A DNA stretch of 40,481 nucleotides. It comes from a virus. How positions within the stretch are numbered: the first letter of the stretch is position 1; the number at the start of each line of letters is the position of its first letter. Of this stretch, positions 1 through 40,481 are shown one piece after another. The stretch is from IMG/VR virus record IMGVR_UViG_3300010401_000024, positions 1-40,481 of that record, one strand, 5' to 3'. The position numbers and the translations under genes were made by a program. The notes beneath the pieces are model-generated. The model saw nothing but the letters and a program-made list of their open reading frames with translations, was not told the DNA's origin and did no database searches.

Positions 1-123
1 AGAAATTTTTTATTCTCGTTTCTTTATATGTCCCTCTATGTTCGCTTGCAAAGACTTGCCCGCTCTCCGAGAGAAAGTCTCTATTGTGTGCGCTGTATTC
101 GACCGTTACAATAAAGGCGTCCT
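1..123. repeat. Terminal direct repeat, left copy
   Basis: These 123 bases recur without mismatch at the right end of the window. The gene on the minus strand that runs off base 1 is completed by the two bases immediately before the right copy (TAA stop at 40357-40359), so joining the ends restores an intact reading frame. That is what a circular or circularly permuted molecule gives when an assembler leaves an overlap. A true short terminal repeat of a linear phage is possible but less likely, because the repeat lies inside a coding sequence. Confidence 0.95.
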
Positions 124-286
124 CAAAGATACTCCCGCAATAAGTACATTTAATATGTTTAAGGTCAACGTCCTCAAAATCATTTTGCGCGCAATTGGGA
201 CAACCCTTTAATTTAACCGACGGTATATCGACCAAGAAAGAGTCTTTAAATCTTTCTATTGGTTTGCTGTTTTTAATTATACTCAT
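1..286 (-). CDS. Small zinc-ribbon protein (95 aa across the circle junction)
   Basis: The ATG at 284-286 overlaps the stop of the preceding gene (ATGA). The frame reads through base 1 and ends at the TAA formed across the junction, giving 95 residues. It contains CPNC and, about 20 residues later, CTYCG, a four-cysteine zinc ribbon of the kind seen in many small phage nucleic-acid-binding or regulatory proteins. The remainder has no motif I recognise. It is the last gene of the small-gene run that begins near 1715 and sits 19 bases upstream of the gene split by the transposon. The function is unknown. Confidence 0.8.
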   Translation of the reverse strand, partial: MSIIKNSKPIERFKDSFLVDIPSVKLKGCPNCAQNDFEDVDLKHIKCTYCGSIFEDAFIVTVEYSAHNRDFLSESGQVFASEHRGTYKETRIKNF

Positions 287-654
287 TCATACACTCCGAT
301 AAATTGCTCTCCAAACCAATCTTGGCGGACGCCTCTAATATACAATCCGACGAGCTTTAATTGTTTATAAAAAGTAAATCTATAAAAGCCTTTAAATAAT
401 TCTTTAGAACTAAAATATATTTCACAATCGACCGGACGTTTTTCTTGCAAGCAAGCGACGTCATAAAATATAATGTCGTTATCCTTGAGGCCTGTTATAA
501 GCTCTCCGGTTTCGTCGCGGATAATTAACTCGAGATATTTAAAGAACTTTATTTGTTGAGCTTGCTCCGCTCTTATTGGAAAGTATTTGTATAATATAAA
601 AGCCATTAAAAGAAAAAGCCAGATATAGAAAAGTATATAAATAGTTTTTTTCAT
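283..654 (-). CDS. Membrane-anchored protein with the fibre N-terminal domain
   Basis: The protein has 123 residues. Residues 5-22 form a strongly hydrophobic signal-anchor, followed by a charged stretch and then a domain at about 40-123. That domain matches residues 24-104 of the fibre-like protein at 6324-7526: both have I-x-D-x-x-G, then TGL-x-D, then G-x-Y, then LYI-x-G, and end in WFG-x-QF (WFGEQF at 113-118 here). It is therefore a stand-alone paralogue tethered to the inner membrane or exported. Its ATG overlaps the upstream stop (ATGA), so it is translated coupled to the Cys-rich gene. The role is unknown; a part in superinfection exclusion or assembly is only a guess. Confidence 0.8.
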   Translation of the reverse strand: MKKTIYILFYIWLFLLMAFILYKYFPIRAEQAQQIKFFKYLELIIRDETGELITGLKDNDIIFYDVACLQEKRPVDCEIYFSSKELFKGFYRFTFYKQLKLVGLYIRGVRQDWFGEQFIGVYE

Positions 655-839
655 TTCTTTTTCTTAAGTAAAAGTTCAACATACCTTTTAGTTGTAAGAG
701 GTTTTTCGCAATCCTCGAGAGGATTACCTCTCGTTACGTCTCCCAATGGCGTCTTTATTCTATGCGTTTTGACCTTATAACCGAGAGCACAATCTCCATT
801 TTCAAAGGCCTTACATTCTTTGCAAGTCTTTTTTTTCAT
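651..839 (-). CDS. Small four-cysteine protein
   Basis: I prefer the ATG at 837-839, giving 62 residues, over an ATG 18 bases further upstream, because it overlaps the stop of the preceding gene as ATGA, the usual arrangement in this genome. The N-terminus holds CKEC and GDCALGY, and a fourth Cys follows in LEDCEKP; the C-terminus ends in a lysine run. The cysteine spacing suggests a small metal-binding protein. I do not recognise the family. Confidence 0.7.
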   Translation of the reverse strand: MKKKTCKECKAFENGDCALGYKVKTHRIKTPLGDVTRGNPLEDCEKPLTTKRYVELLLKKKK

Positions 840-1213
840 TCGGTCTCGTCCTCCCAATGTTTAGGATTTTCGAGTATGAATTTAATTATTAGTTCCCTGT
901 CTATATCGTCCCAAGTTGCGGGTCGCGTTCCGCCGGTGTGTCTTTCATGTTGGCCAAAGCCGGAGTCCTCGTAATATTCGACCTCTCCGCGAAACTCGAG
1001 GATTTCCGCCTCCGTAAATTTTATAATTTTTGGTTTGTTGTCATATATGAAAAGAGCGTACTCGTCCGTATATTCCGAGAGGTCGATTATTGTTTTGTCG
1101 TTGCTCCGGCCAAAAGTAACGCAACCGAGAGAGCGCGTCGAGGTTTTATTGTCAATAATTATTCCGTCTTTTGTTATTAAGTCCGGAGGCGGGAGTCTAA
1201 ATTCTTTTTGCAT
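836..1213 (-). CDS. Unknown protein beginning with a copied nuclease segment
   Basis: The protein has 125 residues. Residues 9-28 (PPDLITKDGI then IIDNKTSTRS) nearly repeat residues 138-156 of the Cas4-like nuclease at 35914-36738, including the D-x-K active-site strand. At DNA level about 55 bases correspond, with roughly one mismatch in six. The rest is acidic, matches nothing in the nuclease and holds no motif I know. The start codon follows CGGACAAAGACAAA, the start-proximal motif common in this phage. It looks like a chimera made by a short illegitimate duplication. It lacks the other catalytic parts and is unlikely to be a nuclease. Confidence 0.75.
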   Translation of the reverse strand: MQKEFRLPPPDLITKDGIIIDNKTSTRSLGCVTFGRSNDKTIIDLSEYTDEYALFIYDNKPKIIKFTEAEILEFRGEVEYYEDSGFGQHERHTGGTRPATWDDIDRELIIKFILENPKHWEDETE

Positions 1214-1235
1214 TTTGTCTTTGTCCGTTTAAGTT

Positions 1236-1255
1236 GGAGCGGATTTCTCCGCTCC
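1236..1255. promoter_or_regulatory. GGAGCGGA hairpin in the leader of the 836-1213 gene
   Basis: An 8-bp perfect inverted repeat, GGAGCGGA / TCCGCTCC, with a 4-base loop lies in the 52-base gap between two minus-strand genes, about 23 bases upstream of a start codon. No U-run follows it on the minus strand, so a simple terminator is unlikely. The same GGAGCGGA sequence forms the closing stem of the structured leader at 32818-32898. Confidence 0.55.
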
Positions 1256-1265
1256 GGTTAATTTA

Positions 1266-1715
1266 TTAAATATGGAATATATCTTTTACTTTTGTTGTAA
1301 CTTCTTGGACGACGTGAGTTTTGTTTTGCCAATATATTTTATTCTCTCCTTGAGTCCCGCAACCTGTTTCCTTATCTTTCTTAGCTCTCTCGATTGCGTC
1401 CTCCGGAGTGGAGAAAATGTCGCTACAAAACATTTGGTAAGACGAAACAACACTGTCAACGTGCGCAATCCTATAATGAGTTGACGTGCTTTCTTTTGCA
1501 ACTCTAATCTCCTCAATATTTGACGTCAAGCAATAAGTATTATATTGAGTTCCAATATTGTCGAGGTTCTCGAGTTTCGCCGTTCTAAATGTTAAATGGT
1601 TATCGTATGAATAAAAATAAAAACCATATTCGATAGTATGGTATAACAAGGTTTTTAAAAGCTCCGGAGTTATCTCCTCTTTGCTAAAAATGTAGTGAGT
1701 TTGGTTTTCTGTCAT
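1266..1715 (-). CDS. Unknown protein driven by the 103-bp promoter repeat
   Basis: The start at 1715 (149 aa) is chosen because it follows GGACAAACAAA. An in-frame ATG 39 bases upstream would lie inside the promoter repeat. The product is soluble, with no membrane segment, and has two cysteines close together near residues 130-133 (GCGTQG). I recognise no domain. Its promoter and leader are identical to those of the gene at 32042-32452, although the proteins show no clear similarity. It was probably recruited to the same expression class. Confidence 0.75.
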   Translation of the reverse strand: MTENQTHYIFSKEEITPELLKTLLYHTIEYGFYFYSYDNHLTFRTAKLENLDNIGTQYNTYCLTSNIEEIRVAKESTSTHYRIAHVDSVVSSYQMFCSDIFSTPEDAIERAKKDKETGCGTQGENKIYWQNKTHVVQEVTTKVKDIFHI

Positions 1716-1719
1716 TTTG

Positions 1720-1822
1720 TTTGTCCTTTTTGTTTTGTCCGTTTTTAAATACAATACAAATATATTGTATGGTCAAGACCAAGTCAAGGGTAAAAATTTG
1801 TCCCTATTGACCGGCGCGAAAA
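1720..1822. repeat. 103-bp direct repeat carrying a promoter, copy A
   Basis: This segment is identical base for base to 32459-32561. On the minus strand it contains, in order, a near-palindrome GGGACAAATTTTTACCC, the promoter TTGAC-18-TATATTTG, and the leader with CGGACAAAAC and AGGACAAA. Identity stops at the start codon side and about 20 bases before the upstream gene, so exactly a regulatory cassette has been duplicated. Confidence 0.93.
1757..1787 (-). promoter_or_regulatory. Promoter for the 1266-1715 gene
   Basis: Read on the minus strand: TTGAC (1783-1787), an 18-base spacer, then TATATTTG (1757-1764), the Bacteroidota -7 form TAnnTTTG. The near-palindrome GGGTAAAAATTTGTCCC (1788-1804, plus strand) abuts the -33 box and is a plausible operator. 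Confidence 0.75.
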
Positions 1823-1846
1823 TACCGGTCAAAAGAGACTTGGCAG

Positions 1847-2596
1847 TTAGGAAATTAGACTCGAGTAAATTTCTTGAAATCTATCCTTTTGGAAAACTGC
1901 TATTGGTATCTTGGTCGATTGGACGGTCTTGGCCTCGTTCAAGAGAGGCTTAAACTCATTCTTGTAATCGTTATCATTGGCCAATATAACACAACCGAGC
2001 GACGAGTTCCAATATTGCGCGGGGTTATGGATATGTATTCCAAAATGACCGGTATCAAAAAAGTAATATTTATAACCTCCAACCACTTCAACGGCCTCGT
2101 GAACTTCAAAGCCTAAATTTTGGTAGTAAGAAATTTCACTCTCTTTAATATAACGCCTTACCGTTACGGGACAATTGTCTTGACATAAAGCCGGACGGCC
2201 AAAAACGTTATGGTGATTTCTAATATTAGCAGTATAAATTTGTGGCATAAGTGTAGCCATACCGCTCCGCCTCAAGCTCGGGTCGGCCGTGCATTGATAA
2301 ACGTAACGTCTTATATATTCGTTCGGCCTGTTTTGAATTACAAAGAGCCAATCATTATTTCTCTTTATGTCGTTGGTTATAAATATATCGTTGCAACGAA
2401 TAACAAAACCGAGAGCAATTGCAAGCTCTCTCTCTTGGACGGTCGCGCTTTTGTCCTTTAACCAAAAGCCGTTTTCTTTTTCGCGGAGGTCGTCTTTATA
2501 CGCGTCAAATATTTTCACGGCGTCGTCATATACAAGAGTATTTTCTAAAAAATTGAAAACCTCCGCCGGTTTGTTGTTGTCAAAAATTTCTAACAT
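1847..2596 (-). CDS. Probable endolysin (L,D-transpeptidase/DUF5675-like)
   Basis: The protein has 249 residues. The C-terminal half contains GHFGIHIHN (184-191) and NSSLGCVIL (197-205). This His...Ser-x-Gly-Cys pattern resembles the active site of YkuD-type L,D-transpeptidases and of the DUF5675 family found in phage lysis proteins. The candidate catalytic residues are His188/His190 and Cys202. The N-terminal ~110 residues are not recognised and could bind the wall or dimerise. It has no signal peptide and follows a run of single-span membrane proteins and a spanin-like gene, which is the expected place for an endolysin. The AAAGGACAAAATA leader precedes the ATG. The cell-wall target is inferred, not shown. 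Confidence 0.55.
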   Translation of the reverse strand: MLEIFDNNKPAEVFNFLENTLVYDDAVKIFDAYKDDLREKENGFWLKDKSATVQERELAIALGFVIRCNDIFITNDIKRNNDWLFVIQNRPNEYIRRYVYQCTADPSLRRSGMATLMPQIYTANIRNHHNVFGRPALCQDNCPVTVRRYIKESEISYYQNLGFEVHEAVEVVGGYKYYFFDTGHFGIHIHNPAQYWNSSLGCVILANDNDYKNEFKPLLNEAKTVQSTKIPIAVFQKDRFQEIYSSLIS

Positions 2597-2613
2597 TGTA
2601 TTTTGTCCTTTCT

Positions 2614-3369
2614 TTATTTTATAAAATTATATTCAAGCCCGAGAGTAACGCTCCGGACGTTAGGCTTTATAAATCCGGAGGTATCAAGAACGTTTAGGCC
2701 AATTGACCCCGACCAAGACCCGAGACCGGCGCGGATATAGGGAGTAATATTTCCCGCTCCTAAGTTACCGGTAAGACCCGCTCCCAAGTGAAAGCCGGTT
2801 TGTTGTTTTTGTTTTTTAAAGAAATGGCCGACGGAGTCAATTTTATTGTATGGATTTTTATTCCGGATATAGACGCCTTGACCCTCGTCCGTTTCATAGT
2901 CAACAAGAATAATTTCGTCGCTCGACCGAAAGTTTGTAACTTGGAATTGATAAGGATTGCAACTCCAATCCGCTTTAAAACTATACCATTTATCCGCAAC
3001 GAGAGAGCTCCCCCAAGATATTCCGGAATTATCCTTATAAACAGTGTCGGCCGTTTTTTTGACCGTATCAATTCTTAATTGTGTTATGACCCGAGTTAAT
3101 ATTGTCGGGTCTTGGCCGTTCTTTGAGAGTTCCCGAGCAATGACCGGCGCAAGCTCGGAGACGAGCTCTTTAATATTAAAGCTCTCCGTCCCCTCTTTCT
3201 TAACCGTGTTTTGGTCTATGCGCTCGAGAGGTTTGAGCCTGTTATTATCTTGCTCGAGTTGCGCAATTCTTTTGTCTTTAATTGCATTGGTATAAAAATA
3301 AAGGCCGACCGTTAAGACGGTCAAGCCTGTTAAAACGTATAATAAAATCGTTTTGAATTTTGGAGACAT
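2614..3369 (-). CDS. Membrane-anchored envelope protein, spanin-like
   Basis: The protein has 251 residues. A signal-anchor lies at about 6-26, then a charged coiled-coil-like stretch (KDKRIAQLEQDNNRLKPLE), a middle region and a C-terminal ~65 residues rich in Gly and aromatic alternation (GAGLTGNLGAG, then YIRAGLGSW) ending in LEYNFIK. A terminal aromatic followed by a short tail is typical of outer-membrane beta strands. An inner-membrane anchor, a periplasmic coil and an outer-membrane-like end fit a spanin-type bridge for the last lysis step in a Gram-negative host. It sits directly upstream of the probable endolysin. A structural role cannot be excluded. Confidence 0.55.
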   Translation of the reverse strand: MSPKFKTILLYVLTGLTVLTVGLYFYTNAIKDKRIAQLEQDNNRLKPLERIDQNTVKKEGTESFNIKELVSELAPVIARELSKNGQDPTILTRVITQLRIDTVKKTADTVYKDNSGISWGSSLVADKWYSFKADWSCNPYQFQVTNFRSSDEIILVDYETDEGQGVYIRNKNPYNKIDSVGHFFKKQKQQTGFHLGAGLTGNLGAGNITPYIRAGLGSWSGSIGLNVLDTSGFIKPNVRSVTLGLEYNFIK

Positions 3370-3393
3370 AATAATTTTGTCCTTTCGTTATTT

Positions 3394-3798
3394 TTATTTG
3401 TCCGGCGTTTTCTCCGGAGTTATTGTTGTTTCCCTTGTTTCCTCTTTTGTTACCGTTGTTTCTTTCCGTACAATTTTGTCAACTTGCTCGTAAGTTTTTT
3501 CAATACCTTTCTTAGCTATATACTGATATACTTGGACGCTCCCCGCGCCTATACCGGTATATACAATGATAAGTAAAAGTATAATAAAAATGTCGTACCA
3601 ATCCGCGCTTGCATTTAACAAGTCTTGGGTCTTGACGAGAAATTGGTCGATTGACCAAAAGAAACCGGTTGCTAACAATGCAACCGCAATTTGTAGGACG
3701 TCCCGTTTGGTTTTTATTGTGTAGTCCGTATAGGAGATTTTTATTGCAAGAGCCAAAAAGAAACTTGCAAACAAAATTAAATTAAGATTGTATTTCAT
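3394..3798 (-). CDS. Multi-span membrane protein, holin candidate
   Basis: The protein has 134 residues with hydrophobic segments at about 3-20, 36-53 and 68-85 and a C-terminal Thr/Glu-rich charged tail (KETTVTKEETRET). Three spans plus a charged cytoplasmic tail is a class I holin layout. It lies in the cluster of small membrane genes between the fibre genes and the endolysin. The holin assignment rests on topology and position only. Confidence 0.5.
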   Translation of the reverse strand: MKYNLNLILFASFFLALAIKISYTDYTIKTKRDVLQIAVALLATGFFWSIDQFLVKTQDLLNASADWYDIFIILLLIIVYTGIGAGSVQVYQYIAKKGIEKTYEQVDKIVRKETTVTKEETRETTITPEKTPDK

Positions 3799-3799
3799 T

Positions 3800-3886
3800 T
3801 CAAGCCTTTCTTTTTAATGTAGTAATTATATAAACGAGCAAGACGAAAATTGCCGTCCCGTAAAGTATGTAAGTCAATGTCTCCAT
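3800..3886 (-). CDS. Membrane microprotein, 28 aa
   Basis: The ATG at 3884-3886 opens 28 codons ending in TGA at 3800-3802, just before the next gene's ATG at 3798. The sequence starts METLTYILYG, continues with about 13 hydrophobic residues and ends KRKA: one transmembrane helix with a positive tail. A short purine-rich stretch precedes the start. It fills an otherwise empty 110-base gap within the membrane-gene cluster, which supports it being real. It may act in lysis. Confidence 0.45.
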   Translation of the reverse strand: METLTYILYGTAIFVLLVYIITTLKRKA

Positions 3887-3909
3887 TTTAAAAGCTCTTT
3901 TTTTTTAAT

Positions 3910-4221
3910 TTATGATATACTTTCATTTTCGAGTATCTCCTCCTCTCGGTCAAGTCTCCTCCAGTGTTGGTCATAAAGTTTTTGGATTTCGTTTGAGATT
4001 GGTTTAAATTGTCCGTTGACATTTGTTAACGCAAAAATTAGACAATCAATTTTCCTCTCGGTCAAAACAATTTTGTTATATTTTCGCGTTTCCTGTTTTT
4101 CTTTAAGAGCCTCGTATTTTTCATATTTCTTGAATTTTCTTTTGAAAACTAATAGAGCAATCCCTCCGAGTAAAGTTGCTAACGACGGCATTAGTATTAA
4201 AAAAAATTCTGTAAAAGTCAT
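3910..4221 (-). CDS. Single-span membrane protein with charged tail
   Basis: The protein has 103 residues. The first 25 or so form one hydrophobic helix (FFLILMPSLATLLGGIALLVF), followed by a highly basic coiled-coil-like region (KRKFKKYEKYEALKEKQETRK) and a mixed charged C-terminus. The ATG overlaps the previous stop as TAATG. It could be a holin, antiholin or inner-membrane spanin; no catalytic motif is seen. Confidence 0.6.
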   Translation of the reverse strand: MTFTEFFLILMPSLATLLGGIALLVFKRKFKKYEKYEALKEKQETRKYNKIVLTERKIDCLIFALTNVNGQFKPISNEIQKLYDQHWRRLDREEEILENESIS

Positions 4222-4427
4222 TACTCTTTTATCCCTCTTTCGATTTGTTGGTTTTTAATTTGTTTTTCGTTCGTGTGTGTTTTCCAAATTAAATAAGAAA
4301 CTAAAATTAATATGACCATTAAAATTACTACAACAACGGAGATAATTTTATAAACAAATCCAAACGGATAATTCTTAATTTCGTTTTTTGACCTTTCTCT
4401 TTCTCCAAGTTTATTAAATATAGACAT
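4221..4427 (-). CDS. Small single-span membrane protein
   Basis: I place the start at ATG 4425-4427 (68 aa). The longer frame to 4454 would overlap the upstream gene and gains nothing recognisable. The N-terminal ~25 residues are charged, residues ~28-48 are a Val/Ile/Leu-rich transmembrane helix, and the C-terminus is charged (HTNEKQIKNQQ). It is translationally coupled to the next gene. It belongs to the presumptive lysis/membrane cluster. Confidence 0.55.
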   Translation of the reverse strand: MSIFNKLGERERSKNEIKNYPFGFVYKIISVVVVILMVILILVSYLIWKTHTNEKQIKNQQIERGIKE

Positions 4428-4434
4428 ATAGTTT

Positions 4435-5217
4435 TTATTTAATCTCAAACTCAACTGCGAAATCCGCCGTATAAGCCGACCCGTTTAAATAAGGAGGGTT
4501 GCAATAAATAATAACCTCGTGATTAGTCGGAGGCGCGTGGCTTAATATTAAGTTGGCTTGCGCGTTTTCGGGGTCGGCCGTTGACTCTAAAGTTAGGCCG
4601 ACTATATGAGAATTTTCGTTTAGAAGAGCACTCCCAACAATTAATTTAAAAGTGAAACCGACTCCAGTAGCGTGCGGATTTTGTACCAAAATTTTAACTA
4701 CTTGGCCGGAGGTTGTTTTTGACGCCTCCGTATTTCCTCCCGCGTCGACGGTGTCGCTTGATTTAGTTTCGGTATACAAAACCGTGTCGACGTGCGAAAC
4801 CGTATCGTATATTAAAACGGTCGTTGTATCGTGTCTTGATTGGACGACTTGAGTATCTCCTTTGTTTAGGAAAAATTGCATTGGAACTTTGACCGTATTA
4901 GGCGCGCAATGAACGCCTCCGAGCAAAATAGTGTCTTTATTTTTTACATAAACATAATAATTATAATCGACAAGCGCGGGGTTGTCTTGCTTGATAGGTA
5001 CAAACGACGTGTCAATATTTGGAGAGTTTAAGAAAAATTGTATTGGTACGGAAACAGTTCCGGCCGGCATTGCGACTCCGTTAACTCTCATTTCTCCGGT
5101 GTTGGTCATAAATAAATAATAACCATAGTCCGGCAAAAAGTTTTTGTCTTGCTTGACCGGCGTCCATTGAGCGAAAAGCGTCGAGGTTAGGAAAAGTAAA
5201 AATATTTTTATTTTCAT
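4435..5217 (-). CDS. Exported protein with a tandem 45-residue repeat
   Basis: The start is the ATG at 5215-5217, which overlaps the stop of the preceding gene in its second frame (ATGA), giving 260 residues. Residues 1-16 (MKIKIFLLFLTSTLFA) are a signal peptide. Two tandem repeats follow: PVKQD...DYGYYL...VPIQFFLN and PIKQD...DYNYYV...VPMQFFLN. Next come a Thr/Asp/Val linker rich in DT and a ~90-residue C-terminal beta-rich domain. It is probably an exported virion-associated or cell-surface protein of the fibre module. An automatic call would extend it by 151 codons into the upstream gene; that extension is likely wrong. Confidence 0.7.
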   Translation of the reverse strand: MKIKIFLLFLTSTLFAQWTPVKQDKNFLPDYGYYLFMTNTGEMRVNGVAMPAGTVSVPIQFFLNSPNIDTSFVPIKQDNPALVDYNYYVYVKNKDTILLGGVHCAPNTVKVPMQFFLNKGDTQVVQSRHDTTTVLIYDTVSHVDTVLYTETKSSDTVDAGGNTEASKTTSGQVVKILVQNPHATGVGFTFKLIVGSALLNENSHIVGLTLESTADPENAQANLILSHAPPTNHEVIIYCNPPYLNGSAYTADFAVEFEIK

Positions 5218-5670
5218 AGTAAAATTAATATTAGTGTTGAAATGATTTGACCAATTATTAATTGGATATAAAACTCGGTCATTGACATTGTACCTTTTAT
5301 AAATTTCTTGGCGCGCCAAGATTTTATAAACGTTCTTATTAGTCCCAACGGCGTCCAAAAAAAACCAATCAATAATTTCGTTGTCTTTGTTATAACTTTC
5401 ATTCTTGATTACAAACCAATAGACTATATAAAAGAAATCACAAAGGCCAAACATTTTAGAATTATAGAACGCAATTATTAGCTTTAAGTCTTGACCTGTT
5501 TTAATTAGTACAAATATAGTCAAAGGGAAATCTAAAAGAAACTTGATAGTCCGGAAAGTATAAGCTCCGATTTTGTTTTTATAGCTTTCTTTTAAAATTC
5601 CATACCAACCGGCGAAATCATATCCGGATTGTATGAGTGTTAATAGGAATATTAGACCGAGATTATTCAA
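5214..5670 (-). pseudogene. Membrane protein gene with a frameshift in a run of eight A/T
   Basis: The TTG start at 5668-5670 overlaps the previous stop (TTGA). The first ~105 codons encode a hydrophobic protein (GLIFLLTLIQSGYDFAGWYG and following). At the homopolymer 5357-5364 (eight T on the minus strand) the sense switches to a different frame, reading WTPLGLIRTFIKSW through TMSMTEFYIQ and a final membrane helix, and stopping at 5214 with an ATGA overlap to the next gene. Deleting one base of the run would give one continuous ~151-residue membrane protein. It may be a true indel, an assembly error or slippage-dependent expression. Without a shift the upstream frame runs on, fused to the next protein. 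Confidence 0.6.
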
Positions 5671-6089
5671 GGCTCGGTAGCAGAATAAAGAACGGATTGA
5701 CTCGAGGTCGCGGTATAGTCAAAGTAAAAATATGCGTTTGCTCCTCCGTTGTTAAAACGCCATATATGAAAATTTCCCTTATTGTACTCAATGCAATTTC
5801 CGGACGCCGGTTTAGTAGCCTCCGACCCGTGCGCAACAAAAAGGATTTCTCCGACGTTGAGCTTGGTCGACGGAGCTCCGTCCGTTGAGCCAATAGTTAC
5901 GGCCAACGTTGCCTTATTGATTACGATTGCATTTGTACCGCCGTAATTGAGCGCGGATATAGTTCCGTTTTCAAAGATATAAAAGTCCTTACCGGTATAT
6001 GAATAATTGTCTCCGGCTATTGACCCAAAGAACATAAAGCCAAAAATAAACAGGCTTAATATTCCGACTTTCTCTAAAAATGTTTTCAT
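5667..6089 (-). CDS. Small exported protein of the fibre module
   Basis: I use the ATG at 6087-6089 (140 aa) because it follows AAAGGAGAGAAA, one of the few good Shine-Dalgarno sequences here, and opens directly into a signal peptide or anchor (residues ~4-26, LEKVGILSLFIFGFMFFG). The mature part is Gly/Ser/Thr/Asn and aromatic-rich with NGTISALNYGG and GEILFVAHG, suggesting a small beta-rich domain such as a fibre tip or decoration. No family is recognised. Confidence 0.65.
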   Translation of the reverse strand: MKTFLEKVGILSLFIFGFMFFGSIAGDNYSYTGKDFYIFENGTISALNYGGTNAIVINKATLAVTIGSTDGAPSTKLNVGEILFVAHGSEATKPASGNCIEYNKGNFHIWRFNNGGANAYFYFDYTATSSQSVLYSATEP

Positions 6090-6099
6090 TTTCTCTCCT

Positions 6100-6327
6100 T
6101 TACTTTTTAAGTAGTGTTTGCTCCTCGACGAAATTCTCGTAATATTCATTTCGGAGTTGTTTATATTTTTTTGTTTGCTTTTTGTTAAACATTGTTTCAA
6201 GAGCGTAATTTATAGCTCCGACTTTTGCTTTAAGAATTTTGCGTTTCATTATATATTGAAATATTATGACCGCTCCAATTCCCGCTCCCGCGCCAAGTAA
6301 TGACGCTATTAAATTTGAGAGCGTCAA
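6100..6327 (-). CDS. Small membrane protein
   Basis: The protein has 75 residues. Residues ~4-26 are a glycine-rich hydrophobic helix (LIASLLGAGAGIGAVIIF); the rest is strongly basic and probably helical (KRKILKAKVG, KKQTKKYKQL). The start overlaps the stop of the fibre gene (ATGA). The layout resembles small phage holins or pinholins, but it sits within the fibre genes, so a fibre accessory role is also possible. Confidence 0.6.
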   Translation of the reverse strand: MTLSNLIASLLGAGAGIGAVIIFQYIMKRKILKAKVGAINYALETMFNKKQTKKYKQLRNEYYENFVEEQTLLKK

Positions 6328-7526
6328 GGCTGTTGGAAATTAAATCCGGTGTTGACCGTATAATTAACGACTTGGTCTCCCGAGCCAAAAGTCAATAGCT
6401 TATTAGATACAACATTAAGAAAGTTATTTGTACTTACCAAGATAATATTTCCCGTCGCGTCATTTGCAAAATTGATTTTAAAATTCTCGAGTTGAGAGTT
6501 TGACAAATATAAATCCGGCGGGTCGTTGTCCTCGATAGTCGTTATCGAGCAATTGACCATGATCATATTTAAGAAATCGATATTGGCGTCGGTTTGCTCA
6601 AAGTTAATATTTGCGACCCTAACGTTTCTATTGCTGTTAACAACGCTCCGGATAAATATTGAGTATGGCGGAGTATTGGGAGTGTTTGAAACAGTAACGT
6701 TTCCAATTCCTACAAAGTCAATAAAATCGTACCAAGTAAAATTTTCAACATATTTATTATTTTGGTTTGGCATTATTAAAATAGTCCAACGGTTCGACGT
6801 ACTCGGAGAGCCGGACGTGTGCGCGTATGTTACCGCCTCCGCTATTGTGTTATATATTTTTCCCGCGACGTCGGAGGCCTGTTTACTGTCAACTAAAATT
6901 CTATTGGCGTTTATAGGGAAAGCATTTCCCGAGACAAGAGCGTCGACGTATGCTTTATTAACCGCGTCGGTCGATATGGTCGGCGTCGCGACGTGTTGAA
7001 TTGGAAAATTATTGCAATCAATACCCGCGTTAAACCTCTCAACGTTTGCGTGTGTCTCAACTCCCGTGTGTGTTTCCGCGCCTGTATGCGTTTCAACTCC
7101 CGTGTGGTGTTCCGCTCCCGTGTGGTTTTCCGCGCCGGTATGTGTGTTTGCTCCGGTGAACGCCCAAACTCCGCTAATAGTCGACGTTCCGGCAAAAGGA
7201 GGAAAGACGTTATAAGGAGAGCCCGTGAATTGTTGGCCAAACCAAGTTTGCTCCGTTCCGTTAATATATAATTTGGTTAGCTGTAAAGTTTGGAAAGCAA
7301 AGCCGGAGACTTGATAATTACCTTGAACGCCAACCTCCGTAACCGTTAGGCCTGTAACATATCCGCCGGTATAGTCATAGAGCTTAAACTTTATATTTGC
7401 GTCGGTCAATCCCGTTACCGGATTTCCCGAGTTATCGATTACTCTTATTGTAACCATAACTTGAGAGAAAGATAATTGACAAACTATAAATAATAAAAAT
7501 AAAAATGAAAATAATTTTTTAAACAT
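6324..7526 (-). CDS. Fibre-like protein with a signal peptide
   Basis: The protein has 400 residues. Residues 1-21 (ending CQLSFSQ) are a classical signal peptide. Residues 24-104 form the domain shared with the 283-654 protein, ending WFGQQF. At ~127-161 there is a six-residue repeat, (H)TG(A/V)ET, repeated about six times as a thin fibrous segment. After that come NKAYVDALV, a trimeric fibre signature, and a C-terminal half with parallel-beta features (IFIRSVVNSNRNVRVANINF). The distal-tail position suggests a receptor-binding fibre. A Sec-type signal on such a protein is unusual and may mean it is displayed on the host rather than assembled in the cytoplasm. Confidence 0.7.
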   Translation of the reverse strand: MFKKLFSFLFLLFIVCQLSFSQVMVTIRVIDNSGNPVTGLTDANIKFKLYDYTGGYVTGLTVTEVGVQGNYQVSGFAFQTLQLTKLYINGTEQTWFGQQFTGSPYNVFPPFAGTSTISGVWAFTGANTHTGAENHTGAEHHTGVETHTGAETHTGVETHANVERFNAGIDCNNFPIQHVATPTISTDAVNKAYVDALVSGNAFPINANRILVDSKQASDVAGKIYNTIAEAVTYAHTSGSPSTSNRWTILIMPNQNNKYVENFTWYDFIDFVGIGNVTVSNTPNTPPYSIFIRSVVNSNRNVRVANINFEQTDANIDFLNMIMVNCSITTIEDNDPPDLYLSNSQLENFKINFANDATGNIILVSTNNFLNVVSNKLLTFGSGDQVVNYTVNTGFNFQQP

Positions 7527-7544
7527 TTTAAGTTATCCTTTCCT

Positions 7545-8087
7545 TTATTGTTTTTGTCCGGCTTGTACCGGCTGATTTTCTCCGGAATATTGGCCGGTGT
7601 TTGGGTCTCTCCAATCCAACTCTTTGACAAGGCCGACCGTTTCCCAAATGAAACTATAACCATAATCTCCCGTTGAGTCCGCTCCGCCTTTTCCAACTCT
7701 TAATTGCTCCGTCCCTTTAACCTTATGGACTCTATAATATTTTGTCGTGTCTTTTCTTGGCTTTACTTCAAAATAGTTTGCATTGCCAATTCTATAATCG
7801 AGGAGCTTTTTTATTTTAAGACCGTTGGCGGTCGTTATCAAGTCCGTCCAATTAAAAGTCCAACGATAACGAGTCCCTAAATAATCGGGGTCGACAATGA
7901 TGTCGACGTTATCCTCTCCGGCGGAGTAGTCGAGAATTTCCTCCTCGTCTCCGTAAAAGTCCTCGTATTCAACAATCATTCCCTCTCCGTTGGTTTCCTC
8001 GAGCTCTATTATTTCAACGGTCGAGTCGTCCGACCTTTTGCGGACTCTCCATATTGAATTTTGCCAACCTGTTAAATTGTATACCAT
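7545..8087 (-). CDS. Tail-tip associated protein
   Basis: The protein has 180 residues, is acidic, has no membrane segment and ends in a Gln/Gly/Pro-rich tail. The sequence is rich in aromatic and charged alternation (YRWTFNWTDLITT, YYRVHKVKG) consistent with a beta structure. It starts where the 495-residue tail protein ends (8087) and precedes the fibre, the usual place of a distal tail or baseplate protein. I do not recognise the family. Confidence 0.55.
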   Translation of the reverse strand: MVYNLTGWQNSIWRVRKRSDDSTVEIIELEETNGEGMIVEYEDFYGDEEEILDYSAGEDNVDIIVDPDYLGTRYRWTFNWTDLITTANGLKIKKLLDYRIGNANYFEVKPRKDTTKYYRVHKVKGTEQLRVGKGGADSTGDYGYSFIWETVGLVKELDWRDPNTGQYSGENQPVQAGQKQ

Positions 8088-9574
8088 TATATTTTATAGT
8101 TTTCGATTTCGCATTTCTTTTTAAAAACATTCATATTAGAAACGCGCGTACAAAAATAAAGTTTCCCAAGAAAACGAATTAATCTATAACTTGAAAGGTT
8201 AAAAATCCTTGACGATTTTATTTCAAGAACTAATTTCTCGGAAAGATTTTTAATTAAAAATCCGTACGTATTGGATTTAAGAGCCGTCCGCAATATGTCT
8301 CCAAAGCCCGAGTCGGTATAAGGAATGTCTTGATGTAATAAAGGGTTATAAACTCCCTCCTCAAATTCTTTAACAAAGCAACGCGCGAAAGATAATTTTG
8401 TAATGGCTTTCTCTCCGTCGAAAGCAATCGTCCAACGGCCTCCTATTGTGTCCGGCGACGCAATTCCAAACTTATAGTCGACGGTCTCGAGGTCGAGCTC
8501 CGTTACTTGCTCATTAGGATATATACCGGTAACTTCCGAGTCCTCGACGTCCCAAAAACGAGTTATCTCTTTGGCCGACCCTGTAAAGAAAGCGCGCTCG
8601 TGTGTCATTATGGTTGGAGACGTGTCCTCCTCCCGTTGCGCGAAAACTGCAAACGCTCCTTTAATGACCTCCGTCGTTGCGTCAAACTCTAAATATTTTA
8701 TTGCAAGGACGTCAACTAATTTGCTTTCGTAAGTTTCAATCCTCTTTCCTGTTTTCGTAACGTCTAAAATATCCGTGCTCGGAGCGTCCGAGTCTCCGGT
8801 AATACCGCGCTCTCTTTTGAATAAGTTCAATATACCTCCGTCCCAAGCGTCCGGAGATATGTCCGGAGTCGGAGTTAATTTGAACATAATACCAAAGCCC
8901 GTACATACTGAAATTATACATTGAGCAATTGAAAATTTATTTTCAAAACCATAGCTCGAAAACAAACGAGACAAGGCCGACAATTTTGGCTCAAAACCTT
9001 GCTCCGCCAAAACGTCGGCGTCGAGGTTTGTACTATCAATAGGAGTAACGTTTGCTTGCTCAATAATTCTATACATTGTTGTACGGAAATTATTTCCGGT
9101 CAAGAGTCCAATATTAGGAGAAAGAGGAGCAACCAAGACCGCGTATTTAAAAAATTCATGTTCGGCCGAGTTAACGTCGAAAGTTAAAATTCTTTTGCGC
9201 GGGTCTTTGTCGAAACTCATTGACGATATATCAATAAAGCCGAAAAGTTTTGCTTGACCGTCCTCTTTTAAAATGACTCTTATTATAACGGTCTCGGTCA
9301 AAGTAAAAAATTCTAAAACAGTTTTTAATAAGGCGGATTTTGTTTTATTGCTTGTCTTAATTGCGACGTTATAATTTCCGGCCAAGTAAGTATAGACGGT
9401 GTCTCGTTGAGTCAAGGAGTCGTCAAAGCTCGGGAGAGCCTCTTTCGGAAAGGCTTTTATTATTATATGGTCAATATAATTTACTCCGGTCTTTCTAAAA
9501 TAATTATCCGCTTGAACGTAACTCAAGGACGGATCAAAAGGCGGTCGAGTAAATTTTGTTATTTCCAAAATCAT
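8087..9574 (-). CDS. Distal tail / tail-hub protein
   Basis: The protein has 495 residues and lies directly after the tape measure with a 4-base overlap, the position of the distal tail protein or hub in siphoviruses. The N-terminal half (residues ~60-160) alternates beta strands of the type seen in tail hub domains (VIIRVILKEDGQAKLFGFID, then RKRILTFDVNSAEHEF). The C-terminus is a small beta domain with RLIRFLGKLYFCTRVS. Function is inferred from order and fold character rather than a diagnostic motif. Confidence 0.6.
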   Translation of the reverse strand: MILEITKFTRPPFDPSLSYVQADNYFRKTGVNYIDHIIIKAFPKEALPSFDDSLTQRDTVYTYLAGNYNVAIKTSNKTKSALLKTVLEFFTLTETVIIRVILKEDGQAKLFGFIDISSMSFDKDPRKRILTFDVNSAEHEFFKYAVLVAPLSPNIGLLTGNNFRTTMYRIIEQANVTPIDSTNLDADVLAEQGFEPKLSALSRLFSSYGFENKFSIAQCIISVCTGFGIMFKLTPTPDISPDAWDGGILNLFKRERGITGDSDAPSTDILDVTKTGKRIETYESKLVDVLAIKYLEFDATTEVIKGAFAVFAQREEDTSPTIMTHERAFFTGSAKEITRFWDVEDSEVTGIYPNEQVTELDLETVDYKFGIASPDTIGGRWTIAFDGEKAITKLSFARCFVKEFEEGVYNPLLHQDIPYTDSGFGDILRTALKSNTYGFLIKNLSEKLVLEIKSSRIFNLSSYRLIRFLGKLYFCTRVSNMNVFKKKCEIENYKI

Positions 9575-12500
9575 TGTGGAATTGCTCTATTGGTTAAATT
9601 ATTTTGATAAGCTCCGAAAGTATTATTATAAAACTTTACGGCTTTAGTTCTCTCAACTTCACTCTCGACGACAACGTTAATAATTGGAGTCATTGATGTT
9701 GTAGCTTTTCCGCCGTCATAAAATTGACCCGAGTAATTTTGCGAGCCGTTTCTAAACCATTCAAGCATTGGAAAGAGCGCGCTTAAATGACTTGGGACGA
9801 CGTACTCTCCTTTATGAACGACTCCGGCCGGTTCGTATTTATGACCGTGTCCCGTAAAGCCTCCCGTCGCAAAGCCCGCGACGGCTTGGATTGCTCCTCC
9901 GACCGGATTAGATAAGAAAGAAAATATTCCGCTTATAGTTTGAATTGTTTTTATTAATTCAACGATTGACGTTACAATCGAATAAGCATTTTGGAAAGCC
10001 TGTATAATTTCGCTCCCGCCAAGACCGAGTTGGTCAAGTATTTGACCGGTCAAACTTAACGCTTGAGAGAACGCTTGGCCAACTTGCTCCGCGCCTTGAG
10101 CCATTGCGTCCTTTTCCAATTTTGCAATTTGTAAATCTCTCGAATGTTGAGCCGACTTTATTAATTGGTCTTTTTGATTACGGCGCAAACTTGGATTTTG
10201 CTCAATAAGTTTTATCTCGTCATTAGCAGATTTTAATATTTCCTCTTTGCGTTTTGCAAATTCATTTTTAATATTTTCAATCCGCTTGGAATGTAACTTG
10301 TCCTCGACGTCGTTCGCGACTTGTTGTCTCTCGAGCTCAAGGTCGTGAAATCCGCTTTGGAGTTTAACCTCCTCCGCCTGTTTTTTAATGGCCTCGTCTC
10401 TAATACTCTTTTCCGAGTCAAGTATTTTCCCGTTAAGATCGAGAAGCTCTTTACGATATTTCGATTGGTTTTCCGCAACCTTTTGAGCGTCTTTGCCGGT
10501 GTCAAATTTATCCTTGTCGCTCTTAAGTTGGTCGCGTAATTTTTGATAATCTAAAACATACTGTTTAAGATACGCTTGACGCTCGTCGAAAGTTTTAAGG
10601 TCGAGTTGCTCGAGTTGTAAGTTGTCCTCAAGAATATCTTTCTCAACTGCTAACTTTTTGAGATAAACTTCTATTTCGTCAATCTCGTGCTCTTTTTTTT
10701 CTTTTGAGCCGTCTTTACGTTTTTTCTTTACGTCGTCGATTTCTTTCTTAAGTTCGGCGTCGTCTTTCTTTTCGTCGCTTGGCTTTTGTATTTGGAAATC
10801 TTTGTTTGGGTCAAACGACCGGTCAATATTTGGGTCGTTGTATGTATCTCGATTTTGACCGGTTCTTTTTAATTGGTCTTTCTTTCCGGCGTCTCCGAGA
10901 AAATCTCCACTAAAGAGTTTAGTCCAATCTCCGGCAAAGAGAGCCTTTGAACGCGCGACAACCTCGTCGATTAAAATAGTAACGGCGTTTAGCATGTCCG
11001 CAATCATTTTAATTGGATTGAGCATATCCCAAAAACTATTTGTCATTGAGTTGAGGCCGTCGTTTGTTTTCGACGTTGTACCAAATAAGGTATCAAGCGC
11101 GCTCCCGAGTTTCTCGACCCAACCGATAAGGTCGGAAATATATCCGACTATTTTTATTAAGCTCGTTCCAATCGAAAGGAGGTCTTTTAATAAATCAATG
11201 AGAGCCGGTACAAGTTTATGAGATACTCCCTCCGCCAAGCTCTTAATCTTGGCCTCGACCTTTTCCGCTCCGCCTTGAGCGTCTATAAATTTCTTTACTG
11301 TATTCTCAACGGCCGGTATTAACTCAACAAAAAAAACTTGCGCGACTTGACCGGCTTTGATTTTTAAATTCTCATAGCTCGTTTGTGCGCTCTTGATTAC
11401 GTCCGCGCTGTCTTTTTGCTTTTCATTAATATTTGAAACCGAGTCTCCGTATAATTCGAGGAAAGCTCGAGTCCTTAAAAGCTCTTGACCCTCCGACGAT
11501 AAGTCGTCGATTTCATTTTTCCGGAGGCCGGTTTGTTTTAAGATAAGGTCATTAATTTTATTTATGTCTATACCGAGCGCATATAGACCGCGACCTTTGC
11601 CCGTTGCTAAATATTTTGAGAGTTGGTTTGTGGCCTCTCCGAGATTTCCTCCGAGTAAGTCGAGCTTTCTTTCCGCAACGTCGATAAATTGAGCGGTCTC
11701 TTTTGTATTGAAACCGAGCAATAACATTTTATTAGCAAACTCGACGAGAGATTTGTCGTCCATATTTCCGGCCGACGCTTTTCGCAATAGATCAAGAGCC
11801 TCTTTAGCCTTGTCCGCTCCTCCCGTAAGTTTCTCAAATCCACTATAAGCAATGTCAAAGTCCGCGCCGACTTGAGCAAGGTTATATAATTCTTTGCCTA
11901 AATGAAAAACCTTTTGGACGAGTAATGCAACGCCTCCCGCAACAACCGTAAGGTTTTCGTAAAATTCCGCCATTTGATATATTGAAATTTTATGAGTTGC
12001 GTTGGCGCGCCTTAACGATAGGTTAAGATTATTTATTTGCGACGCATAGTTTCTATATGCGTTTGACGTTATTGGGACTTGGCTTTGGAGTTGTCTTAAA
12101 TATTGGATTTGTTGCTTGATTGCAACATTGCTCCCGAGAGAAACCGATTGACCGGTAAATTTAGAGTCCGCCTTTTGCTTTTGCGCCGACGATTTATCCG
12201 CGTCTCTCTTGGCGTCTTTAACCTTTTTATATTCTTGAGCCTCTTTTTGGAGAGCAAGTTTTTTGTCGCTTAACTCTTTAGCCGTTTGTATTTTCTTAAA
12301 ATCTGTTTCGGCTTTTATCTCCGCTTTTATTTTGTTGGTCTTATCCTTACCGGCGGAGATAATTTGTTTAGAGGTATTTTTTGCGTTCTCAATTTCTTTC
12401 TTTGCCTCGAGCTCTTTTTCTTTTGTGGAGGCTTTTGTATTTGCAATTTTGACCTTAGTCTTTGCGTTTTCCTCCGTCGTTATAATCTTTGTAATGTTTT

Positions 12501-12822
12501 TTGAAAGCTCAATTTCTTTCTTGGTCGCGCTGTCATTTTCTTTCGAGGCCTTTCTTATTTCCTCGATTTTAATTTTGCCGGTATTTTTCTCAACTTCAAT
12601 CCGTACTTTTCCGGCGGAGATTTGGTCGGCCAACTCTTTCTTGAGTTGGTTCTCGAGCTCCTTGAGAATAGTTTTCTCTTGAGTTAAAGCGTTCTTATAT
12701 TCTTGAGAATTTTTTTGATTTGCTTTAGCAAGTTGAGCAAGAGTTTTTTGGACGCTTTGAAGTTTCGACTCAATGTCTTTAACGTCTCCCGAAATTTTAA
12801 TTACTAATCCGGTGTCCGGCAT
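9571..12822 (-). CDS. Tail tape measure protein
   Basis: The protein has 1083 residues. Residues ~10-220 are long Lys/Glu/Ala coiled coils, residues ~280-305 form a hydrophobic segment (NLTVVAGGVALLVQKVF), and a second coiled-coil region spans ~700-900. The C-terminal part has hydrophobic helices and the phrase GFATGGFTGHGHKYEPAGVV followed by HKGEYVVP, a motif I know from many tape measure C-termini. The length predicts a tail of about 160 nm at 0.15 nm per residue, hence a siphovirus. It overlaps both neighbours by a few bases. Confidence 0.92.
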   Translation of the reverse strand: MPDTGLVIKISGDVKDIESKLQSVQKTLAQLAKANQKNSQEYKNALTQEKTILKELENQLKKELADQISAGKVRIEVEKNTGKIKIEEIRKASKENDSATKKEIELSKNITKIITTEENAKTKVKIANTKASTKEKELEAKKEIENAKNTSKQIISAGKDKTNKIKAEIKAETDFKKIQTAKELSDKKLALQKEAQEYKKVKDAKRDADKSSAQKQKADSKFTGQSVSLGSNVAIKQQIQYLRQLQSQVPITSNAYRNYASQINNLNLSLRRANATHKISIYQMAEFYENLTVVAGGVALLVQKVFHLGKELYNLAQVGADFDIAYSGFEKLTGGADKAKEALDLLRKASAGNMDDKSLVEFANKMLLLGFNTKETAQFIDVAERKLDLLGGNLGEATNQLSKYLATGKGRGLYALGIDINKINDLILKQTGLRKNEIDDLSSEGQELLRTRAFLELYGDSVSNINEKQKDSADVIKSAQTSYENLKIKAGQVAQVFFVELIPAVENTVKKFIDAQGGAEKVEAKIKSLAEGVSHKLVPALIDLLKDLLSIGTSLIKIVGYISDLIGWVEKLGSALDTLFGTTSKTNDGLNSMTNSFWDMLNPIKMIADMLNAVTILIDEVVARSKALFAGDWTKLFSGDFLGDAGKKDQLKRTGQNRDTYNDPNIDRSFDPNKDFQIQKPSDEKKDDAELKKEIDDVKKKRKDGSKEKKEHEIDEIEVYLKKLAVEKDILEDNLQLEQLDLKTFDERQAYLKQYVLDYQKLRDQLKSDKDKFDTGKDAQKVAENQSKYRKELLDLNGKILDSEKSIRDEAIKKQAEEVKLQSGFHDLELERQQVANDVEDKLHSKRIENIKNEFAKRKEEILKSANDEIKLIEQNPSLRRNQKDQLIKSAQHSRDLQIAKLEKDAMAQGAEQVGQAFSQALSLTGQILDQLGLGGSEIIQAFQNAYSIVTSIVELIKTIQTISGIFSFLSNPVGGAIQAVAGFATGGFTGHGHKYEPAGVVHKGEYVVPSHLSALFPMLEWFRNGSQNYSGQFYDGGKATTSMTPIINVVVESEVERTKAVKFYNNTFGAYQNNLTNRAIPQ

Positions 12823-13298
12823 TATCTCTCCATTGTTGAGTCTATCTTTTTTAACAAATAAGCTCCGACTCCAAAGAAAGGTCGAGCCGGTAAATTCTTG
12901 GACGGGTCTCCTCTATAAAGACGCTCCGCTATTTTTGCGCGTTCCTGTTTAATGTATACCTCCCAAACGCTCAAGCTCCAAAGGTTCTCTTGGCCAACTT
13001 TCCTATAAGCAACGGATTGAAACAAAACGCCTTTGTCGAGAAATGGCCGGTCGTGGCCTTTCATTTTAATTGTGTACGCGCTTAAAGGAGCGACCGGTTG
13101 GCCGAAATAGGTTACTCCTCTTTTAAGATTGTCGGTTTGGTTATTGGCTACTAATATAGAAGTTAGGAGGAGCTTTTTTTCTGTAATGTCTTTTGAATAT
13201 TTACGGAAAACATTTTGGTAAAATAAACGAGACCAAGAACTTGACCCCGCGTCATAAACTCCCCCCAAAAATTCTATATTGAAATTAAAACCAATCAA
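12822..13298 (-). CDS. Virion morphogenesis protein (Mu gpG-like)
   Basis: The protein has 158 residues. The C-terminal LPARPFFGVGAYL resembles the Pro-x-Arg-Pro-Phe-x-Gly signature of the Mu gpG-type virion morphogenesis family, which helps form the neck or tail completion. The rest is basic. Its position between the tail chaperones and the tape measure is unusual for that family, which is normally near the capsid genes, so the assignment is tentative. Confidence 0.45.
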   Translation of the reverse strand: MIGFNFNIEFLGGVYDAGSSSWSRLFYQNVFRKYSKDITEKKLLLTSILVANNQTDNLKRGVTYFGQPVAPLSAYTIKMKGHDRPFLDKGVLFQSVAYRKVGQENLWSLSVWEVYIKQERAKIAERLYRGDPSKNLPARPFFGVGAYLLKKIDSTMER

Positions 13299-13538
13299 TT
13301 AACGCCTCTTTTTATTTTTCTTTTTACTCTCCTCGAGTATAAAGTTTTGTATTGCGGTTTTTCGATTTCTAAAAGCAACCATTTCGTAATAGTCCGCTAT
13401 ATCGTAATGAGTCTCAATATATATTCTTTCGGCATGATAATATTCGCAAAGTTCGTCAATCATAAACTCAAAAATCCAAGACGGAGCAACGTTGTATTTA
13501 GCCGGTAAGACGAGCTTTAACTCGTCTCCAAAACTCAC
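13299..13538 (-). CDS. Tail assembly chaperone T segment (frameshift partner)
   Basis: As annotated from the GTG at 13538 it has 79 residues. The frame is open upstream without a stop back to the slippery site 13592-13598 in the G gene, in the -1 frame of G. It therefore most likely is expressed as the C-terminal part of a ~230-residue G-T fusion (133 + 18 + 79). It contains DELCEYYHAERIYIE and a basic tail (EESKKKNKKRR). Its place before the tape measure is that of the lambda gpT region. Independent initiation at GTG cannot be excluded. Confidence 0.7.
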   Translation of the reverse strand: MSFGDELKLVLPAKYNVAPSWIFEFMIDELCEYYHAERIYIETHYDIADYYEMVAFRNRKTAIQNFILEESKKKNKKRR

Positions 13539-13564
13539 GGGAAACGATAATTTTATTCCCTTTA

Positions 13565-13990
13565 TTAGCTCTTGAGTTTTGTTATCGTACTGAAAAAATC
13601 TCCGAGAATGTTATTACACGTTCCGAGTACCTCAATATATAACTCGTCGTCTCCTCCCTCCTTAAATTTCTTGAGGTCGACAAAAGACATATCACTTTGT
13701 ATAAACGTCTCGAAAACATCTTTAATGTTTACGGGGTCATGTAACCAAGTTAAGACTCCCTCTCCGAGCTTTTGTTGGTTTTCCGGATTTTTCATTTCGG
13801 CCTTACCGATCTTAAGCTCTTTCTCGAAATAGTTATACAGCTTTATAACAAAAAAATAAATCTTTTTACGAAAGGCCAAGTCAATTTTATAGCTCCGGAT
13901 TTTATGGCCTAAAATAGTATACTCCTTATAAGATTTTTGTATCTTATCCGGAGCGGTTTTTGTTTTTCTTTGGTGTCTTTTTGGTTTCAT
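13565..13990 (-). CDS. Tail assembly chaperone G
   Basis: The protein has 141 residues with a basic N-terminus followed by a helical domain (DLAFRKKIYFFVIKLYNYF). It is the gene two places upstream of the tape measure, where siphoviruses encode the chaperone that coats the tape measure. The last codons contain GAT TTT TTC, so the heptamer T-TTT-TTC is present in the correct phase for -1 frameshifting, and the -1 frame continues into the next gene. The sequence itself is not similar to lambda gpG; the assignment rests on context plus the frameshift arrangement. Confidence 0.7.
   Translation of the reverse strand: MKPKRHQRKTKTAPDKIQKSYKEYTILGHKIRSYKIDLAFRKKIYFFVIKLYNYFEKELKIGKAEMKNPENQQKLGEGVLTWLHDPVNIKDVFETFIQSDMSFVDLKKFKEGGDDELYIEVLGTCNNILGDFFSTITKLKS
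13592..13598 (-). promoter_or_regulatory. -1 programmed frameshift site T-TTT-TTC
   Basis: In the zero frame of the G gene the codons are GAT TTT TTC, a canonical X-XXY-YYZ heptamer. After a one-base slip the frame reads CAG TAC GAT AAC and stays open through 18 codons into the T segment, with no stop. The zero frame terminates 8 codons later. This matches the G/GT arrangement conserved in long-tailed phages. Confidence 0.75.
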
Positions 13991-14020
13991 ATTTTCTCCA
14001 TTTTGTTTATTGAAAAATTA

Positions 14021-14299
14021 TTAAACTTTGGCTTTGTCGTCGGCCGGTGTTGTTTTTTCTTTTTGCTCTCTCTCGAGTTTTTCTTTATCTGCTTTTGCTT
14101 TCTCGAGTTTAGCTTGGTCGTCTTTCCAAGCCTTGATCTCCGCGTCGGTTAATTCAGTGAAATTTACTTGGAGATTTGGGAGCTTGTCAATTTCGGATTG
14201 GTTAAACTCGTCAATCTCTCCGCTTTGATATTTTTTATTAATTCCTTTTGAGTTTGTTAAAACGGCCGGAGTATCTATTTTTATTATTTTGGTTTTCAT
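14021..14299 (-). CDS. Small acidic/charged protein after the tail tube
   Basis: The protein has 92 residues. The N-terminal half (KIIKIDTPAVLTNSKGINKK) is a small beta-like domain and the C-terminal half is a charged helix (DDQAKLEKAKADKEKLEREQ). It lies between tail tube and tail chaperone. I do not recognise the family; the charged helix could contact the tape measure or tube. Confidence 0.6.
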   Translation of the reverse strand: MKTKIIKIDTPAVLTNSKGINKKYQSGEIDEFNQSEIDKLPNLQVNFTELTDAEIKAWKDDQAKLEKAKADKEKLEREQKEKTTPADDKAKV

Positions 14300-14319
14300 A
14301 TATTGACCTCTCTTATATA

Positions 14320-14348
14320 TTGAGGCTCAACATTATATTGAGCCTCAA
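14320..14348 (-). terminator. Hairpin after the tail tube gene
   Basis: An 11-bp perfect inverted repeat, TTGAGGCTCAA / TTGAGCCTCAA, with a 7-base loop lies between the tail tube stop and the next gene. On the minus strand it is followed by TATATAAG rather than a strong U-run, so it may only attenuate readthrough or protect the 3' end of the abundant tail-tube message. Confidence 0.5.
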
Positions 14349-14372
14349 ATTGTTTTTGATAAATAAAGTTAA

Positions 14373-15188
14373 TTAAATGGACGGAGCTATTGGTTCGGAC
14401 TTGGTCGCACAAAGTTCATGCGCTAATAAGTCGTAAGCCTGTAAAAGACCCGCAATTGGCAAAGCCGACTCGTCTACTGTTATAGCAGATTTATTGTCGA
14501 GAATAAATCCGGACATATCCGGCTCTCTCCCTTGCGCGGAGACCTTGTAATAATTAGGTATTCTAACAATACCCATATAACGATATTTCCAAAAAGTTAA
14601 ACCGAGAGTCTCGTTGTCTTGGTCAATACCGCAAACTTGGAAAATAGCCCACTTGTATTTACCAACTTCTTTAGTCAAAAACTCCTCCGTCCCCGCGTCG
14701 TCTTGCAATGACGTGAAAGTAATTTTTCCGGTTTTGTTTTCTTTCTTGGTATTGAAAAGATTTCCGCCCTCTCCAAAAACTTCCGTCTCCGGTTGGCCGT
14801 ACTCGACCTCTGATTTCAAACGGCCAAAGCCTAATTGCCATTTGTCTTTTATTGTGGCGGTCGCGCTTGCTCCCGTTCCCGCGCCTCCGGAAAATGCAAC
14901 GTCCGGAGCGGAGGTATATCCCGAGCCCGCGTTGCTAATTATAACAAGGACGACTTTTCCGTTGAGTACTTTTGCGACGGCCGTCGCTCCCGTTCCTCCT
15001 CCGCTTGTTACTCCTCCTATTGTTATAGTCGGCGCGCTCGTATATCCCGAGCCTCCGTTCGTTATAATAATGTAGGAGAGCTCTCCGGTTAAGACAAAAG
15101 CTCCGTCGTCGGTAACTCGTCTCATAAAGAAAGCCTCGTGTCCGAGCTCTTGATGTGCGGAGGGTATATATCTTAAATCGCTTGGCAT
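14373..15188 (-). CDS. Major tail tube protein with inserted GSGYTSAP repeats
   Basis: The protein has 271 residues. Residues ~38-113 are two tandem copies of a glycine-rich module (GGSGYTSAPTI then GGGTGATA; AGSGYTSAPDV then GAGTGASA). The flanking parts (1-37 and 114-271) read as one tail tube-like domain with GFGRLKSEVEYGQPE and GKITFTSLQDD. The position after adaptor and terminator genes and before the chaperones and tape measure supports a tube protein. The repeats are probably surface-exposed decorations, comparable in use to Ig-like insertions in tube proteins. Confidence 0.7.
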   Translation of the reverse strand: MPSDLRYIPSAHQELGHEAFFMRRVTDDGAFVLTGELSYIIITNGGSGYTSAPTITIGGVTSGGGTGATAVAKVLNGKVVLVIISNAGSGYTSAPDVAFSGGAGTGASATATIKDKWQLGFGRLKSEVEYGQPETEVFGEGGNLFNTKKENKTGKITFTSLQDDAGTEEFLTKEVGKYKWAIFQVCGIDQDNETLGLTFWKYRYMGIVRIPNYYKVSAQGREPDMSGFILDNKSAITVDESALPIAGLLQAYDLLAHELCATKSEPIAPSI

Positions 15189-15209
15189 TATATACTCCTT
15201 AAATTTTAA

Positions 15210-15698
15210 TTATTGATTTTTGTCGTGATATTTTATTGAAACGGAGACCGCGCCGGATATTCTGTTTCGTTCGAGATACTCGTCAAACCTTTGAGAAACT
15301 CGATTAACAAACCAACGTTGGACTCCGAGTTGGCGGTTGAAATTACAAGAGGCGGTTACAAGTTTACTTTTGTTAAAGAAAGCCAACAAGTCCGCGACTC
15401 CCAACTCCGCCGTTTTATTTAATAAGCCGGTCTTTGCAATATCATTCGTGGCCTCTAAATGTATAACGCAAATTAATTCCACTTCACAAAGGAATTGATT
15501 AGAATTTTCATTTAAAGTATTACGCGTCTCCTCTCCATAGAAATAACAAAGACAAGGAAAGTCCGAGTCGGATACTTCCTCGAGAGTCATTATTCCTTGA
15601 TAAATTTTCCCAACGTCGTTATTGTACCCGTTCACTTTCTTAATGTCGAGTAAATTAGTTTCGAGAAAATTATTTATTTTAATTCGAGTGTTTTCCAT
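15210..15698 (-). CDS. Tail terminator / neck protein
   Basis: The start at ATG 15696-15698 (162 aa) overlaps the stop of the adaptor gene (TAATG). A longer frame to 15764 lies inside that gene. The sequence has ELICVIHLEATNDIAKTG, as in proteins that cap the tail at the neck, and ends in a basic strand (GAVSVSIKYHDKNQ). The position between adaptor and tail tube is that of the tail terminator (lambda gpU-like). There is no diagnostic motif. Confidence 0.5.
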   Translation of the reverse strand: MENTRIKINNFLETNLLDIKKVNGYNNDVGKIYQGIMTLEEVSDSDFPCLCYFYGEETRNTLNENSNQFLCEVELICVIHLEATNDIAKTGLLNKTAELGVADLLAFFNKSKLVTASCNFNRQLGVQRWFVNRVSQRFDEYLERNRISGAVSVSIKYHDKNQ

Positions 15699-16582
15699 TA
15701 TCTTTGAAAAGTTACCGTCTTTATATTTTCCTCGTTGACATAATCTTTCAAGAGCTCCGTCCAACGCGGTTGTAAACTTATATATGATGTTGTTTCGACT
15801 ATTGTCGAGCCTTTAGCAATCGAGGACTTTCCAAGCCTCGAGACGCCGTGTTTGCTCTGCTCAATTTTATCTTGCAACATTTCTCCGACGACAATTAATA
15901 TATTGGCCGGAATATTGTCCGGCTCGTAACCAACTGTATATTTTAGCCGGTTAGTCATTAAGCCGGATAAAATAATATCGTTAGGCAAATATAAACCTCT
16001 CGGGACATACATATTATGAAACCAATCGTCCATAATAACATACGGCTTTAGATAGTCTAACCAATCGTCCTCCGTATAAGTCTCTTTATACTCTTGAATG
16101 TATTGGAGTTTTTCAACGGAGATAACAGGAAAGAAAGCCGGTTTAACTATGTTAACATAATCGGACGAAAAAATTTCACTAATACTTTGCTTTGCTACTT
16201 TATTCTTTAAGTAACTCTCAAGAGCAAATGAAATCCAAGAAATTTGTAATTGTATTATGTCGTCTTTTTTTGTGTCGGCTTGGTCAACATTCAAAATTAC
16301 TTTAGCAGTTGCAAGGTCGATAATATCGTAAACTTTGGCCTCCGCAATTAATGAAACTTTTGCAGTTGCTCCCGTTCCTCCGCCTCCGGAGAAAGCAATT
16401 GTCGGAGGAGAAATATATCCCGACCCTCCGTTAGTTACGATAACCGCAAGAACGCCGTCCGCTTTCAATACGGCCGTTGCAGTTGCGCCCGAGCCTCCGT
16501 TGGTCGGAGTAAACGCGACGGTCGGAGCAGTAGTATACCCCGACCCCGCGTTTAAAACTACTATTGATTTGACCGCGCTCAA
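15698..16582 (-). CDS. Head-tail adaptor with N-terminal GSGYTTAP repeats
   Basis: The protein has 294 residues. Residues 1-80 are two copies of the module NAGSGYTTAPTVAF and NGGSGYISPPTIAF, each followed by a Gly-rich GATA segment; the same module occurs in the tail tube protein. Residues ~85-294 form a helical domain (QLQISWISFALESYLKNK) like connector proteins that read through the capsid vertex. The position after the capsid and cement genes supports an adaptor role. The N-terminal repeats are not usual for this protein. Confidence 0.55.
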   Translation of the reverse strand: MSAVKSIVVLNAGSGYTTAPTVAFTPTNGGSGATATAVLKADGVLAVIVTNGGSGYISPPTIAFSGGGGTGATAKVSLIAEAKVYDIIDLATAKVILNVDQADTKKDDIIQLQISWISFALESYLKNKVAKQSISEIFSSDYVNIVKPAFFPVISVEKLQYIQEYKETYTEDDWLDYLKPYVIMDDWFHNMYVPRGLYLPNDIILSGLMTNRLKYTVGYEPDNIPANILIVVGEMLQDKIEQSKHGVSRLGKSSIAKGSTIVETTSYISLQPRWTELLKDYVNEENIKTVTFQR

Positions 16583-16583
16583 T

Positions 16584-16964
16584 TTATATCAATGTTGTTA
16601 AGAACGCTGTTATTGTAAATGTTGGAGTACCCGTTCCGCCAATATTGTAGTTAAGATTTACAAAGTTCTTAACATTTTGCGGGAGAGAAAAATGGTACAT
16701 ACCATTAGCCGTGATTTGTGGCATTGTGCCAACGGCGTCCGACGTTGTAGGACTTGCGGTCGCTTTGCTACAAACGGTTATATCGAGAGTTGGTGAAGTT
16801 CCGCCAACCGCCGAAACCATTACAACAACAAAGAGAGGGACTCCAACCCCGCTCCCGTCGCAACCGGTCTCAATGTCGGAGGAGTAACCGTCGGCCGTGA
16901 TTGCGGTCTTATATGTAAAGGCCAAATCTCGGTCGAAGTTTAAAATAAAATTTCTCAATGACAT
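16584..16964 (-). CDS. Capsid cement / decoration protein (Bbp16-like)
   Basis: The protein has 126 residues, mostly beta: VPLFVVVMVSAVGG, TSPTLDITVCSKATAS, then a C-terminal GTPTFTITAFLT. The size, the opening FDRDLAFTYKTAITADGYSS and the gene order directly after the major capsid protein match Bbp16-type cement proteins that sit on the capsid surface. No membrane or catalytic features are seen. Confidence 0.65.
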   Translation of the reverse strand: MSLRNFILNFDRDLAFTYKTAITADGYSSDIETGCDGSGVGVPLFVVVMVSAVGGTSPTLDITVCSKATASPTTSDAVGTMPQITANGMYHFSLPQNVKNFVNLNYNIGGTGTPTFTITAFLTTLI

Positions 16965-17017
16965 TTCGTTATAATTTTAATTTACAAAATAGTTAATTCA
17001 AATAGTAAAAACAAAGA

Positions 17018-17971
17018 TTAAGAAATAACGCTTTCGGTCGTTATGTTTTCATCAATCTCAATTCTTACTCCGTCGAATGTAAGAACGCGTTTAAAGAGCT
17101 CGGTCTCTCCAACTTGTACGGTTGTAAATGTTGAGCCTTTCAAATCTTGTATCCAATTATAAGTTGCTTTGTCGCAAGTTATAACGTCCGGTTTGTACGG
17201 ATACATTGCGGTAAATAATTGATTGAGCAAACCGATTGTTGGTTTGTGTGTTGCGTCGAGATTTGCCAACCTTGCAACCGAGCGGGTATCGTAAACCGCA
17301 AGTCCGAGCTCCCACTCAAACTCCGTAAAGTACGCCGGATATTCTTTGTTGTCCGCGTCCTTTTCGTAATGCAAACCCATATCAAAAGCGTTAATGAGTT
17401 GGCCGTTTGCAAGTAGACCCTCAACTCCTTTGAGTCGGCCTTGACCGGTTAGAACGTCTTGGAAAGCCCAAGCATATATTGAGTGTACCGTTTCGCTTGT
17501 TGCAGTTCCATTGATACAAGTCCCGCCAATAGTATCAAGTATGGTCGATATACCGTCGATTTCGTTAGGGTCGGAAAGTTTATTTCCGTAATATGAAACC
17601 GCGTTAAATTTGTTCGCCATTGCGGACGCAAAACCGGAGTCCTCCTCCGACCTATGCACGTTAATACCTCTCGGGTCTTTTAACGCAATGCGCCTGTCAA
17701 CAACGGAGCGACCGCCCAAAAATTTACACTCGATAGATACCGGTATAATTTTCGATTTGCTTTTATCAATACCTTGATTAAAGCCTCTAAAGCCGACGGT
17801 CGGCAAACCAACTCTCCGGTTGTATTGGAGCAAACTTCCCGTTACAGGTATAAACGGCATTATATTTAATAATGGATTTGTTTGCGCCATTGACTCAACA
17901 AGTCCGATTTGTGTTGCGTTCGGATTTTGAGCGCGGAGAGCGAGGTCGAGTAATGTTAGCTTGTTAGCCAT
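17018..17971 (-). CDS. Major capsid protein
   Basis: The protein has 317 residues. The N-terminus (TLLDLALRAQNPNATQIGLVESMAQ) and the following LLNIMPFIPVTG, then RRVGLPTVGFRGFNQG, follow the pattern of a capsid family common next to Bbp16-like cement proteins, in which the protein begins with a short helical arm and lacks a long delta domain. It is preceded by a separate scaffold gene and followed by the cement gene. The HK97 fold is inferred. Confidence 0.85.
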   Translation of the reverse strand: MANKLTLLDLALRAQNPNATQIGLVESMAQTNPLLNIMPFIPVTGSLLQYNRRVGLPTVGFRGFNQGIDKSKSKIIPVSIECKFLGGRSVVDRRIALKDPRGINVHRSEEDSGFASAMANKFNAVSYYGNKLSDPNEIDGISTILDTIGGTCINGTATSETVHSIYAWAFQDVLTGQGRLKGVEGLLANGQLINAFDMGLHYEKDADNKEYPAYFTEFEWELGLAVYDTRSVARLANLDATHKPTIGLLNQLFTAMYPYKPDVITCDKATYNWIQDLKGSTFTTVQVGETELFKRVLTFDGVRIEIDENITTESVIS

Positions 17972-18053
17972 TTTGTAATTGCCTCACTTTTTAGTTTTAA
18001 AAAAAATGTTTGTTAGTTTAACCAACCGTCTTGATTGATTTTAGATTTGCTTG

Positions 18054-18731
18054 TTACTCGGTTTTATATAAACCACCCGCAACAAGTTTCTCCTCCGGAG
18101 ATTTTTTCGACATCTCGTCGGCCGTAAGAGGTGTAGTTTGATTATTTTGGTTAGTCGGTTTCGGCTTTGGTTTTTCCTCCGGCGGTTTGACCGGCGCGAC
18201 CGAGTCCGCTATTTCTGTTAAATCCTCAATATCGTAATTTTCGTATTTCTCTTTCCACTTATCTCCGAGACGTTCTTTGAGCTCCGTCTTTTTTGCTTTA
18301 ACTTGATTATCGAAAGCCGTCGCCTTGAGTTTGAATTGCTCAAAGTTTGTAGACATTTCGTTAATTGTAGTTTGCAATTTTGCGACGGCCTCGTCCGTCT
18401 TTCCGTCCGCAACAAGTTTTTTAATTTCCTCGTCATTTGTCTTGGAGAGTAAATCGTTCTTTAGCTTTCTTTCTTTCTCCGCGTCGAGCCTGTTATTCTT
18501 TGCCTCGAGACGTGTGTCCTCGATAATTTTAACAAGTGATTTTTTGTCTTGGCTAAACAGTGTTGAATGTTGAGCCTCAAATTGTTTGTCGATTACAACC
18601 TCCGACAAGTCGGAAACTTCTTTGTCTTTGTAATCGTCCTCTTTGTATGCGTCCCCGAGTAATGTTTTTAAGATTGTCCGGAGTTCGTCTCCTGTTTTTT
18701 TCTTTAGTTCTGCTAAATTGTATTTGGCCAT
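18054..18731 (-). CDS. Scaffolding protein
   Basis: The protein has 225 residues and is highly charged. A coiled coil spans ~60-160 (KNNRLDAEKERKLKNDLLSK), then comes a Pro/Lys linker (PPEEKPKPKPT) and a C-terminal EEKLVAGGLYKTE, a short end of the type that contacts capsid subunits. It lies directly before the major capsid gene and after its own candidate promoter, as expected for an internal scaffold. No protease domain is seen. Confidence 0.75.
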   Translation of the reverse strand: MAKYNLAELKKKTGDELRTILKTLLGDAYKEDDYKDKEVSDLSEVVIDKQFEAQHSTLFSQDKKSLVKIIEDTRLEAKNNRLDAEKERKLKNDLLSKTNDEEIKKLVADGKTDEAVAKLQTTINEMSTNFEQFKLKATAFDNQVKAKKTELKERLGDKWKEKYENYDIEDLTEIADSVAPVKPPEEKPKPKPTNQNNQTTPLTADEMSKKSPEEKLVAGGLYKTE

Positions 18732-18757
18732 TTTGAAATTTTCTCCTTTGAGTTATG

Positions 18758-18788
18758 CAAATATATTTGAAAGTTTTTCTAAAACCAA
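18758..18788 (-). promoter_or_regulatory. Candidate promoter for scaffold and capsid
   Basis: On the minus strand: TTGGT (18784-18788), an 18-base spacer, TATATTTG (18758-18765), then AAAGGAGAAA before the scaffold ATG. The spacing equals that of the other promoters. The -33 box has only TTG in common with the consensus. Confidence 0.5.
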
Positions 18789-18791
18789 TAA

Positions 18792-19442
18792 TTATTTTGA
18801 TGTTTTGAATTTTGGGACAAAACGCGCGGTATAGTGTTGGTCTCTCTCGAGATCGCGACAATAGACAACAAGAGCCGAAATTATGTCCTCTCTCTTGGCC
18901 TTAATTTTTAATATGGCCTCCAATACTCTAACGTCGTCCTCCTCCGCAACCGTTCCGCCAATTTCCTTAAATATATTTTCGATTGACTCCTTGATTTTTT
19001 CCGGAACTTGAATAACATTATCGACGCCGGAGATTTGCGCGTTAAGGTCAAGACGCTCTTTAATTGTTGAAATTATTTCCAACCAATCGTCTCCAATTTC
19101 CGTTTCGATTTGGTCGAATGTAATTTTTATAGGCTCGTTGTCCGAGCTTTGCGCAACTGCTTTGTCGTTTGCTAATACAAAATAATCGTTCTCATTAATA
19201 AGACCGAGCTTTAAAAGCTCCGACATTCTTTCTTGAGAGATATGAGTTGCGACTCTTTTCTTTTGAGCTTGAACGTCTCCGAGATTTCCTTTCATTAAAT
19301 AAAAGGGACGGTCGTCGTTTGACTCCTCTCCCTCAATAACTGTCTTTTGGGAAATGGTCGCGCCGTTTGCGACGGCCTCGTCAATTTCCTCTTGAGTAAA
19401 CTCTCCAATTGGAGTTTCGTCTTTGTGAAATACTTTAATCAA
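18792..19442 (-). CDS. Unknown protein between portal and scaffold
   Basis: The protein has 216 residues and is acidic and soluble. The N-terminus (DETPIGEFTQEEIDEAVANG) has a short helical repeat, and the C-terminal ~100 residues are helical (IKESIENIFKEIGGTVAEED). It overlaps the portal stop by 4 bases. Portal-proximal proteins of this size can be head-maturation or minor capsid factors; no protease catalytic motif is apparent, so I leave the function open. Confidence 0.6.
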   Translation of the reverse strand: MIKVFHKDETPIGEFTQEEIDEAVANGATISQKTVIEGEESNDDRPFYLMKGNLGDVQAQKKRVATHISQERMSELLKLGLINENDYFVLANDKAVAQSSDNEPIKITFDQIETEIGDDWLEIISTIKERLDLNAQISGVDNVIQVPEKIKESIENIFKEIGGTVAEEDDVRVLEAILKIKAKREDIISALVVYCRDLERDQHYTARFVPKFKTSK

Positions 19443-21007
19443 TTTGCGCCTCCTTGACCGTCGTCAATTGGAGGCTCTTTGTTTGGGTCGATTGGCGGAT
19501 TTTGGTCATTTGTTTTTTGTCCTTTCGCGACGAGTTTTCTTATCTCGTCATTTGTTTTGATGTTACCCTTAATCATTTTCAACGCTTTCTTAGCGTTGAG
19601 GTTTGGATTTTTCTTAATCAAATAATCGACATAAGTTTTTAAATTATTGTCGAGCTCAAATTCCCAAACTTTTATTTCGTCGGCCGGAGTCAAGTCCGGA
19701 GTCGGAAACATAAAATCAATATGGAAAACTAAATTTTCTTTTAATAATTTTTTTGTGTCCTTTTTATCTTTGTTATTTAGATTGTGAACTTTTCTAAACA
19801 TATAAAAAAACTCGGTCTCGTATGTTGTAGCTTTGCCGGTGTCCTTTATTCTCATAGTCTCCATTTCCTTAGAGTCCATTACTTTAGAGTCGGCCGACAT
19901 CTGTTTTGAGTTTCCCTCGTAATCCGAGCCCTTGACTCCGGACGCGTTCGCAATCAATTTCCAAAAGTCAATTATATTGTCTTTTATTTCTGTCATAGGA
20001 GCGTCGGTTTTTACGACCTCCATTTTAGGGTCTTTGTCGTCTTTCTTTACTCCGTCAACACTTACGAAACTATTGGGAGATATGTCGAGGCTTTGACCCA
20101 AATTAACAGTATAGCCATAACCAAAGCCTTGATAAAATTCAACAAACATTAAGTTTGCCTGTCTTATATCATACCAAATATTTTGCTCGACAAGGTCAAG
20201 GCGTCCTTTTCCAAAATAGTCCTCTCCGTCGTGCAATGAAAATTTTATTAATGGAATTTTCTCAAAAGGATTTTTCCCGTCGGTGTTTTCGTCCTCTCCG
20301 TCTTTAACATTAATTTTCTTTCCGGAGCTATCAATTTCGTAATGTTCCCCGTCGCTCCAAAATACAAAATATTTGTCGGAGCTCCCTTTGTCGTTGAGAC
20401 GGTATTTAATAATATAAAGCTCTTTGGCCTCATATTTATTATTATCTTTCGGAACGGCTATTAAGTTATTGGGAGAATAAATATTGATCTGCATTTTGCC
20501 GTCTCTTGAAACCGGCTCGACATGAACGGTATTAAATGCGTATGCTTGCTCGTAAATTTCTTTTTGCTTTTCATGTATACCGGCCTCTTTGTAAAGCTCG
20601 AGCAAAAGGTCGGTTTGGTCTTTGTCAATTTCTCCGGTAACGGGGTCAATTAAATATCGGTCGACTCCATAATCATATAAAGTACATGAAAGCGAAACAA
20701 CCTTATTGAACGCGCGGAAATGTACCTTTGGCATTACGCGACAAGTCTTTTCTGAAAATATACCAAGACCTCCGCCTCCAACTCTCCGATAATATCCGAT
20801 TTGATTTGTAGGTATATATAAAACATTTTCCGAGCTACTTCTCATAGTCTCGGAAATATAATCTTTTATTCTTGGGAGGTCAACATGGTAAAAGTGATAA
20901 ATCTTTTCCGCCTCTTTGCGCCGTTTAATATCGGTGTCGCTATTATAACGAGCAACAATTTTGTCTTGACCGCCTCCGCCAAGAGGATTTAAAGAGCGTA
21001 TGTCCAT
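19439..21007 (-). CDS. Portal protein
   Basis: The protein has 522 residues, the usual portal size. The N-terminal region has RRKEAEKIYHFYHVDLPRIK; the central beta part reads INIYSPNNLIAVPKDNNKYE and FGKGRLDLVEQNIWYDIRQA, the wing-to-crown transition typical of portals. The C-terminus is a long helix followed by a Pro/Asp-rich tail. It follows terminase by one small gene and has its own promoter. It forms the dodecameric DNA channel of the procapsid. Confidence 0.85.
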   Translation of the reverse strand: MDIRSLNPLGGGGQDKIVARYNSDTDIKRRKEAEKIYHFYHVDLPRIKDYISETMRSSSENVLYIPTNQIGYYRRVGGGGLGIFSEKTCRVMPKVHFRAFNKVVSLSCTLYDYGVDRYLIDPVTGEIDKDQTDLLLELYKEAGIHEKQKEIYEQAYAFNTVHVEPVSRDGKMQINIYSPNNLIAVPKDNNKYEAKELYIIKYRLNDKGSSDKYFVFWSDGEHYEIDSSGKKINVKDGEDENTDGKNPFEKIPLIKFSLHDGEDYFGKGRLDLVEQNIWYDIRQANLMFVEFYQGFGYGYTVNLGQSLDISPNSFVSVDGVKKDDKDPKMEVVKTDAPMTEIKDNIIDFWKLIANASGVKGSDYEGNSKQMSADSKVMDSKEMETMRIKDTGKATTYETEFFYMFRKVHNLNNKDKKDTKKLLKENLVFHIDFMFPTPDLTPADEIKVWEFELDNNLKTYVDYLIKKNPNLNAKKALKMIKGNIKTNDEIRKLVAKGQKTNDQNPPIDPNKEPPIDDGQGGAN

Positions 21008-21036
21008 TTATTTAAAATTTTCTCATTTGATTGTTA

Positions 21037-21067
21037 CAAAGATAGGCTTTAATTTCCCAATGGTCAA
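21037..21067 (-). promoter_or_regulatory. Promoter for the portal gene
   Basis: On the minus strand: TTGAC (21063-21067), an 18-base spacer, TATCTTTG (21037-21044). It is an exact fit to the phage consensus and lies 30 bases upstream of the portal ATG, so late structural genes can be expressed independently of terminase. Confidence 0.7.
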
Positions 21068-21070
21068 TAG

Positions 21071-21262
21071 TTACTTTACAACGACAACGTATCTCCGGCC
21101 GTCAATACCTTTCATATATTGGCCGTATTCCGGCGGAGCGTCCTCTTTGTACCCTCTCCAAATTTCTTTCGAGCCGTTCAATCTGTTTCTTATATCCGGA
21201 AATCTTTTCCAATAGTCCGGCGCGTCCTTGAAATAAAAAATCTGTAATATTACTTTTTCCAT
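21071..21262 (-). CDS. Small basic protein between terminase and portal
   Basis: The protein has 63 residues with WKRFPDIRNRLNGSKEIWRG in the middle and a C-terminal beta-like DGRRYVVVVK. The ATG follows CGGACAA directly, the start motif of this phage. I do not recognise the family. Its 3' end overlaps the region of the portal promoter without touching its -33 box. Confidence 0.6.
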   Translation of the reverse strand: MEKVILQIFYFKDAPDYWKRFPDIRNRLNGSKEIWRGYKEDAPPEYGQYMKGIDGRRYVVVVK

Positions 21263-21280
21263 TTGTCCGTTTCAAACCTG

Positions 21281-22540
21281 TTAATATTGGTTATGAGTTA
21301 TTATCTTGGCATTTTTATTTAAAGCAGTATCGACCGCAATAGCCAACGACCAAAACCGGTCGGCGTGTCCGTTTGCGTCCGCGTCGCTTTGGAAAATTAT
21401 ATTTCCCGCGTTTGAAACATTTTTATTTATCGAATGTATGTCAACTATTAAATCTCGGTCGTCGTAAATGGAGAGGTCTTTATTCTCAAACATTTTTCTT
21501 GTTTGCGTTGCAAGGCGCGCTTTGGATTGATTTGTAAATGCAAGTCCCGCTATGTTTTTATTCCATTCGTTTAGCTCCTCCGCCAATTGCATACCAAGAC
21601 CGCTCTCGTCTATTTGGCCATATTCGCATTGATAATATTGAAAGAGTCTTTTAATATATTCTCTTTGCTCTCCAAACTTTTTTTTCTTTAATACTTCATA
21701 GTGAACGAGATAAATTTTATTAAAGATTTTTTTGACTATGCTTATAACGGTTAAATCTTTGACGCGACCAACGTCGACTCCCAAATAATTTGGAGAGTCC
21801 GCCGGTAAATCTGTAATCTCGTAATCCTCGACGTTAATAATATCAATAGGAAAGAATGTCCCTCCGGCGTCAAGGAAAACGCAAAGAAACTCTTGGTCAA
21901 AGCTCTCGTCGTCAAGACCGGCGCGGAGCTCCTCAATATCGACGACTAATCCGTCGGCTTGAGCGTCCAAGATTGTTGTTTGGTGTCTTTTGAATTTAGG
22001 ATATTTTCTTTTGTTGGTTACTATTTCGTGAAACAGGTCGGTCTTTGATAATGGAGTCGCGCCTATTGAAATACGATAACCTCTCATTATGGTAGGATAT
22101 AAGGCCTCGTAAATTTTCTTTTGATTTTTATGGAGAGTAAACTCGTCGAGCTTTACGTTTCCGAAAAATCCTCTTATAGTGTTTGGGTTGCTTGGTAAAG
22201 CATAAATCGATTTTCCATTTTCAAATTGCTTTTGCGTTTGGTTGTCAATTAGTAAATTTAATTTCCGGCCAAACTTATTGAATAAAATAGAGCGGTAAAC
22301 TTCAATCCATTTCTCGACGCGCTCCATAATTTGACGGGATTGTCTCATTGAGCTCGAGCAAATAATTGTATTGACATTGTCTCGATAAGTTTCGTCAACG
22401 GCCTCGTAACCGTTCATTTCAGTGTAGCCTATTTGTCGGGACTTGGTAAGGATTTTAAATTTGGATTTGTCGGTAATCCATTTCTTTTGATAGTCAAGAA
22501 AGTAACCGGCTTTAGACCGGCGTATTGGGTCGAGACTCAA
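21281..22540 (-). CDS. terL: Terminase large subunit (ATPase/nuclease)
   Basis: The protein has 419 residues. The ATPase has a Walker A-like LTKSRQIGYT (31-40) and Walker B NVKLDE (128-133). The RNase H-like nuclease has GVDVG (D256), IDESG (D311) and a C-terminal DANGHADRFWSLA (388-400, D394), the usual acidic triad of terminases of the Mu gp28-like type. It cuts and translocates DNA into the procapsid at the portal. The start is a TTG that directly follows the in-frame TAG of the 56-codon upstream gene; GAGG lies 8 bases before it. No ATG is available near the expected N-terminus. Confidence 0.93.
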   Translation of the reverse strand: MSLDPIRRSKAGYFLDYQKKWITDKSKFKILTKSRQIGYTEMNGYEAVDETYRDNVNTIICSSSMRQSRQIMERVEKWIEVYRSILFNKFGRKLNLLIDNQTQKQFENGKSIYALPSNPNTIRGFFGNVKLDEFTLHKNQKKIYEALYPTIMRGYRISIGATPLSKTDLFHEIVTNKRKYPKFKRHQTTILDAQADGLVVDIEELRAGLDDESFDQEFLCVFLDAGGTFFPIDIINVEDYEITDLPADSPNYLGVDVGRVKDLTVISIVKKIFNKIYLVHYEVLKKKKFGEQREYIKRLFQYYQCEYGQIDESGLGMQLAEELNEWNKNIAGLAFTNQSKARLATQTRKMFENKDLSIYDDRDLIVDIHSINKNVSNAGNIIFQSDADANGHADRFWSLAIAVDTALNKNAKIITHNQY

Positions 22541-22711
22541 CTAATAAACCTCGTGTCCCGACCAACAAGAGCGGTGTATTAATTTTTTACATTTTTTGCA
22601 ACGACGATAAATCGTCGCTTTGCCTTGATATTTTTCGTCATGTCTCCGAGTGAAAACGTCTCCGTATTTCGAGAATGTTTTACCGGCCTCTTTTATAATT
22701 TTAGTTTTCAT
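22541..22711 (-). CDS. Small zinc-finger-like protein upstream of terminase
   Basis: Fifty-six codons run from ATG 22709-22711 to TAG 22541-22543. The protein ends RRCKKCKKLIHRSCWSGHEV, with C-x2-C plus further Cys and His, a likely zinc-binding module. It overlaps the 3' end of the upstream gene by a few bases. The frame is the same as terL, so only the TAG separates the two proteins. It may be an accessory packaging protein. Confidence 0.65.
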   Translation of the reverse strand: MKTKIIKEAGKTFSKYGDVFTRRHDEKYQGKATIYRRCKKCKKLIHRSCWSGHEVY

Positions 22712-23060
22712 TTTTTATTACAGGTATAGAGATATCGAGATAATATTTCTCGTCCAAATAATTATTAAAAGCTCCGCCTCTATTCAAATTTATTATATAA
22801 TTATTTCTATGCTTATGTAAAACCGAAAACATATAGTCCGCCTTTGTTTCAAAGCAAGAGCCCGTTAAATATTTATCAAATTCTTTTATCATTGCAAGTT
22901 CGTCCTTTGGATTTTCGACCCAAGCGACCGCAATTAGATCTAAATCTCTATTCATTGAGCCGTGAACTACTAAATTATAGCCGAAATCTTTTGCAATAAT
23001 TTTTAATCTCTCAAAATAGAAAGCATATAAATTTGGTTTGACGTGTAAAGTTTTCTCCAT
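22701..23060 (-). CDS. Nucleotidyltransferase-like phage protein
   Basis: The protein has 119 residues. VVHGSMNRDLDLIAVAWVEN (about 31-50) gives the G-S...D-x-D motif of minimal nucleotidyltransferase folds, and YYLDISIPVI near the end supplies a third acidic strand. I know this small family from many phages, usually unannotated; a substrate has not been established to my knowledge. The ATG overlaps the small terminase stop. Confidence 0.6.
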   Translation of the reverse strand: MEKTLHVKPNLYAFYFERLKIIAKDFGYNLVVHGSMNRDLDLIAVAWVENPKDELAMIKEFDKYLTGSCFETKADYMFSVLHKHRNNYIINLNRGGAFNNYLDEKYYLDISIPVIKNEN

Positions 23061-23509
23061 TATGCAAATAATAAATCATTGATATATTTTTGAAACTCCT
23101 CTTTGTCGAGCGGACTTTCCTCCGCCGGAGCGTTTTCTTTCCAACCATGTCGAGCGCAAAGGTTAAATCGGACGGCCGAGAATTTAACGTGTAACGATTT
23201 TTTTTGTTTTATCATTTTTTGCAACTCCAAAGTCGAGCTTGACAAATCTTGTGCTTTACCCTGTCTTAGAGCTTGACTTAATATTTCGGAGTCGGTTTTT
23301 TGTCTTGAGAACGTTTCCGGCGCAATTCCATAAAAATTCGATAAGTCGACTTGAGAAAAACCTTGAGCCGTAAGACGCTCGACGTCCCTTAAATCAATAA
23401 TGACGTTCTCTCCCTTGAGTTTCTTTTTGGTCTCCTCGAAAAGTTTTTGGATTTGTCTTTTTGTCCTTGCCGTTCGTGAGTCAATCACAATAATATTTTT
23501 CTTTGCCAT
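23060..23509 (-). CDS. Small terminase-like DNA-binding protein
   Basis: The protein has 149 residues. A helix-turn-helix of the small-terminase kind lies at about 50-90: GFSQVDLSNFYGIAPETFSR, then a following helix with ALRQGKAQ. The N-terminal part is basic. The position two genes before terL and just after a promoter, and the HTH type, support a packaging-initiation role. A transcriptional role is a fair alternative, because the gene follows a palindromic site. Confidence 0.6.
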   Translation of the reverse strand: MAKKNIIVIDSRTARTKRQIQKLFEETKKKLKGENVIIDLRDVERLTAQGFSQVDLSNFYGIAPETFSRQKTDSEILSQALRQGKAQDLSSSTLELQKMIKQKKSLHVKFSAVRFNLCARHGWKENAPAEESPLDKEEFQKYINDLLFA

Positions 23510-23544
23510 TCTTTGACCGGTTAGAGTTTCTTTCTCAATTGGTA

Positions 23545-23575
23545 CAAAAATAGCTTGTTATTAAATCGTTTGCAA
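23545..23575 (-). promoter_or_regulatory. Promoter for the packaging operon
   Basis: On the minus strand: TTGCA (23571-23575), an 18-base spacer, TATTTTTG (23545-23552). It lies in a 98-base intergenic gap directly upstream of the small terminase gene, with the parS-like palindrome 16 bases upstream of the -33 box. Confidence 0.65.
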
Positions 23576-23591
23576 ATAGATTGTTTGAAAT

Positions 23592-23607
23592 TGTTTCCCG
23601 TGAAACA
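23592..23607. promoter_or_regulatory. parS-like palindrome
   Basis: TGTTTCCCGTGAAACA differs at one of 16 positions from the bacterial chromosomal parS consensus TGTTTCACGTGAAACA, the ParB binding site. It lies just before the packaging promoter and directly after the stop of the preceding gene. I see no parA or parB gene in the genome. It could recruit host ParB, or be an operator for a phage repressor. Confidence 0.6.
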
Positions 23608-23832
23608 CTAAATTTTTATAAATTCAAAGTATTTCGCGGTTTTCCTGTAAAGAGTCTTTAAATTATAAGGAGCTTTGCCGGTTACTTTACTCTCGAGAAT
23701 TTTTTCCTCAACTAATCTCCTTAGAACATAGTCGGCGCGCTTGATGTAGATATAATTGCAATCGTCCGGCTCAAACCAATCTTTCGTCTTGGGTAAATGG
23801 ACGATTATATATTTTAAATGTTCTGTTATCAT
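23608..23832 (-). CDS. Small winged-helix-like protein
   Basis: The protein has 74 residues. The order helix - YIKRADYVLRRLVEEKILES - short beta hairpin (TGKAPYNLKTLYRKT) matches a winged-helix DNA-binding unit. The start overlaps the preceding stop (ATGA). It is the last gene of the early region and lies directly before the parS-like site, so it could regulate the switch to late genes; that is inference from position. Confidence 0.55.
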   Translation of the reverse strand: MITEHLKYIIVHLPKTKDWFEPDDCNYIYIKRADYVLRRLVEEKILESKVTGKAPYNLKTLYRKTAKYFEFIKI

Positions 23833-24098
23833 TTTTCTTTCGACGGGTCAATGAATAAAAATCTGTTTATTGTTTTATCAATTCCATATCGTTTAGGAAA
23901 ACGAATTGTCCCTTTGCGTTCTTTTGTCGAGACCTTTCCGGAGTCAATACATTTCGGACAACGAGCATAATTAAATCCTTTTTCCGCGCGCCGGTTTCCT
24001 CGAGTATAGCTCCAAACACAACAAAAAGGATAACCGGAATAAAGGCCGTTAATTAAATGTATGGTCGAGTTAATTAACTTTTTAATCTTATTTTTCAA
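23829..24098 (-). CDS. Small cysteine-rich phage protein
   Basis: The protein has 89 residues with GYPFCCVWSYTRGN and, 20 residues later, YARCPKCI. The paired cysteines and following C-x2-C match a small phage family (FCC near the N-terminus, CPKC downstream) that I have seen in many phages without an assigned function. It probably binds zinc. It overlaps its neighbours at both ends. Confidence 0.6.
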   Translation of the reverse strand: MKNKIKKLINSTIHLINGLYSGYPFCCVWSYTRGNRRAEKGFNYARCPKCIDSGKVSTKERKGTIRFPKRYGIDKTINRFLFIDPSKEK

Positions 24099-24712
24099 AA
24101 TGGAGCGTCCTCGTCTATTTGTTTGTAAAGTTCTCTCTCGGAATTTCGGAGCTCGTCTTTTGTTGGCGGAGGAGTTGCGTCCGTCTTACCGGATTTGTCA
24201 AAACGTCTCTTGGCCAAGTTCTCTCTTTTAAGCAACCATTGAATATTTGAAATATTATATCCGAGCTTTTCGTTTATCCGATCAAGCTCAAATCTTTCTC
24301 CGTCGACCGGCGCGGGTCTTTCTCCAATGGTCGCGACAATGTCTTTGTAAAATTTATCAAATGAAATATACCAATCGAGAGAGATTTGTATTCCTTTAGC
24401 TCCGTAATGCCTGTATGTTTCATGTCCCGTTGAATGACAACGCTCCCGTATAGCTTGCCAAGTCCTATATAAATAATTTTTTGTATTGCCGGTGTATATA
24501 GCGCGCTCGAGCGGTGTTACTTTTATTCTTACCGGTTTGCGCTTTATTGTGTATTGCAAATAACCTCTCCGAGCTTGGCGGACGTGTATTCCACAAAAGG
24601 CTCTCGAGATTGCGTTGGCCTTACAACAAGGACAAATACAAACTCGACCTTTTTGAGAGTTAATACGTTTTACTTTTTTCACTTTCAGCTTTTTTCTTTT
24701 TGTCGCAATCAC
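24095..24712 (-). CDS. HNH-type (AP2/homing-like) endonuclease
   Basis: The protein has 205 residues. The N-terminus is very basic with CICPCC and a further CGIH (zinc). The middle reads TWQAIRERCHSTGHETYRHY, then GAKGIQISLDWYISFDKF, then FELDRINEKLGYNISNIQW and KRENLAKRR, the consensus of the phage HNH/AP2-like endonucleases (W..M..RC, YGGRGI, LDRIDN, NCRW). It is freestanding and probably mobile or acting on DNA during replication. The first ~17 codons overlap the upstream gene, so a later start such as the GTG shortly after is possible. Confidence 0.75.
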   Translation of the reverse strand: MIATKRKKLKVKKVKRINSQKGRVCICPCCKANAISRAFCGIHVRQARRGYLQYTIKRKPVRIKVTPLERAIYTGNTKNYLYRTWQAIRERCHSTGHETYRHYGAKGIQISLDWYISFDKFYKDIVATIGERPAPVDGERFELDRINEKLGYNISNIQWLLKRENLAKRRFDKSGKTDATPPPTKDELRNSERELYKQIDEDAPF

Positions 24713-24908
24713 AATCCGGAGCGTCGGGTAAAAGTTCCTCGTCCTCCATATATGGAAATATATCTTTCCAACGAGGCTCTCTTATTATAAAATTTTCTGT
24801 TAAGTCGGCCGGAGGGTAACACTCCGGACAAAAGCGACGCGTCGAAATTATAACGTCCGGATTTTCCGACCTCATAACTATATAGTAATGACGGCGTTTC
24901 CGTTTCAT
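24660..24908 (-). CDS. Small unknown protein with C-terminal Cys/Asp
   Basis: The protein has 82 residues. It has CPECYPP and, near the end, DCDCDKKKKAESEK, so cysteines could bind metal. It overlaps the stop of the 58-codon gene (ATGA) and runs 53 bases into the endonuclease frame. No family is recognised. Confidence 0.6.
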   Translation of the reverse strand: MKRKRRHYYIVMRSENPDVIISTRRFCPECYPPADLTENFIIREPRWKDIFPYMEDEELLPDAPDCDCDKKKKAESEKSKTY

Positions 24909-25081
24909 TTATCGAAAACCGTTTTAACTTTTTTATTATTCTTGCTCGTTAAATGATAACCGTTGCAAAATTTACATTTATAAGCTCGGAGGCCGTTGTT
25001 GTCTCCTATAAATTTAGCCGACGCAAACGTTTTAAAGTATTGCTTTTTGATACAACCTTTTATTATTTCCGGTTGTTTCAT
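24905..25081 (-). CDS. Small zinc protein (CKFCNGYHLT)
   Basis: Fifty-eight codons run from ATG 25079-25081, which overlaps the HerA-like stop (ATGA), to TGA 24905-24907, which overlaps the next ATG. The middle has YKCKFCNGYHLTSK, matching a small phage zinc-binding pattern (C-x2-C-x-G-x-H-x-T-S). The double coupling confirms the frame. Function unknown. Confidence 0.75.
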   Translation of the reverse strand: MKQPEIIKGCIKKQYFKTFASAKFIGDNNGLRAYKCKFCNGYHLTSKNNKKVKTVFDK

Positions 25082-26820
25082 TTAAAGAGTTTGTCATTGA
25101 CTTTGGCTTTGCCGTTTTGCCTTACAATTATTTTCCGCGCGGATAATTGTCTCAAGTATTCTTTTGTACTCGTTCCTTTATAATTAACCACTTGCATTAT
25201 TTGGTCGGTCGTTAAGGCCTCCGGATAATATCTTAAAAGACATTGAAATATTTTGAGCTCTCCGCCGGTTAATTTATTTTGCCAATATATTTGTAGCTCC
25301 GACCCTTGAGTTGGTATTGGCTCGTATGCGTCCCCGAGCAATTCAATGCCCGTTTGAGTTGCATAATATTTTTTACCGTCCTTAACAGCATAGCCAAGAG
25401 CAACTAATTTCCGCGTGTATTCTTTTCTTGATGTTGACTTGAAAGAGGTATTAACCGAAATCTCCTCCGCGTCAAGTCCCTCCGGATATTGAGCAATGAC
25501 TTTTAATATTTTTAATTGGCCGGCGTTCAATTCTGAATTATCCGGAGGAGTATATTCCGGTCTTGGCTCTCCCTTGCTAACTACAAATTCTCTTTTTGTA
25601 TCATAAGGCTCGAGAGATTTCAAGTCTTTATAGTTGCTTAAGATTATAGGCCGTTGAGTAAATTTTTGTTGTTGCAGTTTTGGAATTATAGTTATTGACT
25701 TTAGTCCGCCGGAAATTTCACGTATTTGTTTAAGTTTGTTATCAAGCAGTTTTATTGTTTTATCAAATTGCGATCTTTCAATATTGAATTTTTTCTCGAG
25801 TTGGATTGTTAGTATATTCTTGGCTTGCTCAATTTTGTGCTCGAGGTCTTTTGGATTTGCCGGCTTTCCTTTCTTGAGTTCGAGTTTGAGCTCCGCAATT
25901 TCTTTCTTTAAAAGAGCGGGGTCGTTCTCTTTGGCTTTTTCGATTGTCGCTTTCATTTGGTCTCCCAACTTTTTCAAGTCAATGTTACCAAGAGGACGCG
26001 ACTTTATATTTTTTCCGACCTTTGGAGTTGACGAGGCGTCAAACGTTTCTTTCTCCGAGATATGAATTACTTTTGAAACCTCTAACCAAGCCGGACTCCA
26101 AACGTGTGCAAAACCTTTTTTTAATTTCGGTAAATCGTTGACAAGGTCAAGGTCAAGCTCTTTGTCTTTAATCCATTCTTGCATTGCTTTTCGTTCGTGA
26201 GAGCCGGTTAACTGAAAAGCAAAAACGCACTCCGTTTGATTGAGAGCTTTTTTATTTATGTCTTGAGGCCTTTGAGAGATTATAATTCCGCCAATTCCAA
26301 AATTGCGACCGAGTTTCCAAATCCTTTTATATACTTGTAGCATTTTCTCCTCTCCGCGTTGGACATTTTGCGGAATAAGCTCCTCCGACTCCTCGAGGAC
26401 TAAACATATAGCGGACGGATTTTTTTTCTTGAGATAAAATAGTCTTGACCCGAAATCTGTTAAGAAACGAGCGCGCTCGGTGTCGTGCTCAAATTGCGAA
26501 ACGTCGATAACGGCCGACAAATTTCTTTCGACAATAAAGTCCGCAAGTATTGACCCGCCGTTTGGCTCGATTGGTATATCTCCGTGTAACCCGCCAAAGA
26601 TAATGACTTTAAATCTCGACGGCGTTTTGCCGTCTTTGTTTAGTCTTATACCCCAATGTATTCCGACGGGGTCGATTACAACGACTTGAGCTTTCTTAAT
26701 TAACATAAGCTCAATTAATTTTATTGAGGCGTAACTTTTGCCCGAGCCGGTTCGTCCTAACATTGCAATTTTTTGAGTAACGGCGTCGACCGGTAAATCT
26801 AAAGTATTAGATATTTTCAT
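25078..26820 (-). CDS. HerA-like ATPase with C-terminal winged helices
   Basis: The protein has 580 residues. Walker A is GRTGSGKS (22-29), an acidic strand VVVIDP follows at 46-51, Walker B is LVLEESEE (140-147) and a sensor Gln is in SQRPQDINK (182-190). This order fits the HerA/FtsK/VirB4 group (DUF87/DUF853), hexameric DNA-translocating ATPases. A coiled coil spans ~300-370. Two winged-helix units follow (~430-500 and ~515-575), each with an EEI/DQI recognition helix. It probably pumps or remodels DNA during replication or recombination with the phage nucleases. No partner NurA is seen. Confidence 0.8.
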   Translation of the reverse strand: MKISNTLDLPVDAVTQKIAMLGRTGSGKSYASIKLIELMLIKKAQVVVIDPVGIHWGIRLNKDGKTPSRFKVIIFGGLHGDIPIEPNGGSILADFIVERNLSAVIDVSQFEHDTERARFLTDFGSRLFYLKKKNPSAICLVLEESEELIPQNVQRGEEKMLQVYKRIWKLGRNFGIGGIIISQRPQDINKKALNQTECVFAFQLTGSHERKAMQEWIKDKELDLDLVNDLPKLKKGFAHVWSPAWLEVSKVIHISEKETFDASSTPKVGKNIKSRPLGNIDLKKLGDQMKATIEKAKENDPALLKKEIAELKLELKKGKPANPKDLEHKIEQAKNILTIQLEKKFNIERSQFDKTIKLLDNKLKQIREISGGLKSITIIPKLQQQKFTQRPIILSNYKDLKSLEPYDTKREFVVSKGEPRPEYTPPDNSELNAGQLKILKVIAQYPEGLDAEEISVNTSFKSTSRKEYTRKLVALGYAVKDGKKYYATQTGIELLGDAYEPIPTQGSELQIYWQNKLTGGELKIFQCLLRYYPEALTTDQIMQVVNYKGTSTKEYLRQLSARKIIVRQNGKAKVNDKLFK

Positions 26821-27436
26821 AATTATATTTATTGAATAGTGGAGACGTTAATTTTTGTTTTAATATTTCACAATAACGCGTTGTATTGTTTTTTGATGTC
26901 TTGGCCGTTCTAATACCGCTCCAAATCATTGAACACAATTCTCGAGGAGCGACCTTTAAATCTTTTGCTTTTTCTTTAATCCAATTTTCTATTGCGTCGT
27001 ATTGTTTTTTAGACGGAGTCCAATTTCCATATCGACCCGTTGAGAGCTTTCTCCGCGTGTCAATTCCAAAGGCTCTCATAATCCACAAATCGACAACGAC
27101 GGCGTCGGGGTCTCCGTACATTGCGCGCGCGAAATTATTAATCTTGCGTCCGGAGATTGGCTCTCCCTTTTTCAATCTCTCCAATTGCATTAACATAACC
27201 GGAACGTAACCCGTAAATGGTTTATTGTTTTTTATTTGGTCGTATGCTTTTATAAATAATGAAATATTGGAGCGGAGCGTTGAGTTTATACTCGTCGAGG
27301 CCAAGAGTTGACAAACAAACCAAAGCTCCTTTTTTCCAAATAGCTGTATTAAGGTTTCGCGCGTTTCCAAATACCAATCTTTCTCTTTGGGAGCGGAGTT
27401 ATAATAACTCATAATTTCGGCCTCGTTAAATTCCAA
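26807..27436 (-). CDS. Phage protein of the DUF7178-like family
   Basis: The protein has 209 residues. The conserved phrases LASTSINSTLRSNISLFIKA, GRKINNFARAMYGDPDAVVV then DLWIMRAFG belong to a widespread phage family; I believe it is DUF7178 but am not certain of the number. The helical layout and the GDPDAVVVD-x-W core resemble the HhH-GPD glycosylase fold, so DNA binding or base excision is conceivable. It overlaps the ATPase start by 14 bases. Confidence 0.6.
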   Translation of the reverse strand: MEFNEAEIMSYYNSAPKEKDWYLETRETLIQLFGKKELWFVCQLLASTSINSTLRSNISLFIKAYDQIKNNKPFTGYVPVMLMQLERLKKGEPISGRKINNFARAMYGDPDAVVVDLWIMRAFGIDTRRKLSTGRYGNWTPSKKQYDAIENWIKEKAKDLKVAPRELCSMIWSGIRTAKTSKNNTTRYCEILKQKLTSPLFNKYNYENI

Positions 27437-27982
27437 TTAACTGTTGCATTTTTCGACGTTGTGAATTATTGTCGAGCCCGCGAAAGGGTCTTTAATTTGA
27501 CAACCGCATTTAGGACATTTTTCTCCGGATAAATTTATTGAGCTACCTATTGCACGTCCCTTAAATATTGATTTTTTTAAAACCTCCGGAAAAGCCTCTT
27601 TCATCTTTTGAATTTTCAAAAATAATTCCGGATTAGTTTTCTCAAGATACTCGTCGGAGACTTTTTCTATTTCTCTATATTTCTCGAGGTTTAATCTTTT
27701 ATAGAGAGAGACGTCGGTTATTAATTTAATCTCTTTGCAATTTAGCGACCGGTGTCCGTCGCTTGGAGACCCGCCCGTTGTTACTTTAAATAATCCAAGA
27801 CCGTCCTCGTTATCGATATAAAAACAATGTTCATTGTCGGGGTATGCAACTTTAACGGCCTGTCTTTGTGTGCCTATAAAACAGCGCGCCCAATACGCGG
27901 GAAATTCCGAGTCAATAACCTCAACGGTGTAAACTTCATAAGAGGCCGGCTCTCCGTTCCAAAATCCTTTTGGTTTTTTCAT
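27437..27982 (-). CDS. Unknown protein with C-terminal zinc ribbon half
   Basis: The protein has 181 residues. The N-terminal ~80 residues read as a beta domain (YEVYTVEVIDSEFPAYWARC, then GLGLFKVTTGG), the middle is helical and the end has CPKCGCQIKD and VEKCNS, a likely zinc site. It abuts the next gene without a gap. Family not recognised. Confidence 0.65.
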   Translation of the reverse strand: MKKPKGFWNGEPASYEVYTVEVIDSEFPAYWARCFIGTQRQAVKVAYPDNEHCFYIDNEDGLGLFKVTTGGSPSDGHRSLNCKEIKLITDVSLYKRLNLEKYREIEKVSDEYLEKTNPELFLKIQKMKEAFPEVLKKSIFKGRAIGSSINLSGEKCPKCGCQIKDPFAGSTIIHNVEKCNS

Positions 27983-27984
27983 TG

Positions 27985-28167
27985 TTAATCTTTCTTAAGT
28001 AAATCTGCTTTGTAAAATAATTTGAAAAGCATTTTTATAACAACCCAACATAGAGCAATAATTATTTGTTGGTGTCCGAGACCGTGAGTTTCAAAATCTT
28101 TCTCAAGAGAGAATTTAAACGCTTGATATTTTCTTTCCCAAGCCTCGAGGTCTTTTGTTTCGTTCAT
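27985..28167 (-). CDS. Small protein with a C-terminal membrane helix
   Basis: The protein has 60 residues. The first half is charged (DLEAWERKYQAFKFSLEKDF); residues ~35-52 are hydrophobic (IIIALCWVVIKMLFKLF). The start overlaps the preceding stop. It could be a membrane-associated early protein. No family is recognised. Confidence 0.55.
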   Translation of the reverse strand: MNETKDLEAWERKYQAFKFSLEKDFETHGLGHQQIIIALCWVVIKMLFKLFYKADLLKKD

Positions 28168-28376
28168 TATTTTAATCTAATTATTGTTAAGCCTTTTTTT
28201 GCTTTCTCGGTCTTAATTTTTATTCCGAGACGTTTTGCGAAAATATATATTTCGGAGGTTCTTTCCGTTTCAATATATTTATCTCCGACCTCAAGTTTTC
28301 TTAAACGTCTTGTTACTCCGGTCTTGGCTCGTTTTGTGTCTTTGCTTTTTGCGTGTGCAACGTCAAAGTCGTTCAT
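28167..28376 (-). CDS. Small basic protein, possibly DNA-binding
   Basis: The protein has 69 residues and is very basic, with VAHAKSKDTKRAKTGVTRRL and a C-terminal beta-like GLTIIRLK. The pattern TRRLRKLEVGDKYIE then IYIFAKRLGIKIKTEKAKKG resembles small phage DNA-binding proteins with a helix followed by hairpin. Assignment is weak. Confidence 0.55.
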   Translation of the reverse strand: MNDFDVAHAKSKDTKRAKTGVTRRLRKLEVGDKYIETERTSEIYIFAKRLGIKIKTEKAKKGLTIIRLK

Positions 28377-28380
28377 TTGT

Positions 28381-28974
28381 TTACTCCATATAAATTATTT
28401 TCTTACCGAGAATTTCGGCGTAATTGATTTCATTTCGAGTAGACTCTCCAATATATCCTCCGGCGTTAATTATATAAACCTCGTCGGCCAAATCAATTTT
28501 TCTTAAATGTAACTCGTCGAGTATTTCTTTAACTCCGTCTTGCTCCGCGCCGTGTGCGCTTTCCTTGAAGTAGTCCAAAGGCAGAAAATTAATGGTCAAA
28601 CAAATTATCCCTTGTTTTTCAAATTCCCAACGCTTTATTGCGTGTGTTGAAAGAAATCTCGTTGAGCCACAAATACAAATAATTTTTGGTTTTGTTTTTT
28701 TATCTTTCATTTTCGATTTACTGAATTGTTCAAAAAGTTTTCTTACTTTCGCGACGAGCTCTTTGTCCCAAGTTGAGTATTTGTTATGACAATCTTTGCA
28801 AACACAAACGCCGTTAATGGCGGATTGAATTAATTTATTTGTGTATACAAGTATATTTGTTTTAGTGTTTGCTATTAAATGGTGTATCTCTTGAGCTCTC
28901 TTTTTGCAGTTGACGCAAAGACCGCCGTCCCGACTCCAAATTTCCTCTCGGGTCTTTTTGCTAAACGTGGCCAT
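28381..28974 (-). CDS. HNH nuclease fused to a deoxyribosyltransferase-like domain
   Basis: The protein has 197 residues. Residues 1-70 are an HNH domain: C20-x2-C23, IHHL (30-33), C59-x2-C62-H63-N. Residues 96-197 match the small Rossmann-like phage family related to nucleoside 2-deoxyribosyltransferases/DUF4406: CGSTRF (102-107), LHLRKIDLADEVYIIN (155-170), GGYIGEST (172-179). That family is usually a separate protein. An internal ATG at codon 89 could start the second domain alone. The combination suggests a nuclease linked to nucleotide sensing or base removal; this is inference. Confidence 0.75.
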   Translation of the reverse strand: MATFSKKTREEIWSRDGGLCVNCKKRAQEIHHLIANTKTNILVYTNKLIQSAINGVCVCKDCHNKYSTWDKELVAKVRKLFEQFSKSKMKDKKTKPKIICICGSTRFLSTHAIKRWEFEKQGIICLTINFLPLDYFKESAHGAEQDGVKEILDELHLRKIDLADEVYIINAGGYIGESTRNEINYAEILGKKIIYME

Positions 28975-29081
28975 TGAAATATTTTAAAAGCGTTGAGCAA
29001 AAGGAGCAAGACAATAAAAGTCCTAATATTAATATTATCCTGCAAACATTTATAACAAGACGGGAGGCGCGGTTTTCGTAT

Positions 29082-29492
29082 TTAGAATAAGTCAATCTCG
29101 ACCTCCTCAAAGTTTGGCGCATAGCTTAAGATTGTGTCGACTTGGCCAAGCGCATAGCGATAGGTTAAAATCATTAAATTGTTTTTTATAATTTCATCTT
29201 GAAAACTTAAGGCGGAATTGTCGGCTTTGTTTTGTAATGAATATTTTTTTATTTGGAGCGTTACCAAATAATCGTTGAGTTGAAAATCGTGAGTAATCTT
29301 TTTCGTAATGGAAATTAACAGGTCTCGAGCCGTGTCGAGAGTCTCCATTTGTGAGTAAAAGTTTTCAACTTCAAACGGGTAAACGTCCGGCGGATAATAG
29401 CAATTTGGAGATTTTTGTATTCTTAACCAAGCGTAATATCGTACTCGGTCAATTTCGTTTATAGTAAGTTTAAGCTCCTCAAGTGTTCTCAA
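29082..29492 (-). CDS. Unknown helical protein (TTG start)
   Basis: I choose the TTG at 29490-29492 (136 aa). It overlaps the upstream stop as TTGA and has GAGGAGG 5 bases upstream, one of the strongest Shine-Dalgarno sequences in the window; an ATG at 29534 would overlap the upstream gene by 46 bases. The protein is mostly helical, with YAWLRIQKSPNCYYPPDVYP and a long C-terminal helical part ending in acidic VEIDLF. It is unrecognised. Confidence 0.65.
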   Translation of the reverse strand: MRTLEELKLTINEIDRVRYYAWLRIQKSPNCYYPPDVYPFEVENFYSQMETLDTARDLLISITKKITHDFQLNDYLVTLQIKKYSLQNKADNSALSFQDEIIKNNLMILTYRYALGQVDTILSYAPNFEEVEIDLF

Positions 29493-29671
29493 AAGTCCTC
29501 CTCGATTTTTACTCCGCCGAAAAATAATGACCAATCCCGAGCAATTCTTTGAGCTTGAAATTTTACGTCATACGTTCCAATCTGTTTTTTTTCTTGAAAG
29601 TTAATGACGATATAAACCTCGTATCTCATAGCCTTGACAATCCTAATATATAAGTCGTCGATTTTAACCAT
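29489..29671 (-). CDS. Small unknown protein
   Basis: The protein has 60 residues: YEVYIVINFQEKKQIGTYDV then FQAQRIARDWSLFFGG, an alternating beta-beta-alpha pattern. Start and stop overlap the neighbours (ATGA-type and TTGA), which supports the frame. No family is recognised. Confidence 0.6.
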   Translation of the reverse strand: MVKIDDLYIRIVKAMRYEVYIVINFQEKKQIGTYDVKFQAQRIARDWSLFFGGVKIEEDF

Positions 29672-29955
29672 TACGCGCGCCTCTCTTGGTATTCAGCAAT
29701 GATTTGATTGGCCTCTCTTATATTTTGGAATGACTCGTTAAAACTTTCGTATTTATCGAAATCAATTACTCTCATTGTAATTGTCCGGAGACCCTCGTCT
29801 ATAACCGGCTCAAATATGTCCGGCCTCTTGCGCATAAACTCTCCCTTGTCGAGTAAATGATTGCATTGCTCCGGTATATGGCAAAGACTTTTAAAACTCT
29901 TTGCAAGTACGTCAGTTAATCCAATATTGGTATTTTTTAAAATGTTTTTGTCCAT
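29671..29955 (-). CDS. Small unknown early protein
   Basis: I take the ATG at 29953-29955 (94 aa) because CGGACAA immediately precedes it; an ATG 30 bases upstream lacks it. The protein reads as helical with FEPVIDEGLRTITMRVIDFD in the middle. It is the first gene after a 114-base gap that carries a third copy of the GGTAAAAATTTGTCC motif. Confidence 0.6.
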   Translation of the reverse strand: MDKNILKNTNIGLTDVLAKSFKSLCHIPEQCNHLLDKGEFMRKRPDIFEPVIDEGLRTITMRVIDFDKYESFNESFQNIREANQIIAEYQERRA

Positions 29956-29985
29956 TTGTCCGTTAATGTAATTTGTAAATAACAT

Positions 29986-30099
29986 TTCGAGAATTAAAGG
30001 TAAAAATTTGTCCTTATTAACTTAGCAGTTTTTTTATTTGCTTGACCAAGATCATTAAAAGGCAAATTATAGAAAATATATTTGCATAGTCCGCCGTCG
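29986..30099 (-). promoter_or_regulatory. Intergenic region with operator-like motif
   Basis: This 114-base gap has no gene. At 29999-30014 it has GGTAAAAATTTGTCCT, matching the near-palindrome adjacent to the two copies of the promoter repeat. No promoter with the phage consensus spacing is present on the minus strand; a degraded -7 (TATAATTTG) occurs near 30065. It probably carries a weak or regulated promoter for the 29955 gene. Confidence 0.4.
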
Positions 30100-30417
30100 T
30101 TATGGTTTGGCCAAGTCCGCGCCGTTAAGTTTTTGTATAACCTCCGGCTCGAAAATTTTCAAGACCTCTCCGACCGGACAAACGAGTTTCCTTACTTTAT
30201 ATTTAGAGCCGTTAGCAATGAATTGAGCCTTTTTGTCAAAGTCCGCAATTCTGCTTTCGGAGGCTATGTTGCTATAAATCATTGGGACATTTATTGCGAC
30301 GCCGGTCGCGGTTTGGACGGCCTCTCCAAGAACGCTCTCTCCTTGAGGCGTGTCGACCGTGTAAATATACAAGTCCGTTACTTCAAATTTTGGTTGGTCT
30401 TTTTTAGTATCTTTCAT
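30100..30417 (-). CDS. Unknown small protein
   Basis: The protein has 105 residues: FEVTDLYIYTVDTPQGESVL, GVAINVPMIYSNIASESRIA, then a helical middle and a C-terminal EPEVIQKLNG. Soluble, no cysteine cluster. It follows a basic protein gene with a 4-base overlap. Together with the two upstream genes it may form a recombination or DNA-handling group, by position only. Confidence 0.6.
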   Translation of the reverse strand: MKDTKKDQPKFEVTDLYIYTVDTPQGESVLGEAVQTATGVAINVPMIYSNIASESRIADFDKKAQFIANGSKYKVRKLVCPVGEVLKIFEPEVIQKLNGADLAKP

Positions 30418-30821
30418 TTGATTACTCTCTTTTTTTTAATTCTTTTATATTTCGTTTCGAGCTTTTTTATTAAATAGCTCTTGGCCAATTCTTTTCCAAA
30501 GTCATACCAAGAGGCTTGAAATTCTATAAAGCCTTTTTTATTGACCGAGAAAAACCTCCTCTTGATAGGCTCTCCGGTGTATTCAGCGTAACACTTGACT
30601 CCATAAAGACGGGAGAGTTTCTTTAGCTCCTTGATTGTCTTTTTGGTTGGGTCAAACTTTTCTTTTGGAGGATATTTTTCTCCGCGCTTAACTCCTCCGA
30701 CGCAACCTTGAGAGCCGGACGCGGAAACGCCGGAGTCATGTATATTGACCCCGACGAAAACTCCTTTTCTCTTTTTGCCGGTCGCAATATCGACGACCGG
30801 CGCGTTATATTTTTTTGTCAT
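30414..30821 (-). CDS. Unknown basic protein
   Basis: The protein has 135 residues, strongly basic at both ends (KRGEKYPPKEKFDPTKKTIK; KRIKKKRVIK). Central RRFFSVNKKGFIEFQASWYD reads as beta strands. It is probably a nucleic-acid binder; no family recognised. Overlaps both neighbours by a few bases, so translation is coupled. Confidence 0.6.
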   Translation of the reverse strand: MTKKYNAPVVDIATGKKRKGVFVGVNIHDSGVSASGSQGCVGGVKRGEKYPPKEKFDPTKKTIKELKKLSRLYGVKCYAEYTGEPIKRRFFSVNKKGFIEFQASWYDFGKELAKSYLIKKLETKYKRIKKKRVIK

Positions 30822-31498
30822 TATTTTATTGATGTTATTGTATCTTGGAATATTTCGAGACCGTCAACAAATCTAACGTCGGCCTTGATTGCGTCTCTAA
30901 CCTTTTTCTCGTCCAAGACTAAAAACTCTCTCGGGACTTTTGCAAGGTCAACAACGCGGAACGTCCAAACCTTTTTATTGGTAACGGACGCGCCGGAGTT
31001 GGTTGTAAATGTTTTTCCGGTGTCCTTTGCTTTAAAGGCGTCGTCGTCAACGGTCGGAGCAACGAGGACGGACGTATTAACGCCTTTGTCTTTGAGCTTT
31101 TGTTTCTGTTTCTCAAACTGCTTGTCAAGTTTTTCTTGCTCTTTTTGTTTTGCAAGGTCGAGTTTTCTTTGCTCCTCAACTCTCTCTTGCTCTTTCTTTT
31201 GGTTGTAATTTCCAATTCCGATTTTCAAATCTTTTTCAATCTCGGTTAATTGGTTTGTGAAGTTCTTAAATTCAGTGTTTATAATTGCGACGTCGTCGTT
31301 TAAAGGTTTGACAAGCTCTTTGCGCCTATCCTCGAGCTCCTTAAATTTCTCTTTGACGCCTTTAACTATATCGACGGCGGTCGAGAGGCTCTTGTCGTCC
31401 ACAATGACGAGCTTTTTCATTTTCTTTTTAAACTCGTCAAGCATTAAAAGGATTTCTCCTTTTATCTTGACCGGAATTATTGTTAATGCGTTTGTCAT
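30821..31498 (-). CDS. Coiled-coil early protein, recombination-associated type
   Basis: The protein has 225 residues. A long charged coiled coil spans ~40-140, then VAPTVDDDAFKAKDTGK and a C-terminal conserved-looking module (KVWTFRVVDLAKVPREFLVL). The layout of coiled coil plus C-terminal module (W-x-F-x-V-x-D...) is common in phage proteins beside single-strand annealing or nuclease genes. No such recombinase is evident here; the function remains open. The AAAGGACAAAATCAAA leader precedes the ATG. Confidence 0.6.
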   Translation of the reverse strand: MTNALTIIPVKIKGEILLMLDEFKKKMKKLVIVDDKSLSTAVDIVKGVKEKFKELEDRRKELVKPLNDDVAIINTEFKNFTNQLTEIEKDLKIGIGNYNQKKEQERVEEQRKLDLAKQKEQEKLDKQFEKQKQKLKDKGVNTSVLVAPTVDDDAFKAKDTGKTFTTNSGASVTNKKVWTFRVVDLAKVPREFLVLDEKKVRDAIKADVRFVDGLEIFQDTITSIK

Positions 31499-31521
31499 TT
31501 TGATTTTGTCCTTTCCGTTTT

Positions 31522-32016
31522 TTATAAATTAATTGATATACCGATTTTCATTGATACCGAAATATAGTCCGGATATAAATTGTGTTTGTAATTTCCCTCG
31601 TAATGTATTTCAGTAAACAGGCCAAAGGATTTAAAGTTTTTACGATAACCAAGTCCGGCCGTTATCATTAAATAATTATTGTCCGTCTTTCCGCTCAAGT
31701 GATTATAGCCAAGACCAAGCGTCGAATAAAATTTACTACCAACAACAAGCTCGACCTTGTAACCGGTCTCGGTCAACGAAAGGCCGTTGTCCTTTGCTTT
31801 GTAGTTTGAGAAAGATATTGTCGTCCGGATTGATACCGGTATATCATTAACCGGCGCAAGGCCAAGCTCGAGACCCGCGTCAAAACTGTTTCCGGTCTTT
31901 AGTGTTGAGTGTTCGGTTGCGGGATATGTTAAACCGTAACCGGTCGAAAGTTTTGTTTGTCCCGTTACCGAAACAATGAGTAAAAATAAGATTGAGATTT
32001 TTATTAGTGTTTTCAT
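31522..32016 (-). CDS. Outer-membrane beta-barrel protein
   Basis: The protein has 164 residues. Residues 1-18 are a signal peptide (MKTLIKISILFLLIVSVTG then Q). The mature part alternates amphipathic strands with Gly/aromatic residues: STLGLGYNHLSG, YLMITAGLGYRKNF, FGLFTEIHYEGNY, and ends ISVSMKIGISINL. It fits a small OmpX/OmpW-sized barrel of eight strands. The CGGACAAAAC leader precedes the start. A phage-encoded porin-like barrel in an early operon could alter the host surface, for example superinfection exclusion; that is inference. Confidence 0.75.
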   Translation of the reverse strand: MKTLIKISILFLLIVSVTGQTKLSTGYGLTYPATEHSTLKTGNSFDAGLELGLAPVNDIPVSIRTTISFSNYKAKDNGLSLTETGYKVELVVGSKFYSTLGLGYNHLSGKTDNNYLMITAGLGYRKNFKSFGLFTEIHYEGNYKHNLYPDYISVSMKIGISINL

Positions 32017-32041
32017 TTTGTTTTGTCCGTTTATTTTTTAA

Positions 32042-32452
32042 TTAGTATTTTTCTATGAATGTATAAACTTTATAACCGCACTCGGAAAGAAACTTTGCAA
32101 GGTCTTGAGCGTAATCAACGCAACTTATTTTTGGAGTATTTGTTGGGACGCCTTGACCAAACAATTGCAAGGTTATAGTATTTTGTTTTTTATTGCCGAG
32201 TATGACTTTATAAGCAATGTAATCTAAATAACCGATAAAGGATATTGTAATTTTAAAATCGTCTCCGTCGTTTGCAAACAAATCAACGCTTTTCGGAAAA
32301 TTATCTTGTAACCATATTATAAATTTTGAGCTTGAGTTTTGGTCATTGTATTGAGTAATTGCGCTGTCTAAAACTCCGCAAAAGTAAAATCCCTCGACCT
32401 CAAAAACGTTTCTTGTTATTTGATTAGCTTTTAAATTTGATAAGTCTAACAT
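32042..32452 (-). CDS. Unknown protein driven by the second 103-bp promoter repeat
   Basis: The start at 32450-32452 (136 aa) follows AGGACAAAAATCAA; an upstream ATG would lie in the promoter repeat. The protein is soluble, mixed alpha/beta, with FEVEGFYFCGVLDSAITQYN and FGQGVPTNTPKISCVDYAQD. No domain recognised. It shares promoter, operator and leader with the gene at 1266-1715. Confidence 0.75.
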   Translation of the reverse strand: MLDLSNLKANQITRNVFEVEGFYFCGVLDSAITQYNDQNSSSKFIIWLQDNFPKSVDLFANDGDDFKITISFIGYLDYIAYKVILGNKKQNTITLQLFGQGVPTNTPKISCVDYAQDLAKFLSECGYKVYTFIEKY

Positions 32453-32458
32453 TTGATT

Positions 32459-32561
32459 TTTGTCCTTTTTGTTTTGTCCGTTTTTAAATACAATACAAAT
32501 ATATTGTATGGTCAAGACCAAGTCAAGGGTAAAAATTTGTCCCTATTGACCGGCGCGAAAA
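32459..32561. repeat. 103-bp direct repeat carrying a promoter, copy B
   Basis: Identical to 1720-1822. The last 19 bases of the LuxR-type gene lie inside this copy, so the duplication used a segment that spans the end of a coding region, and that gene's C-terminus may have been remodelled. It includes the promoter at 32496-32526 and the near-palindrome at 32527-32543. Confidence 0.93.
32496..32526 (-). promoter_or_regulatory. Promoter for the 32042-32452 gene
   Basis: Minus strand: TTGAC (32522-32526), 18-base spacer, TATATTTG (32496-32503). Immediately upstream lies the near-palindrome GGGACAAATTTTTACCC. The transcript leader carries CGGACAAAAC and AGGACAAA before the ATG. Confidence 0.75.
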
Positions 32562-32797
32562 CCGTCCTTTTCCGAGCAATCCGCAAGGGTCAAGACCTCG
32601 TTTTTGAGAGCAAAGATTAAAAGACCAACCATATTTTTAACTCCGGCGCGTTCATACATTTTTTGTATTGTGGCGTCGAGAGTATTTATATTTTTGGTCA
32701 AGGCCTTACAAATTTGTTTCCGGCCTTTGCTTTTTGCAATCTCTTTTAATATTTCAATTTGGTTATCTGTAAAGATTTTTTCCTTTGGTCGGTTCAT
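32543..32797 (-). CDS. Small LuxR/GerE-type helix-turn-helix regulator
   Basis: The protein has 84 residues and consists of little more than the DNA-binding domain: FTDNQIEILKEIAKSKGRKQ, ICKALTKNINTLDATIQKM then YERAGVKNMVGLL, which aligns with the LuxR C-terminal HTH consensus. It has no sensor domain, like phage- and spore-regulator GerE types. It is transcribed from its own promoter through a structured leader. The adjacent operator-like palindrome suggests it may control the repeat promoters; untested. Confidence 0.75.
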   Translation of the reverse strand: MNRPKEKIFTDNQIEILKEIAKSKGRKQICKALTKNINTLDATIQKMYERAGVKNMVGLLIFALKNEVLTLADCSEKDGFRAGQ

Positions 32798-32817
32798 AAG
32801 GCCTCCCGTGAATAAGT

Positions 32818-32898
32818 GGAGCGGAGGCGGACAAAACCGAGAGAGTTAAACCTCTTGGGAGAGGTTACGGACACTTTCGGAAAAGATACCTCCGCTCC
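32818..32898 (-). ncRNA. Structured leader RNA of the LuxR-type gene
   Basis: A 10-bp perfect closing stem (GGAGCGGAGG with CCTCCGCTCC; 32889-32898 and 32818-32827) encloses two hairpins: a 7-bp stem with 4-base loop at 32849-32866 and a CTTT-TCCG-AAAG hairpin at 32874-32885. Next to the closing stem lies the single-stranded GTTTTGTCCG (reverse complement of 32828-32837), exactly antisense to the CGGACAAAAC found before phage starts. It lies within ~10-20 bases downstream of the predicted transcription start and ends ~20 bases before the start codon, where GGGAGG is the ribosome binding site. It could be a cis regulator, an sRNA, or both. Confidence 0.6.
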
Positions 32899-32914
32899 TT
32901 TAAAACGGACAAAA

Positions 32915-32945
32915 CAAACATATTGCTTTATAGTCATATTATCAA
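32915..32945 (-). promoter_or_regulatory. Promoter for the LuxR-type gene and its leader RNA
   Basis: Minus strand: TTGAT (32941-32945), 18-base spacer, TATGTTTG (32915-32922). The -33 box lies just downstream of the DUF6166 gene end. One copy of GTTTTGTCCG (32906-32915) lies at the predicted transcription start. Confidence 0.7.
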
Positions 32946-32948
32946 TAG

Positions 32949-33254
32949 TTATTTTTCGGTTTCTGCTTTTAATTTTTCAAACCATTTATTAACGTCGAGG
33001 TCGATAATAAAATCGTCTTGAGGTAAATCCTTTATAAAATCGACCTTAAATTTCATGTATATTTCTCGAGCGACGTCGTCTCCATAAAGCTCTTGGCAAA
33101 GAGCTAAAGCAAGTTGACCCGCTCCGCTCCCGAGATAACCCCAATTAAAACCGTCGGGACTATGCTTGCATAATAAAAAACTTTTGTCCGGCGTCAAGGC
33201 TTTGCCGTCCAAATAGATTTCTTTTGTTTTCCAAAATCCTTGTAAGTGTATCAA
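32949..33254 (-). CDS. DUF6166-like protein
   Basis: The protein has 101 residues with CKHSPDGFNWGYLGSGAGQL followed by ALALCQELYG, the characteristic core (SPDGF-x-WGY-x-GSG-x-x-QLALAL) of DUF6166, a family widespread in phages and bacteria. No activity is known. It ends directly before the LuxR-leader promoter and overlaps the winged-helix gene at its start. Confidence 0.75.
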   Translation of the reverse strand: MIHLQGFWKTKEIYLDGKALTPDKSFLLCKHSPDGFNWGYLGSGAGQLALALCQELYGDDVAREIYMKFKVDFIKDLPQDDFIIDLDVNKWFEKLKAETEK

Positions 33255-33634
33255 GTTAGACCTCCTTTAAAATCGTTGGGAGTAATTTCCAAGTCCGGAA
33301 AGAGTGTTGGCGTTTTGTTTGTGTCAACTCTTTTCATTTCTCGGAGCGTTCCCAACATTGAAATTATTTTATTTCGCATAAAGTTTTTGGCGTCGTTCCA
33401 AGAGTTAACGTCTTTCGCGTAAAAATAACCGCGCGTCGAGCTCCCGACCGGATAATGATTGCGCCTTAAATAGCGCGCGGTCGTCCTAACCTCCGGAGAG
33501 GTTAAAGAAAACATTCTCTCAAGTCTCGGAGAGAGGATTGGCTTGTCGGAGTTTAACAGTTCGAGCAAGAAATTTTTGGCTATAAGTTTAATCTTGGGAC
33601 TAACCTCGAGCTCTTTTTCCTCAAAGTTTTTCAT
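33251..33634 (-). CDS. Winged-helix DNA-binding protein
   Basis: The protein has 127 residues. LSPRLERMFSLTSPEVRTTA then RYLRRNHYPVGSSTRGYFYA matches a phage winged-helix family in which a recognition helix is followed by a wing containing (I/V)xSSxRGY(F/Y)YA. The C-terminal helix (DAKNFMRNKIISMLGTLREM) can mediate dimerisation. It is found near replication or recombination genes in many phages. Overlaps the exonuclease gene by 4 bases. Confidence 0.75.
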   Translation of the reverse strand: MKNFEEKELEVSPKIKLIAKNFLLELLNSDKPILSPRLERMFSLTSPEVRTTARYLRRNHYPVGSSTRGYFYAKDVNSWNDAKNFMRNKIISMLGTLREMKRVDTNKTPTLFPDLEITPNDFKGGLT

Positions 33635-34194
33635 GCTGTTAATTTGTAATATATTTCTCGGACGATAAGAACGTCTCCAAATCCTTTGTGTAGGTCGGCC
33701 GGATTGTATTCGATATTAAAATATTGAGCGACCGTTTCCATTTTATAGTTAATAAGTTTGAGGCCTCTTTTCTTGAAATAGTCTTTGGCCATTTTCAACA
33801 CGTCGAAAGTTTCGCTCTCGAAAAAGTCCTCGAGGATTTGTCCCGTGTTTCTTTCAAAGAATTTCATAAAAAATCTATTGTCGAAAGCGTCTATATTGTA
33901 ACCGGCCAAAAACAATTTCTCATTTTGTTTCCCGCCATATACAGCATTTGACAAATCTTTTTCGACGAGCTTAAAGACAACGTCCTCCTCCGGATAAGAT
34001 TGGACTTGCTCAAGAGTAACGCCTCCGACAAGCAAGGCCTCCTCCTTTATTGCGCAACCCTCAAATGGTTTCACGTTAAAAGATTTCTTGTTTATGACCT
34101 GCTTTTTCGAGTCAATGAGATAAGCAATTTCATGTAATCCGTTTTTCTCGTGATGAAATCCGGTCGTTTCGACGTCATAAAAAAATATGTTCAT
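33631..34194 (-). CDS. DnaQ-like 3'-5' exonuclease (DEDDh)
   Basis: The protein has 187 residues. Exo I motif FYDVETTG (D7, E9), Exo II NIDAFDNRFF (D105), Exo III HKGFGD (H169, D174), all in the order and spacing of DEDDh exonucleases. It removes nucleotides from 3' ends, so proofreading or processing of recombination ends is likely. The phage has no polymerase of its own in this window, so it may act with the host replisome or the phage nucleases. Confidence 0.88.
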   Translation of the reverse strand: MNIFFYDVETTGFHHEKNGLHEIAYLIDSKKQVINKKSFNVKPFEGCAIKEEALLVGGVTLEQVQSYPEEDVVFKLVEKDLSNAVYGGKQNEKLFLAGYNIDAFDNRFFMKFFERNTGQILEDFFESETFDVLKMAKDYFKKRGLKLINYKMETVAQYFNIEYNPADLHKGFGDVLIVREIYYKLTA

Positions 34195-34676
34195 TGTGTT
34201 TTCTCCGTTTTAATTTTCGAGCTCTCCTCGAGATACTCGTTAAACTCCTCTCGAGATATATTTCCTCCGAGACTTAAGATATTATTTCCGTCGAGCCAAG
34301 CCTTTAAACTGTTAAATCCTTGCTCGGTTATTTTATCGTTAAAAATTATAAGGCGTTTTTTGTTTTCCAAAATTCTCATTCCTTTGCGCGAAAAATCGGA
34401 CTCTAAAAATATGCCTTTCGTAACGTCAAAGATAAGCTCCTCTTGAATTTTATCGTCAATAACAATAATTACAAAGGAGTCCGTTATTTTTTTCGGGTCA
34501 AAATGTTCGCAAACAACAACCTCAACGCCGTTAAATTTTGCCAAGACCTCCTCCGGCTTTGGCCTCCAATATGAGAGCTCGTTCATTAAATATCTATGGA
34601 CGGAAAAAGAAATAAATAATTTCGTTTCCGGAGTTGCTTTGAAACTTATCATTTCTATTTTTTGCTTGAGAGTCAT
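34191..34676 (-). CDS. Unknown early protein
   Basis: The protein has 161 residues, with mixed strands (KLFISFSVHRYLMNELSYW, VEVVVCEHFDPKKITDSFVI) and an acidic helical C-terminus (EEFNEYLEESSKIKTEKTQ). The start is preceded by GGAGGACAA. It lies between a basic protein and the exonuclease in a coupled operon. No family recognised. Confidence 0.6.
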   Translation of the reverse strand: MTLKQKIEMISFKATPETKLFISFSVHRYLMNELSYWRPKPEEVLAKFNGVEVVVCEHFDPKKITDSFVIIVIDDKIQEELIFDVTKGIFLESDFSRKGMRILENKKRLIIFNDKITEQGFNSLKAWLDGNNILSLGGNISREEFNEYLEESSKIKTEKTQ

Positions 34677-35323
34677 TTGTCCTCCAACGTTAAAGGAGCT
34701 CCGGACTCGTCAACAAATACGGTCTTGTTTAAGTCCGGCTCGTGTTTGAAAATTTCTTTATACCATACGCGGAATATTGCAACGACGTTTTGTTTTAGCA
34801 GTAGACGCCGGAGGCCGTTCCTTTGCGCTTTAGAGAGAGAGATTATTTTCCCGAAACGGTCTCCAATTATTTTTTCGTGTGTACCCATAGCCAAGATTTG
34901 AAAGTTTCTTTTCTTACAATGGACGGCAACGACCGAGCAATACAAGTCCTCCGTATCTTGATTTATAAAACTATGGACTATTAAATTTTTTTGGAGCGAC
35001 GCAATTCTAATCGTCCCCTCGTATGAAATGCCAAAGACCATTTTAATTCCTGTTTCGTTCGCGGGGTCGTCGTCGTCCGCCGGTACATAATAAAAAGGTT
35101 GGCTCGAGAAAGGGTCTCCGGCCATAATTTGAGCAATGTCTAAATCGTCAAAGATTTGGAATTTGTTTCTCGGGGTCTTGATAAAATCTTTCGCCGGAGG
35201 TTTATTCTTTCCGTTCTTTTTTTGTTGCGCTCTTTTAACGACCGTTTTTTTATTTAGGTTCGGCGTCTTTAAGTTCTTGAGCGGATTTTTTTTCTCGTTC
35301 TTTTTTTTGCTTTGCTTTGCCAT
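34673..35323 (-). CDS. Unknown protein with long basic N-terminus
   Basis: The protein has 216 residues. The first ~50 are Lys/Asn-rich and disordered (KKKNEKKNPLKNLKTPNLNK), then a mixed domain with acidic ADDDDPANETG and RNGLRRLLLKQNVVAIFRVW. The frame's first 74 bases overlap the end of the upstream gene in another frame, so a later start is possible, although the codon use is consistent throughout. Probably a nucleic-acid binder; no family recognised. Confidence 0.6.
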   Translation of the reverse strand: MAKQSKKKNEKKNPLKNLKTPNLNKKTVVKRAQQKKNGKNKPPAKDFIKTPRNKFQIFDDLDIAQIMAGDPFSSQPFYYVPADDDDPANETGIKMVFGISYEGTIRIASLQKNLIVHSFINQDTEDLYCSVVAVHCKKRNFQILAMGTHEKIIGDRFGKIISLSKAQRNGLRRLLLKQNVVAIFRVWYKEIFKHEPDLNKTVFVDESGAPLTLEDK

Positions 35324-35501
35324 AAATGGATTGTCCGTTAAAAGTTATATGAAAGTTTGAATTGTTTACGAGCTCCCGAGCTTGAGAATTGTCTTGATAG
35401 GCCTCGAGTCCGGAGGAGCTTAAATCTAATATGTTGGTTTTAAAATCCGCGTAACCTATCGGAACGCTTTTCTTATCTATGAAAATGCAGTATTGCGCCA
35501 T
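35250..35501 (-). CDS. Small unknown protein
   Basis: The protein has 83 residues, with CIFIDKKSVPIGYADFKTNI then SSSGLEAYQDNSQARELVNN and a charged Lys/Glu tail. The start is preceded by CGGACAAAGGACAAAAA. Its tail overlaps the next gene's N-terminus in another frame for 74 bases. No family recognised. Confidence 0.6.
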   Translation of the reverse strand: MAQYCIFIDKKSVPIGYADFKTNILDLSSSGLEAYQDNSQARELVNNSNFHITFNGQSIYGKAKQKKEREKKSAQELKDAEPK

Positions 35502-35525
35502 TGAGTTTTTGTCCTTTGTCCGTTA

Positions 35526-35556
35526 CAAGTATAATTAATAATTTATTAAAAGCCAA
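35526..35556 (-). promoter_or_regulatory. Candidate promoter upstream of the 35250-35501 gene
   Basis: Minus strand: TTGGC (35552-35556), 18-base spacer, TATACTTG (35526-35533). The -7 box deviates at one base from TAnnTTTG. It overlaps the end of the 42-codon membrane gene. Confidence 0.4.
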
Positions 35557-35663
35557 GCAATGAGAGCCAAGAGCAAAAGAAATATATATAATAGTTTTCT
35601 ATGATTAGAGGCTTTCTCTTTGTCCGTCCGCCGGAGGCGGTTTATATAAAATTGTTTTGTCAT
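35535..35663 (-). CDS. Small membrane protein, 42 aa
   Basis: The ATG at 35661-35663 overlaps the preceding stop (ATGA) and runs 42 codons to TAA at 35535-35537. The first 23 residues are basic (NRLRRTDKEKASNHRK) and the rest is one hydrophobic helix (LLYIFLLLLALIAWLLI). The stop/start overlap and composition support a real N-in single-span protein. Function unknown. Confidence 0.6.
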   Translation of the reverse strand: MTKQFYINRLRRTDKEKASNHRKLLYIFLLLLALIAWLLINY

Positions 35664-35917
35664 GGTTTAATTTTTTCAATTTCTTTTCTTTCTTGCTCCT
35701 CGTCATTTTTAGATTTTATTAAGTCGAATACCTCCTCAATCTCTTTTATATTTGCTTGAGTGTCCCTTACATGAGACTCCAATATTGAAAACATACGTCT
35801 ATTACTTGGTTTTGTAAAATCTTTAAAAGTTTTTTTCTCTCGTTCATATTGCAATAATTCGTTTTTTTGCGTCTTGAGTAATTGGTCTAAATAATATTTT
35901 ACATATTTATATTTCAT
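35660..35917 (-). CDS. Small coiled-coil protein
   Basis: I take the ATG at 35915-35917 (85 aa), overlapping the nuclease stop as ATGA. The protein is charged and helical throughout: KYVKYYLDQLLKTQKNELLQ, ESHVRDTQANIKEIEEVFDL, so a coiled coil. It is likely coupled in expression to the nuclease and might be its partner; this is inference. Confidence 0.65.
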   Translation of the reverse strand: MKYKYVKYYLDQLLKTQKNELLQYEREKKTFKDFTKPSNRRMFSILESHVRDTQANIKEIEEVFDLIKSKNDEEQERKEIEKIKP

Positions 35918-36738
35918 TGCTTGACCCTCCCTCCAAATTGTTTTTCGCATTTGTCCCAAAAACCGCACCACGTCCGAGAGCAAAGATAACTCGACCGGTT
36001 AGGACGCGGAGAAAGTTTTTCCTCCTTGATTAAATTCATTCTTTGTTTTGCTTGAGATACAAGGAGCGTCCAATATTTTTTATCCGTTGGCTTTGGCGGG
36101 TCAAGGTCGACCTCAATTATTACGGGGTCTTTCTTTTTGACCGCGTATATTATGCGCGTTGTTTTCGGAATAACCTGTTTAGAGTTGTTTATACAAATAT
36201 CGTAAGTTGTTAATTGAAATTTGTCGTCCTCGTTGCAAGGAAAATATTTCCCGTCGAGGTTTTTCATTGGAGAGCGTGTCGTTGTTTTGTTATCAATAAT
36301 TATTCCGTCCTTTGTTATTAAGTCCGGCCGGAGCTCAACGTCCCAATCGACCCCCTCAAATGAAACAGTAAATTCCGGTTGTACCAAGCGCGGGAGTATC
36401 TTTGGAGAGGCCTTTTGTTGGTATAGCTTAACCAATTGTATACCTGTTTCTCGGAGGTCGGCTTTTTTTTCTTTTCCAAAATCTGTATGAGTTGCGACCT
36501 TTTTATATTGCTCGGTAAAAACGTCGACAACAATATCCGGCTTTAGGTCGAGGCCGGTCTTAACCTTTTGCTCAAAGTTGTGATTTAGAGCCTCGTCGAA
36601 AGATATACCTAAAGCGCGCGCGCCGTTTGGAATTACTCTAATATTTAAAATCTTATTAAAGTACCATTTGGCCTCACAATTATTGAATGTCTTTACTTGG
36701 CTTGCGGAGATATGAGTTTTAACTTGTCCGTTTTTCAT
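35914..36738 (-). CDS. Cas4/RecB-like PD-(D/E)XK nuclease
   Basis: The protein has 274 residues. The active site is ELRPDLITKDG then IIDNKT (E135, D139, D149, K151), followed by QLTTYDI (175-181), the RecB-family motif. An Fe-S cluster is suggested by C21 plus C253, C258 and C264 in YLCSRTWCGFWDKC, the Cas4/AddB arrangement. It probably processes DNA ends for recombination with the DnaQ-like exonuclease. Promoter TTGAC-18-TATATTTG lies only 4 bases before its ATG, so the mRNA is likely leaderless or nearly so. A 55-bp piece of the gene is duplicated near 1150-1213. Confidence 0.85.
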   Translation of the reverse strand: MKNGQVKTHISASQVKTFNNCEAKWYFNKILNIRVIPNGARALGISFDEALNHNFEQKVKTGLDLKPDIVVDVFTEQYKKVATHTDFGKEKKADLRETGIQLVKLYQQKASPKILPRLVQPEFTVSFEGVDWDVELRPDLITKDGIIIDNKTTTRSPMKNLDGKYFPCNEDDKFQLTTYDICINNSKQVIPKTTRIIYAVKKKDPVIIEVDLDPPKPTDKKYWTLLVSQAKQRMNLIKEEKLSPRPNRSSYLCSRTWCGFWDKCEKQFGGRVKQ

Positions 36739-36742
36739 ATTG

Positions 36743-36773
36743 CAAATATAGTCCGTTAATTTTAGTTTGTCAA
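36743..36773 (-). promoter_or_regulatory. Promoter for the nuclease operon
   Basis: Minus strand: TTGAC (36769-36773), 18-base spacer, TATATTTG (36743-36750), then CAAT and the ATG. The box overlaps the stop codon of the split gene, so this promoter secures nuclease expression although the transposon interrupts the upstream gene. Confidence 0.75.
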
Positions 36774-37045
36774 CTGTTTACTTTTTCGACAACAATTTTA
36801 TCGTGTGAATAAAACGAGTCGCGCTGTATTGAGCAAGAGCCGTCTTTCTTGCATTTGCGAAATCTAAAACTTATCTCTCCGGTATAGAGATCAAGGTCGA
36901 CGTCGTAAATATAGGCCGGCCGGAGAAATTTCTTTTTGTTTTTTACGACCTCGTAAATATTTACTTTGTCTCCATAGTTTAAAGCGTCCGGTTGGCTTAA
37001 GTATATTTTTACAAAACGTTTTTCAAGCCTCTCCCTTAAATTCTC
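36770..37045 (-). pseudogene. C-terminal part of the phage gene split by the transposon
   Basis: From the transposon's left end the frame reads ENLRERLEKRFVKIYLSQPD onward for 91 codons to TGA 36770-36772. The fragment joins exactly in frame with the 35-codon N-terminal piece at 40233-40337, giving a 126-residue protein if the element is removed. The C-terminal half has RFRKCKKDGSCS and is basic. The family is not recognised. The fragment alone has no start codon near the junction. Confidence 0.8.
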
Positions 37046-37064
37046 GGTAGTGTCTTAATTTGAA
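37046..37064 (+). repeat. Left terminal inverted repeat
   Basis: GGTAGTGTCTTAATTTGAA, exactly inverted at 40214-40232. Identity ends at base 20, so the repeat is 19 bp. The next ~250 bases to the first gene hold the AT-rich leader and the promoter at 37250-37280 and no gene that I can find. Confidence 0.93.
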
Positions 37065-37249
37065 AGTGGCGAAAATAGCGTTTTTTTAATAACGCCTATT
37101 GACTCTTAGCAATCTTATACGTATTGTGATAAGAGAATACTCCAAAAATTTATACCCTTTTAATGTAATAAAACACTTAAAATCGAACAATTTCGCAATA
37201 TATTCCTCGTTGTTATCCTCTAAGCCTCGTTTTCCCCCCTCTAAGTTAT

Positions 37250-37280
37250 TTGACTTTCGTCTGTAAATGTATTAAATTTG
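37250..37280 (+). promoter_or_regulatory. Promoter of the winged-helix gene
   Basis: TTGAC (37250-37254), 18-base spacer, TAAATTTG (37273-37280). The same spacing and -7 form as in the phage, showing both use the same host sigma factor. GAGGATTAAAA precedes the ATG 37 bases downstream. Confidence 0.7.
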
Positions 37281-37316
37281 TAATAGCAAATAAATAATTA
37301 ATTACGAGGATTAAAA

Positions 37317-37814
37317 ATGTTGACCGACAAACAAATCCAAGCAAGGGAGAAACTTGAAAGCCTCCTCAAAGAAGAAAAAGCTAAGTATGAGGCACTATAC
37401 GAGGCTGAAACACAGTGGATAAGAGATTTACTTGAAAATTTACCCAAAAATGGCATAAACGCCAGCGTTAGCTCTGCGGACTCAAACCTTTCCAAAAAAC
37501 AAAAACTTAAAAAGGACGAAAAAAAGGATACTTTTATGACAAAGGTAGCCCAAATTTTGCAGGAGGCTAACGAACCTCTTACTGTTACCGAAATGATTCC
37601 AAAAATGAACAAAATTTCAGCAAAACAGTATGATTATGCCAAGTTTTCGGGCACGTTATCTGCTCAATATAAGTCTAAACGTAGCCCTATTAATCAGGAA
37701 AAAATTTCCGATTTCCCGATTAGTTATAGGTATTTGTATGCTTTAAAAGATTGGTATGATGAAGCAGGAAAACTTAAAGATGAGTTTTATTTAAAAATTT
37801 TAAAAAGAAGATAA
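37317..37814 (+). CDS. Transposon winged-helix protein
   Basis: The protein has 165 residues. The first ~60 form a charged coiled coil (AREKLESLLKEEKAKYEALY), then comes a winged-helix domain at ~75-125: MTKVAQILQEANEPLTVTEM then IPKMNKISAKQYDYAKFSGT, similar to HARE/wHTH modules in which a helix with 'LTVTEM' precedes the recognition helix. The C-terminus is basic. It could regulate the element, for instance at the shared palindromes, or bind transposon ends; this is inference. Shine-Dalgarno GAGG precedes the start. Confidence 0.7.
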   Translation: MLTDKQIQAREKLESLLKEEKAKYEALYEAETQWIRDLLENLPKNGINASVSSADSNLSKKQKLKKDEKKDTFMTKVAQILQEANEPLTVTEMIPKMNKISAKQYDYAKFSGTLSAQYKSKRSPINQEKISDFPISYRYLYALKDWYDEAGKLKDEFYLKILKRR

Positions 37815-37881
37815 AAAATAGGCGACCAAGTTTTATAAGTCGCCTAAATTCATCGTATATACAAAAATGTTCCTTTATTGT

Positions 37882-37970
37882 GGTGGCATGGCTGAACTGG
37901 TGAAAGCACCCGACTTATAATCGGGCATCCGTTGACCGACGGTTTATAGGTTCAAATCCTATTGCCACCG
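37882..37970 (+). tRNA. Class II tRNA with UAU anticodon, Ser-like body
   Basis: A complete cloverleaf: acceptor GGTGGCA/TGCCACC (7 bp), U8, D-arm GCT/AGC with GG in the loop, anticodon stem CCCGA/TCGGG with loop CTTATAA (anticodon TAT at 37916-37918), long variable arm with CCGT/ACGG stem, T-arm ATAGG/CCTAT with TTCAAAT, discriminator G at 37970. CCA is not encoded. The long arm and G73 are serine-type features; leucine and tyrosine tRNAs have A73. The anticodon reads AUA, an isoleucine codon. It may charge serine at AUA, or be a non-decoding RNA. Confidence 0.85.
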
Positions 37971-37974
37971 CTAC

Positions 37975-38045
37975 GCAGAGTAAAGAAGATTTCCAGTCAC
38001 GCCTGAGAAGCACTCGACTGGGTGGTTCAGTTGCCACACTCTGCA
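37975..38045 (+). ncRNA. tRNA-like three-helix RNA
   Basis: Five bases after the tRNA, GCAGAGT (37975-37981) pairs with ACTCTGC (38038-38044), enclosing CCAGTC/GACTGG (37993-37998, 38016-38021) and GTGG/CCAC (38022-38025, 38034-38037). The last two helices abut directly. The size (71 nt), 7-bp closing stem with an unpaired A after it, and arm order resemble a tRNA lacking the D-arm. It has no known riboswitch signature. The gap 37815-38342 holds no gene except these RNAs, the promoter and the leader. Confidence 0.5.
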
Positions 38046-38169
38046 CTTATATAAAAGAACTACAGCAAAGATAATAGATATTGACGCAATTGTCAAGGGT
38101 TTTTGGTGTATTTCACTAATAAAACAGTAGTTTATGTTGCAGTTTTAAGGGTTTATTTTTTCAAAAAAA

Positions 38170-38184
38170 TATCATACAATGATA
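38170..38184. promoter_or_regulatory. Palindromic operator upstream of the transposase promoter
   Basis: TATCATACAATGATA is an inverted repeat with 6-bp arms. It is followed by CT and, 22 bases after its end, by TATATTTG. The same arrangement occurs before the Panacea gene (39215-39229). It occupies the -33 region, where no good TTGAC is present, so it either hosts an activator or a repressor that blocks polymerase. Confidence 0.65.
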
Positions 38185-38206
38185 CTCATAACCAAAAATA
38201 GTTATC

Positions 38207-38214
38207 TATATTTG
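38207..38214 (+). promoter_or_regulatory. Transposase -7 promoter element
   Basis: TATATTTG matches TAnnTTTG exactly. The -33 position, 18 bases upstream, reads ACTCA and does not match, consistent with a regulated promoter under control of the adjacent palindrome. Transcription would begin near 38221, just before the structured leader. Confidence 0.55.
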
Positions 38215-38228
38215 TATATAAATAAAAC

Positions 38229-38322
38229 GGGCTTTCATGGTGTTGACGCACCAATCAGCCCTAAACTCAAATGCCTGCGTTGACAGACAAACGAATCTAA
38301 ACAAAGATAATTCGTTGCAGGC
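38229..38322 (+). ncRNA. Structured 5' leader of the transposase mRNA
   Basis: Two hairpins: GGGCT/AGCCC (38229-38233, 38257-38261) with inner GGTG/CACC (38239-38242, 38249-38252), and GCCTGC/GCAGGC (38273-38278, 38317-38322) with inner ACGAAT/ATTCGT (38291-38296, 38310-38315). They fill the space between promoter and AAAGGAA ribosome binding site. It may limit transposase translation, as in IS10 or IS1 leaders that avoid readthrough expression, or sense a ligand. Confidence 0.6.
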
Positions 38323-38342
38323 TCAAAAGAAAGGAACTTGCA

Positions 38343-39194
38343 ATGAACAAATTATCAAAAGAGAAACAAATTACAGTATTATCCGCACTTGTAGAGGGAA
38401 ATTCAATTAGAAGCATTGAAAGAATGACAGGTATTAACAGAAATACCATTATGACCTTGCTCAAATCAGCCGGACAAAAAGCACAAGAGATTTTAGACAG
38501 CCAATTAGTAAATATTAAATCTAACTTAATTCAGGTTGACGAAATCTGGACTTTTGTTGGCAAAAAACAAAAACAGGTTACATTAGAAGAAAGATACGAG
38601 CAAAACAATACAGAGCTTGGCGACCAGTACGTATTTGTGGCTATTGACGCTGAAACAAAATTAGTTACAAATTATTTGGTAGGTAAAAGGGACGCTAAAA
38701 ATACTTTATCATTCTTACAGGATTTAAATGCAAGGGTCTCAACTGAATTTCAGCTTTCAAGCGATAGTTTTGCACCTTATAAACACGCTGTAAGAAGAAC
38801 ATTTGGCAGGGATATTGCATATGCACAAATTCATAAACAGTTTGGTGAAGAAGTCAGAGAAGAAAAAAGATATAGCCCTGCAAGAATAACGGGAATAAAC
38901 ATAATCCCAATATCGGGTGAGCCTAAAATGGAACATATCTCTACTTCTTATGTAGAAAGACAAAATTTAACCATGAGAATGAGTATGAGACGCTTTACAA
39001 GGTTAACCAATGCTTTCAGCAAGAAGTTAGATAATCTTAAACACGCCGTTGCATTACATTTCTTTCATTACAATTACATGAGGATTCATAAGACTTTAAG
39101 GGCTACACCTTGTATGGTTGCAGGTGTTACAAAAACTATTTGGAATTGGGATATGTTTTTAAAATATGGTGAAAATTACAAAAATGTCGCATAA
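38343..39194 (+). CDS. IS1-family transposase
   Basis: The protein has 283 residues in a single frame; classical IS1 requires a frameshift. A helix-turn-helix lies at ~8-45 (SIRSIERMTGINRNTIMTLL). The DDE core has QVDEIWTFVG (D66), a second Asp near LSSDSF (D141) and SYVERQNLTMRMSMRRFTRL (E205), the IS1 signature. The C-terminus has FFHYNYMRIHKTL. It cuts and joins the 19-bp ends of the element. AAAGGAA precedes the ATG. Nothing suggests it is broken. Confidence 0.92.
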   Translation: MNKLSKEKQITVLSALVEGNSIRSIERMTGINRNTIMTLLKSAGQKAQEILDSQLVNIKSNLIQVDEIWTFVGKKQKQVTLEERYEQNNTELGDQYVFVAIDAETKLVTNYLVGKRDAKNTLSFLQDLNARVSTEFQLSSDSFAPYKHAVRRTFGRDIAYAQIHKQFGEEVREEKRYSPARITGINIIPISGEPKMEHISTSYVERQNLTMRMSMRRFTRLTNAFSKKLDNLKHAVALHFFHYNYMRIHKTLRATPCMVAGVTKTIWNWDMFLKYGENYKNVA

Positions 39195-39214
39195 AATCAG
39201 TTACTCGGAAAAAA

Positions 39215-39229
39215 TATCATATCGTGATA
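39215..39229. promoter_or_regulatory. Palindromic operator upstream of the Panacea gene
   Basis: TATCATATCGTGATA, arms TATCA/TGATA, with the same flanking AAAAAATATCAT and GATACT as at 38170. It ends 21 bases before TATATTTG (39251-39258). Confidence 0.65.
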
Positions 39230-39250
39230 CTGTTTTGAGGGATTTTTTGG

Positions 39251-39258
39251 TATATTTG
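39251..39258 (+). promoter_or_regulatory. Panacea operon -7 promoter element
   Basis: TATATTTG, exact TAnnTTTG, six bases before the ATG at 39265, so the message has almost no leader. As at the transposase promoter no TTGAC lies 18 bases upstream; the operator occupies that place. Confidence 0.55.
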
Positions 39259-39264
39259 TATTGT

Positions 39265-39774
39265 ATGAAAGCCAAAATTCTTAAAAATAGCCATAATCTT
39301 ATAGATTCATCCGAATTAACCAACTATATCCTTGCTAAAGGTGGTTCTATGAATCATTTAAAATTACAAAAAGTATTGTATTATGTAGAAGCATGGCATT
39401 TAGTTTTTTTTAATAAATCTATTGTTGAGGATGAATTTCAAGCGTGGGTTCATGGACCAGTGTCAAAAAAACTTTGGAATGAGGTTAAAAATCTTTCTGT
39501 ATTATATAGTGAACTTGAAGTTAGTAAACCAGAAAAAATAATAAAAGATGTTGAGGAAAAATTAAACCAAGACCAAATTGATTTAATTAATGATGTTATA
39601 AAGAAATACGGCAAGCAAAGCGGATACAATTTAGAATGCTTGACTCATAATGAATTACCTTGGATAGAAGCAAGAGAAGGTTTATCCCCCAATGCCCCAA
39701 GTAATAATATAATTTCAAAAAAAACTATGAAAAAATATTATTCAGAACTACTTCATAGATATACAAAAAAATGA
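39265..39774 (+). CDS. panA: Panacea-domain (DUF4065) antitoxin
   Basis: I use the ATG at 39265-39267 (169 aa), after the -7 box; an upstream ATG at 39166 would overlap the transposase. The domain reads LTNYILAKGGSMNHLKLQKV then LYYVEAWHLVFFNKSIVEDE and FQAWVHGPVSKKLW, the classic Panacea/SocA/GepA pattern (LKLQKLLYY, AW-x-x-GPV). Panacea proteins are hyperpromiscuous antitoxins that pair with many toxin folds. It is followed at an ATGA overlap by the presumptive toxin. The promoter is presumably autoregulated. Confidence 0.88.
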   Translation: MKAKILKNSHNLIDSSELTNYILAKGGSMNHLKLQKVLYYVEAWHLVFFNKSIVEDEFQAWVHGPVSKKLWNEVKNLSVLYSELEVSKPEKIIKDVEEKLNQDQIDLINDVIKKYGKQSGYNLECLTHNELPWIEAREGLSPNAPSNNIISKKTMKKYYSELLHRYTKK

Positions 39775-40196
39775 CCAAGATACCCTCCCAAGCTACAAAA
39801 AAGAAAAAAAGCCTGTTAGAAAACCTACCCGAACCAACAGATAAATACAAAAAGAAATATATTTTGTTTAGTTATTTGGATTTTGATGTAAAGCAAAGTG
39901 AATCATTTGAAGATTGGCAGAAGTTAGAATTATTAGCCGAAAAAACAAACAAGTTTCATCATTATAGTAAACTACGTCTTGATGAAGCCTTTAGCGATAA
40001 ATTTAAAATATATAAGGGATTTCCTGAGAAATGCGGATATAAATTTCCTGAAACCCTATCAAAAGACGCAAAATGGTGTTCAATGCATATAAAAGGGAAA
40101 GAATGTGTTATTGGACACATAGTTGAAAATATATTCTATATAGTATTTCTTGACAAAGACCACAAGTTTTATCCTACCGAAAAAAAGAATACATAA
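39771..40196 (+). CDS. Presumptive toxin partner of the Panacea protein
   Basis: The protein has 141 residues and its ATG overlaps the antitoxin stop. The N-terminus is basic (TKIPSQATKKKKSLLENLPE). The core reads FSYLDFDVKQSESFEDWQKL; the end has AKWCSMHIKGKECVIGHIVE then NIFYIVFLDKDHKFYP, with a closing D-x-x-H that resembles a small toxin family found beside Panacea genes. Such partners include translation or membrane inhibitors; I cannot assign the target. The assignment as toxin rests on the operon with PanA. Confidence 0.65.
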   Translation: MTKIPSQATKKKKSLLENLPEPTDKYKKKYILFSYLDFDVKQSESFEDWQKLELLAEKTNKFHHYSKLRLDEAFSDKFKIYKGFPEKCGYKFPETLSKDAKWCSMHIKGKECVIGHIVENIFYIVFLDKDHKFYPTEKKNT

Positions 40197-40213
40197 ATAT
40201 TCATCACAATAAA

Positions 40214-40232
40214 TTCAAATTAAGACACTACC
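40214..40232 (-). repeat. Right terminal inverted repeat
   Basis: TTCAAATTAAGACACTACC, the exact reverse complement of 37046-37064. It begins 17 bases after the toxin stop codon, so the cargo reaches to the very end of the element. Confidence 0.93.
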
Positions 40233-40337
40233 AAAAATTGCAAAGCTATTTATTCTTGTATCGTTAAAACGTTGGACGGCCTTTGTTGCTAATTCAGCAA
40301 TAACCGAAAGTTTTTCATTTTTATATTTTTCTTTCAT
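40233..40337 (-). pseudogene. N-terminal part of the split phage gene
   Basis: ATG 40335-40337, preceded by CGGACAAATAAA, opens 35 codons (EKYKNEKLSVIAELATKAVQ and onward) that end exactly at the transposon. In the present arrangement translation stops six codons into the element. The frame continues at 37045 without gap or duplication. Confidence 0.8.
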
Positions 40338-40356
40338 TTTATTTGTCCGTTATATT

Positions 40357-40481
40357 TTAGAAATTTTTTATTCTCGTTTCTTTATATGTCCCTCTATGTT
40401 CGCTTGCAAAGACTTGCCCGCTCTCCGAGAGAAAGTCTCTATTGTGTGCGCTGTATTCGACCGTTACAATAAAGGCGTCCT
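40357..40481 (-). CDS. C-terminal part of the zinc-ribbon gene, duplicate at the window end
   Basis: This is the end of the gene annotated at 1-286, present again because of the overlap, with its TAA stop at 40357-40359. It should be counted once. Confidence 0.9.
   Translation of the reverse strand, partial: DAFIVTVEYSAHNRDFLSESGQVFASEHRGTYKETRIKNF
40359..40481. repeat. Terminal direct repeat, right copy
   Basis: Identical to 1-123; see the left copy. Removing it gives a 40,358-bp circle. Confidence 0.95.

Follow-up and report, generated by a model that had tools for sequence, protein, structure and literature searches.

A phage leader RNA complementary to a motif at translation starts: a candidate antisense regulator

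Introduction

Upstream of a small helix-turn-helix (HTH) gene, the phage genome described here holds a leader region that is predicted to fold tightly and that carries the complement of a motif located at the starts of about ten phage genes. The question raised by this locus is whether a single leader RNA could control many genes in trans, as had been proposed from the letters alone (the sequence-only reading), or whether motif, fold and complement have other explanations, such as a sense RNA element, a DNA operator, a decoy RNA from the opposite strand or an ordinary structured leader.

Results

The window, i.e. the whole 40,481-base stretch that was analysed, corresponds to the complete virus record. 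Since the record opens and closes with the same 123 bases, the phage genome is probably circularly closed. The GC content is 38%, and the accepted phage genes are on the minus strand throughout. The capsid protein matches Pfam GP7, and for the terminase a search of viral contigs yielded only distant relatives (28–29%) with GC contents of 55–66%. Promoters of the form TTG-N18-22-TAnnTTTG occur 17 times versus a mean of 4.5 and a maximum of 10 in 100 random sequences, and in 10 of the 17 the spacing is exactly 20. The combination of TTG and TAnnTTTG is the Bacteroidota promoter type according to excerpts of two papers (PMC9723704, PMC6847099). Therefore, the host probably belongs to this phylum. 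An inserted element at 37039–40239, bounded by 26-nt inverted ends (92% complementary), carries genes for an IS1/DDE-type transposase and a Panacea-domain protein as well as a tRNA, and it appears to interrupt the phage ORF that starts at 40337. Its transposase shares 62% identity with one in a Bacteroidota genome. The 90-nt tRNA (37882–37971, plus strand) is assigned to Ile (anticodon TAT) by ARAGORN; judged by eye, its variable arm is long, which is unusual for a tRNA-Ile.

The motif CGGACAAA occurs 17 times when both strands are counted, versus 2.6 expected, and none of 100 shuffled sequences contained as many. Eight of its 12 copies on the minus strand lie at starts, and the remaining four (35626, 33190, 7560 and 3404) do not. 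The sequence-only reading had placed it before the genes at 1213, 21262, 29955, 35501 and 40337, and we found it at all five. Exact copies of CGGACAAAAC had been listed before 1715, 32016 and 32452. All three are present, but a 103-nt segment comprising promoter and 5' UTR (32459–32561, minus strand) is identical to 1720–1822; since 1715 and 32452 share this duplication, only two of the exact targets are independent. A sharper form of the motif is AACGGACAA, with 11 copies on the coding strand, ten of which fall within −30 to +15 of a start. It adds the genes at 35323 and 36738 to the earlier target list, giving about ten targets.

All of these ten copies are on the minus strand. They are located before the genes starting at 1213 (1221–1229), 1715 (1735–1743, within the duplication), 32016 (32023–32031), 35323 (35331–35339) and 35501 (35516–35524). 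The gene at 32452, which follows the leader and is read in its direction, has its copy in the 5' UTR (32474–32482). In the structural region, the sole copy at a start is the one just before 21262 (21263–21271). Another (29956–29964) is at ATG 29955 of an ORF that has an earlier ATG at 29985, one (40343–40351) precedes the ORF starting at 40337 that is cut by the insertion, and one (36724–36732) occupies codons 3–5 of a PD-(D/E)XK nuclease gene starting at 36738.

Several further features were observed around these genes. At 36738–36773 (minus strand) there is a canonical promoter, and since its predicted start coincides with the ATG of the nuclease gene, the message from 36738 may be leaderless. 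The gene at 1213 and the nuclease gene have a 58-nt stretch in common (1129–1186 and 36270–36327, 90% identical), which, judging by this identity, is a partial gene duplication. The near-palindrome GGGACAAATTTTTACCC lies upstream of the gene at 1715 (1788–1804) and of that at 32452 (32527–32543), in both cases on the minus strand, with a two-mismatch copy at 29998–30014 (minus strand) before 29955/29985; it is a candidate repressor operator. At 1256–1213 (minus strand), a hairpin GGAGCGGAgaaaTCCGCTCC is followed by TTAAACGGACAAA, an arrangement that resembles the plus-strand sequence at the distal end of the leader.

For 44 hand-curated starts, of which 29955 was chosen partly owing to the motif and would otherwise have been left out, windows from −30 to +15 cover 4.9% of the sequence and contain 10 copies of AACGGACAA versus 0.54 expected. 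With mechanically called, ATG-first ORFs, 10 of the 11 copies lie at starts for a minimum length of 40 aa and 8 of the 11 for 50 as well as for 60 aa, and at each of these lengths AACGGACAA ranks first of 755 9-mers for start association. Plain chance is rejected by the shuffles, the start-window count and this ranking. Every one of the ten start-associated copies has the sense orientation. Measured from the start codon, the first G of GGA is located at −27, −25, −20, −13, −13, −12, −11, −6, −6 and +9, whereas the ordinary ribosome-site motif AAAGGACAA is confined to −11 to −13 in six of six cases. Because of this spread, AACGGACAA is not merely a Shine-Dalgarno variant; it has the ribosome-site distance at four of the ten genes (1213, 32016, 35323 and 40337) and another distance at six. 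The two motifs have GGACAAA in common, and both are present at 1715, 32452 and 35501. Pairing of the motif with 16S rRNA was likewise rejected, as TTTGTCCG, TTTTGTCC and TGTCCGTT are absent from the 16S genes of three Bacteroidota genomes, which carry a related transposase and may not include the phage's host. The only tried string that is present there is TTGTCCG, once in each of the three genomes, and a fourth genome gave no 16S match. The distribution of motif genes along the genome is uneven: they account for 9 of 18 genes in 29.6–40.4 kb plus 0–1.8 kb versus 1 of 26 elsewhere, i.e. in the structural region with the capsid, portal and terminase genes (Fisher p 0.0005; 0.0012 without the duplicate).

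The leader itself is preceded by a predicted promoter, TTG-N20-TATGTTTG, at 32915–32945 on the minus strand, which has a TAnnTTTG-type −7 box (32922–32915) and the upstream TTG expected for Bacteroidota. In the excerpts of PMC9723704 and PMC6847099, the −7 box lies at −12 to −5 from the transcription start; therefore, the leader is predicted to begin at 32910. The G at −9 departs from the refined consensus TAHHTTTG, and the leader is alone in this respect among the eight N20 promoters on the minus strand. Such a G is nearly absent in F. johnsoniae promoters, as far as the same excerpts go (PMC9723704, PMC6847099).

The complement of AACGGACAA, TTGTCCGTT, is found just once on the coding strand, namely at the 5' end of the leader (0.29 expected under an order-3 model). 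The predicted 5' end of the RNA, GUCCGUUUUAAA (32899–32910, minus strand), has an unpaired probability of 1.00 at all 12 positions in the predicted fold of the isolated leader. It is followed by an 81-nt hairpin body (32818–32898, minus strand) consisting of a 10-bp P1, an internal loop, P2 and a 7-bp P3 with a CCCA loop. The sequence-only reading had described a 10-bp stem and two hairpins. The stem is borne out, with a perfect closing helix of 32898–32889 with 32827–32818, but in the predicted fold the leader is one arm with internal loops and not two side-by-side hairpins, the second helix P2 spanning 10 positions with two mismatches and the terminal hairpin 7 bp. GTCCG occurs three times in the leader, as had been noted for GUCCG.

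A second stretch of interest lies within this arm. The sequence GTTTTGTCCG is present twice on the minus strand, at 32915–32906 and 32837–32828, versus 0.07 expected (order-3 model). In the predicted fold, UUUUGUCC in the internal loop (32829–32836, minus strand) is unpaired with probabilities of 0.64–1.00, and the end bases of this inner copy are mostly paired. The main seed had been placed here, next to the stem and unpaired; this is correct for UUUUGUCC but not for the end bases, and the fully unpaired GUCCGUUUUAAA at the 5' end is the more likely seed, with UUUUGUCC as a possible second one. No terminator was found directly after the leader hairpin. An Rfam scan of the window at gathering score yielded only a tRNA and no match for the leader, and a search of 32700–33000 at E up to 10 returned only weak, unrelated matches, so that a known RNA family was rejected.

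The predicted fold is strong. A 121-nt stretch on the minus strand has a predicted energy of −43.6 kcal/mol (z −4.04), and none of 200 shuffles folded as well. The plus strand of the same stretch folds even better (−47.2, z −5.41) and, at the position of one minus-strand mismatch, retains a G-U pair. CsrB-type RNAs act as decoys for CsrA, and by analogy the functional RNA could be a plus-strand transcript whose hairpin captures a factor that binds AACGGACAA in mRNAs. Besides the better fold, the plus strand offers three CGGACA within 98 nt (32828, 32868 and 32906) and one exact AACGGACAA at 32904. However, no N20 promoter lies upstream, the nearest exact −7 box having a spacing of 18 (32668) and a relaxed one being located at 32759, and the accepted phage genes are all on the minus strand. 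We consider such a decoy very improbable.

On the minus strand, the leader is followed by the HTH gene (32543–32797), which encodes an 84-aa protein with weak similarity to LuxR-type (GerE) helix-turn-helix proteins (Pfam GerE, E 0.006, 16.6 bits, below the 23.5 cut-off). The single-sequence structure model of this protein was too weak to use (pLDDT 69.7), and no PDB match was obtained for it at E 0.001. Its Shine-Dalgarno sequence is GGGAGG (32802–32807, minus strand). When longer mRNAs are folded, CCGU of the 5' seed pairs with ACGG beside GGGAGG, and in the fold that includes the whole HTH ORF, GGGAGG is largely paired. Together with the strong fold, this would suit an ordinary structured leader, be it an attenuator or riboswitch-like or thermosensor-like, that controls the HTH gene alone by hiding its Shine-Dalgarno sequence, with the other complementarity having no role. 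Yet Rfam offers no match at gathering score and nothing but weak, unrelated families when E is relaxed to 10, and the match to the phage's most start-enriched motif would be left unexplained; we consider this the least probable of the readings.

The pairing of leader and starts was examined with contiguous helices for the 44 starts, using a leader that begins at 32911 and so includes one base upstream of its predicted start. At −12 kcal/mol or better, the leader reaches 29 of the 44. Shuffled leaders reach 15.3 on average and 27 at most (0 of 200 reach 29), and sense windows 9.0 on average and 25 at most (0 of 250). For plus-strand windows, the average is 13.7 and the maximum 30; 2 of 250 reach 29, and 11 of 250 attain the leader's mean energy. 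The longest pairing, 13 nt with 21262, includes the extra base 32911 and one G-U pair. Gapped duplexes did not discriminate between the leader and controls: at −14 kcal/mol, 21 of 200 shuffled leaders and 3 of 197 sense windows reached its count, and at −12 kcal/mol 64 of 200 and 13 of 197 did. One characteristic of trans-acting base-pairing small RNAs, an accessible seed that is complementary to several messages near their starts, is predicted for the leader.

On the DNA level, the complementarity extends beyond the predicted RNA. It amounts to 16 of 16 nt with 32032–32017 and to 19 of 20 with 32487–32468 and 1748–1729, in each case with 8 nt in the promoter. Such an extension could point to an inverted duplication or to an element that operates on the DNA level. 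Part of it may be a coincidence of the −7 box with A-rich start regions; alternatively, a start region may once have been copied here in inverted form, or readthrough may embed the leader in a longer transcript.

These data bear on the possibility that AACGGACAA is a sense RNA element that is recognised at starts by the ribosome or by a protein, be it of the phage or of its host. It would then be a translational operator like those of T4 RegA or an extended ribosome site, in which case the leader complement would be a by-product, e.g. of an inverted duplication of a 5' UTR. The uniform sense orientation and start proximity of all ten copies, the GGACAAA shared with AAAGGACAA and the 16–20-nt DNA similarity of the leader to inverted start regions, which exceeds the predicted RNA, are all compatible with it. 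There is also a precedent in RegA, a phage protein that acts on about 30 translation starts according to excerpts of PMC3014915. However, a by-product does not explain why there are two complementary stretches in the leader, one at the 5' end and one in the internal loop, and Pfam and PHROGs scans of 18 distinct window proteins, a minority of the genes, revealed no RegA-like gene. We regard a sense element as unlikely, albeit worth serious consideration.

Complementarity that runs into promoter DNA, which should stay untranscribed, would also be understandable if the motif were a DNA operator to which a phage repressor binds, regardless of orientation, near transcription starts, with the leader's own promoter among its sites. 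At the leader and at four genes (36738, 35501, 32452 and 1715), a canonical or near-canonical promoter has the motif within about 20 nt of its predicted start, two AACGGAC copies (36757 and 36732) flank the −7 box at 36738, the orientation is reversed at the leader, and a possible HTH protein is encoded next door. Against this, five of the ten genes (1213, 21262, 29955, 32016 and 40337) lack a strong promoter that would set the motif near a transcription start, and the promoter at 35323 is only a 7/9 match. Moreover, the position relative to predicted transcription starts varies whereas all ten copies adjoin a start codon in sense orientation, and the motif is not palindromic. We consider an operator improbable.

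RNA pairing is ranked first because ten of ten sites are start-proximal in sense orientation with a strong promoter nearby at only four of them, and because a protein that reads the sense motif would need no complement. Relatives were sought for seed/target covariation, and none were found in the viral contigs or bacterial genomes searched. The HTH protein, capsid, portal and exonuclease had no relatives in viral contigs, and the capsid was absent from 391 genomes. In bacterial genomes, the HTH query gave 15 loci; the two that were inspected encode longer regulators of 218 and 256 aa, and for the other 13 the comparison comprised motif counts only. An 18-mer of motif plus start recovered 10 viral stretches, eight of them in one shared context and none with motif enrichment, and the 24 stretches recovered by the promoter-plus-seed pattern all lacked a TTG at −33 as well as motif enrichment. 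As relatives for covariation are lacking, our confidence in RNA pairing stays below one half.

Discussion

Within that limit, we tentatively propose that the leader of the HTH gene is, or yields, an antisense regulatory RNA that pairs with translation-start regions. The RNA would start near 32910 with the single-stranded 12-nt seed GUCCGUUUUAAA, and the 81-nt hairpin behind it would confer stability and present UUUUGUCC as a second anti-start stretch in its internal loop. After a presumed release as a separate RNA, the seed would pair in the cell over 7–12 nt with AACGGAC-type sites that lie −27 to +9 from the start codons of about ten phage genes, almost all of them non-structural. Such pairing would block 30S binding. 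In the full-length mRNA, the same seed could bind beside the Shine-Dalgarno sequence of the HTH gene itself. The proposal that one RNA controls many genes in trans is partly supported, namely by the start-tied motif, the unique complement in the leader, the unpaired seed and the contiguous-pairing test.

A more far-reaching form of this model, which we consider doubtful, is a master translational switch in which one leader-derived RNA with two seeds would address a shared 9-mer at about ten mostly non-structural genes, including the predicted leaderless nuclease, and its mRNA form would also shut off its own HTH gene, like a c4-like RNA grown phage-wide.

By analogy, the best reading is that the leader would work like the c4 RNA of phage P1, its closest functional analogue, but with many targets. 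As in P1/P7 c4 (RF01695), a short, hairpin-rich phage RNA is located upstream of phage genes on the same transcript. P1 c4 is annotated with 77 nt, and its target sites a2/b2 lie in the leader of the downstream icd-ant message. According to excerpts of PMC5320573 and PMC12197685, c4 is processed at GGW, and its loops act on the ribosome site through short complementary stretches. The leader likewise contains short, predicted-unpaired stretches complementary to the ribosome-binding region, its hairpin has 81 nt, and the gene at 32452 follows in the same direction. Of the features expected for C4 processing from a longer transcript by RNase P, the leader shows a GGA at the 5' end of its stem. 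However, when the C4 covariance model (45-bit threshold) was run over the window, nothing matched even at E up to 10, with a P1 control at 68.8 bits, and the folds differ, C4 having a long stem that encloses two hairpins and the leader a single coaxial arm P1-P2-P3. For these two reasons we do not assign the leader to the Rfam C4 family. Furthermore, the annotated targets of c4 are in one message, whereas the sites of the leader, about ten, are spread across the genome.

Other phage-encoded small RNAs that act on messages are VpdS of vibriophage VP882, which targets phage and host mRNAs, and PreS of lambda; in excerpts of PMC12197685 both are described as dependent on Hfq. The RNA proposed here differs further in that it would be an mRNA leader and not a free-standing RNA gene. 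Bacteroidota are not known to have Hfq. With T4 RegA, the proposed system would share the principle of one regulator for many phage messages (about 30 for RegA) at or just before the AUG, but RegA is a protein and its sites are without clear sequence conservation in excerpts of PMC3014915, whereas in this phage one fixed 9-mer recurs at the sites and an RNA is proposed as the regulator. Among listings of the phage small-RNA literature, no antisense leader like this was recognised in a Bacteroidota phage.

Should the RNA model prove wrong, the AACGGACAA tag would still stand out as a clear regulatory signature of the phage's non-structural genes. RNAs of the c4 type act on one message; a leader matched to a standardised tag at about ten starts would, if true, represent RNA-only control of a gene class, and this probably in a phylum with little-studied phage regulation.

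Follow-up and report, generated by a model that had tools for sequence, protein, structure and literature searches.

A serine-type tRNA gene with an isoleucine anticodon inside an IS1-family transposon, and related elements carrying tRNAs of mismatched body and anticodon

Introduction

Known informational suppressor tRNAs are mostly laboratory mutants, and natural tRNAs that combine a body with a non-matching anticodon are a puzzle. The closest precedent for the tRNA described here is the group of allo-tRNAs (Mukai et al. 2017, reviewed in PMC7609411), which combine serine identity with non-serine anticodons, UAU being among the commonest of the 8/4 type, and which have 8/4 or 9/3 acceptor branches (PMC7609411). 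Seryl-tRNA synthetase (SerRS) does not read the anticodon (reviewed in PMC7609411). Allo-tRNAs are suspected passengers of mobile elements, and their carrier is not defined in the literature consulted.

The stretch of DNA analysed in this study, hereafter the window, covers the whole of an uncultivated virus record (40,481 bases). Its single tRNA gene joins a serine-type body to the anticodon UAU, and the transposon that carries it belongs to a family in which mismatched tRNAs recur.

Results

Structure of the tRNA and its carrying element

Sequence reading, ARAGORN, Rfam and folding place a class II tRNA gene of the G73 serine type, with anticodon UAU, at 37882-37970 on the plus strand, and it is the only tRNA in the 40,481-nt window. 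ARAGORN called tRNA-Ile(UAU) at 37882-37971, and Rfam RF00005 matched 37882-37970 with 64.5 bits (E 6.5e-12; family cut-off 29). The acceptor stem (GGTGGCA/TGCCACC) is Watson-Crick paired at 7 of 7 positions and the T-stem (ATAGG/CCTAT) at 5 of 5, forming a 7/5 branch, and these are joined by a D-stem (GCT/AGC), an anticodon stem (CCCGA/TCGGG) and a long variable arm (CCGT/ACGG). The anticodon loop reads CTTATAA (CUUAUAA); U8, A14, G18G19, A21, U33, A37, A58 and the discriminator G73 are present, and CCA is not encoded. Among 200 shuffles a single one folded more stably (z -3.25). An earlier note had described an intact cloverleaf with strong stems, a long variable arm, G73 and UAU, all of which is borne out by ARAGORN, the Rfam score and our reading of the stems.

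The same note had set the tRNA against the codon use of the phage genes, which is an incomplete picture. The phage gene block lies on the minus strand and extends up to 36738; the tRNA lies instead within a 3187-bp IS1-family transposon (37046-40232, plus strand), between an accessory ORF and the transposase, and is transposon cargo rather than a phage tRNA. The element was delimited by an inverted-repeat search, which found terminal inverted repeats (TIRs; GGTAGTGTCTTAATTTGAA) at 37046-37064 and 40214-40232, and by comparison of these TIRs with those of relatives. It begins with ORF A (37317-37814, plus strand; 165 aa), for which no family was matched in Pfam, NCBIfam or PADLOC, followed by a hairpin that separates it from the tRNA (37819-37846, plus strand; fold z -4.67), a putative terminator although it lacks a long T-run. 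After the tRNA come a structured leader 5' of the transposase start (38229-38325, plus strand; fold z -4.05) and an IS1-family transposase of 283 aa (38343-39194, plus strand) that matches PF03400 with 29 bits (cut-off 24.1) and NF033558 with 70 bits, under the cut-off of 100. The element ends with a cargo gene for a SocA-like Panacea-domain antitoxin (39166-39774, plus strand; PF13274, E 8e-23) and an adjoining 141-aa ORF (39771-40196, plus strand), by position a possible toxin partner, which has only a weak NsnC match (E 0.0013). The two (39166-40196) form a probable toxin-antitoxin pair. Directly 3' of the tRNA, at 37975-38044 (plus strand), a possible second tRNA-like fold is tentatively recognized (fold z -2.32), with a 7-bp acceptor-like stem (GCAGAGT/ACTCTGC), two arms and no D-arm; neither ARAGORN nor Rfam called it.

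Relatives of this element, found by transposase similarity and labelled with L-numbers, have matching terminal repeats, and of the 64 whose TIRs are good, 42 are flanked by target duplications of 6-9 bp, mostly 8 bp. No duplication flanks the window copy; the contig ends 250 bases away from it, and its flank may therefore be rearranged or mis-joined. ORFs built like ORF A precede the tRNA in L018, L023 and L044. In L203 (1907-2626), L031 (3002-3724) and L106 (2849-3589) the accessory ORF 5' of the tRNA is replaced by a DUF5343-like protein, assigned by a weak Pfam match in L203 and L106 and by resemblance in L031. Near the left end of many elements lies a small basic protein of 75-94 aa with the motif GGLKGGxARA (L044 2510-2749, L064 2089-2316, L203 1290-1538, L023 3749-4033), the L023 copy of which matched no Pfam family when checked. 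Several transposons adjoin ordinary tRNA genes 0-70 bp outside their repeats (L277 4855, L318 3855, L079 1953 and 5983, L118 3345, L051 5542, L023 6710), so the family may tend to insert near tRNA genes.

Hairpins resembling the leader recur in the Ignavibacteria-type relatives L013, L015, L016, L019, L117-L121 and L125-L127, and the window leader had no match in Rfam. An AAATATA-like stretch is conserved in it, and its minus strand reads TATATTTG, which appears to fit a Bacteroidota-type promoter (-7 box) better than a T-box; T-box-like sensing via AUA was rejected on this ground. The leader may represent an antisense RNA locus controlling transposase translation. A pairing partner for the anticodon arm was also sought in nearby RNA; the 10-nt match at 37833-37842 was dismissed as chance, since 2 of 100 shuffles did as well and ten relatives lack a counterpart.

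Identity of the tRNA body

Bodies were compared, with the anticodon masked, against 88 distinct tRNAs from three genomes carrying related elements. The window tRNA scored 22.0 for Ser, 21.0 for Thr, 18.5 for Leu and 6.5 for Ile, making Ser its nearest body class by a narrow margin only. The stronger argument for serine identity appears to be the combination of class II architecture and G73, because the class II reference tRNAs carry G73 in 10 of 10 Ser tRNAs and A73 in all Leu (15/15) and Tyr (3/3) tRNAs. Thus, the serine-type body with a noncognate UAU proposed in the earlier note held up: the class II fold, long variable arm and G73 of a serine tRNA are all present, a serine anticodon (NGA or GCU) is absent, and the class I isoleucine body of a tRNA-Ile(UAU) is not found. 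Serine is most likely the amino acid with which this tRNA would be charged, since SerRS ignores the anticodon.

An ordinary phage helper tRNA, bringing isoleucine to AUA-rich phage genes, seems to us very improbable. Phages often carry tRNAs for host-rare codons, and the earlier statement that the phage genes use AUA often was confirmed, this codon accounting for roughly 0.3-0.45 of the Ile codons of the genes sampled. However, the tRNA sits within a transposon and not among phage genes, its body scores 6.5 for Ile against 22 for Ser, and it is of class II with G73, whereas the normal tRNA-Ile(UAU) of a related genome is of class I. The latter, an ordinary tRNA at L139 1501-1575, belongs to an Ignavibacteria genome that carries the sister element. 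AUA may be decoded without lysidine in that genome, and the earlier premise that a lysidine-modified CAU tRNA is the normal reader of AUA is not a safe one in this host group.

Recurrence of tRNAs in related elements

In a scan of about 130 distinct related elements, a tRNA or tRNA-like sequence was present in at least 13, in the same slot and orientation as in the window, with none on the opposite strand. ARAGORN and Rfam together identified a tRNA directly upstream of the transposase and on its strand in L012, L015, L018, L044, L064, L090, L203 and L298, the L203 tRNA being identical in L201, L202 and L205. A strict geometric search for an acceptor stem plus T-arm in 105 distinct upstream regions returned 11 tRNA-likes; every one is on the strand of the transposase, and the minus strand gave no match. 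The 791-kb control gave 12 matches, of which nearly all were genuine tRNAs and seven came from one phage array; L203 and L298 came on top of the 11 tRNA-likes. Relaxed settings gave 14 matches in 130 regions (L080 unconvincing), again with none on the minus strand, and 23 in 556 kb of control. The matches in L023, L031, L068 and L106 are short (68-71 nt) with reduced D-arms, the anticodon arm of L250 is oversized, and a degenerate class II copy in L025 was spotted by eye. In most copies the tRNA lies between the accessory ORF and the transposase, and it is retained even in L090 and L298, minimal elements of 1323 bp and 1651 bp. Other positions were found in L026, between transposase and right repeat, and in L314, downstream of the transposase in an element whose borders are not known. 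Separately, L126 has an odd Gln/Glu-like tRNA (1060-1136, minus strand; CUC anticodon, degenerate T-loop) downstream of another family transposase, where an element border was not found.

On the transposase tree, the 12 tRNA carriers need at least eight changes. In the sister element L012, whose transposase is 78% identical, the tRNA body is another one, of class I and with an 8-base loop. The slot thus appears to have been filled more than once, or else its tRNA was exchanged or remodelled fast.

Mismatch between body and anticodon

The nearest body agrees with the anticodon in 75 of the 88 host tRNAs and in none of the 11 transposon tRNAs with a recognisable body. Four of the transposon tRNAs are of Ser type, with UAU (window, L025), CAA (L018) and an 8-base loop read GATA (L015), and three are of Leu type, with UUA (L090, L203) and GAA (L314). 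Glu-like bodies carry AGU (L064) and UGC (L298), and Arg-like bodies GCU (L044) and ACU (L026), the Arg-like call being a reading of the identity nucleotides A20, C35 and U36 and not a nearest-neighbour outcome; the body of L012 is unclear. All four short copies show the alanine identity, G3:U70 together with A73; of the 88 tRNAs in the reference set only two do so, both of them Ala. By eye, their anticodons are CCU (L023), UUA (L068), probably CUA (L106) and perhaps UUA (L031). Several of these identity calls hinge on few nucleotides. Two anticodons recur: UAU is seen in two copies and the ochre anticodon UUA in at least three.

SerRS, LeuRS and AlaRS are the three synthetases that do not read the anticodon. 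Bodies of these types make up 11 of 16 transposon tRNAs against 31% of the reference (binomial P ~0.002, indicative only, as the body calls were made after the pattern was seen). The Glu synthetase does read it, and the Glu-like bodies of L064 and L298 count against anticodon-blind charging across the set.

Judged by body and anticodon, these comparisons show the window tRNA to be one of a recurrent class of transposon tRNAs with anticodon-body mismatch, and suggest that related jumping genes put tampered tRNAs to some use. Recurrence in related transposons argues against the single mutation that the earlier note had named as a possible refutation; its call for homologues was otherwise answered only in part, in that an orthologue of the window tRNA was not found. 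A search of viral contigs with an anticodon-arm word returned no class II UAU homologue, DNA-level searches gave none in plasmids and ordinary tRNA similarity only in phages, and 197 host-class genomes yielded no orthologue in a search run without a positive control.

It is unlikely, in our view, that these are captured host tRNA genes decaying without function, their mismatched anticodons being pseudogene mutations. The L018 tRNA is closest to the tRNA-Ser(UGA) of its own host, the elements often adjoin tRNA genes (L277, L318, L079, L118), which would ease capture, and degenerate copies exist (L025, L298). Yet slot and strand are constant in distant elements, with 12 carriers and at least eight changes on the tree; moreover, anticodons are altered while stems stay intact, UUA and UAU recur, and minimal elements retain the tRNA.

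A tRNA mimic, in which the acceptor/T-arm half works and the anticodon is free to drift, is a more serious rival that we hold possible without favouring it overall. Such an RNA would recruit RNase P, RNase Z, the CCA enzyme, a synthetase or EF-Tu, and would either cut and insulate transcripts heading from the accessory gene into the transposase or serve as a decoy for tRNA-targeting enzymes. Consistent with this, nearly all copies preserve the acceptor and T-arm, and the anticodon arm is the most variable part, being rebuilt in L031, L068 and L106 and having an 8-base loop in L012 and L015; the four 68-71 nt copies with reduced D-arms still have G3:U70 and A73; and the tRNA is always on the transposase strand and mostly between the accessory ORF and the transposase gene. 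A decoy or structural RNA role is favoured for those relatives whose anticodon arms are rebuilt. On the other hand, free drift should not preserve U33 (11 of 12 anticodon loops) and A37 (10 of 10 seven-base loops) so well, and should leave some native anticodons, of which none survives. A promoter-like TTGAC...TATAAT also lies between tRNA and transposase in many relatives, so the tRNA need not be in the transposase mRNA.

Codon use in the carrying elements

Recoding of the elements' own genes was rejected: AUA in the window, UUG in L018, AGY in L044 and ACU/ACC in L064 miss columns conserved for the amino acid of the body. The AUA codons of the window transposase stand at Ile-tolerant columns, and judged by these the window tRNA does not appear to recode the transposase, AUA staying Ile. 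No in-frame UAA was found in the transposases of UUA carriers. Avoidance of the suppressed stop was likewise set aside, since none of four UUA carriers ends its transposase in TAA against a baseline of 37 of 127, which is not significant; the CUA carrier ends its transposase in TAG.

Discussion

The reading we prefer, with a probability of about 0.42, is that the window tRNA is a serylated natural missense suppressor at AUA, probably weakly expressed. It would be transcribed from its own short transcription unit and processed by RNase P and Z, and the host would add CCA. SerRS would then charge it with serine through the variable arm and G73, ignoring the anticodon, and the charged tRNA would compete with host tRNA-Ile at AUA, placing some serine there. 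The Leu-type and Ala-type versions of relatives would read UAA and, less surely, UAG. U33 and A37 are needed for decoding, and decoding of AUA by the window tRNA is possible because both are kept. Decoding is not a shared function of the whole set, given the 8-base loops of L012 and L015, the rebuilt arms of L031, L068 and L106 and the oversized arm of L250.

Efficient insertion of serine should be harmful, because AUA is common in the carrying phage and the transposase uses it at Ile-tolerant columns. Expression should therefore be low or conditional, as a strong missense effect would hurt a phage in which AUA is about 0.3-0.45 of Ile codons. The missense weapon suggested in the earlier note faces this same objection. 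Our best guess is that the benefit to the transposon lies in a selfish effect on the host, a dependence or toxicity favouring retention, rather than in decoding of its own genes. A bolder proposal, which we think rather improbable, is that this IS1-type family keeps a slot by the transposase dedicated to suppressor tRNAs for selfish low-level host mistranslation, on which host or co-resident genes become dependent. The slot would cover Ser-, Leu- and Ala-charged tRNAs reading AUA, UUG, UAA or UAG, and the arrangement would amount to a genetic-code form of addiction.

Natural anticodon-mismatched tRNAs can now be tied to a defined family of transposons, which has boundaries, target duplications and a tRNA slot at a fixed place. 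The family supplies many independent examples, natural ochre-suppressor-like tRNAs among them, and makes it a testable question how a mobile element profits from a miscoding tRNA. In open-licence papers, IS1-type transposons with such a slot were not found described, which speaks only weakly for novelty.

Classical IS1 is 768 bp long, frameshifted and cargo-free. The elements described here share with IS1-family insertion sequences the IS1 Pfam transposase domain, inverted repeats and, in relatives, 8-bp target duplications, but have a single-ORF transposase of ~280 aa that scores under the NCBIfam IS1 cut-off, a length of 1.3-5 kb, cargo genes and the tRNA slot. With the normal bacterial tRNA-Ile(UAU), as in the L139 Ignavibacteria genome, the window tRNA shares the anticodon UAU but not the class I, isoleucine/valine-like body, being class II with G73. 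Like informational (nonsense or missense) suppressor tRNAs, it joins a body of a given isotype to an anticodon that reads a different codon or a stop codon; unlike those mostly laboratory-made mutants, such tRNAs are here recurring natural transposon cargo. It resembles allo-tRNAs, as far as sequence can tell, in pairing serine-type identity with a noncognate anticodon, and by analogy may work like them. In terms of structure, however, it is not an allo-tRNA: its acceptor branch is 7/5 and the defining 8/4 or 9/3 branch is absent. A further difference is that its carrier element is known, in whose relatives the same slot also houses Leu-, Ala- and possibly Arg- and Glu-type bodies.
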